Shown here piece by piece: positions 1-35,219 of a stretch of DNA of 35,219 nt. Positions within the stretch are counted from its first letter, which is position 1. Every line of letters begins with the position of its first letter. The position numbers and the translations under genes were made by a program. Source of the stretch: Clostridia bacterium (GTDB taxonomy: Bacteria; Bacillota; Clostridia; Christensenellales; Aristaeellaceae); NCBI GenBank assembly GCA_030529995.1, contig JAUMVT010000025.1:1-35219 (forward strand), given 5' to 3'. Below the pieces are notes generated by a model. It did not search any database. It was given only the letters and a program-made list of their open reading frames with translations, and had not been told where the DNA came from.

Positions 1-77
1 GCCGAACAGATTTTATTCATGCGGGGTGTCCAATTTGCACTTGCAATTTGCGGAACAGAAAAAAGTTGCTGAAAAAG

Positions 78-136
78 TGCAATAAGGGGATACGCTGAGA
101 TTGCCTTCGGCAGGCTATGAGCTGCCCTTTATTGCA
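78..136 (-). terminator. Long hairpin with T-tract on the minus strand (second terminator or small structured RNA)
   Basis: Arms at 78-89 and 125-136 form a 12-bp helix with one G-T pair. Inside are a smaller TGCC/GGCA stem (102-105 with 109-112) and a possible GCT/AGC pairing (94-96 with 120-122). Read on the minus strand the helix is followed by CTTTTT, so it looks like a second terminator behind tadA or the 3' end of a small RNA. In Bacillus the SRP RNA gene lies next to tadA, but I do not see the conserved SRP loop (CAGG...GGAAGG...AGCAG), so I do not call it that. No protein-coding potential is visible in 1-202. Confidence 0.4.
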
Positions 137-138
137 TC

Positions 139-173
139 GAAAAAGGCGGACAGCGAAGACATGCTGTCTGCCT
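139..173 (-). terminator. Rho-independent terminator of tadA
   Basis: Read on the minus strand, AGGCAGACAGC and GCTGTCCGCCT (173-163 and 154-144) form an 11-bp stem with one mismatch and an 8-nt loop, followed by TTTTTCG. It lies 30 bp beyond the tadA stop codon. Confidence 0.75.
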
Positions 174-202
174 GAAAAAACATGCTTTATGCGGTTGTTC
201 CG

Positions 203-661
203 TCAATCTCCTTTTCTGCGCCGGGCAAAGAATGCGTCCAATACTTCCTGACAGGCGTCTGCCATGACGCCTCCTTCCCACCGGGTTTGACTGCCGAGGG
301 CAGGGTCGTCCGGCAGGTCATACACCGATCCGCAGCAGCCCTTTTGCGGATCCGGCGCTCCATAGACGCACTTGCCCAGTCGGCTCATGACCATGGCGCC
401 GGCGCACATGGGACAGGGCTCCAACGTAACGTACAGGGTGCAGTCCTGCATACGCCAGTCGCCCAGCAGGCGAGCTCCCTCTCGGAGGCAAAGAATTTCC
501 GCATGGGCGGTGGGGTCATGCGTGGCTTCACGGCGGTTGCCGAAGGCGCACAGCTTCTCTCCATGACGCACCAGCACGGCACCCACGGGAACTTCTCCAC
601 GGGCAAGGGCTTCTTTTGCCTGTGCCAAGGCTTCCTGCATCCATACACTGGATTCTTCCAT
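203..661 (-). CDS. tadA: tRNA-specific adenosine deaminase TadA
   Basis: Deaminates adenosine-34 to inosine in the anticodon of tRNA-Arg(ACG) in the cytoplasm, widening wobble decoding. The 152-residue protein shows the zinc deaminase signatures: HAE (in PTAHAEIL), where the histidine binds zinc and the glutamate is the proton shuttle, and PCPMCAGAM, which supplies two cysteine ligands. The length fits the family (about 150-160). The frame stays open upstream to 760, but the chosen ATG at 661 is preceded at 6-nt spacing by GAGGTG, and a promoter-like sequence lies just upstream at 680-709. An in-frame ATG at 667 is the alternative. The gene stands alone, divergent from nadD-yqeK, with its own terminator. 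The function is well supported by sequence motifs. Confidence 0.95.
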   Translation of the reverse strand: MEESSVWMQEALAQAKEALARGEVPVGAVLVRHGEKLCAFGNRREATHDPTAHAEILCLREGARLLGDWRMQDCTLYVTLEPCPMCAGAMVMSRLGKCVYGAPDPQKGCCGSVYDLPDDPALGSQTRWEGGVMADACQEVLDAFFARRRKGD

Positions 662-679
662 GACCATCACCTCGGCATC

Positions 680-709
680 ATTGTAGCATGGATGATGGGA
701 GGAGGACAA
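680..709 (-). promoter_or_regulatory. Probable tadA promoter
   Basis: On the minus strand, TTGTCC (709-704) and TACAAT (685-680) are separated by 18 bp, with a TG one base before the -10 box (extended -10). The predicted start of transcription falls almost on the ribosome binding site, so the leader would be very short; this lowers confidence. Confidence 0.45.
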
Positions 710-806
710 GCACAAGAAAACAGACTTTGGTATGAAATGCGCTTTCAAGACTTTATCCAACCCAAAGGCATGAAAATTTCCTCTTCCTAAAACGGGGAAA
801 ATCGTT

Positions 807-812
807 TATAAT
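807..812 (+). promoter_or_regulatory. Perfect -10 box (TATAAT) upstream of nadD-yqeK
   Basis: TATAAT at 807-812 overlaps the most upstream possible ATG (811) of the nadD-yqeK frame. The -35 region is weak (TTCCTA at 784-789, 17 bp upstream). Its position implies transcription starts near 819, which rules out 811 as the start codon. Confidence 0.5.
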
Positions 813-861
813 GAAATTGAGGAAAGACGAAAAGCAGAAGGTTCGGAAAGAAGGCCATGCA

Positions 862-2067
862 TTGGCAAAGGAACGCATCGGGATTATTGGCGGCACTTTC
901 GACCCCATTCACGCAGGGCACATTGCCATGGCTCGTGCGGCCATGCAGGAGGCAGGACTTGACCGGGTGCTGGTATTGCCTACGGGTAATCCTCCCCATA
1001 AACATGACATTTCACCGGCAGCAGATCGCTGGCGGATGGTGTGCGCAGCCACGGCGCAGGAGTCGGGCTTGGAGCCTTGTTCCATGGAGCTGGAGCGGGA
1101 GGGTGTCATTTATACTGTTGATACTTTAGCAGCTCTCCATGAAGCCTATCCGAAGGCGGATCTGTTTTATATCATCGGTGCGGATACGCTGTTTGAATTA
1201 CAGAACTGGAAGGATTACATCCGGGTGCTGAGCATGTGTACCTTCCTCGTTTGCCCACGCAAATGGGACAAAAAACCGGCAGAGATCGTGGAGGAACGTC
1301 GACGGCTAACGGCACTGGGCGGCAGCTTCCAGATGGTGAACATGGACATTGTGGACGTTTCCTCCACCCAGGTGCGCAAGGCACTGGTGGAAGGCCGCCC
1401 AATGGCAGATTTGCCGGTAGTTTGCCGGGAGTATGCGGGGCTTCGCGGATTGTACGGCATGCCTGCTAGGCTGCGCACACCGGAAGAGTGGCTGACACGG
1501 CTGTTTCAGGATTTGTCCGTGAAACGGTTTGCCCACACGCTGGCGGTGGCCTACACGGCACGGCATTTGGCAAAAATCCATGGCGTGGATCTTCGTCAGG
1601 CGGAGGAAGCGGCAGTGCTGCACGACTGTGCCAAGTGCCTGCCGCTGAAGGAGATGCAGCGCATCTGCATCGAACATCAGCTGACGGATGATCAGGCTGT
1701 GCTGGAAAGCGGGGCACTCATGCATTCCATCGCAGGTGCCTATCTGGCAGCAACGGTTTATGGAGAGGAAGATCCGGACGTGCTGCGAGCCATTGCCTGC
1801 CATACTACAGGCAAGGTGGGTATGACGCCGCTGGACATGGTGGTTTACCTAGCGGATAAGATTGAGCCTACCCGAGAAAGCTACCCCACGCTGGAAAAGG
1901 TTCGGGTTCTGGCGCAGTTGAGCCTTGAGAGAGCCATGCTCTGCAGCATGGAAGGGACCAAGGACTATGTTCGCAAGGGGGGCAAGCCCATGCATCCCCA
2001 AACCTTGGAAACCATTGCTTGGCTGAAAACCATCAAGAAAAACGGAACAAATGAAATGCATTCATAA
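862..2067 (+). CDS. nadD: Fused nicotinate-nucleotide adenylyltransferase / YqeK HD hydrolase (NadD-YqeK)
   Basis: A 401-residue protein with two enzymes. The N-terminal ~200 residues are NadD, which transfers AMP from ATP to nicotinate mononucleotide in NAD synthesis: GGTFDPIHAGH nucleotidyltransferase motif near residues 10-20 and SSTQVR near 170. The C-terminal ~190 residues are YqeK, an HD-domain hydrolase that in studied members splits diadenosine tetraphosphate symmetrically: FAHTLAVA, LHDCAK, MHSIAGA, ACHTTGK and YLADKIEP supply the H, HD, H, H and D metal ligands. In many Firmicutes these are two adjacent genes; here they are one frame. TTG 862 is chosen because AAGAAGG lies 7 nt upstream and the longer ATG start at 811 overlaps a -10 box. 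rsfS follows 24 bp later, the usual neighbour. Confidence 0.93.
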   Translation: MAKERIGIIGGTFDPIHAGHIAMARAAMQEAGLDRVLVLPTGNPPHKHDISPAADRWRMVCAATAQESGLEPCSMELEREGVIYTVDTLAALHEAYPKADLFYIIGADTLFELQNWKDYIRVLSMCTFLVCPRKWDKKPAEIVEERRRLTALGGSFQMVNMDIVDVSSTQVRKALVEGRPMADLPVVCREYAGLRGLYGMPARLRTPEEWLTRLFQDLSVKRFAHTLAVAYTARHLAKIHGVDLRQAEEAAVLHDCAKCLPLKEMQRICIEHQLTDDQAVLESGALMHSIAGAYLAATVYGEEDPDVLRAIACHTTGKVGMTPLDMVVYLADKIEPTRESYPTLEKVRVLAQLSLERAMLCSMEGTKDYVRKGGKPMHPQTLETIAWLKTIKKNGTNEMHS

Positions 2068-2091
2068 GCTATCAGCAAAAGGAGGAAATTT

Positions 2092-2454
2092 ATGCAGGAT
2101 AACGCATTGGTTCAGGAAATCGCAAGGGCATTGTACGAGCGGAAGGCGCAGGATATTGTGGCACTGAACGTGGGGCACCTGACGGTGATTACGGACTACA
2201 TGGTCATTGCCTCCGGCCGGAATGCCAATCTGGTGAAGGCATTGGCGGATGAAGTGGATGAGCGCATGGCCAAGGAAGGTCTTGCACTGCGCCGCATGGA
2301 AGGCCAGGGCGAAGGCCGGTGGATCGTCATGGATTACGGTCATATCCTTGTGCAGCTTTTTCATCAGGAAGAGCGTGCTTATTACAATCTGGAGCGGCTG
2401 TGGGAGGACGGCACAAACCGTCTGGTGCTCCCGTTTGATCAAACTGCTGAATGA
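2092..2454 (+). CDS. rsfS: Ribosomal silencing factor RsfS
   Basis: RsfS (YbeB/Iojap family) binds ribosomal protein uL14 on the 50S subunit and blocks subunit joining when nutrients are scarce. The 120-residue protein has the family hallmarks: KAQDIVALNV, then TDYMVIASG, and the C-terminal GRWIVMDYGHILVQLF and YYNLERLW segments. Length is typical. The ATG is preceded by AAAGGAGG at 7-8 nt spacing. It is the last gene of the nadD-yqeK transcript, followed directly by a terminator. Confidence 0.96.
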   Translation: MQDNALVQEIARALYERKAQDIVALNVGHLTVITDYMVIASGRNANLVKALADEVDERMAKEGLALRRMEGQGEGRWIVMDYGHILVQLFHQEERAYYNLERLWEDGTNRLVLPFDQTAE

Positions 2455-2487
2455 CGCACTTGCGTGAATCAATCATCGCATAAGCCG

Positions 2488-2535
2488 GGCTGCAGCACGG
2501 AAAGTTGTAAAACTTTTTGCGCTGCAGCCTTTTTT
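2488..2535 (+). terminator. Terminator after rsfS
   Basis: GGCTGCAGC (2488-2496) pairs perfectly with GCTGCAGCC (2521-2529) and is followed by six T (2530-2535). A second inner stem, AAAGTT/AACTTT (2501-2516), stacks inside it. Confidence 0.9.
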
Positions 2536-2559
2536 CGTGTCCTTTTGACGGATGATTAC

Positions 2560-2589
2560 TTGACAAGAGCACAAATGTTACCGCATAAT
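2560..2589 (+). promoter_or_regulatory. Promoter of the 2721-10866 gene cluster
   Basis: A perfect -35 box TTGACA (2560-2565) lies 18 bp before CATAAT (2584-2589). It follows the rsfS terminator and should drive the Tyr/Gln-rich protein gene, and probably tilS and the genes beyond. Confidence 0.75.
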
Positions 2590-2596
2590 AGGCAGA

Positions 2597-2694
2597 GGAA
2601 TGTCCGTCCACATTCCTTATTTGACATTTCGTTGTTTACGGATGAAGCGGAATCGCATCATCCTTTGACGGCATGGCAGGCTTGCACTGCCATG
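2597..2694 (+). promoter_or_regulatory. Two perfect hairpins in the 5' leader of the 2721 gene
   Basis: GGAATGT/ACATTCC (2597-2603 with 2610-2616, 6-nt loop) and CATGGCAG/CTGCCATG (2672-2679 with 2687-2694, 7-nt loop) sit between the promoter and the ribosome binding site at about 2709. Neither has a T-tract typical of a terminator. They may stabilise the mRNA or form part of a leader regulator; I recognise no known riboswitch class. Confidence 0.4.
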
Positions 2695-2720
2695 TTGATG
2701 AGGAGAGAGGAGGTCTGAGG

Positions 2721-4061
2721 ATGAACGGCAGCCGTTCCAATGAAAGCAATAATCCTTATGGTCGCCAAACGGCCAACCCTCAGCAGCCGTATGGGCAGCA
2801 GAACTACGGCTATACCCAGCAGAATTATACCCAGCCCCGGCAGGGTTATACACAGCAGGGTTATACCGGCCAAGGTTACAGTCAGCCTCAGCAGGGATAC
2901 ACGCAGCAAGGCTATACGCAGCCTCAGCAGGGATACACCCAGCAAGGTTATGCCCAACCTCAACAGGGTTATGCTCAGCCCCAGCAGGGCTATCCTCAGC
3001 AGAACGGAGGCACTTATCAGTACCCTCCTCAGCAGCAGATGCAGCCCCAAAAGGCCGGAAAGCAGTTTGACCCTGAACTGATCATCAAGATTCTGGTTTT
3101 CGGCGTGGTACCGCTGCTGTTCGTGCTGGGCATGGCTTTGTCGCTGACACCCATGAAATGGGTGTTTATTGGCCTGGCTGTGGTAGCTGTGGTCATGATT
3201 TGGGTGCGCCCTGTGGTGTCAGCAAACCTGCGCACAACCCTTTCCGTGGTGTATGCGGCACTGGCCGTAGTGGCACTGGTCAGCGCACTGACGTCCAGTG
3301 CTCCGGCGGACAGCACCCGGTCGAGGGGTGTTACGCCGCCTGCCTCCGGTACATCATCAGATTCCGGCACAACGGCGCTTTCCGCTAGTAGCACCACGGA
3401 GGGGGATGATCCTGATTCACTTGGCGTGCTGGTTGCCACGGATGTGCCTACCGCTACCCCGGCGCCTGAGGATGACGGACTGCAAAGCGAAGCCGTAACG
3501 CAGCTGGAATCCTTCTTCTACTTCTGGAAGGTAAACCATCATGATGACATGGTGTCCCTGTGTTCTCCTTCCTGGCAGAGCAGCGTCAGCGAACCGAAGA
3601 AGGCACTGTATCAGATTCTGGCCAACCGTACACCGGAAGACTACACCATGGAGAAAATCTCCGGCACGGATAACGACACAACCCGTACGGTAACGGTGAA
3701 GGCAACCATCAACAAGAACAACGGCAAGGATGCTGAGCTGTATCGCTTGTCGGTGGTTATGGTGAAGGAAAACGAAACTTGGTACGTGGATCCCAAGTCC
3801 CTGTCTACCTTGGAGGACATTTCTACCGCCACCCCGGCGCCGACTGCAACCCCTACCGTGCAGGATTCCACTAATACATCTGCCAGCACGGTGCTGTACT
3901 ACAATTCCAAGGGCGGCACCAAGTACCATGCGGAGGAGCATTGCCGGTCCATTCACTCCAGCTACTATCAGTACATGAAGAGCTTCACGTATGGGGAGAT
4001 TAACGACGATGCTTACAAGGATTTGACCGCCTGCAATGTGTGCAACGCACCCCTTCGCTGA
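2721..4061 (+). CDS. Uncharacterised membrane protein with Tyr/Gln-rich repeat tail and Cys/His C-terminal motif
   Basis: I do not recognise a named family for the whole 446-residue protein. Residues ~1-115 are a low-complexity region made of repeated QPQQGY and TQQGYT units, followed by about three hydrophobic segments (starting near IIKILVFGVVPLLFVLG and running to VALVSALTS). After a Ser/Thr/Pro-rich linker comes a ~100-residue region (ESFFYFWKVNHHDD to WYVDP) that resembles NTF2/DUF4878-type extracellular domains. A second TATPAPTATP linker leads to a C-terminal motif, YHAEEHCRS...ACNVCNAP, like the small Cys/His tails found on some secreted nucleases. ATG 2721 has GGAGGT 6 nt upstream; the frame is open from 2673 but that ATG lies inside a hairpin. 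tilS starts 16 bp later, so the two genes are cotranscribed. Confidence 0.8.
   Translation: MNGSRSNESNNPYGRQTANPQQPYGQQNYGYTQQNYTQPRQGYTQQGYTGQGYSQPQQGYTQQGYTQPQQGYTQQGYAQPQQGYAQPQQGYPQQNGGTYQYPPQQQMQPQKAGKQFDPELIIKILVFGVVPLLFVLGMALSLTPMKWVFIGLAVVAVVMIWVRPVVSANLRTTLSVVYAALAVVALVSALTSSAPADSTRSRGVTPPASGTSSDSGTTALSASSTTEGDDPDSLGVLVATDVPTATPAPEDDGLQSEAVTQLESFFYFWKVNHHDDMVSLCSPSWQSSVSEPKKALYQILANRTPEDYTMEKISGTDNDTTRTVTVKATINKNNGKDAELYRLSVVMVKENETWYVDPKSLSTLEDISTATPAPTATPTVQDSTNTSASTVLYYNSKGGTKYHAEEHCRSIHSSYYQYMKSFTYGEINDDAYKDLTACNVCNAPLR
2883..2996 (+). repeat. In-frame tandem repeats (36 bp and 21 bp units)
   Basis: Two 36-bp units (2883-2918, 2919-2954) encode QPQQGYTQQGY plus T or A. They are followed by two 21-bp units (2955-2975, 2976-2996) encoding QPQQGYA and QPQQGYP. 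Related imperfect copies extend upstream to about 2772. The copies differ mostly at third codon positions. Confidence 0.85.
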
Positions 4062-4077
4062 GCAAGGAGTGTGAACC

Positions 4078-5397
4078 ATGACCCTTGAAAAGCTGGCGGA
4101 TGCCCTTTCGTGGATGGAAGGAAAGATGCTTGTGGGTCTGTCCGGCGGAGCGGATTCCATGGCACTGTGCAGCACCCTGCTGATCCTCCGTGACCGGGGA
4201 CAGGTGATGCTGGATGCCGTGCATGTGAACCACGGATTGCGGGGACAGGCGGCGGACGAGGATGAAGCCTTTGTGACAGACTTCTGCAGGAAGCAAAACA
4301 TACCGTGTTCTGTTTATCACTTGACCCCTCCGGCAAACCCCGGGGAAGGATGGGCTCGGGAAGCACGGTATGCCGCCTTTCGGGAAGCTATGGCGCAATG
4401 CGGTGCAGATGCTTTGGTGCTTGCTCATCACCGGGAAGACCAGGCGGAAACTCTGCTGATGCACCTGATGCGGGGAACGGGGCTGGATGGCCTGTGCGGT
4501 ATGCGGCAGCAATCCCGGATGAACGGCATGACCGTGCTGCGGCCGCTGCTGCATGTAAGCAAGGCAGACATGATGGATGCCTTGCAGAAAGCAGGTCAGC
4601 CTTGGCGGGAAGATGCCAGCAACGCGACGGATGCTTACCTGCGCAATCGGGTACGGCATCAGGTCATGCCCTTGCTGGAATCTCTTGCCCCGGGCATTGC
4701 CGAACGAATGGGGCAAACGGCAGAGCTCCTTCAATGGGACAGTGATGCGCTGAACATGCTGGCGCAGGAGCAGATGCCAACAGACTTGCGTACCTATTTG
4801 CCTCTGCCACTGCTGCAAAAGCAAATGCCGGCAGTGCGGACAAGGATGCTGCGGCTGTGGTGGCAAGGCCAGTGCCATTCGGTGCTGGATGCGCCCCATA
4901 CCCAAGGATTGGCCTCTTTGCCGGATGCACCGGTGGGCACACAGTACACCTTGCCGCAAGGTGTGAAGACATACCGGGGATATACCCACCTTCATTTGGT
5001 GGGAGAGAAAGAGCCGTGGACGTCCGTAAGCGTTCATGGCACAGGATGCTACGTCTTGGGCAGCGTGAAGCTGGCCGTCGGATCTGTAGCAAATGTACCG
5101 GGCAACGGGAAAACCTGTCAGGCACTTCCGGTGTCCTTGGTACAGGATGCAGTCCTCAGAACACGGCAGCAGGGGGATTTTATCCGCCCCTTCGGTCAGG
5201 AGGGCAGGCAGTCCCTGCAGGATTATTTGGTGGATCACAAGATTGACGCTCCCTTCCGGGATCAGCTTCCGCTCCTCTGCATAGGACAGGAAGTACTGCT
5301 GGTGTGCGGTGTGGGGGCAGGTCATATTCCTAGGTGGCAAGAAGGTTTCCTAAAAGCGATTTGGTCAGGCGAAATGCCTTGGCTTATTCATCAATAA
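4078..5397 (+). CDS. tilS: tRNA(Ile)-lysidine synthase TilS
   Basis: Attaches lysine to cytidine-34 of tRNA-Ile(CAU), changing its codon from AUG to AUA and its charging from Met to Ile. This essential enzyme works in the cytoplasm using ATP. The PP-loop motif SGGADS lies at residues ~22-27, followed by HVNHGLRG and the LAHHREDQAETLLM segment typical of TilS. The 439-residue length and a C-terminal substrate-binding region (QQGDFIRPFG, LQDYLVDHKI) match the family. AAGGAG precedes ATG 4078. hpt and ftsH follow directly, the same order as in Bacillus. Confidence 0.96.
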   Translation: MTLEKLADALSWMEGKMLVGLSGGADSMALCSTLLILRDRGQVMLDAVHVNHGLRGQAADEDEAFVTDFCRKQNIPCSVYHLTPPANPGEGWAREARYAAFREAMAQCGADALVLAHHREDQAETLLMHLMRGTGLDGLCGMRQQSRMNGMTVLRPLLHVSKADMMDALQKAGQPWREDASNATDAYLRNRVRHQVMPLLESLAPGIAERMGQTAELLQWDSDALNMLAQEQMPTDLRTYLPLPLLQKQMPAVRTRMLRLWWQGQCHSVLDAPHTQGLASLPDAPVGTQYTLPQGVKTYRGYTHLHLVGEKEPWTSVSVHGTGCYVLGSVKLAVGSVANVPGNGKTCQALPVSLVQDAVLRTRQQGDFIRPFGQEGRQSLQDYLVDHKIDAPFRDQLPLLCIGQEVLLVCGVGAGHIPRWQEGFLKAIWSGEMPWLIHQ

Positions 5398-5420
5398 GGC
5401 GATAAAAGGAGAAGGACAGC

Positions 5421-5984
5421 ATGGAACAGGATGCTAAGATCTATCAGGATTTGAGCAAGGTACTGGTATCAAGCGAGGAGATTCATCAGGCGGTCAAGGC
5501 ACTGGGCAAAAAGATTACCGCCGACTATCAGGGAAAGGAACCGATGCTCGTTGGCATTCTGAAGGGTGCTGTGGTTTTTTATGCGGATCTGATTCGTGAA
5601 ATCGATCTGCCGCTGAAGACAGACTTCATGGTTGTTTCCAGCTACGGCCGCTCCACGGAAACCACCGGCGTGGTGAAGATCATCAAGGATCTGAGCTGCA
5701 GCCTGAACGGCGTGGACGTGCTGATTGTGGAGGACATTGTAGACTCCGGCATTACGCTGAATTATCTGAAGAACATGCTTCAGGATCGGGGGGCTGCCTC
5801 CATTAAGATTGCCACCCTGCTGGATAAGCCTGCACGCCGTCGGGTCAACTTGAAGGCGGACTATTCCTGCTTTGAAATCCCGGATGAATTCGTGGTAGGC
5901 TACGGTCTGGACTATGATGAAAAGTACCGCAACCTGCCCCTGATCGGTGTGCTCAGCCCCAAGATCTATGGGGGCGAAGACTGA
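5421..5984 (+). CDS. hpt: Hypoxanthine phosphoribosyltransferase
   Basis: Salvages hypoxanthine and guanine by condensing them with PRPP to give IMP or GMP. The 187-residue protein carries the PRPP-binding loop VLIVEDIVDSGIT and the family's MLVGILKGAVVF and DFMVVSSYG segments; the C-terminal DEFVVGYGLDYDEKYRNLP is diagnostic of Hpt. AAAAGGAG precedes ATG 5421. It lies between tilS and ftsH, a conserved Firmicute arrangement. Confidence 0.97.
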   Translation: MEQDAKIYQDLSKVLVSSEEIHQAVKALGKKITADYQGKEPMLVGILKGAVVFYADLIREIDLPLKTDFMVVSSYGRSTETTGVVKIIKDLSCSLNGVDVLIVEDIVDSGITLNYLKNMLQDRGAASIKIATLLDKPARRRVNLKADYSCFEIPDEFVVGYGLDYDEKYRNLPLIGVLSPKIYGGED

Positions 5985-6019
5985 TATCGGACTGCTTCTG
6001 ACTGAAGGAGGACAACGTT

Positions 6020-8032
6020 TTGAAGAAATCTTCAAAGGGATTGATGGGCTATGTGGTGGTGATTGCCACCTTCCTGATTATTGCCATCCTGCTTAACGGG
6101 GGCATGGGCACCCAGGAAAATAAGCGCATCGAATATCCGCAGCTGCTGCAAATGATCGAGAATGGTCAGGTGAGCAGGGTCGCCATTCGGGGCACGTCTC
6201 TGGTGGGCTTAAAGACAAACACCACCGTGGCGGCATCCAACTTCCCGGATCGGCAGTACGACTTTGAGACCACCATCGGCAGCGACTTTATTGATACCGT
6301 GCGGCAGATGGAAGCCAACAAGCAGGGCAAGGCACTGGACGAAGTGACGGTGAACGACCTGAGCTTTACGGTGGAATACCGTGCGCCGGTGCAGACCTCC
6401 TGGTGGGTGGAATTCCTGCCCATGATTGTCATCTCGGTGATCTTCCTGCTGTTCTGGTACCTGATGATGCGCGGACAGGCAGGCGGCAACGGCAAGGTGA
6501 TGAGCTTCGGCAAGAGCCGTGCCAGAATGCAGGAGCCCGGCAAGAACAAGGTCACCTTTGCGGATGTGGCCGGTGCGGATGAGGAGAAGGAAGAACTGCA
6601 GGAAATGGTGGACTTCCTTCGCAATCCGAAGCACTATATTGAGATGGGTGCCCGCATTCCCAAGGGCGTGCTGCTGGTAGGCCCTCCCGGCACGGGCAAA
6701 ACGCTGCTGGCCAAGGCTGTGGCCGGGGAAGCAGGCGTGCCCTTCTTCTCCATTTCCGGCTCGGACTTTGTGGAAATGTTCGTGGGCGTTGGTGCCAGCC
6801 GGGTACGTGATTTGTTTGAAACGGCAAAGAAGGCGGCTCCTTCCATTGTCTTCATCGATGAAATTGACGCTGTGGGTCGGCACCGCGGTGCAGGCCTTGG
6901 CGGCGGTCATGATGAACGGGAGCAGACCCTGAATCAGCTGCTGGTGGAAATGGACGGCTTCGCCATCAATGAGGGCGTTATCGTCATGGCAGCTACCAAC
7001 CGCCGGGATATTCTGGATCCGGCATTGCTGCGTCCCGGCCGCTTTGACCGTCAGGTGACGGTGAATTACCCGGACATTGATGGCCGTGTGGCCATCCTGA
7101 AGGTGCACAGCAAGGGCAAGCCCCTAGCCAAGGACGTGGATCTGCGGAACATTGCCAAGCGGGTTCCCTTTGCCACCGGTGCTGAATTGGAAAATGTGAT
7201 GAATGAGGCGGCCATTCTTGCTGCCCGTGCACGGAGCAAGGAGATCACCCAGCAGCTGCTGATTGATGCTATTGCCCGGGTGCAGATGGGTCCTGAAAAG
7301 CGGAGCCACAAGGTCAGCGATTCCGACAAGCGGATGGTGGCCATTCACGAAAGCGGCCATGCACTGGTGGGACATTTCCTGCCCGGGTGCGATGAAGTGC
7401 ACCTGATTACCATTGTTCCCCGCGGACAAGCTGCCGGTCATACCCTGGCACTGCCTGGGGAGGAGCGGGACAACTTGAGCCGCTCCCAGCTGCTGGATCA
7501 AATCTGCATGATGCTGGGCGGCCACGCAGCAGAGGAAGTGGTGCTGAACGAAATCTACACCGGCTCTTCCTCCGACCTGAAGCGGGCAACGGAAATGTGC
7601 CGCAAGATGGTGACCCAGTTCGGCATGAGCGATAAGCTGGGTACGGTCTATCTGGGCAGCGATCAGGAAGTATTCGTGGGCATGGAATTTGGCCAGAGCC
7701 GTGAATACTCCGAAAAGGTTGCGGCAGAGATCGATGAGGAAGTTCGCCGGATGCTGGCAGAGTGCTACGAGCGTGCCAAGCAGGTGCTTCGTGAGCATCG
7801 GGAGCGGATGGATCAGCTGGTGGCTGCGCTGCTGGAGCAGAACACGGTCAGCCGCAAGGAGTTTGTGGCACTGATGGAAACCGGCACGATTCCGGAAGGC
7901 TTGGATGATGACAAGCCCCAGCCGGAAGCACCCATTCCTCATGAGGAAAAGAAAGCCACGGAAACGGACGAAGAGAAGCACGAGATTCCGGAACATGTGA
8001 TGTCCTTCAGCAACCTGTCCGGAGACGACTGA
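6020..8032 (+). CDS. ftsH: ATP-dependent zinc metalloprotease FtsH
   Basis: Membrane-anchored AAA+ protease that degrades misassembled membrane proteins and regulatory substrates. Order in the 670-residue protein: membrane segment ~10-26, extracytoplasmic domain, membrane segment ~130-150, then the AAA domain with Walker A GPPGTGKT (~221-228), Walker B IVFIDEID, and second region of homology [19 protein letters not shown]. The peptidase domain has the zinc motif HESGH (~442-446). The charged C-terminal tail is usual. The start is TTG 6020, preceded by AAGGAGG at 8-nt spacing. It is the third gene of the tilS-hpt-ftsH set. Confidence 0.98.
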
Positions 8033-8037
8033 ATCCC

Positions 8038-8904
8038 ATGAAAATTGATCTTCATTTGCATACCACCGGCTCCGATGGTGCCTTAACGCCATGGGAGCTG
8101 GTGGAAAAAGCACACGACATGGGCGTGGACGTGATGGCTGTGACCGATCACGACACCTTCAAAGGCTATGAACAGCTGCAAGGCCGCACGCTGCCCATTG
8201 ACGTGGTGCAAGGCGTGGAAATGAGCATGGCCGACCGTAAGAATATGCATCTCTTGGGGTATAGCCTGACCGCTGATACACCGCTGCATCACCGGGTGGA
8301 AGCTTTGTCTGCTGCCCGTGTGGAGCGTGCCAGGCAGATGCTTGCCCTTCTGCGTGAAAAAGGAATGCCCCTTGACGAGGCGGAGCTTTTCGCCTCCTGC
8401 AAGGGCAGCGTGGGGCGGCCTCACATTGCGCAAATGCTGGTGCAGAAGGGTTATGTGCACAGCTGTGAGGAAGCCTTCCAGCGTTATTTGGGAGACGGGT
8501 GCAGCTGCTTTGTGGCAGGAGAAAGGCTCTGCCTGAAAGATGCACTGTCCCTCATGCGGCAAAGCGGCTTTGTGCCTGTGCTGGCGCATCCCCGGCTGAT
8601 GGGCATGGGCGACCAAACCTTGTCCATGCTGCTGGAAACGTGGCGTGAGCATGGGCTCATGGGGCTGGAAGTGTATCATCCGTCCGCTGAAGCGAAAGGG
8701 TATGCACCCCTCAACCACATGGCTCGCCGACTGGGTCTGCTTGTGACCGGCGGCAGTGACTTCCACCGGGAAGGGGATCGGCATGGCCTGCCGGGCTGCA
8801 CAGCTGCGGCATGGATCGGCATGCAGGAAGACTTTGACGCTTTGCTTGATGCAATGAAGCAGCAAAAACAGCAGTATGATAACGTTTGCGAAAGGAGGCT
8901 TTGA
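8038..8904 (+). CDS. PHP-domain phosphoesterase (TrpH / RNase AM-like)
   Basis: The PHP domain coordinates metal ions for phosphoester hydrolysis. Characterised relatives hydrolyse 3',5'-nucleoside bisphosphates (pAp) or trim short RNA 5' ends. In the 288-residue protein, DLHLHTTGSDG, TDHDTFKGY, VEMS, VLAHPRL and GGSDFHREG supply the metal-binding His, Asp and Glu residues of the family. It starts 5 nt after the ftsH stop, with only GGAGA inside the ftsH end as ribosome binding site, so translation is probably coupled. The substrate cannot be read from the sequence. Confidence 0.9.
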   Translation: MKIDLHLHTTGSDGALTPWELVEKAHDMGVDVMAVTDHDTFKGYEQLQGRTLPIDVVQGVEMSMADRKNMHLLGYSLTADTPLHHRVEALSAARVERARQMLALLREKGMPLDEAELFASCKGSVGRPHIAQMLVQKGYVHSCEEAFQRYLGDGCSCFVAGERLCLKDALSLMRQSGFVPVLAHPRLMGMGDQTLSMLLETWREHGLMGLEVYHPSAEAKGYAPLNHMARRLGLLVTGGSDFHREGDRHGLPGCTAAAWIGMQEDFDALLDAMKQQKQQYDNVCERRL

Positions 8905-8907
8905 GGC

Positions 8908-10866
8908 TTGAACAACGGCTATTCCCAGCCGCGGCGGCGTACTCAGTCAGCACGGCTGACACAGCAGGAGACGACTGCTGCCCCGGTACAGCAGGCTGCG
9001 GCTTATCAACAGCCTCGTCAGGGCGTGCCCACAACGTCCGGAGCTTCAAACTATACCCCGCAAAACAGTTTCCGACAGCAGGGCAATCCGGCAACCCGGC
9101 AGCAGGTAAATCAGCCGGTGCAGCAAATGCTTCAGACACGGCAGCCTTATCAGCCGGCACAAACGGCAAATCAACTGAATAGCCAGCCCAGGTTTCAGAC
9201 ATCTTATCAGCAGGCACCCGTGCAGCCTCAGCAGCACTTTGCTTATGCGGGACAGGTGGCACAGGCACAGCCTGCCTTTCAGCAGCAGCCTGCTTATCAG
9301 CCTCAGCAGCCCGGTCACGGTGTGGAGCGGCAAAGCAGGCAGCAGAGCTTTCAGCGTACTACCGGCTATATTCCGCCAAAACGTCCCACTCCGCCAACGA
9401 ATGGCAGTGGAGAACCGCCGCAGAAACGAGGGAACAACTGGATTGTGATCCTTGTGGCGGTCGTGCTGGTGATTGCCATTGGCATAGGCGCTTATTACTA
9501 TCATCAGGATGCGCAGCTTCGGTCGGCCGTAACGGCTTATGACGATACCTTCTGTCCCGGCGTGTTCGTGGACGGTATTGCCCTTGAGGGCATGACGGCC
9601 GAGGAAGGCGTGGCCGCCGTTACGGCCCAGGCACAGACGAGAAATGATTCCTGGTACGTGAATCTTACCTATCAGGGACAGGTGGTAACCACCCTGACGG
9701 CCAGCCAGCTGGGCATGACCGTGGATGTGGCGGACGTGATGAATCAGGCCTGGGCGCAGGGGCACACGGGGGACGTGTACCAGCGGAAGGAAGCCATGGA
9801 GCAGCTGCTCGTCACCCCCTTTGAGGGGTACACGGCCATGCCCGGCGGTGATACTTCCGTGGTGGATGGCGTGCTGAACGAAATCAAGAACCTTGTGTAC
9901 CGTGCTCCTACGGATGCAACCTTGGTCAGCTTTGATCCGGACAAGACGGATCCCTTCACCTTTCAGGATGCGGTGGAAGGCCGCACTTTGGACATTGAGC
10001 CTCTGAAGGAGAAGTTGTATCAGATGGTTTCCACCATGGAAAGCGGCGATGTGGAGATTGAGCCGGAGACCATCGCGCCTACGGTAACACTGGAGGAACT
10101 GAAGAAGAAGTATACCCTTCGTGCCTCCGTGTATACACCCATCAGCAGCAAATCCTCAGAGAACCGCACCAACAATATTCGCCGGTGCTTTGAACTGATT
10201 TCCGGCTATGTGCTGGATTCCGGCAGTAAGTTTTCCTTCAATACGGTGGTGGGGAAGCGGACGCTTGCCAACGGCTTCTATGAGGCAATTGAATACGCCT
10301 ACGGCACGGAAGTTATGGGCGTAGGCGGCGGTACCTGCCAGGCCAGCACCACCCTGTATCAGGCGGCGGTGGAAGCTGGGCTGGACATCATTACCCGGGA
10401 GCCTCACTCCAAGTCGGTATCCTATGCCGCCTATGGCGAGGATGCTACCGTGTACTGGGAAGGCAACCGGAAGATCGACCTGGTGTTCAAGAACAACACG
10501 GACGGCCCGCTGTACTTTGTGGCTTCCGTGCAGAGCGACCCCAGCAACCGGAAACGGTTGATTGCCAAGGTTTCCATCTATGGGGAAAGCCTGGGGGACG
10601 ATGTTCGGTACGAGCTGCAGAGCCAGACCGTGGAAATCCTCACTGCACCTGAAGAACCGGAGTACGTGAAGGACACCAAGCAGACCTATGTGACCTATAC
10701 CGATGAAGAGTATGTGGCTCGGAAGGCGGCGGACGGCTGCAAGGTGGAAAGCTACCGGGTGAAGTACGTCGGGGATACGGCGGTGGAGCGGACATTGCTC
10801 TTTACGGATACCTACAAGGCGCAAAGCAAGCTGATTTATGTAGGCACCAAGAAACGTACGGAATGA
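8908..10866 (+). CDS. VanW-domain membrane protein with Gln-rich cytoplasmic tail
   Basis: A 652-residue protein. Residues ~1-165 are disordered and rich in Gln, Pro, Ala and Tyr. One membrane segment follows (WIVILVAVVLVIAIGIGAYY, ~174-195). Outside lie a region like the putative peptidoglycan-binding PG_binding_4 domain (FVDGIALEGMTAEEGVAAV and a second copy-like stretch). The C-terminal VanW domain contains NRTNNIRRCFELISG, FSFNTVVGKRT and GGGTCQASTTLYQAA. VanW proteins occur in glycopeptide-resistance clusters and widely in Clostridia; their biochemical role is unknown. TTG 8908 has AAAGGAGG 9 nt upstream, overlapping the end of the PHP gene. A terminator follows. Confidence 0.88.
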   Translation: MNNGYSQPRRRTQSARLTQQETTAAPVQQAAAYQQPRQGVPTTSGASNYTPQNSFRQQGNPATRQQVNQPVQQMLQTRQPYQPAQTANQLNSQPRFQTSYQQAPVQPQQHFAYAGQVAQAQPAFQQQPAYQPQQPGHGVERQSRQQSFQRTTGYIPPKRPTPPTNGSGEPPQKRGNNWIVILVAVVLVIAIGIGAYYYHQDAQLRSAVTAYDDTFCPGVFVDGIALEGMTAEEGVAAVTAQAQTRNDSWYVNLTYQGQVVTTLTASQLGMTVDVADVMNQAWAQGHTGDVYQRKEAMEQLLVTPFEGYTAMPGGDTSVVDGVLNEIKNLVYRAPTDATLVSFDPDKTDPFTFQDAVEGRTLDIEPLKEKLYQMVSTMESGDVEIEPETIAPTVTLEELKKKYTLRASVYTPISSKSSENRTNNIRRCFELISGYVLDSGSKFSFNTVVGKRTLANGFYEAIEYAYGTEVMGVGGGTCQASTTLYQAAVEAGLDIITREPHSKSVSYAAYGEDATVYWEGNRKIDLVFKNNTDGPLYFVASVQSDPSNRKRLIAKVSIYGESLGDDVRYELQSQTVEILTAPEEPEYVKDTKQTYVTYTDEEYVARKAADGCKVESYRVKYVGDTAVERTLLFTDTYKAQSKLIYVGTKKRTE

Positions 10867-10868
10867 TG

Positions 10869-10900
10869 AAGGGGAGGGGTTCGAGAGAGCCTCTCCTTTT
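10869..10900 (+). terminator. Terminator after the VanW-domain gene
   Basis: AAGGGGAGG (10869-10877) pairs with CCTCTCCTT (10890-10898) with one G-T pair and a 12-nt loop; the stem runs into TTTT. Confidence 0.75.
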
Positions 10901-10936
10901 CACATAAAGTGACCGTTCTGCTGCGTTTTCGTCAGC

Positions 10937-10965
10937 TTGTCACAAAGCTGGACTTGTGATAAGAT
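10937..10965 (+). promoter_or_regulatory. Promoter of the small anchored protein gene
   Basis: TTGTCA (10937-10942) and TAAGAT (10960-10965) with a 17-bp spacer, followed 36 bp later by GGAGGT and the ATG at 11017. Confidence 0.7.
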
Positions 10966-11016
10966 GAAGCACGGATGATTCATCCTGAAACGAAAAAATT
11001 ACGGAGGTTCAATGAT

Positions 11017-11499
11017 ATGTATCGTTATTCCACGAATCGGGCGAGAGGCAATACCGGTGCACCGGGGCTGAAGGAGCGGGCAAAGACTCTGTTGATTATC
11101 GTTTTGCTGGCTGCATTGGTGGTGGGACTGATTGTGGGCGTTCCGGCGGTGAAGTTCAAGAACGACGCACGTCAGCTGTATTTGGCACGCATTCAGCTGG
11201 AGTGCGGCAACGCACTGGATCTTTCCGGCTCCCTCAGCAGAACGGCAGGCACGAGCTCCACATCCACCCTGTCCAAAATCCGCAGCTATGTGTATGCTAT
11301 GGAGACCATCAATTCCCTGAGTGTGGGCATGGACGGAAGCAACGGCTACATCATCTCTGAGGACTGGTTTACCAATCTGTACAGCATTATTGACGCTTAT
11401 TCCAGCCAGCTGCTGACGGGTATGAACACGTCCGAGCAGCAAACGTCCCTGTACAATTCTCTGCAAACACTGTCCCAGCAGCTGTCCGGAGTGGACTGA
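11017..11499 (+). CDS. Small single-pass membrane protein, function unknown
   Basis: Not recognised. The 160-residue protein has a basic N-terminus, one membrane segment (TLLIIVLLAALVVGLIVGVPA, residues ~24-44), and a ~115-residue extracytoplasmic part that looks helical (YLARIQLECGNALDLS, IRSYVYAMETINSL, TSLYNSLQTLSQQL). Start chosen at ATG 11017 because GGAGGT lies 8 nt upstream; the frame is open from 10975 but that ATG lies very close to the promoter. It has its own promoter and precedes the transport cluster by 112 bp with no clear terminator between, so readthrough is possible. Confidence 0.75.
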   Translation: MYRYSTNRARGNTGAPGLKERAKTLLIIVLLAALVVGLIVGVPAVKFKNDARQLYLARIQLECGNALDLSGSLSRTAGTSSTSTLSKIRSYVYAMETINSLSVGMDGSNGYIISEDWFTNLYSIIDAYSSQLLTGMNTSEQQTSLYNSLQTLSQQLSGVD

Positions 11500-11611
11500 A
11501 AAAAATAATGTGATGAAATTGTGAAGAATTTGTGAACGATGCAATAAAACGCCCTTCTTGTCCGTCTTATAAGTGTAACACAGAAAACACCTGGTGAAAG
11601 GAGACTTTGCA

Positions 11612-14017
11612 ATGAAGCAGAAGTTGTTTTCCTTCCTTTGTGCATTGGTGATGATATGCTCCTGCTTATCCTTGAGCGGAGCTGTGGCGGAGGATCAATC
11701 TTTTACGGCGGCGGATGTGCCGGAGAATCTTTTCATCTCCTCGGATGATTCCGATTATTATTCCCTTGAGTCCATGGTGGCTGTGGGCAGCACGCTGTAT
11801 GCTTCGATGTACACCAGCTACGGCAGAGCATTTGCTTACTGGCAGCCCGGCATGGAAAAGGAGAAAGTAATCGGGCTAAAGGAAACGACGGATGAAAACG
11901 GCAGCACTTACAAGACCACCACGCTGCTCTTTGCTTCTGACTATAATGATATGGAAAACATGAAGGCAGATGCGGAGCAAAAGGGTGGTGCCGATGCGGA
12001 TCACGCGCTGGGCAACCTGTTTACCGACGGCACACGGCTGCTATCCGTGAATCCCTTCACAGGCTTGGTATTTGAGATTCAGGTGGATGGCGACACCCTT
12101 GTTTACAAGGACATCGTTACCATGCAGGACACCAACCTTTTCTTCCATTTGTATGCTGATGATGGTACTTCCTACGTGATCAGTGGCAGCAGCGTTTCCA
12201 TTACCGTAGCGGGGGACAAGCTGCTGGTCTTCATCAACGACTGGGATGACAACGGCAAGTCTGCCAATAAGCTGTACATTGTGGATCTGGTGACCGGCGC
12301 AATGAAGACCTCTGCTGTTGAGCATGTGTATGGCTTGACTGGCTACAAAGACGGCAAGGCAGTTGTGCGCTTGTGGGATATAGATAATTCCTATAATGCG
12401 GAAACCCAAACGTACGATTACGGTGATGTGGCCATTTACGATCCGGTAACGGACACGGCGCAGAGCATCGGCAAGATGGATACCTATTCGAACATGCTCC
12501 TGTACTGCGAAGCACTGGATACCATCATTTATCAGAACAATACCAAGGTCATGGGCTTTGTGGGGGATCAGTTCACCAAGAAGCAGATTGGCTATATGCC
12601 TGTTGACTATGTAAGCTATGCGGCCACTATTGGCAAGACCTACATTGCCGCCAGCTACGAGAGCATTGCGGCTCGGGATCTGAATCTGGGCTTCCAGGCG
12701 GATCAATACCTGATGGTTGCCAACATGGGCTATATGTACAGCGGTGCTCAGCTCTTTACGGAGCGGTATCCCAGCATTCCTGTTTACTTTGACAACAGCT
12801 ACTATGCCGATGTGGAGAGCATCAACCAGGCCATGGTCAGCGGAGACAACACGGTGGATGCCTTTGCCATGAGCATTACCTACGGCTCCTTTGAGACCTT
12901 AATGAAGAAGGGCTACTGTGCCGACCTGTCCGGCTATACCGACCTGACCGATGCTATCAGCCGTATGTATCCTGTTTTCCAGAGCCAGGTAATGAAGGAT
13001 GGCAAGCTGTATGCGATTCCCTACAGCGTCTATGGCAGCGGAAGCTGGTTCTATGATACAGGCGTGTTGGAAGAAGTAGGGCTTACGGAAGATGAACTGC
13101 CTACCAACTTCGTTGAGCTGTGCGAATTCATCACCCGTTGGAATGATGAGTTTGTGGATGAATACCCTGAGTATTGGCTGATGGAAGGTACTGGCTCGGC
13201 CGGCTTGAAAGCGGAACTGCTGAGCACCATGATGTCTGCCTACATCGACTACTGCAATTATGAGGGCAAGGACATTACCTTCGATACTCCTGTGTTCCGT
13301 GAAATGATGCAGGCATGGGAAAAGGTTGAATGCGACCAGATTGATAAGCAAATGGCGGACGATGAGGCAAACGATACTTATCGGACCGGCTTGCTGAATC
13401 AATACTACACCACAGTGGGCGATTTCTCCTGGATGACGGGGAAGAATGAGTATGCCAAGTACTTGCCCATGACCCTGACCGCAGACACGGGAGAGGTCTT
13501 CACCACCAGTATGACGGTGCTGTTCATCAATCCCAACTCCACTCATTTTGAAGCAGCTGTGAACCTGATGTCCTGCACCTTGGAAGCACTGGACGATACT
13601 ACCAAGTATACCCTGTTCACTGATATGACGGAGCCGGTGAGAAACTCCAGTTATGACCGGATGTTGAGCAGCGAACAGGAATACCTGGACAGCCTGAAGA
13701 AGCAGCTGGAAACTGCTGATAAGGCTGACAAGCAGTACATTGAAGAATCCATCAAGAGCGAGGAAGAGTATATCGAGAAGACCTTGCCCCAGTATGAGTT
13801 CGACATTTCTGCCGAGGCGATTCAGTACTATCAGGAAAATGTGGTGCCGAAGATCGGCATTCGCAAGCCTTCGTTCCTCACTTCCAACTCTTCCTCTGAC
13901 TCCAACAGTGAACTGACGAATCTGGTCAGCCGGTACAGAGGCGGACAGATCACCCTGGATCAGTTCATCCGGGAGGCGGACAACAAGATGCGTATGATGC
14001 GCATGGAAGACGAGTAA
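11612..14017 (+). CDS. Very large extracellular solute-binding protein with N-terminal propeller-like domain
   Basis: An 801-residue exported protein, about twice the usual length of sugar-binding proteins (~400-450). A signal peptide (MKQKLFSFLCALVMICSC..., ending near GAVAED) has no clear lipobox. Residues ~30-370 contain repeated beta-strand/turn units such as GDKLLVFINDWDD and NKLYIVDLVTGAMK, typical of beta-propellers. Residues ~375-700 resemble family 1 solute-binding proteins (AQLFTERYPSIPVYF, MKDGKLYAIPYSV, TGVLEEVGLTEDELPTN). A Lys/Glu-rich coiled-coil stretch follows (~683-730). ATG 11612 has AAAGGAG 8 nt upstream. Two permease genes follow, so it should deliver substrate, probably a carbohydrate, to them. 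The propeller assignment is by eye. Confidence 0.85.
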   Translation: MKQKLFSFLCALVMICSCLSLSGAVAEDQSFTAADVPENLFISSDDSDYYSLESMVAVGSTLYASMYTSYGRAFAYWQPGMEKEKVIGLKETTDENGSTYKTTTLLFASDYNDMENMKADAEQKGGADADHALGNLFTDGTRLLSVNPFTGLVFEIQVDGDTLVYKDIVTMQDTNLFFHLYADDGTSYVISGSSVSITVAGDKLLVFINDWDDNGKSANKLYIVDLVTGAMKTSAVEHVYGLTGYKDGKAVVRLWDIDNSYNAETQTYDYGDVAIYDPVTDTAQSIGKMDTYSNMLLYCEALDTIIYQNNTKVMGFVGDQFTKKQIGYMPVDYVSYAATIGKTYIAASYESIAARDLNLGFQADQYLMVANMGYMYSGAQLFTERYPSIPVYFDNSYYADVESINQAMVSGDNTVDAFAMSITYGSFETLMKKGYCADLSGYTDLTDAISRMYPVFQSQVMKDGKLYAIPYSVYGSGSWFYDTGVLEEVGLTEDELPTNFVELCEFITRWNDEFVDEYPEYWLMEGTGSAGLKAELLSTMMSAYIDYCNYEGKDITFDTPVFREMMQAWEKVECDQIDKQMADDEANDTYRTGLLNQYYTTVGDFSWMTGKNEYAKYLPMTLTADTGEVFTTSMTVLFINPNSTHFEAAVNLMSCTLEALDDTTKYTLFTDMTEPVRNSSYDRMLSSEQEYLDSLKKQLETADKADKQYIEESIKSEEEYIEKTLPQYEFDISAEAIQYYQENVVPKIGIRKPSFLTSNSSSDSNSELTNLVSRYRGGQITLDQFIREADNKMRMMRMEDE

Positions 14018-14039
14018 TCGCCTGATTGAAACCTTCGTC

Positions 14040-14071
14040 GGGGCAGAGCCGGTGGAAAGCCTCCTCTGCCC
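14040..14071 (+). promoter_or_regulatory. Intercistronic hairpin between binding protein and permease
   Basis: GGGCAGAG (14041-14048) pairs perfectly with CTCTGCCC (14064-14071) across a 15-nt loop, without a T-tract. Hairpins at this position often protect the upstream binding-protein mRNA and lower permease expression. Confidence 0.6.
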
Positions 14072-14097
14072 TCCGACACGTAAGGGAGGATGCTCTT

Positions 14098-14952
14098 GTG
14101 TTTCACAAGAAGAAGATTGTGTGGCTCCTGCTTCTGCCCGGCATGGCGGGGCTTATCCTGTTTTATGTGGCTCCCTTCATCGGAGGAATTTATTATTCCC
14201 TGCTGGACGGAACCTTCCAGAATAACTTTGTAGGACTGGATAACTACCGCCGTGTTATGCAGAACAGCATGTTTCAGCTGGGACTCAAGAATACCTGGGA
14301 GCTGTCTATTCTGTGCGCTCCCGTGATTTGGCTCCTTTCCTTCCTGCTGGCTGCCATGCTGAAGATGCTGAAGGAGCGTTCCACGGCGTTCCGCAACATT
14401 CTGCTGCTGCCTTACCTGATGCCTTCCTCTGCTATGCTGCTGATTTGGCTGACCATGTTCGACTATGGCGGCGTGATCAACCGGCTGGTGGTAGCCTTGG
14501 GGCTGGAGCGGGTGGTTTGGCTGGATGGCGTCGCCCTTCGGGTGCCTGTGGTGCTGCTGTACATCTGGAAGAACCTGGGCTTCTCCGTGGTGCTGTTTGC
14601 ATCCGCTCTCAGTGCGGTGCATCCTTCCCTGTATGAGTACGCTTCTTTGGAAGGGGCAGGCTGGTTTACCCAGGCCTTCCGCATTACTTTGCCCCAGATT
14701 CTGCCCACGGCCTTCCTGGTGTTTGTTCTCAGCTGGGTGAATGCCTTCAAGATTTTCAAGGAAGTGTACTTCATCTCCGGCGCCTATCCATCGGATGCCA
14801 TCTATACCCTCCAGCACTTCATGAATAATAAGTATGCCAAGCTGGACTATCAGGATGTAACGTCTGCCGCCTATATTTTCGCTGTTGGCGTTATGGCACT
14901 GTTCGCACTGATGTATGCCTCCAAGGCTGTCCGCTCGCCGGATAAAGCGTAA
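14098..14952 (+). CDS. Carbohydrate ABC transporter permease, MalF/UgpA type
   Basis: One of two membrane subunits of a CUT1-type importer. The 284-residue protein has about six hydrophobic segments, starting IVWLLLLPGMAGLILFYVAP. The EAA loop that docks the ATPase is EYASLEGAGWFTQAFRITLP. GTG 14098 is chosen because AGGGAGG lies 8 nt upstream; the frame is open from 14026, but that region is an intercistronic hairpin. It pairs with the next gene. No ATPase gene is nearby, so a shared MsmX-type ATPase from elsewhere is the likely energy source. Confidence 0.92.
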   Translation: MFHKKKIVWLLLLPGMAGLILFYVAPFIGGIYYSLLDGTFQNNFVGLDNYRRVMQNSMFQLGLKNTWELSILCAPVIWLLSFLLAAMLKMLKERSTAFRNILLLPYLMPSSAMLLIWLTMFDYGGVINRLVVALGLERVVWLDGVALRVPVVLLYIWKNLGFSVVLFASALSAVHPSLYEYASLEGAGWFTQAFRITLPQILPTAFLVFVLSWVNAFKIFKEVYFISGAYPSDAIYTLQHFMNNKYAKLDYQDVTSAAYIFAVGVMALFALMYASKAVRSPDKA

Positions 14953-14972
14953 GGGAAAGGAGAATGAGCAGT

Positions 14973-15863
14973 ATGCATACGGCGCACCGCCGCAGAAGAC
15001 ACCGCCTCAATCGGCTTTCCCTTGGGGGATGGATCGCAATGATCCTGCTGGTGATTCTCTCTGCGCTGATTCTGGTTCCGATTATCTGCACGTTCCTGTA
15101 TTCCTTCTTCCCCACCAGCGAAATCAAGGCCTGGCTGGGGCAGCGGAACAACTATGATGCCACTAGGTGGATGGATGTGATTTACTCGCCGGCGCAGTTC
15201 TCTCTCCGGCAGTATTACACCATTCTGATCGAAAACCCCACCTACCTGCAATACTTCTGCAACTCGGTGATGTATGCGGCGGCTATTCTGCTGGGGCAGG
15301 CCATGATCATTCCTCTGACCGCCTATGCCTTGAGTCGCTTCACCTTCCGGGGCAGGGATGTCATCTTCTTTTTCATACTGGTGCTGATGATTCTGCCCTT
15401 TCAGGTCACCATGGCGCCCAGCGTGATGGTGCTTCGGTGGCTGGGATTGATGAACACCATTTGGGCGGTGATCCTGCCCATGTGCTTTTCACCCTTCTAT
15501 ATCTTCCTGCTGCGGCAGTTCATGGTTTCCATCCCCAATGAATTGCTGGAAGCCGGCATGGTAGACGGCGTGGGACCCTTCCGCGGGTTTATCCATGTGA
15601 TTTTACCAGTGTGCCGTCCCATCCTCGGTGCGGCGGCGGCACTTTCCTTTGCGGACTGCTGGAATATGGTGGAACAGCCTCTGGTGTATCTGGCCAATGC
15701 TTCATCCCTGCAGCCCCTGTCCACCATGTTTAACCAGATTTCCACGGAAGGCGCAGAGGTGGCTTTTGCCGGCTCTGCACTGTACATCCTGCCCACGCTG
15801 ATGATCTACCTGTACTTCCAGGAGGATATTGTGGCCGGTATTCAGCTCAGCGAGCTTAAGTAA
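14973..15863 (+). CDS. Carbohydrate ABC transporter permease, MalG type
   Basis: Second membrane subunit of the importer, 296 residues with about six hydrophobic segments. The EAA loop is EAGMVDGVGPFRGFIHVILP. A region after the first membrane segment (LGQRNNYDATRWMDVIYSPAQ) matches the extended external loop common in MalG-type permeases. ATG 14973 has AAAGGAG at about 10 nt; an ATG at 14964 is too close to the ribosome binding site. It ends 29 bp before the adaptor gene. Confidence 0.92.
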   Translation: MHTAHRRRRHRLNRLSLGGWIAMILLVILSALILVPIICTFLYSFFPTSEIKAWLGQRNNYDATRWMDVIYSPAQFSLRQYYTILIENPTYLQYFCNSVMYAAAILLGQAMIIPLTAYALSRFTFRGRDVIFFFILVLMILPFQVTMAPSVMVLRWLGLMNTIWAVILPMCFSPFYIFLLRQFMVSIPNELLEAGMVDGVGPFRGFIHVILPVCRPILGAAAALSFADCWNMVEQPLVYLANASSLQPLSTMFNQISTEGAEVAFAGSALYILPTLMIYLYFQEDIVAGIQLSELK

Positions 15864-15892
15864 TCCATTTCACCTGCATGGAGGTTATTTCG

Positions 15893-17263
15893 ATGAAGCT
15901 CAAGAGATTTGCCCTGCGAGGACTCATTATTCTGGCTGTGGTTGTGGCGCTATGCATGTTCTTTGCACGCACGGTGCAGACCATTACCACCCCCAAGGTT
16001 CGTATGTATACCCCCACCAAGGGTCGGCTGGAACAGTCCTATAAGCTGACGGCTGAGGTTTACTTCCCGGAAACGGAAGAAGTGACCGTAGCGGACGCCA
16101 AGAAAACGGCCGTTACCGTGAGCAAGGTGTATGTGAAGGCAGGCTCCTATGTGAGCAAGGGGGATACCATCTTTACCACCACGGTGGCCAGTTATGAAGA
16201 GGACCTGCAGAAGCTGCAGGACTCCTATGACAGCAAGGCAACCGAGCTGCTGGAACTGGACATCACCAACCGGAAGCTTTCCAAGGAAAGCCGGCAGAAT
16301 GAGCTGTATGCCGAAATGGTGGAGAAGCAGAGCGACCTGAGCAAGCGCACCTATGAGGCACGGAAGCTGGCCATGCAAAACGGCATTACCCTGGGCAGCG
16401 ACGTATCGACCTGGAAAAAGCAGCTGGCCGCCGTGAAGGATGTGCCCCAGGAGGTTACCGATGCGGTGAACAAGGCCATTGCTGCTAAGTCCACCTACGA
16501 TGAGGCGAGCACGGCCTTCTATGCCACCTATGAGGATAAGAAGCTGAAGGTCAGCAGCGACACCTTTGACTACATTAAAAAGCGGAATGCGCTGCAGGAC
16601 GAAATGGACGACCTGAGCGACCAGATGATTGAGCTGGATAGCCGTGTGTCTGCGCTGGCTACCATCACTGCTCCCCATGACGGATGGATCGTTTCCGTGG
16701 ATGTTGCGGCAGGGGATAACTACGATGGTGCCAAGGCTGCTTATACCATGACGGCGGAGGATTCCACGCCCCTGCTGAAGGCTTCCCTGACCGGCGTGGA
16801 TCGGACGATTTCCAACGGCACCAAGGTCACCCTGGGAGACAGCGACTCCGGCACAGAAAAAACCACGGTGCAGGCTACCCGCACGGAAACCAATGGCAGC
16901 AAATATTTGCTAATTGACCTGCCGGAATCCATGCAGGAGCCGGGCAATTCCGCCATTCGTCAGGCACTGAACAATGGCGGCGTGCAGGCAACCATTACCT
17001 ACCGTGCCAAGGAATCCACCACCCTGCTTCCTGCTTCCGCTGTGCGCAGTGATGGCAGCAGCTATTATGTGTTCGTTGTGCAGGACAGCAACGGCGGCTT
17101 CCTGACCAGCAACAGCAAGAAGGCTGTGAAGACCTCCGTGACTGTGATTGAAAAGAATGATAAGCAATATGCTGTGCAGGAGGATTTCTCCTACCAGACC
17201 ATTGCCTATCAGGAAGACCGGGCACTCAGCGATGGCATGGCTGTAATGGAATACGTGAACTGA
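15893..17263 (+). CDS. HlyD/MFP-type adaptor protein
   Basis: A 456-residue membrane fusion protein. One N-terminal membrane segment (LRGLIILAVVVALCMFFA) is followed by a split lipoyl-like domain (VTVSKVYVKAGSYVSKGD and ATITAPHDGWIVSVDVAAGD) flanking a long alpha-helical hairpin (DLQKLQDSYDSK to LSDQMIELDSRVSALA). C-terminal beta-barrel and membrane-proximal regions come last (ITYRAKESTTLLPASAV). Such adaptors normally link an inner-membrane exporter (MacB, ABC or RND) to outer partners; in Gram-positives they accompany MacB-type transporters. GGAGG lies 8 nt before ATG 15893. The next gene is MacB-like, as expected, but the upstream permeases are of importer type. Confidence 0.87.
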   Translation: MKLKRFALRGLIILAVVVALCMFFARTVQTITTPKVRMYTPTKGRLEQSYKLTAEVYFPETEEVTVADAKKTAVTVSKVYVKAGSYVSKGDTIFTTTVASYEEDLQKLQDSYDSKATELLELDITNRKLSKESRQNELYAEMVEKQSDLSKRTYEARKLAMQNGITLGSDVSTWKKQLAAVKDVPQEVTDAVNKAIAAKSTYDEASTAFYATYEDKKLKVSSDTFDYIKKRNALQDEMDDLSDQMIELDSRVSALATITAPHDGWIVSVDVAAGDNYDGAKAAYTMTAEDSTPLLKASLTGVDRTISNGTKVTLGDSDSGTEKTTVQATRTETNGSKYLLIDLPESMQEPGNSAIRQALNNGGVQATITYRAKESTTLLPASAVRSDGSSYYVFVVQDSNGGFLTSNSKKAVKTSVTVIEKNDKQYAVQEDFSYQTIAYQEDRALSDGMAVMEYVN

Positions 17264-17278
17264 TAGGAGGCGGCAGGA

Positions 17279-18964
17279 ATGAAGAAAAAATTCCGGGGCC
17301 TCGTGGTACTGCTGCTGATTTTTCTCGGTGTCATGACTTACAGCCTGATTCAGGTGAAGAGTGTAGGCAGCACCCTCCAATATGTGGTATCCCCGCCGGA
17401 GCTTCAGCAGGCGGATACATCCGGCAGTGAAAGCGATACAAACAAGGTTCAGCCCAATCAAGGACTGAAAGACTGGCAGGAGTCCCTAGAGACGGCAGCA
17501 GAGGAAATGTCCGAGGCTATTGCCAAGTGGACCATGGGGGGCGTGATTCAGAGCACAACGGTCTCCAATGCCACAGAGGAAGCCTCCGGCGACGCCCGCA
17601 TTGACCTGCTGGGAGAAAACGCATTTGCCGTCCATCCCCGTTACATCCTCTATGGCCGTACCTTCTATGATGAGGAGCTGAAGAACGGCGACAAGGTCAT
17701 TATGGTGGATGAACAGCTGGCACTGAAGCTGTACTCTGTAGCGGATCCTATTGACCGTACCGTGCTGCTGAACGGGGAAGAGTACCGTATCGTAGGCGTG
17801 GTTCGCCACGAAAAGCGGGTAGGCGACTATATGGACATGGGCGCTTACATTCCGCTAATGAGCTTGGTCAGCCAAAGCATTCAGCCTACCGCCATTGTGG
17901 TGGAGGCAACGCCGATCAGCGGTTCCGGAGCAAACGTAACCTTTACCAACACCATGAAGCAGTGGAAGGAAGGCGGCACCGTCATTGACCTGGGGAAGGA
18001 AACCATGGCTGCCACCCTGTGGCTTCGGGTGCTGATCTTCCTTGTGGGTTTTGTTATCGTGATGCGGGTGATTAAGCGGCTGAACAGAGAAGTGACCGCC
18101 TATCACCGGCAGTATCAGGCACAGCTGCAACGGGTCTATGCCATTCGGCTGATGCCCCAGCTGGTGCTGCGGATTGCCCTGTTCGCCGTAGGCTATGTGA
18201 TCTGCGCAGGGGGCTTGGCACTGTTGGTGAATTACCTGATTCGGCCTGTGTACACCTTCACGGAATGGGTGCCTACGGTACTGGTGGAGTGGAGCGACAT
18301 TACAACCGCCTTCTGGAACGTGTGGCAGACTCCGGCCACGGTGCTGGAGTTCCGCACGCCGGAACTGCTGCGGCTCAGGTTTTTCACGGTGGTGCTGCAG
18401 GGATGCACAGCCTGTGTCGGTCTCATTACTGCCTACCTGTACGGACAGAATCGCTCCCAGGAGCAGAAGATTCGCGAAACCCTGTCCACCCTGTATCAGG
18501 AGCGGGTGGCTGTGTCCTACGTGCGAACGGAGAAGCCCATGCTCTTTGCTTCCATGGGGTACATTCCCTGCGTGAATGCCGAGGAGCAGATTGATTGCGG
18601 CGAAAAGAAAAAGAAGCTGCGTACCACCACGGCCATGATCCGTATCGTGGATGCGGAAGAGGTGCTTCGGCTGATGCCGAACTCCGCCCGTGAAGGCTAT
18701 TTCGTTTTGCAGGTGACGGACCCCATCCTGAAGCAAAACAATGCCACCTATCGCATTGAATGCGGGGAGGCAGGCAAGAAGGTTCAGGAGATTGATCGGG
18801 ACTATGATCTTTCCCTGCCCATTGATACCTTGGCACGGCTTGTTTACGGCAGTGACAATTTCCAGGACTACTTGGAGAGCCATGCGGATTATGATTTGAA
18901 GATGCGTTCCCACACCATGGAAGGCTTCTTTGCCCATCACATGACCATTACCGGGAAAGCCTGA
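17279..18964 (+). CDS. MacB-like permease with C-terminal domain resembling the Eis/SCP2-like tail
   Basis: A 561-residue protein. One N-terminal membrane segment (~7-25) is followed by a MacB periplasmic-core-like region (YGRTFYDEELKNGDKVIMVD, then LLNGEEYRIVGVVRHEKR and AYIPLMSLV). Three further hydrophobic segments lie near 245-263, 290-315 and 368-388, as in MacB/FtsX permeases. The last ~170 residues are not part of that family. They contain FASMGYIPCV, like the end of a GNAT acetyltransferase fold, and then MIRIVDAEEVLRLM, GYFVLQVTDP, NNATYRIECGE and LPIDTLARLVYGS, which follow the pattern of the SCP2-like domain closing Eis-type acetyltransferases. The tail would lie in the cytoplasm. 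AGGAGG lies 8 nt before ATG 17279. No cognate ATPase is adjacent. The permease part is fairly sure; the tail assignment is pattern recognition. Confidence 0.8.
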   Translation: MKKKFRGLVVLLLIFLGVMTYSLIQVKSVGSTLQYVVSPPELQQADTSGSESDTNKVQPNQGLKDWQESLETAAEEMSEAIAKWTMGGVIQSTTVSNATEEASGDARIDLLGENAFAVHPRYILYGRTFYDEELKNGDKVIMVDEQLALKLYSVADPIDRTVLLNGEEYRIVGVVRHEKRVGDYMDMGAYIPLMSLVSQSIQPTAIVVEATPISGSGANVTFTNTMKQWKEGGTVIDLGKETMAATLWLRVLIFLVGFVIVMRVIKRLNREVTAYHRQYQAQLQRVYAIRLMPQLVLRIALFAVGYVICAGGLALLVNYLIRPVYTFTEWVPTVLVEWSDITTAFWNVWQTPATVLEFRTPELLRLRFFTVVLQGCTACVGLITAYLYGQNRSQEQKIRETLSTLYQERVAVSYVRTEKPMLFASMGYIPCVNAEEQIDCGEKKKKLRTTTAMIRIVDAEEVLRLMPNSAREGYFVLQVTDPILKQNNATYRIECGEAGKKVQEIDRDYDLSLPIDTLARLVYGSDNFQDYLESHADYDLKMRSHTMEGFFAHHMTITGKA

Positions 18965-18994
18965 GCAAAGCAAATAACCCAAAATACAAAAGAA

Positions 18995-19027
18995 GCGGCA
19001 TCGTCGATCTTGCACCGACGATGCCGC
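18995..19027. terminator. Bidirectional terminator between the transport cluster and fba
   Basis: A perfect 12-bp stem, GCGGCATCGTCG (18995-19006) with CGACGATGCCGC (19016-19027), 9-nt loop. The minus-strand side continues into TTCTTTTGTATTTT and clearly terminates fba. The plus-strand side has AATTGTTT, a weaker T-tract. Confidence 0.9.
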
Positions 19028-19057
19028 AATTGTTTACTGGAATGGATAATCCGGAGA

Positions 19058-19987
19058 TTAGGCCTTGCCGTTGCAGCCCAACACATCAACGATCTTATGA
19101 CGAACCATGTCGCGAATGCCGGTACGGGCATCGGTCAGGTACTGACGAGGATCGAAGTGATCAGGATGCTCAGCAAAGTGCTTGCGAACCAGACCGGTGA
19201 AGGCAAGACGCAGGTCGGAGTCGATGTTGATCTTGCACACAGCCATGGTGGCAGCCTTACGGAGCATGTCTTCCGGCACGCCCTGAGCACCGGGCATCTT
19301 GCCGCCGAATTCGTTGATCATGTCAACATACTCGGGGATCACGGAAGAAGCACCGTGCAGCACGATAGGGAAGCCGGGCAGACGACGGCCAACCTCTTCC
19401 AGAATGTCGAAGCGCAGCTTGGGCTCGCCCTTGAACTTGTAAGCACCGTGGCTGGTGCCGATGGCGATGGCCAGGGAGTCGCAGCCCGTGCGGCTCACGA
19501 ACTCTTCCACTTCATCAGGCTGGGTGTAGCTGCTGTCCTCAGCGGAAACCTTCACATCATCTTCCACGCCGGCAAGACGGCCAAGCTCAGCTTCAACCAC
19601 AACGCCGTGGTCATGAGCGTACTCAACCACTCGCTTGGTCTGGGCGATGTTTTCTTCGAAGGGCAGGTGGCTGCCGTCGATCATCACGGAGGAGAAACCG
19701 CCGTCGATGCAGCTCTTGCAGGTTTCGAAGTCAGGGCCGTGGTCCAGGTGCACAACGATGGGCAGGTCGGTATCCTGCACAGCAGCCTCGATCATCTTCA
19801 TCAGGTACACATGCTTGGCATACTTCCGTGCGCCGGCAGACACCTGCAGAATCACAGGGGCATTCTCCATCTTAGCACCTTCCGTGATGCCCTGGATGAT
19901 CTCCATGTTATTCACGTTGAAAGCGCCGATAGCATAGCCGCCTTCATAGGCCTTTTTGAACATTTCAGTACTGGTAACGATAGCCAT
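19058..19987 (-). CDS. fba: Class II fructose-bisphosphate aldolase
   Basis: Zinc-dependent glycolytic enzyme that reversibly cleaves fructose 1,6-bisphosphate into glyceraldehyde 3-phosphate and dihydroxyacetone phosphate. The 309-residue protein shows AIGAFNVNNMEIIQ, the zinc-site segment VVHLDHGPDFETCKSCIDGGFSSVMIDGSHLPFEEN (residues in two adjoining blocks), VEAELGRLAGVEDD, and the phosphate-binding GAS...V region VLHGASSVIPE. Length and motifs fit the type found in Firmicutes. AAAGGAGG precedes the ATG at 19987. Single-gene transcript with its own promoter and a strong terminator. Confidence 0.97.
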   Translation of the reverse strand: MAIVTSTEMFKKAYEGGYAIGAFNVNNMEIIQGITEGAKMENAPVILQVSAGARKYAKHVYLMKMIEAAVQDTDLPIVVHLDHGPDFETCKSCIDGGFSSVMIDGSHLPFEENIAQTKRVVEYAHDHGVVVEAELGRLAGVEDDVKVSAEDSSYTQPDEVEEFVSRTGCDSLAIAIGTSHGAYKFKGEPKLRFDILEEVGRRLPGFPIVLHGASSVIPEYVDMINEFGGKMPGAQGVPEDMLRKAATMAVCKINIDSDLRLAFTGLVRKHFAEHPDHFDPRQYLTDARTGIRDMVRHKIVDVLGCNGKA

Positions 19988-20020
19988 TGGAAAAACCTCC
20001 TTTAGGACTGTCTTCGCCTT

Positions 20021-20048
20021 ATTATAGCACGTTTTTTGGAGAATGCAA
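20021..20048 (-). promoter_or_regulatory. Promoter of fba
   Basis: On the minus strand, TTGCAT (20048-20043) and TATAAT (20026-20021) with a 16-bp spacer and an extended -10 TGC. Close to consensus, as expected for a highly expressed glycolytic gene. Confidence 0.85.
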
Positions 20049-20085
20049 AGAAAAGATTGATGCTTTTATGACAAAATGCACCACG

Positions 20086-20361
20086 TCAATAGGTCTTGCC
20101 GATGGTGGAGAGCACGAAGTCGGGCTTCAGGCGCATGAAAGCCTTCATGTGAGGCGTCTCCATGTGCGCCTGCTGGTGCTTCTCACTTGCCCATTCTTCG
20201 ATGAGCAGCACCTGATCCGGCTGGTCGGGGCTAAGAAAGTAGTCATACCGGAGGCAGCCTTCTTCCTGCTGCACCACTTGGGGCATACCGAGTTCGTGCA
20301 CAGTGGCGAAGAAGGCCTCCCGGCAGCCAGGCTTCAAGGTGTAGGTAAGCAGAATCAGCAT
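20086..20361 (-). CDS. ABM-domain protein (antibiotic biosynthesis monooxygenase superfamily, YgiN-like)
   Basis: A 91-residue dimeric alpha/beta-barrel-type protein. Members include quinol monooxygenases (YgiN), haem-degrading enzymes and many of unknown role. Family pattern: MLILLTYTLKPGCREAFF at the start, EEGCLRYDYFLSPDQPD, then LLIEEWASEKHQQAHMETPHMKAF. AAGGAG lies 9 nt before the ATG. It follows the MATE gene by 6 bp and is therefore cotranscribed with it. Haem-binding residues are not evident, so a YgiN-like role is more likely than haem degradation; the substrate is unknown. Confidence 0.85.
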   Translation of the reverse strand: MLILLTYTLKPGCREAFFATVHELGMPQVVQQEEGCLRYDYFLSPDQPDQVLLIEEWASEKHQQAHMETPHMKAFMRLKPDFVLSTIGKTY

Positions 20362-20367
20362 GAATCA

Positions 20368-21711
20368 TCACTCCTTACAGAATTGTTTCGTATGCAAAAC
20401 ATGAAACATCATGGGCACCTCCACCAGCAGCATGACCATCCATCCGGCGACACAGGCATAGGTGATGCCGCTGATGCCCATGTGGGGCGCAAGCAGGTAG
20501 GTAAATACCACACGAATACTTGTCTGAATGGCGGTGCACAGAAGGGTAACGGACATTTTGCCCATGCCCCGGAAGAAACCCTGCACCCCGTTGGTCATGG
20601 CAGGCCAGAGATAGAAGAGTGCCATGTGCAGCAGATACTGAGCACCAAGGGTTACCACCTGTTCACTGCCTTCCCCGGCAACAAACCAGCTGACAATCGG
20701 TCGGCGGAACAGCAGCGTTACCGTGCCGATGAGTACCCAATACACGCCTTCCAGCAGCAGGCCTGCTTTCAAGCCCTGACGAATCCGCCCCGGCTGCCGG
20801 GCACCAAGGTTCTGGGCGGAGAAGGTGGTAATGGCCTGCCCGATGCTTTGCTCCGGCGTGAAGGCAAAATCATCCACACGGGTGCAGGCGTTGAAGGCGG
20901 CAATCACATCCAGCCCCAGCTGGTTCACCTGCCCCTGAATCAGCAGCTTACCGATGGGCTGAACAGCCTGCTGCAGGGCGGTTACACTGCCATATTGCAG
21001 GGTGGTCTTCAGCAGCGGAGGATCAATACGCCATTCGCTCCGCTGCAGGCAAAGCATGGGCACCTTCCGGCGGATGTACAGCCAGCTCATTGCGGCAGAG
21101 GCCGCTTCCGCAATCACGGTGGTCAGGGCGGAGCAAACGATGCCGAAGCCTAACAGACCGATGAAGATTAAGTCCAGCACCCCGTTGAGGATGGAGGAAA
21201 ACATGAGAAACTTGAGGGGTGTTTTGCTGTCACCTACGCTTTTCAGGGCGGCGGACAGAGCATTATAGAAGCAGGTAAAGGGAGCACCAAGGAAGGTAAT
21301 CCGCAGGTAGATCCCGGTCATGGATCGGATTTCCTCCGGCACGGCCAGCAGGGATAGAATGCCATCCGTCATTAGGAATCCTGCAAGGGCAACCACCACC
21401 GAAAAGATGCCGCCGGCAAGCACAGCCGTGGCCATTTCCTTGTGCAGTTCTTCCATGCGCTTGCCGCCGAAGAATTGACTCATCAGAACGCCGGCCCCCA
21501 TGCACAGCCCGGTAATGCCGAGAATCACCAGGTTCATCACCGGGCCTGCAATACCTTCCGCCGCCAAAGCCCCTTTGCCGATGAAGCGGCCGGCAATGAT
21601 GCTGTCCACGGCATTGTAGGCAAGCTGAAAGCAGTTGCCGAGAATCAGCGGAACGGCGTACTTCACCAGATGGGGAAGGGTTTTGCCCTGAGTCATGTCG
21701 GCGGCAGCCAT
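20368..21711 (-). CDS. MATE family efflux transporter
   Basis: A cation-coupled exporter of drugs or metabolites in the cytoplasmic membrane. The 447-residue protein has about twelve hydrophobic segments in two related halves, with MATE signatures: LPHLVKYAVPLILGNCFQ, NAVDSIIAGRFIGKGALAA, GAGVLMSQFFGGKR in the first half, and FTPEQSIGQAITTFSAQNLG in the second. The frame is open from 21816, but the ATG at 21711 is preceded by AGGAG at 9 nt and a promoter lies at 21743-21748, so the shorter start is used. It is cotranscribed with the ABM protein and divergent from the DUF1934 gene. Confidence 0.93.
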   Translation of the reverse strand: MAAADMTQGKTLPHLVKYAVPLILGNCFQLAYNAVDSIIAGRFIGKGALAAEGIAGPVMNLVILGITGLCMGAGVLMSQFFGGKRMEELHKEMATAVLAGGIFSVVVALAGFLMTDGILSLLAVPEEIRSMTGIYLRITFLGAPFTCFYNALSAALKSVGDSKTPLKFLMFSSILNGVLDLIFIGLLGFGIVCSALTTVIAEAASAAMSWLYIRRKVPMLCLQRSEWRIDPPLLKTTLQYGSVTALQQAVQPIGKLLIQGQVNQLGLDVIAAFNACTRVDDFAFTPEQSIGQAITTFSAQNLGARQPGRIRQGLKAGLLLEGVYWVLIGTVTLLFRRPIVSWFVAGEGSEQVVTLGAQYLLHMALFYLWPAMTNGVQGFFRGMGKMSVTLLCTAIQTSIRVVFTYLLAPHMGISGITYACVAGWMVMLLVEVPMMFHVLHTKQFCKE

Positions 21712-21742
21712 GCAGATCAACTCCTGAAAAAACGTCTTCCTT

Positions 21743-21771
21743 ATTGTATCACAGGACGTCATGGATGAACA
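21743..21771 (-). promoter_or_regulatory. Promoter of the MATE-ABM operon
   Basis: On the minus strand TACAAT (21748-21743) is preceded by TGA, an extended -10. A weak -35 (TGTTCA, 21771-21766) lies 17 bp upstream. Confidence 0.5.
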
Positions 21772-21822
21772 GGAAAAAGAGGTGGAATTTTGTAAGCCGT
21801 CTATTTGATAAAGCATTCGGTC

Positions 21823-21851
21823 TTGTTCTCCTCGGTCAGTTATGCTACAAT
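21823..21851 (+). promoter_or_regulatory. Promoter of the DUF1934 operon
   Basis: TTGTTC (21823-21828) and TACAAT (21846-21851), 17-bp spacer, extended -10 TGC. GGAGG follows just downstream at 21858-21862. Confidence 0.75.
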
Positions 21852-21870
21852 TTCAGTGGAGGTGTTGCCC

Positions 21871-22326
21871 ATGCAGAAAGACATTCCTGTATTGGTTACC
21901 ATTGCGGGACGTTCCCAGGACTATCCCGGAGAAGATGAAGAACCGATTCGTGTGACGACTACCGGCAGACTGAGCGTTTCCGGCAGTCAGTATACCCTTT
22001 ATTATCAGGAGACCCAGCCGGAGGATGAAAAAGGCAGGCCCAGCACCCAGAATATTACCCTGCAAATGCAGCCGGGACGGGTGATGATGACCCGGGCAGG
22101 GGACTTTGGCACCTCCATGGTGTTCATTAAGGGACAGCGCTTCGAGGGAGCTTATCATACCCCGTACGGCAATCTGGGCATGGCGGTGTATGCTACCAAG
22201 GTGAATTGCAAGCTGACCCCGGAGCATGGCACGGTGCATCTGCAATACCAGCTGGATATGCAAGGCTCTTACAGCGCACTGCATGAATTGAGCTTGGAGT
22301 ATGCGGCCAACGGACCTGTATGCTGA
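21871..22326 (+). CDS. DUF1934 family beta-barrel protein
   Basis: A 151-residue protein of the DUF1934 (YwiB-like) family, calycin-type beta-barrels of unknown function common in Firmicutes. Seen here: DIPVLVTIAGRSQ, IRVTTTGRLSVSG, a run of alternating polar and hydrophobic strands (YTLYYQETQP, NITLQMQPGRVMMTRAG), and TPYGNLGMAVYATKV, which is typical. GGAGG precedes ATG 21871 by 8 nt; the frame is open from 21805 but that would overlap the promoter. Its stop overlaps the next start (ATGCTGA). Confidence 0.88.
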   Translation: MQKDIPVLVTIAGRSQDYPGEDEEPIRVTTTGRLSVSGSQYTLYYQETQPEDEKGRPSTQNITLQMQPGRVMMTRAGDFGTSMVFIKGQRFEGAYHTPYGNLGMAVYATKVNCKLTPEHGTVHLQYQLDMQGSYSALHELSLEYAANGPVC

Positions 22327-22820
22327 CCGGCCTGCGCAGGGAAATGACCGCCCTGCTTCAGCAGTATCCTATAAGACGTCCCTGCGCCCTCAGGAGAAGT
22401 CTGCATCCTGACTTTCTGTTGGCGGTGGATTTGCCTCAGGCGGCGGAACAGGATACCGTTCTGGCCTTCACACAAAGGGCGGAACAGGAAGGCTGGACGG
22501 TGCGGCAGGAAAATGGTTGGTTGCTGCTGGATCACGCTTTGCCGCAGCCAACGTGCTGCGAAGACGCTCATCCTGCAGGACGCCTTGGCAATGCGGTTTG
22601 GCTGCTGCGCCTGCATCCTTCTGATGTGATGGACGCAGGAACCTTGCGCCTGCTGGCAAAGGCGGCGGAGGAAGGCGAAAAGGCAGTGGAACGTGTCTGC
22701 GATGGCTGTGTGCGAGACTGGGCGGTAAGACTGCGCAGGCGGGAAGCGCTGCCCGGCGGATTGCTTCCCTACATGCTGCAAGTGGCATGTCTGCTGGAAG
22801 AAAGGAGAAGAAAACCGTGA
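22320..22820 (+). CDS. Hypothetical protein, translationally coupled
   Basis: Not recognised. The 166-residue protein is basic and apparently helical, with a paired Cys motif (PTCCED) and a CDGC motif near residues 127-130. It has no signal peptide or membrane segment. It overlaps the DUF1934 stop by 7 bp and its own stop overlaps the GTG of the next gene (GTGA), so it is embedded in a tightly coupled operon. In many Firmicutes DUF1934 is followed by argS; here it is not. Confidence 0.7.
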   Translation: MLTGLRREMTALLQQYPIRRPCALRRSLHPDFLLAVDLPQAAEQDTVLAFTQRAEQEGWTVRQENGWLLLDHALPQPTCCEDAHPAGRLGNAVWLLRLHPSDVMDAGTLRLLAKAAEEGEKAVERVCDGCVRDWAVRLRRREALPGGLLPYMLQVACLLEERRRKP

Positions 22821-23467
22821 TTATTACCTGTATCGGTCATGCTATGTTTTTGCTGGAGCTGGACAACGGTATGCGGATTCTGACCGATCCTGTGGATCAG
22901 GGCAGCGGCTATCCTGTAGAGCCGGTGAAGGCGGATGCGGTGCTGGTGTCCCATCACCATCATGATCATGCGGCGCTGGAGAACGCACCGGAGGCACAGG
23001 TCATCGATACGGAAGGGCTGCATACCCTTGCACCGGACGTGAAGATTCAGGCGATTCATGCCTGGCATGATGACGCACAGGGAACCAAGCGTGGATCCAC
23101 CCTTCTGTTCCTGCTGGAGGCGGAGGGGCTTCGTGTTGCTCATCTGGGAGACTTGGGACATCTGCCCACCAAGGAGCAGATTGCCGCCCTTGCACCGGTG
23201 GATGTGCTGATGATCCCTGTAGGCGGCTACTATACCATTGATGTTGAGCAGGCAAAGAAGACGGCGGAGCTGCTGCAGGCTCGGGTGATTCTGCCCATGC
23301 ACTACCGCACTGCTTACAATGCGGATTGGCCTATTGCCGGGTCAGATGCGTTCCTCCGCCTGTATGCCGATGAGGATGTGACCCGTCAGGATCTGCTGCG
23401 GGTGACTCAAGGGGATCTCTGCTGTCAGAAAAAGGTGTGCCTCTTGGCGGCACAACTGAAGGGATAA
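22817..23467 (+). CDS. Metallo-beta-lactamase-fold hydrolase (UlaG-like)
   Basis: A 216-residue zinc hydrolase of the MBL fold. The motif SHHHHDHAAL is the HxHxDH metal site, CIGHAMFLLEL and ILTDPV open the domain, HLGDLGH supplies further ligands, and LPMHYRT the last. This pattern matches the UlaG/UPF0173 subgroup (metal-dependent hydrolases related to L-ascorbate-6-phosphate lactonase), but the substrate is unknown. The start is GTG 22817 with AAAGGAG 9 nt upstream, overlapping the previous stop by 4 bp. Confidence 0.9.
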   Translation: MIITCIGHAMFLLELDNGMRILTDPVDQGSGYPVEPVKADAVLVSHHHHDHAALENAPEAQVIDTEGLHTLAPDVKIQAIHAWHDDAQGTKRGSTLLFLLEAEGLRVAHLGDLGHLPTKEQIAALAPVDVLMIPVGGYYTIDVEQAKKTAELLQARVILPMHYRTAYNADWPIAGSDAFLRLYADEDVTRQDLLRVTQGDLCCQKKVCLLAAQLKG

Positions 23468-23473
23468 GATGTC

Positions 23474-24340
23474 ATGGACATGAAGCAAACCCTGCTGGAT
23501 GGGGGTTTTGCACGGGTGATTCTGCTGGATGCATTAGCTTGCGGAGCGGCGGAGCAAGGAACGCTGCTGCTGGCTTTCTGGACCTATGAGGCGGAGCGGG
23601 AGCCTGCTGAGCATGATGCGTGGATTCACCCGTATTACTATGCTTCTCAGCAGGCGTACCGCACGGCGGAAGCGGCGGCGAAGGCCTCCGAGGGGGAGTG
23701 GGCACTGCGGGATGATATTCGGGTAAAGCCCATCTTTGCACGGATGCCCGGATTCAGCCAGGGACGCAATACCCTGTCCTATATGGAGGGGGTAGGCAGC
23801 CGATTCCATGTGCAGATTTTGCTGTCGGAAAAGACTTTTCCGGCAGACATGGTGCTGGAAGAGCAGCACGGCCTGCACTGCGGCTCCTGCAGACGCTGCA
23901 TCGAAGCTTGTCCGACCGGTGGCATTGACGAGGAAGGCTTCCATCGGGAAAAGTGTCTGCGGAACTGGATGCTTTCCGGCAAGCCCATTCCGGAGGCTAT
24001 GCGGAAGATGGGCAATCGCCTCCTGGGCTGCGACAACTGCCAGCGATGCTGTCCCCATCAGCCGAAGCCCATGGGGGAGCAGCTGCCCCCGGTGTCCTTG
24101 CGGGATTTGCTATCCCATCCCAAGGAAACAACCATGACTCTTCGGCCGATCATCGGCAGCAATCTGGCAATTCCTAACCGGGTGCTGGGGCAGGCCTGCC
24201 TTGTGGCCGGATGCAGCGGAGATACGTCCCTGCTTCCTATGCTGGAGGCATTGAAAAACCACCCGTCCCCTTTGGTGGCAGAACATGCGGCCTGGGCAGT
24301 GAATGAACTGCAAAAAGAACAGCGGCCTCTTGATGAATAA
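23474..24340 (+). CDS. Short QueG-like double 4Fe-4S protein
   Basis: A 288-residue protein with the two-cluster domain of epoxyqueuosine reductase: CGSCRRCIEACPTGGI, then CLRNWMLSGKPIPEAMR, then GCDNCQRCCPHQ, followed by a HEAT-like tail (HPSPLVAEHAAWAVNEL). QueG reduces epoxyqueuosine to queuosine at tRNA position 34 using cobalamin. Typical QueG is ~360-390 residues; here only ~135 residues precede the first cluster, although FSQGRNTLSYMEGVGS resembles the QueG GKNT region. It may be a divergent QueG or a related electron-transfer protein. Ribosome binding site is weak (GAAGGG); ATG 23480 is an alternative start. Last gene of the DUF1934 operon. Confidence 0.8.
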   Translation: MDMKQTLLDGGFARVILLDALACGAAEQGTLLLAFWTYEAEREPAEHDAWIHPYYYASQQAYRTAEAAAKASEGEWALRDDIRVKPIFARMPGFSQGRNTLSYMEGVGSRFHVQILLSEKTFPADMVLEEQHGLHCGSCRRCIEACPTGGIDEEGFHREKCLRNWMLSGKPIPEAMRKMGNRLLGCDNCQRCCPHQPKPMGEQLPPVSLRDLLSHPKETTMTLRPIIGSNLAIPNRVLGQACLVAGCSGDTSLLPMLEALKNHPSPLVAEHAAWAVNELQKEQRPLDE

Positions 24341-24355
24341 AATCAAGAAGCCGCT
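24321..24355. terminator. Bidirectional terminator between the QueG-like gene and livF
   Basis: A 14-bp stem with one mismatch, AGCGGCCTCTTGAT (24321-24334) with ATCAAGAAGCCGCT (24342-24355), 7-nt loop that contains the QueG-like gene's stop codon. The minus side continues into GTTCTTTTTG and the plus side into GCTTTGTT, so it can serve both convergent operons. Confidence 0.85.
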
Positions 24356-24371
24356 GCTTTGTTACTGATGT

Positions 24372-25085
24372 TTACTTGGTACCCAGGTAGGCGTCCTGCA
24401 CACGTTTGTCTGCCAAGAGCTCTTCGCCTGTGCCGGACATGGTAATGCGTCCGGTCTCCAGCACGTAGGCATGGTGGGCGCAGCGCAGGGCAGCATTAGC
24501 ATTCTGCTCAATTAGCAGGATGGTCATGCCGGTCTGGTTCAGCTGACGAATGATGGAGAAAATGTCCTTCACGATCAAGGGGGCAAGTCCCAAGGAAGGC
24601 TCATCCATCATCAGAATCCGAGGCCTGGTCATCATGGCACGGCCAACGGCCAGCATCTGCTGCTCACCACCGGAAAGGGTACCGGCCTTCTGCCAGTTTC
24701 TTTCCTTCAACCGGGGGAAGAGGGTGTAGACATGCTCAATGTCGGATTCGATGCTGTTTTTGTCTTTGCGGAGATAGGCACCGATTTGCAGGTTCTCCTT
24801 TACGGTCAGGTTGTCAAAAACCCGGCGTCCTTCCGGCACCAAGGCGATGCCTTCGGACACAATCCGCTGGGTGTTCTGACTGGTAATGTCCCGTCCGTCA
24901 TACACGATACGTCCCGAGCTGGAACGAACCAGTCCGCAGATGGTGCGCAGGGTGGTAGACTTACCGGCACCGTTGGCGCCGATCAAGGTAACGATTTCCC
25001 CTTCTTCCACCTCAAAGGAAATGCCACGCAAGGCATCAATGCCGCCGTAGTTCACGTGAAGATCCGTTACTTTCAGCAGACTCAT
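24372..25085 (-). CDS. livF: Branched-chain amino acid ABC transporter ATP-binding protein LivF
   Basis: One of two ATPases powering the Liv importer. The 237-residue protein has Walker A GANGAGKST, a Q-loop region, signature LSGGEQQMLAVGRA and Walker B ILMMDEPSLGLAP. The GIDALRGISFEV and VPEGRRVFDNLTVKENL segments are typical of LivF. It starts by a 4-bp ATGA overlap with livG and is the last gene of the operon, ending near a bidirectional terminator. Confidence 0.96.
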   Translation of the reverse strand: MSLLKVTDLHVNYGGIDALRGISFEVEEGEIVTLIGANGAGKSTTLRTICGLVRSSSGRIVYDGRDITSQNTQRIVSEGIALVPEGRRVFDNLTVKENLQIGAYLRKDKNSIESDIEHVYTLFPRLKERNWQKAGTLSGGEQQMLAVGRAMMTRPRILMMDEPSLGLAPLIVKDIFSIIRQLNQTGMTILLIEQNANAALRCAHHAYVLETGRITMSGTGEELLADKRVQDAYLGTK

Positions 25086-25921
25086 TCTTCATCCACCCCC
25101 AGATAGGCCGCAATCACCGCAGGATTATCCCGCACTTCTGCAGGGGTTCCCTTGGCAATCAGCTTGCCGAAGTCAATCACGTAAATACGGTCGGAAATAT
25201 CCATGACCAGGTTCATGTGGTGTTCGATCATGAAAATGGTCAGCCCAAACTGATCCTTAATGGAGCGGATGAAGGCACCCAGTTCCTCTGTTTCCTGAGG
25301 ATTCATGCCGGCGGCAGGCTCGTCCAGCAGCAGCAGCTTGGGCTTGGTTGCCAAGGCACGGGCAATTTCCAAGCGGCGCTGTTTGCCGTAGGGGAGGGAA
25401 GTCGCCTTCTCCTCCGCCAAGTCAGCCAGACCCACCACATCCAGCAGCTCCATGGCATGCTTGCGCATGGCCGCTTCTTCCTTGTAGTTCAGGCGGAAGG
25501 TAGCGGAAAACACGTTGCTGGTGCGACGCAAGTGGGTGGCAATCAGCACGTTTTCAAAAGCGGTCTGGGACTTGAACAGCCGGATGTTCTGAAAGGTACG
25601 GGCAATGCCTAGTGCCGTGATCTTGTCCGGCGTCATGCGGATGTGCTTGCCCAGGTACATATCGCCTTTTTCACCGGCATATTCATGCTTCATTTTGCCG
25701 GATGGATGATTCATGGCAATGGGCTTGTCCTGAAAATAAACCGCACCGTTGGTGGGTTCATAAACGCCGGTGATGCAGTTGAAGGCAGTGGTTTTGCCGG
25801 CACCGTTGGGGCCGATCAGTGCCACGATTTCGCCCTCGTTGGCTTCCATGGAAAGGTCATTGATGGCAACCACGCCGCCGAACTGCATGGTGACGTTTTC
25901 TACACGCAACACGCTGCTCAT
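25082..25921 (-). CDS. livG: Branched-chain amino acid ABC transporter ATP-binding protein LivG
   Basis: The second Liv ATPase, 279 residues. Walker A is GPNGAGKTT, the signature is LPYGKQRRLEIARAL (the variant usual in LivG), and Walker B is LLLLDEPAAGMNP. A ~25-residue segment between GAVYFQDKP and ITALGIARTFQNIRLF (residues ~70-105) is longer than in E. coli LivG but is seen in Clostridial proteins of this family. Overlaps livM by 4 bp (ATGA), consistent with coupled translation. Confidence 0.96.
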   Translation of the reverse strand: MSSVLRVENVTMQFGGVVAINDLSMEANEGEIVALIGPNGAGKTTAFNCITGVYEPTNGAVYFQDKPIAMNHPSGKMKHEYAGEKGDMYLGKHIRMTPDKITALGIARTFQNIRLFKSQTAFENVLIATHLRRTSNVFSATFRLNYKEEAAMRKHAMELLDVVGLADLAEEKATSLPYGKQRRLEIARALATKPKLLLLDEPAAGMNPQETEELGAFIRSIKDQFGLTIFMIEHHMNLVMDISDRIYVIDFGKLIAKGTPAEVRDNPAVIAAYLGVDEE

Positions 25922-27000
25922 GCCTTCGTCACCTCCTGCTTTGCCTTACGCTTGGGGATCTTCAGGTTCCAAAGCTCTCTGTCGCCCATCAAGCCCTGAC
26001 GGAAGAACAGTACCACGATCATGATCACAACGGAGAACACCACCATGCGGAAGCCGGAGCCCAGCAGGGGAACCTGGAAATCATTGATGTAGGTCACATT
26101 GTCCAGGAAGCGGAGCCACCACTCGCTGCACGCAATGAACAGGAAGGAAGCAATCACGCTGCCGGACACGCTGCCCATGCCGCCGATGACCACAATCAGC
26201 AGGATCTCATAGGTCATGGAGGATTTGAAGGCGTTGGCCTGCAGGGAGCCCTGATACATGGCCAGCAGAGCACCGCCTACGCCTGCGAAGAAGGAGCTGA
26301 TGACGAAGGACATCTGCTTGTGATGGAACAGGTTGATGCCCATGGCTTCAGCGGCAATCTCATCATCACGGATGGCCTTGAAGGCACGGCCGTAGGTGGA
26401 GTTGATCAGCAGCAGAATGATGCCGATGCATATGCCTGACACAATGAAGGGGAACAGCACCGTGCTGCCGCTCATCACTGTCTTGAAGGTGGGATAGGTC
26501 TTCAGCAGATTGGAACCGTTGGTAATGGGGCCAAGGCTGTCCCACTGGACAATAGCGCGGATGATTTCTGCAAAGCCCAGGGTAGCAATGGCCAGATAGT
26601 CGCTCTTCAGCCGTAGCACAGGCAAACCGATCAGCGCAGCGAAGATGGCGGCCACAACGCCGGCCAGTACCAGGGCAACGATGAAGTTAACCTCTACCGT
26701 AATGCAGCCGCCGGCATAGTACTGATACACAGCCTGCCGCTTGGCAAGGGGAATGGTGAGCACTGCATAGGTATAAGCACCTACCAGCATGAAGCCTGCC
26801 TGTCCCAGGGAGAACAGCCCGGTAAAGCCGTTCAGCAGGTTCATGGATACGGCGATCAGAGCGTAAACGGCGCCTTTTTTCAGCACGGTGACCAGCATGG
26901 AGCTTGCACCCTGGGTTTCCTCAGCCAGCCAGGCCAAGAAGAAAATGATCGCCACACCGGCAACGCAGCAAAGGGTTTTCCACAAAGGTTGTTTCTTCAT
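25918..27000 (-). CDS. livM: Branched-chain amino acid ABC transporter permease LivM
   Basis: Membrane subunit of the Liv importer, 360 residues with about nine to ten hydrophobic segments. Family features: NLLNGFTGLFSLGQAGFMLVGAY, RLKSDYLAIATLGFAEI, FKAIRDDEIAAEAMGIN (ATPase-docking loop) and VVIGGMGSVSGSVIAS. ATG 27000 is preceded by GAGGTG at 6-nt spacing; the frame is open from 27039 but that would overlap the end of livH. It lies 10 bp after livH. Confidence 0.95.
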   Translation of the reverse strand: MKKQPLWKTLCCVAGVAIIFFLAWLAEETQGASSMLVTVLKKGAVYALIAVSMNLLNGFTGLFSLGQAGFMLVGAYTYAVLTIPLAKRQAVYQYYAGGCITVEVNFIVALVLAGVVAAIFAALIGLPVLRLKSDYLAIATLGFAEIIRAIVQWDSLGPITNGSNLLKTYPTFKTVMSGSTVLFPFIVSGICIGIILLLINSTYGRAFKAIRDDEIAAEAMGINLFHHKQMSFVISSFFAGVGGALLAMYQGSLQANAFKSSMTYEILLIVVIGGMGSVSGSVIASFLFIACSEWWLRFLDNVTYINDFQVPLLGSGFRMVVFSVVIMIVVLFFRQGLMGDRELWNLKIPKRKAKQEVTKA

Positions 27001-27010
27001 TCGTATCACC

Positions 27011-27889
27011 TCAAACCTTCTCTGCTGTCTTTTCGCCAAACAGACCGTTAGGCTTGAAGATCAGGATGATGATCAGCAATGCGAAGGTGAAGGCATCGGA
27101 GAAGGCAGTGTAGCCTGCGGCCTTCATCAGGTTTTCGCAAATGCCGATGATAAACGCACCGATGACAGCACCGGGAATGGAACCGATGCCGCCGAACACG
27201 GCTGCCACGAAGGCCTTCAGTCCGGGCATGGCACCAACGGTAGGCGTGACGGTGGAATAGTTGGTGAAGTAAAGCATGGAGCCGACAGCAGCCAAGGCAG
27301 AGCCCAGGATGAAGGTGGCAGAAATCACGTTGTTGATTTTGATGCCCATGAGCTGCGCCGTTTCAAAGTCTTTGGAAACGGCACGCATGGCCATGCCCAC
27401 CTTGGTGTGGTTAATCAGCATCACCAGAGCAATGACCAGCAGTACGGTCAGCACAGGGGTCACAAGGGTAACAACCTTGGTGCTGGCAGAGCCGATGCGT
27501 ACCGTGTCGGAGATCCAGGGCAGCACAGGGTACTGCTTGGCCAGACCGCCGGTTACGTACCACATCAGGTTTTGCAGCAGGTAGGAGGTACCGATGGCAG
27601 AAATCATAATGGACATACGGGGAGCAGTGCGCAGGGGTTTGTAGGCTACACGCTCCACCAGGAATCCCAAGATGACCGTCAGAATAATCACCAGAGGAAC
27701 GGAAATGCTAAGGGGCAGAGCGGCTACCAAATAGACCATGAAGAAGCCGGCTGCAGTGAAAATGTCGCCGTGGGCAAAGTTGATTAACCGCAGAATGCCG
27801 TAGACCATGGTGTAGCCTACAGCAATCAGCGCATACTGTCCGCCGACGGATATGCCGGCCAGCAGATAGGGGAGCAGCATGTCGAACAT
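27011..27889 (-). CDS. livH: Branched-chain amino acid ABC transporter permease LivH
   Basis: Membrane subunit of the Liv importer, 292 residues with about eight hydrophobic segments. Family features: GYTMVYGILRLINFAHGDIF, MRAVSKDFETAQLMGI (ATPase-docking loop) and AAVFGGIGSIPGAVIGAF. GGAGG lies 8 nt before the ATG. It is separated from the binding-protein gene by about 100 bp containing a strong hairpin. Confidence 0.95.
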   Translation of the reverse strand: MFDMLLPYLLAGISVGGQYALIAVGYTMVYGILRLINFAHGDIFTAAGFFMVYLVAALPLSISVPLVIILTVILGFLVERVAYKPLRTAPRMSIMISAIGTSYLLQNLMWYVTGGLAKQYPVLPWISDTVRIGSASTKVVTLVTPVLTVLLVIALVMLINHTKVGMAMRAVSKDFETAQLMGIKINNVISATFILGSALAAVGSMLYFTNYSTVTPTVGAMPGLKAFVAAVFGGIGSIPGAVIGAFIIGICENLMKAAGYTAFSDAFTFALLIIILIFKPNGLFGEKTAEKV

Positions 27890-27933
27890 TCGTCATTCCT
27901 CCATTGGAAAGGGATATGCGATGATAGCAAGAA

Positions 27934-27967
27934 AGCGAACCCGCGCTTTCACGGGCACGGGTTCGCT
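27934..27967 (-). terminator. Intercistronic hairpin between livJ and livH (leaky terminator)
   Basis: A perfect 10-bp stem, AGCGAACCCG (27934-27943) with CGGGTTCGCT (27958-27967), 14-nt loop. On the minus strand it is followed by TTCTTGCT, a poor T-tract, so partial termination or mRNA stabilisation downstream of livJ is likely rather than full termination. Confidence 0.7.
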
Positions 27968-27990
27968 GCTTGACTCACAGGAAAAGCGGA

Positions 27991-29169
27991 TTACTCAGCG
28001 AGGCCTGCCACCGACTGGGTCTTTTCGAAGTCGAACTCGCCGGTTTCAGTGTTGGCCTTCTTGATGTAGGCCATGTCCTTGTTGGCATCGCCGTTTTCAT
28101 CGAAGGAGATGGCGCCGGTCACACCGGTGTAGGTGACGGAAGGAAGAGCAGCAGCCACAGCAGCAGGCTCGGTAGAACCGGCGGCCTTCAGTGCTTCGAT
28201 GGCCACGTTGTAAGCGTCAAAGCCCAGCACGGAAACAGCAGCCACGATGTCATTGCCGCCGTTGTTGGTCAGCTTGTCGGGGTTGGCGTTCAGCCATGCC
28301 TTGAAGCCGGAAACGAATTCCACTGCGGCAGCGTTGGTCTCGTCTTCTGCGAAGAAGGTGGACACGTACACGTCAACATCCTTGCCCTTGGCAGCGTCCA
28401 GGATAACGGAGGACTCCCAAGTGTCGCCGGCCATAATCGGGAAGGTGATGCCCTGAGAAGCGGCCTGGTCGATGATCAGGGAAGCATAGGTGGTAGCGCA
28501 GGGAGAGAAGATCACGTCGCAGCCGGCGTTGGCAGCATTGTTCAGGTAAGCGGAGAAGTCGCTGGTGCCTTCAGGGAAGGTGTCCTCAACCACTTCGCCG
28601 CCCAGTGCCTTGAAAGCCTCTACAAAGTAGTGTGCCAGGCCGTTGCCGTAGTCTTCACCAAGCATGGAGAGCACATAGGCCTTCTTGCAGCCCTTGTCAT
28701 AGGCGAAGTTGGCCATTACGCTGCCCTGGAAGGGATCCAGGAAGCATACACGCCAATAGTAGTCGCACAGCAAGGTAACGTTGGGGTTGGTGCAGCTCAC
28801 GCCGATGGCGGGAACCTCAGCAGCTGCGAACACGTCGCCGCCTGCCATGGAAGCACCGGAACCATAAGAACCGAGGACAATGGACACGCCGGAGGAAACC
28901 AGAGACTGGGCGGCGGTCACAGCCTTATCCGTTGCGGACTGGTTATCAACAATGACCAGCTCCACATTATAGGTCTTGCCGCCGATTTCAACAGTAGGCG
29001 TCAGGGAGTTGGCATACTCGATACCAAGCACTTCCTGCTTGCCGCCGGCACCATTATCGCCGGAGGAAGGCTCAAACACGCCGATCTTTACGGTGTCTTC
29101 AGCAGATGCGAAGGTGAGGCAGCTCAGCGCCAGAACAATCGCAAGGACAAGTGCAGCTAGTTTCTTCAT
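27991..29169 (-). CDS. livJ: Branched-chain amino acid ABC transporter substrate-binding protein
   Basis: Extracellular receptor of the Liv importer, 392 residues. Signal peptide MKKLAALVLAIVLALSC..., cleaved near FASAED. The type I periplasmic-binding fold is shown by VKIGVFEPSSGDNGAGGKQ, ELVIVDNQSATDKAVTAAQSLV, VLGSYGSGASMAGG, and DAYNVAIEALKAAG. The Cys at position ~17 of the signal region is not in a good lipobox, so anchoring is uncertain. AAAGGAGG lies 9 nt before the ATG. First gene of the operon with a near-consensus promoter. The actual ligand may be any small aliphatic amino acid or amide. Confidence 0.94.
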   Translation of the reverse strand: MKKLAALVLAIVLALSCLTFASAEDTVKIGVFEPSSGDNGAGGKQEVLGIEYANSLTPTVEIGGKTYNVELVIVDNQSATDKAVTAAQSLVSSGVSIVLGSYGSGASMAGGDVFAAAEVPAIGVSCTNPNVTLLCDYYWRVCFLDPFQGSVMANFAYDKGCKKAYVLSMLGEDYGNGLAHYFVEAFKALGGEVVEDTFPEGTSDFSAYLNNAANAGCDVIFSPCATTYASLIIDQAASQGITFPIMAGDTWESSVILDAAKGKDVDVYVSTFFAEDETNAAAVEFVSGFKAWLNANPDKLTNNGGNDIVAAVSVLGFDAYNVAIEALKAAGSTEPAAVAAALPSVTYTGVTGAISFDENGDANKDMAYIKKANTETGEFDFEKTQSVAGLAE

Positions 29170-29200
29170 GGTAGAATGCCTCCTTTAATAGAATGCAGTG

Positions 29201-29229
29201 ATTATACACCGGGGAAAATCAAAATGCAA
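29201..29229 (-). promoter_or_regulatory. Promoter of the liv operon
   Basis: On the minus strand TTGCAT (29229-29224) and a perfect TATAAT (29206-29201) with a 17-bp spacer, just upstream of AAAGGAGG and livJ. The rest of the 29230-29413 gap is AT-rich; apart from the possible terminator at 29291-29335 I see nothing else in it. Confidence 0.85.
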
Positions 29230-29290
29230 GTGGAATACAAGAAAAATGCAAAATTGACGTGAACCATGCAAAACATCCGAATTTTGAACA

Positions 29291-29335
29291 AAAAACGGCA
29301 TTTTGCGCAGCAGGGAAATGTACTGCCGAGAACCT
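29291..29335 (-). terminator. Possible terminator of the amino acid importer operon
   Basis: On the minus strand, CGGCA and TGCCG can close a hairpin that is followed by TTTTTTG. The stem is short (5 bp) with a long, partly pairing loop, so this is a weak call. Confidence 0.3.
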
Positions 29336-29413
29336 TGCACAGCACGTTTCGTTCGGACAAAAGGGCGATTGTGTGAAAAATGCATCAAACAAAGGTGAAC
29401 TTGCGTATCCTAC

Positions 29414-30199
29414 TCATAAGCCTGTATAGTTAGCCAGGAAATGACGTGTACGCTCCGCACTGGGGTGATCGAAAACCTGCTGAGGTGTGCCCTGCTCCAG
29501 GATGATGCCTTCATCCATGAAGATGACCTTGCTGGCCACATCATGGGCAAAGGACATTTCATGGGTGACGATGATCATGGTGGTATCCCGCTCGGCAAGG
29601 GAACGAATGACTCGCAGCACTTCGCCTGTCAGTTCCGGATCCAGGGCAGAAGTGGGCTCGTCAAAGCAGAGAATGTCCGGCTCCAAGGCCAACGCACGGG
29701 CAATGGCAACCCGCTGGCACTGTCCGCCGGAGAGCTGGTGAGGATAATTGTTCATCCTGTCTTGAAGCCCCATTTGGGTCAGCAGCTGACGTGCCTGCTC
29801 CACAGTTTCCTCGTGAATCCGCCGCCGCTGGGTTTTGTCCCTGCACTTTTCCCGCAGCAGCAGTTCCCGTGCCAGCACCACATTGTCCAGTGCGGTGTAC
29901 TGAGGGAAAAGGTTGAAGGATTGGAACACCAGCCCGAAGTGGAGCCGACGTTTCCGCAGCTCCGCTTCCTTCGGCACGGTTTTGTCTGAGGCGTCCAGCA
30001 GCGTTTCGCCGTTCAGGCGAACGGTTCCCTGATCCGGTGTTTCCAGAAAGTTCAGGCAGCGCAGCAGCGTTGTTTTTCCGCTGCCGGAGGAGCCGATGAT
30101 GGAGACCACATCGCCCTTTTCCATGGTAAAGGAGATGTCACGCAGGACACTTGTGGTGCCGAAAGATTTGCTGATGTTGCTGACTTCCAGCAGAGCCAT
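29414..30199 (-). CDS. Polar amino acid ABC transporter ATP-binding protein (GlnQ-like)
   Basis: ATPase of a PAAT-family importer, 261 residues. Walker A GSSGSGKTT, signature LSGGQCQRVAIARAL (Cys where Gln is usual), Walker B ILCFDEPTSALDPE and switch ATP-hydrolysis histidine in IIVTHEMSFA. A ~20-residue Lys/Arg-rich stretch before EETVEQARQLL (REKCRDKTQRRR) is an insertion seen in some Clostridial members. AAAGGAG lies 10 nt before the ATG. It follows the permease gene by 16 bp. Confidence 0.95.
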   Translation of the reverse strand: MALLEVSNISKSFGTTSVLRDISFTMEKGDVVSIIGSSGSGKTTLLRCLNFLETPDQGTVRLNGETLLDASDKTVPKEAELRKRRLHFGLVFQSFNLFPQYTALDNVVLARELLLREKCRDKTQRRRIHEETVEQARQLLTQMGLQDRMNNYPHQLSGGQCQRVAIARALALEPDILCFDEPTSALDPELTGEVLRVIRSLAERDTTMIIVTHEMSFAHDVASKVIFMDEGIILEQGTPQQVFDHPSAERTRHFLANYTGL

Positions 30200-30215
30200 G
30201 GGCTTTCATCTCCTT

Positions 30216-30902
30216 TCAGCGGAAAAAGTTCAGCTTCTGCTCCAGCCTATTAAATAGGAAGCTAAGCAGACCGTTACAGATCAGGTAGTACACGCCGGTG
30301 AAGAACAGGGGCCAGATGACACCGGAGATGCCGTGAGAGCCTTTCATGAAGGAATACCCGGCCCAAATGATTTCCTGCATGGCGATGATCCGCGCCAGGG
30401 ACGTGTCCTTGACCAGGGTGATGATTTCGTTGGCCATGGGCGGCACGATCCGCTTGATCATTTGCAGCAGCTTGATTTTGAAGAAAATCTGGCTCTTCGT
30501 CATGCCCAGCACGAGCCCTGCTTCCTCCTGACCGGCAGGAATCCCTTGAATGCCGCCGCGGAAGATTTCCGAAAAGTAGCAGGCGTAATTGATGATGAAA
30601 GCGATGGCCGCAGCCAGAAAACGACCGGATTCTCCGCCGCCCCAGATGTTATTGCCGAGGATCAGCCCGGGAAAGTAAAAGATGATCAGCAGCTGAATCA
30701 TCAGCGGCGTGCCGCGAATGACATACACGATGCCTCGGCTGAGCCACTTCAAGGGTTTGAAGGAGGACATGGAAGCCAGAGAGATCAAAAGACCCAGCGG
30801 AACAGCACCAATCAGGGTGACAAAGAAGAGCTTCATGGTCTGCAGGAAGCCTTCATTTAATGCACTGACAACCACCGGAAACTGTTCAAGCCAGGTACTC
30901 AT
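30216..30902 (-). CDS. Polar amino acid ABC transporter permease
   Basis: Membrane subunit of the PAAT importer, 228 residues with about five hydrophobic segments. Family features: GFLQTMKLFFVTLIGAVPLG, YVIRGTPLMIQLLIIFYFPG, NYACYFSEIFRGGIQGIPAG and the ATPase-docking EEAGLVLGMTKSQIFFKI. ATG 30902 is chosen; the upstream AAAGGG is 12 nt away, a weak ribosome binding site, which fits lower expression than the binding protein. The frame is open from 30956, but that part overlaps the intercistronic hairpin. Confidence 0.93.
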   Translation of the reverse strand: MSTWLEQFPVVVSALNEGFLQTMKLFFVTLIGAVPLGLLISLASMSSFKPLKWLSRGIVYVIRGTPLMIQLLIIFYFPGLILGNNIWGGGESGRFLAAAIAFIINYACYFSEIFRGGIQGIPAGQEEAGLVLGMTKSQIFFKIKLLQMIKRIVPPMANEIITLVKDTSLARIIAMQEIIWAGYSFMKGSHGISGVIWPLFFTGVYYLICNGLLSFLFNRLEQKLNFFR

Positions 30903-30938
30903 GATGCATGTTCGCCCTTTCGCATGGTGATAAACACA

Positions 30939-30978
30939 GCGTCGGGAATCTCCCAAAGCGGAAGATTCCCTGAAACGC
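30939..30978 (-). promoter_or_regulatory. Intercistronic hairpin between binding protein and permease
   Basis: GGGAATCT (30944-30951) pairs perfectly with AGATTCCC (30963-30970), and GCGT/ACGC (30939-30942 with 30975-30978) extends the stem across a small internal loop. No T-tract. It sits just downstream of the binding-protein gene. Confidence 0.65.
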
Positions 30979-30992
30979 CGTAAGCTTGACCG

Positions 30993-31766
30993 TTACTTCT
31001 GTTCAATCAGCGCAGCCTGCACGCCGTAAGCCTGAGCGGCTTCCTGCAAGGTTTCATAGTTGGCCACAAAGAAGGCGTTCAGTGCTTCGGTCAGGTCGGA
31101 ACCAAGACGGAAGCCGACACCGTATTCTTCCGTGGTAAGGCCTACCGTATAGGTGAGGGAAGCGTAGCTGGTTTCATCACCGACCATGGCGGCGGCCATC
31201 AGGGCATCGATGACAGCAGCATCGGAGGTGCCGGCGGCCACTTCCATCAGGGCATCGGCCTGAGAGGCAACGGGAGTAGCAGTCAATCCCAGCCCGGTTA
31301 CAGCCGCTTCACCGGCACTGCCTGCCTCGACAGCAAAGGTCAGCCCGGCAAGGCTTTCCACCGTCTGATATTTGTCAGCCACATCCTTGGGCACCACAAC
31401 AACCTGTGCATTGTTCAGGTAGGCATTGGAGCAGCTCATGGCACTCTTTACTTCGTCCGTCAGGGTCATGCCGTTCCATACGCAGTCGATGTTCTTGCTG
31501 TTCAGCTCCAACACCTTGCTGTCCCAATCGATTTCAACGAATTCGACTTCCACGCCCAGGTACTCGGCAAAGGTCTTTGCCAAGTCGGCATCAAAGCCCA
31601 CCCAGTCACCGTCTGCATCCTTGTAGTCCATGGGCTCAAAGTCGGTAATGCCAACCACCAGCTTGCCCTTGCCCTTCACATAGGCCATGTCGGAATCCTC
31701 AGCGAAAGCGCAAACGGACATCATGCACATGGCCAGCGCCAGCAGCATTGCGAACATCTTCTTCAT
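30993..31766 (-). CDS. Polar amino acid ABC transporter substrate-binding protein
   Basis: Extracellular receptor, 257 residues, family 3 solute-binding protein. Signal peptide MKKMFAMLLALAMCMMSV..., cleavage near AFAED. Family features: GKLVVGITDFEPMDY, WVGFDADLAKTFAEYLGVEV, WNGMTLTDEVKSAMSCSNAY (Arg usual at the ligand-binding TxxR position is not obvious: the segment reads LTDEVK), and AVEAGSAGEAAV. ATG 31766 has GGAGG 8 nt upstream; the frame is open from 31823 but begins in a leader hairpin. Ligand class is likely an amino acid, identity unknown. Confidence 0.93.
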   Translation of the reverse strand: MKKMFAMLLALAMCMMSVCAFAEDSDMAYVKGKGKLVVGITDFEPMDYKDADGDWVGFDADLAKTFAEYLGVEVEFVEIDWDSKVLELNSKNIDCVWNGMTLTDEVKSAMSCSNAYLNNAQVVVVPKDVADKYQTVESLAGLTFAVEAGSAGEAAVTGLGLTATPVASQADALMEVAAGTSDAAVIDALMAAAMVGDETSYASLTYTVGLTTEEYGVGFRLGSDLTEALNAFFVANYETLQEAAQAYGVQAALIEQK

Positions 31767-31804
31767 AGGAACCGCCTCCGTAACTTCGTTTTGTTGAAAT
31801 GGAA

Positions 31805-31821
31805 GAAGGCTACTTGCCTTC
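31805..31821 (-). promoter_or_regulatory. Leader hairpin upstream of the amino acid binding protein gene
   Basis: GAAGGC/GCCTTC arms (31805-31810 and 31816-31821) with a 5-nt loop lie between the promoter and the ribosome binding site. Too small for a recognised riboswitch; may protect the 5' end. Confidence 0.4.
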
Positions 31822-31832
31822 AACGCTTTATC

Positions 31833-31861
31833 ATACTAACACAACAAAGCGAAGATGTCAA
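31833..31861 (-). promoter_or_regulatory. Promoter of the amino acid importer operon
   Basis: On the minus strand a perfect TTGACA (31861-31856) and TAGTAT (31838-31833) with a 17-bp spacer. It lies 30 bp downstream of the AraC-type gene; I see no terminator between them. Confidence 0.75.
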
Positions 31862-31890
31862 CACTTTAGCACGAAAAAGTTTTGGGCAAT

Positions 31891-32745
31891 TTATTTCTTT
31901 CGATAGGCGGAAGGAGAGAGGAAGAACTGCTTCTTGAACTGGCTGCTGAAGTAGTAGGGATCCATGCCGATGCCTTCGGCCACCTGGGCAATGCTTAATT
32001 CCTGATTTTTCAGCAGCGACTGGGCATAGCGCAGCTTGTAGCGCATGATGGTTTGACTGGGGGAGATGCCCATGGTGTTCTTGCAGCAACGCCACAGGTA
32101 ACTTTGGGATATTTGCAGTTCGTCGCATACCTGCTGTACGTGGATCGGCTCTGACAGATGCTTCTCCAGGTAGATAAACAATTTGCGCATCAGATCCTGC
32201 TCTTTGCTGTGACTTTCAGGCAGGGGCGCAAAAGAAGTGCCTCTTGATTGGAAGATATGGATCAGCAGCAAGATGAGCAAAGCATTCAGCTGGGCATAGG
32301 CACCGGAGGATTGCTTCCGGAGTGCCTGATAGCAGGCGGCCATCAGGCTGAAGTCCTCCTTCTGAAAGAGCTCCTGAAAAAGCGTAATGCGCTGCAAATC
32401 TGCCTGTTCAAGAAATTCCTGCTCCATGGCAATGGGCAGCACGTTGAAGAAAAGTTCATAAGAATTGACGCCTTCGTAAGTCTCCGCATCATAGATGGTG
32501 TATGGCGGAACGAAAATGCAGCAGCCAGGCGTTGCCGTATAGGAAGCATCTGCTGTTTCAATGCGGCATGACCCCTGTTCCAGCAGAATCAGTTTGCACT
32601 GAGGGCAAATAATATTCCGCAGGGTTTTGTGATCCTGCACCGGCCAGTTGGTATAATACTCAATCTGAAAATGAAATGCTGCCAGAAAGTCAGAGAGAGG
32701 ATCATTGGTGATTCGATAGGAGTCAAGCCGGGGATATCGTTTCAA
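31891..32745 (-). CDS. AraC-family transcriptional regulator
   Basis: DNA-binding regulator of ~284 residues. The N-terminal half resembles an AraC cupin-type sensor domain (LILLEQGSCRIE, PGCCIFVPPYTIYDAE). The C-terminal ~100 residues hold two helix-turn-helix units: VQQVCDELQISQSYLWRCCK and LSIAQVAEGIGMDPYYFSSQF, then LSPSAYRKK. Start uncertain: TTG 32745 has GGAGG at 8-nt spacing; ATG 32751 is only 2 nt from it; ATG 32796 has no good ribosome binding site; GTG 32832 falls inside a promoter-like sequence. It is divergent from the flavin reductase gene, which it probably controls, and reads toward the amino acid importer operon. Confidence 0.92.
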   Translation of the reverse strand: MKRYPRLDSYRITNDPLSDFLAAFHFQIEYYTNWPVQDHKTLRNIICPQCKLILLEQGSCRIETADASYTATPGCCIFVPPYTIYDAETYEGVNSYELFFNVLPIAMEQEFLEQADLQRITLFQELFQKEDFSLMAACYQALRKQSSGAYAQLNALLILLLIHIFQSRGTSFAPLPESHSKEQDLMRKLFIYLEKHLSEPIHVQQVCDELQISQSYLWRCCKNTMGISPSQTIMRYKLRYAQSLLKNQELSIAQVAEGIGMDPYYFSSQFKKQFFLSPSAYRKK

Positions 32746-32793
32746 GTTCATAACCTCCCATGCATGATAATCACAAAAATGAAACGGAATGAG

Positions 32794-32817
32794 CATGTTA
32801 TTTTCTTCACGAACATG
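32794..32817. promoter_or_regulatory. Inverted repeat in the divergent AraC/reductase region (candidate operator)
   Basis: CATGTT (32794-32799) and AACATG (32812-32817) form inverted 6-bp arms 12 bp apart, so the centres are about 18 bp from each other. It lies between the two divergent genes. Binding by the AraC protein is inference. Confidence 0.35.
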
Positions 32818-32850
32818 ATACCATAAAGCCACAGTTTTCCCAAGGGAAAA
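32815..32850 (-). promoter_or_regulatory. Probable promoter of the AraC gene with short inverted repeat
   Basis: On the minus strand TTGGGA (-35) and TATCAT (-10) are 17 bp apart. The -35 overlaps a perfect 7-bp inverted repeat, TTTTCCC-AA-GGGAAAA (32835-32850 on the plus strand), which lies directly before the reductase ribosome binding site. A repressor or autoregulator could act there. Confidence 0.4.
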
Positions 32851-32864
32851 AAGGAGGAAATTTC

Positions 32865-34661
32865 ATGAAAAGAAGGTTTTCATCCCTGCTGAGCGTCATG
32901 CTGGCTGTTGTGTTGGCCTGCCTGATGCCCCTGATGGCATTGGCGGATGCCATGCCTGCTGACGGTGTGTATGAAGGAAGCGCCAACGGCATGGGCGGTG
33001 CGGTGAAGGTGGCTGTTACCGTGTCCGGCGGCAAGATCACGGCGGTGGAGGTCGTGGAACACAACGAAACGGCCGGCATCAGCGATCCGGCTATTGAGCA
33101 GATGCCTGCAAAAATCGTTGATGCTCAATCCACGGATGTGGATGCTGTTGCCGGTGCTACGGTGACTTCTGAGGCTATCAAGGAGGCCGTAAAGGCGGCC
33201 TTGTCCGGTGAAGAAACCCAGGAAAAAGCTGAGTTGGAAATCACCCTTGAGCCGGATGTGATTGTGGTTGGCGCAGGCATGGCCGGTCTTGTGGCCAGCG
33301 TCCGCGCGGCCGAGCTGGGCGCAAAGGTGCTGGTGCTGGAGCAGAATTACCGTGTAGGCGGCTCGGCAAACACGGCCGGCGGCTCTATCAGCGGTGCCTG
33401 CTACCAGATTCAGAAGGACGCAGGCATTGAAGACAGCCCGGAGCTGTTCTATCAGGACTTTGTCAACCTAGGTGGCGGCGAACAGTACATGAACACGGAA
33501 ATCGCCAAGGTGCATGCGGAACGCTCCGGCGAAGCCATTGACTGGCTGCAGCAGGACGTGGGCGTAGAGTTCTCTGACAAGGTGGACAGCGGCAGCTACC
33601 TGACCATGGACATCAACCGTGTGACCTACACGGCCGGCGGTGCATCCTCCGGCGGCGGTTCCTACTTTGTCCGGGGGTTGATGAACAAACTGCAGCCCTA
33701 TATTGACGCAGGTCAGGTGCAGCTGTGCCTGGATACCTTGGTGACGGACATCACCCTGAATGAAGCAGGGGACGTGACGGGCGTTGTGGTTGGCGAAAAG
33801 GAGATTGCAGCTCCCTCCACCGTGATTGCTACCGGCGGCTATGGCTACTGCGAACGCTGGTTGAAGGAATTTAACTTCACCAACATTACCTCCAACGACC
33901 CGAACACTGCCATCGGCAGCGGCTATGACTTTGCCCGCAAGGCCGGTGCTGCCTTTGATAATATGGATTACAGCTCCTGCTACGGCGGTTCCGTGCCTGT
34001 AACCGGATTCCAGGCCTCGCTTCGCTGCAACATCAATTACAACGGTGCTGTGTGGATCAACACCAGCGGCGACCGGGTCTTCAACGAGCCCAAGGCTACC
34101 AGCATGGACAAGCGTACCGTATGGCGCACCAGCGACCAGAACATCATCTATGTGGTGCTTACGGAGAGCATGCTTTCGGATGACCAGGCACTGTTCACCG
34201 GCATGATGAGCAATTCTGCAGCCTTCACCAATGAGGAAAAGATCAACGAACTCATTGAGAAGGGCTATGTGTTCAAGGCTGACACCATCAGCGAGCTGGC
34301 GGAAATGATTCATACGCCGAACCTGGAAGCAACCCTGACGCAGTATAATGAAGATGTGAAAAAGGGCGAAGACAGCGTATTTGGCCGTACGGACAATCTG
34401 CTTTCCTTTGAAGAAGGTCCCTACTATGCAGTGTACACCGTGCCGTATCTGATGATGACGGCAGGCGGCCCTCGAATCAATGGGTCTGCCCAGCTGATGC
34501 GTGAAGACGGCGCGGCCATCGGCAACGTATACCTGGCAGGCGAAATCATTGGCTCGGCCAACATTGCCGGACACAATACCATCGGCGGCATTGGTCACGG
34601 CATCTGCGCAACCTGGGGCAAGATTGCAGCAGAAAGCGCTGTTGCCAACGCAGGCAAGTAA
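32865..34661 (+). CDS. Secreted FMN/FAD reductase of the fumarate/urocanate reductase superfamily
   Basis: A 598-residue exported flavoprotein. Signal peptide ~1-28 (ending LMALADA). Residues ~35-112 are an FMN-binding domain with flavinylation motif DAVAGAT; T99 is the expected covalent FMN site, attached by an ApbE enzyme not seen in this window. From ~130 the FAD domain begins with VIVVGAGMAGLVAS and ends with VYLAGEIIGSANIAGHN. Relatives reduce fumarate, urocanate, cinnamates or methacrylate outside the cell as terminal electron acceptors. The fumarate-type HTMGG and catalytic arginine regions read MMTAGG and NEPKATSMDKR here, so the substrate is probably not fumarate. AAGGAGG lies 7 nt before the ATG. 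Divergent AraC regulator; terminator follows. Confidence 0.92.
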   Translation: MKRRFSSLLSVMLAVVLACLMPLMALADAMPADGVYEGSANGMGGAVKVAVTVSGGKITAVEVVEHNETAGISDPAIEQMPAKIVDAQSTDVDAVAGATVTSEAIKEAVKAALSGEETQEKAELEITLEPDVIVVGAGMAGLVASVRAAELGAKVLVLEQNYRVGGSANTAGGSISGACYQIQKDAGIEDSPELFYQDFVNLGGGEQYMNTEIAKVHAERSGEAIDWLQQDVGVEFSDKVDSGSYLTMDINRVTYTAGGASSGGGSYFVRGLMNKLQPYIDAGQVQLCLDTLVTDITLNEAGDVTGVVVGEKEIAAPSTVIATGGYGYCERWLKEFNFTNITSNDPNTAIGSGYDFARKAGAAFDNMDYSSCYGGSVPVTGFQASLRCNINYNGAVWINTSGDRVFNEPKATSMDKRTVWRTSDQNIIYVVLTESMLSDDQALFTGMMSNSAAFTNEEKINELIEKGYVFKADTISELAEMIHTPNLEATLTQYNEDVKKGEDSVFGRTDNLLSFEEGPYYAVYTVPYLMMTAGGPRINGSAQLMREDGAAIGNVYLAGEIIGSANIAGHNTIGGIGHGICATWGKIAAESAVANAGK

Positions 34662-34686
34662 GGAACACTTCCAATCATGACGAAGG

Positions 34687-34723
34687 GAACCTGCCGGGCG
34701 AAGAGTCTGGCGGGTTCTCTTTT
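34687..34723 (+). terminator. Terminator after the flavin reductase gene
   Basis: GAACCTGCC (34687-34695) pairs with GGCGGGTTC (34709-34717) with one T-G pair and a 13-nt loop, followed by TCTTTT. Confidence 0.8.
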
Positions 34724-35219
34724 AGGACGCCACCGCACAATGCACCTTCCACCCCAATGTGATATACCAGGCATGTGAACAAGCAACTGAGCCTGTCCGT
34801 GCCGGATGACGAATTATCGCAGGTACGGACGAAGAAAAGGGAATTTCTTGCGCAGATTGACCGCATTGTTCCGTGGGGCGAGTGGATGAAGCTCATCAAG
34901 CCGCGCTTTTTCGGGTTTTTGCGGCGTGGATTCGAGTAATCAGGTGCCGGACGGCGATACGCTGGGAAGGTTCCGCAACCTGCTGGTGAAGCACAATCTC
35001 CAGAAGAAGATCTTCGCGCAGGTAGCGGAGCAGCTGACGAAGCGCGGGCTGATTCTGAAGCGCGGAACGATTGTCGATTCCACGTTTATCGAGGCACCAT
35101 CCTCGACGAAGAATGCGAAAAGGGAACGTGATCCAGACGCACGTTCCGCCAAGAAGAGCCAAATTTGGCACTTCGGGTACAAGGCGCATATCGGTATTGA
35201 CAAGGACACAGGCGTAATT
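34718..35219. mobile_element. Remnant of an IS5-family insertion sequence
   Basis: The transposase remnant begins about 50 bp after the reductase terminator. The left boundary is not visible; the right end lies beyond the window. Confidence 0.5.
34775..35219 (+). pseudogene. IS5-family transposase, internally deleted and frameshifted, cut by window end
   Basis: Two transposase pieces in different frames. The first runs from GTG 34775 to a TAA at 34937-34939 (54 codons) and matches the N-terminus (QLSLSVPDDEL, FLAQIDRIVPWGEWMKLIKP). The second is open in the next frame from about 34926 to the window end: SSNQVPDGDTLGRFRNLL, GTIVDSTFIEAPSSTKNA, then WHFGYKAHIGIDKDTGV, where the Asp of IVDST is the first catalytic DDE residue. 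The ~50 residues normally between (GRGRPP...LQ..Y.LSD.) are missing, so the element lost an internal piece and shifted frame. It cannot make a full transposase. Terminal inverted repeats could not be identified. Confidence 0.85.

Follow-up and report, generated by a model that had tools for sequence, protein, structure and literature searches.

The last gene of an importer-like operon in the window, which is the whole 35,219-nucleotide stretch of DNA analysed, encodes a MacB-type membrane protein that continues in frame into a tail homologous to two pieces of Eis-family acetyltransferases. The tail keeps the end of the first GNAT domain (GNAT1) and the SCP2-type domain of Eis, and the parts needed for catalysis have been lost. 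The same fusion is conserved in seven genomes, and its tails group with a clade of Eis proteins, some of which adjoin the fused gene. That the tail descends from such an Eis enzyme is very probable. The best explanation as a whole, to which we give a probability of about one half, is that selection has maintained this Eis-derived tail as a module for docking or control in a membrane complex.

Architecture of the fused protein and identity of its tail

The fused ORF (17279..18964, plus strand; ORF call with translation and Pfam) ends with its stop codon at 18964 and encodes 561 residues: TM1, a MacB_PCD ectodomain, TM2 to TM4 and the Eis-derived tail. The MacB-like periplasmic core domain occupies residues 45-212 (17411..17914, plus strand; PF12704, E 7e-16, 59.6 bits, cut-off 27). 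Kyte-Doolittle hydropathy over a window of 19 places TM1 at residues 8-26 (17300..17356), TM2 at residues 247-265 (18017..18073), TM3 at residues 299-317 (18173..18229) and TM4 at residues 369-387 (18383..18439), all on the plus strand. TM4 rises above the hydropathy threshold in six of the seven fused proteins and stays below it in that of G032. The window protein carries about 170 residues after TM4. Because its TM2-TM3 loop (265-296) is basic, with six Lys or Arg residues and one Asp or Glu residue, the tail should lie on the cytosolic side according to the positive-inside rule. The motifs quoted in the first-pass annotation are all present in the translated ORF, and so is the Eis-like region that it proposed, although residues ~410-561 were slightly too short a span; this region is now placed at residues 393-555 (18455-18943 of the window).

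The second part of the tail (residues 453-555; 18635..18943, plus strand) is as good as certainly the SCP2-type domain of Eis proteins, as judged by PF13530, hhalign, a PDB profile search and Foldseek. SCP2_2 (PF13530) matches residues 471-528 of the window protein (E 7e-8, 33.4 bits, cut-off 23.2) and scores above its cut-off in all seven fused proteins, this one included. A profile of the seven tails matches a profile of 48 Eis rows, two of which (L072 and L081) represent the same gene, at 99.4% and E 4.7e-22 over the SCP2 part (hhalign), and this part scores positively against 47 of the 48 rows taken singly. The NCBIfam PRK01346 models match weakly (E 5e-4 with the whole protein and 5.5e-5 with the tail alone), their scores on the tail being far below the cut-offs of the models. 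The Eis signal in the tail needs profiles, because the tail as a single sequence gives nothing significant against PDB sequences (best E 0.14 for an unrelated RNA-binding protein; 0.39 for Eis2). The tail profile finds seven distinct PDB sequences of 388-415 residues at E<=1, namely three sequences of Eis1/Eis2, the hypothetical protein 2hv2 and three GNAT acetyltransferases. Of these, 3n7z scores best (E 8.5e-6), and both tail parts align on it collinearly, tail residues 4-41 on 96-133 and tail residues 57-133 on 275-351.

AlphaFold2, run on the tail with three sequences, predicts an SCP2-like sheet after a helix-strand-helix first part (H5-18, E23-28, H31-35). The best model has a mean pLDDT of 69.7 and a pTM of 0.66, the last ~25 residues being mostly below 50, and the remaining four models reach 64.0, 43.6, 42.0 and 36.8. 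Because one of the three input rows is the C-terminal part of an Eis protein, the SCP2 part of the model may lean towards Eis; the GNAT1-end part was modelled without any Eis row in the input. Among the 50 of 426 Foldseek matches listed (32 at E<=0.001), the chains are 379-409 residues long and belong to Eis proteins, to GNAT acetyltransferases or to 2hv2, which carries a title of unknown function. Most of the listed alignments cover about 75-110 columns with a TMq of about 0.4. Those with 2ozg (282 columns, TMq 0.57, rmsd 8.5) and 3n7z_C (270 columns, TMq 0.56, rmsd 9.1) are longer than the 172-residue query and therefore contain a long gap, as expected if the second GNAT domain (GNAT2) is missing. 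The Eis-type homology first proposed from the letters alone is thus borne out by the SCP2_2 match above cut-off, the profile-profile match and Foldseek, and the structure prediction agrees, giving an SCP2-like sheet and listed matches that are Eis or similar-sized proteins, mostly GNAT.

The first part of the tail (residues 393-432; 18455..18574, plus strand; hhalign and shuffles) is well supported as a remnant of the end of GNAT1 of an Eis protein. Taken by themselves, the 60 profile columns that precede the SCP2 part have a single matching place in Eis, over 38 columns at the end of GNAT1. This match scores 30.0, compared with a mean of 11.2 (sd 2.1, best 17.8) for 200 column shuffles and with 9.0 for the reversed alignment. 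The corresponding match in 3n7z taken alone is below significance (6.2 bits, i-Evalue 90), and the piece scores positively against 4 of the 48 single Eis sequences (3 by the filter of the script). An origin from the end of GNAT2, where plain MAFFT put the piece, was rejected, profile-profile alignment having given the GNAT1 end with no competitor. Since the piece corresponds to the end of GNAT1, the second GNAT domain has dropped out between the two parts of the tail, and a linker of ~20 residues stands in its place in the window protein. The order of a GNAT end followed by SCP2, as originally described, therefore stands, but the tail is not a contiguous Eis C terminus.

Eis-family N-acetyltransferases, represented by structures such as PDB 6rfy, 3n7z and 2i00, are described in the excerpted text of PMC5799202 as GNAT - GNAT - SCP2. 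The fused tail resembles them in having an SCP2-type domain after a GNAT1-end-like piece. In contrast to Eis, it is joined to a membrane protein, has no GNAT2 and no Phe or Tyr at the C terminus, and has lost the acetyl-CoA half of GNAT1. PF13527, which covers the N-terminal GNAT domain with its acetyl-CoA binding loop, has no match at E<=10 in the window protein and none at E<=1 in the six other fused proteins, and ~40 residues at the end of GNAT1 are what remains of this domain. PF17668, the central GNAT2 domain, has no match in any of the seven. The last residue is Phe (41) or Tyr (6) in 47 of the 48 Eis rows and in none of the seven tails. The Tyr of the Y-x-x-x-G-[YFW] motif at the GNAT1 end is present in all 48 Eis rows and has been lost in six of the seven tails, G071 being the one that retains it. 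In Eis, Y126 is described as the general acid and F402 as a possible remote base (PMC4964394, in excerpt), and Y126 would correspond to the Tyr column of this motif. Without GNAT2, a C-terminal aromatic residue and the half of GNAT1 that binds acetyl-CoA, the fused tail is probably not an enzyme and should no longer acetylate.

Distribution, conservation and origin of the fusion

A full-length fused frame is present in 7 of 308 genomes of the family, many of which are incomplete. These are the window genome (G000), G134, G269, G032, G162, G071 and G274, and they fall into four genus groups. The G269 locus has the same sequence as JAFUOR010000064.1 (L021), and in G297 a contig end cuts the gene before the tail. 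An assembly or frame-shift artefact that joins two genes, in favour of which nothing was found, is refuted by the same architecture in the six further genomes, and its probability is negligible; the fusion is kept in homologues, a point that the first-pass annotation had raised. In an order-level sample of 396 genomes, a match at 1e-20 occurs in 23, each of them from the family of the window. In a class-level sample of 391 genomes, every frame hit by the tail profile at 1e-6, the window apart, is 263-539 residues long.

A 25-row permease tree groups the fused proteins with G297 and the unfused proteins of G108 and G154 (95/94). The unfused G154 nests inside the fused proteins (100/98), and a tree in which the seven are held apart from it is rejected (p-AU 1.5e-74). 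The tail has apparently been lost secondarily in this close relative, whose frame (L115, 6825-8231) ends soon after TM4. The placement of G108 would also allow a second loss of the tail there. Because the seven tails form one group, the history is most simply explained by a single gain and a subsequent loss in G154, and as G154 does without it, the tail is dispensable.

Mean pairwise identity over 21 pairs is 45.1% for the ectodomain, 52.8% for the TM part, 36.3% for the GNAT1 end and 43.7% for the SCP2 part, the last ranging from 27 to 66% among the seven proteins. In the SCP2 part, dN is smaller than dS in every pair with a computable dS (0.24 and 1.06 in G269/G134), the comparison being rough because dS values are close to saturation and 4 of the 21 pairs gave none. 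The frame stays open over ~150-190 codons after TM4 in the seven genomes of four genus groups, and 14 columns are invariant across the seven tails. The tail of G071 has diverged further than the ectodomain of the same protein in each of its six pairs; in other pairs, the tails of the window and G162 are conserved about as well as, or better than, the ectodomains. These patterns suggest that the tail module is kept by selection. If it were instead a decaying duplicate, read on from the membrane protein and merely tolerated, the domain loss in the tail, the tailless G154 within the fused clade and the faster divergence of the G071 tail would all be accommodated. However, such a leftover is largely refuted by the recurrence of the open frame in seven genomes and by the SCP2 identities and dN/dS data, and we regard it as very unlikely.

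The seven tails form one group (98/97) in an SCP2-domain tree with 55 members, and this group joins a clade of 12 Eis proteins together with one Eis of G007 (96/98), the inner order being open. Because the tails stand beside and not inside this linked Eis clade, any one of its members would be only a putative donor. Four of the 12 adjoin the fused gene; those of G112, G272, G265 and G273 follow the small membrane protein or the solute-binding protein of the operon described below, at the same kind of junction, and those of G270, G267, G171 and G154 stand elsewhere. An Eis gene is the next gene in four of six informative fused genomes and in none of 28 unfused genomes whose loci extend 1.4 kb or more beyond the gene, a count made by hand from the locus rows and covering the fetched genomes among the family relatives. 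In G269, G134 and G274 it lies on the same strand, 7-25 bp from the fused gene, and in G032 it overlaps the fused gene by 63 in the longest reading. The next gene is not an Eis gene in the window, and no Eis gene lies within 1.1 kb downstream in G162; G071, with only 512 bp downstream, is not counted. G154, G297, G215, G150, G076, G022, G026, G025 and G163 were dropped for too little sequence, the short locus of G163 being absent from the rows. In G112, G272 and G265 the small protein is directly followed by Eis with no operon between them, and in G273 the order is small protein, solute-binding protein, Eis; in these four genomes the operon has been lost from, or never entered, the junction before Eis. 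An Eis-type ORF of G069 (L078, 6087-7934) is open for ~230 residues before GNAT1 with no Pfam match there at E<=0.001, which is either a true extension or merely a far start codon. In G065 (L079, 7433-10079) two Eis-type genes stand in tandem, and duplicated Eis genes therefore occur in the family of the window.

A PF13530 search of the window genome (92% complete) finds no Eis besides the fused tail. G071 has no SCP2_2 match except the tail itself, and G162 has a distant Eis only and none of the linked clade. An Eis may have been missed in one of these three genomes, which are 82-95% complete.

As the trees and gene neighbourhoods suggest, the fusion most likely arose from a duplicated Eis gene and was then retained. 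A copy of an operon-linked Eis gene would have been joined in frame behind TM4 of the MacB-type protein, and loss of GNAT2, of the catalytic C terminus and of the acetyl-CoA half of GNAT1 would have left the GNAT1 end and SCP2. A related intact enzyme still adjoins the fused gene in four genomes. With this relative next door, unfused relatives and a probable secondary loss, the putative passage from an enzyme to an apparently non-catalytic part of a membrane complex is traceable.

The membrane part and its operon

The fused gene is the last gene of an operon on the plus strand. A solute-binding protein (11594..14017; PF13416 at residues 388-664) has an N-terminal extension of ~380 residues with no Pfam match above cut-off in it, and several relatives carry two such extended genes in a row. 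It is followed by two ABC importer membrane subunits with PF00528 (14026..14952 and 14964..15863), which we take to be MalF-type and MalG-type from gene order, and these two are the best conserved parts of the operon. An HlyD/RND-type adaptor gene (membrane fusion protein; 15878..17263; TIGR01730 at E 4.5e-10, below cut-off) stands directly upstream of the fused gene. It is the same neighbour in relatives, being directly upstream in 63 of 66 locus rows, which overlap with several per genome. Two of the three exceptions, from one genome, start at a contig end, and in the third (L040) a long ORF call overlaps the HlyD gene. A small membrane protein (10975..11499, plus strand; locus comparison) precedes the operon and also directly precedes the Eis gene in relatives without the operon there. 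A terminator-like hairpin of 14 pairs (18995..19027, minus strand; consensus match only) follows the fused gene, and the next gene, on the minus strand, presumably encodes fructose-bisphosphate aldolase. Defence-system membership was rejected, four proteins giving no PADLOC match at E<=0.01.

The description as a MacB/FtsX permease in the first-pass annotation does not hold. MacB_PCD is found in all 24 relatives and the FtsX membrane domain (PF02687) in none of the 24 at E<=10; the window genome contains four matches to FtsX, all of them outside the fused gene. FtsX homology of the membrane part was rejected as a candidate, canonical permeases of the same genome having aligned to the ectodomain (L141, 92.5%), with a loosely aligned part of the membrane region too in the L142 comparison (75.9%). 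No ATPase gene, fused or separate, is present in the window operon, and an ABC-signature scan that covered up to 7 kb in each of the 66 locus rows, or less where the locus ended earlier, gave no operon-strand ATPase, only short ORFs in two genomes on the opposite strand. The nearest ABC ATPase genes in the window (24372-25921, minus strand) presumably belong to another transporter operon. Two MalK-type ATPases encoded elsewhere in the genome may energise MalF/MalG. Because the FtsX domain is undetected and the operon has no ATPase gene, the fused protein is not a canonical MacB/FtsX permease.

Like MacB and YknZ (Type VII ABC), the fused protein has one TM helix, a MacB_PCD ectodomain and three more TM helices (PMC5985334, PMC4887032, both in excerpt), and as in YknX/YknZ the adaptor gene adjoins the membrane-subunit gene (PMC4887032). 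However, it differs from MacB/YknZ in its undetected FtsX domain and in an ATPase that is neither fused nor encoded in the operon. In the available text of PMC5985334, TM3 and TM4 of MacB are joined by a short loop (the 'shoulder') and a minor coupling helix at the C terminus touches the ATPase. In contrast, the TM3-TM4 loop here is about 50 residues long and bears a well conserved motif, and the C-terminal end bears the Eis remnant where MacB has the coupling helix. Because the YknZ ectodomain is described as binding the adaptor YknX (PMC4887032), the HlyD adaptor likely pairs with the MacB-type ectodomain by analogy. The Aat system of E. coli is similar in that a MacB/Lol-like membrane system is genetically tied to an acyltransferase gene, but AatD is described as a separate Lnt-type acyltransferase that modifies the substrate in the periplasm (PMC7943197, in excerpt), whereas the fused part here looks like an inactive Eis remnant.

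The combination of MalF/MalG-type subunits and HlyD with a MacB_PCD protein that lacks both an FtsX domain and an ATPase in its operon (11594-18964 and relatives) occurs in one family only among the genomes searched. No MacB_PCD-SCP2 or Eis-permease fusion was found among the matches listed from open-licence PMC literature. The SCP2-type domain and the MacB_PCD ectodomain are each known, and their combination appears to be unreported in the literature searched.

Possible roles of the tail

A kept fusion whose lost pieces include catalytic parts suggests that an enzyme piece has been reused as a docking or control part. On the cytosolic side of the membrane, the tail would occupy the position at which MacB contacts its ATPase through the C-terminal helix, and would serve there for protein docking or control. 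The partner tethered to the membrane complex in this way would be a cytosolic protein, perhaps the paralogous Eis in genomes that encode it next door; in the others it would be another partner or the protein's own dimer. The docking role is a guess, held at slightly worse than even odds.

Regulatory tails gate other ABC systems. An SCP2-type tail could likewise sense a cytosolic lipid, acyl-CoA or sugar derivative and gate the transport complex, as the predicted cytosolic position of the tail (hydropathy), the importer subunits of the operon and the 14 invariant columns would allow. However, the Eis SCP domain is described as having no hydrophobic cavity (PMC4964394, in excerpt), and the acetyl-CoA half of GNAT1 is gone. 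The lipid or acyl binding originally suggested for the tail is thus unsupported, and ligand sensing seems unlikely. Docking, in line with the partner-protein binding that the first-pass annotation also raised, is preferred over it on three grounds: the oligomeric state of Eis, the non-catalytic nature of the pieces that remain, and the description of an SCP domain without a cavity in Eis.

A narrower form of docking, in which the tail hetero-assembles with the adjoining Eis enzyme and brings it to the membrane, would fit the restriction of next-door Eis genes to fused genomes (4/6 against 0/28), the grouping of the tails with the linked Eis clade and the hexamer of two trimers described for mycobacterial Eis (PMC4964394, in excerpt). 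However, tails persist in the window genome and G071, where no other SCP2_2 match was found, and in G162, which has the distant Eis, and of these three only the G071 tail evolves fast. Because the window and G162 tails are conserved although a linked-clade Eis is unseen there, Eis is probably not the sole partner, and such specific recruitment is as doubtful as ligand sensing. The broader docking or control role accommodates these genomes through other partners. More speculatively, and as a long shot, the HlyD adaptor and the ATPase-less MacB-type protein could work together as a transmembrane mechanical relay with a coupling to the MalFG importer. One clade would have added an enzyme-derived domain to the NBD-facing end of this relay, and a cytosolic partner that binds there, at first the Eis acetyltransferase, would then give the input signal in place of ATP.

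Elsewhere in the window, a 418-residue ORF (811-2067) combines a cytidylyltransferase-like domain with an HD domain, which we take to be a fusion of the NadD-YqeK type.
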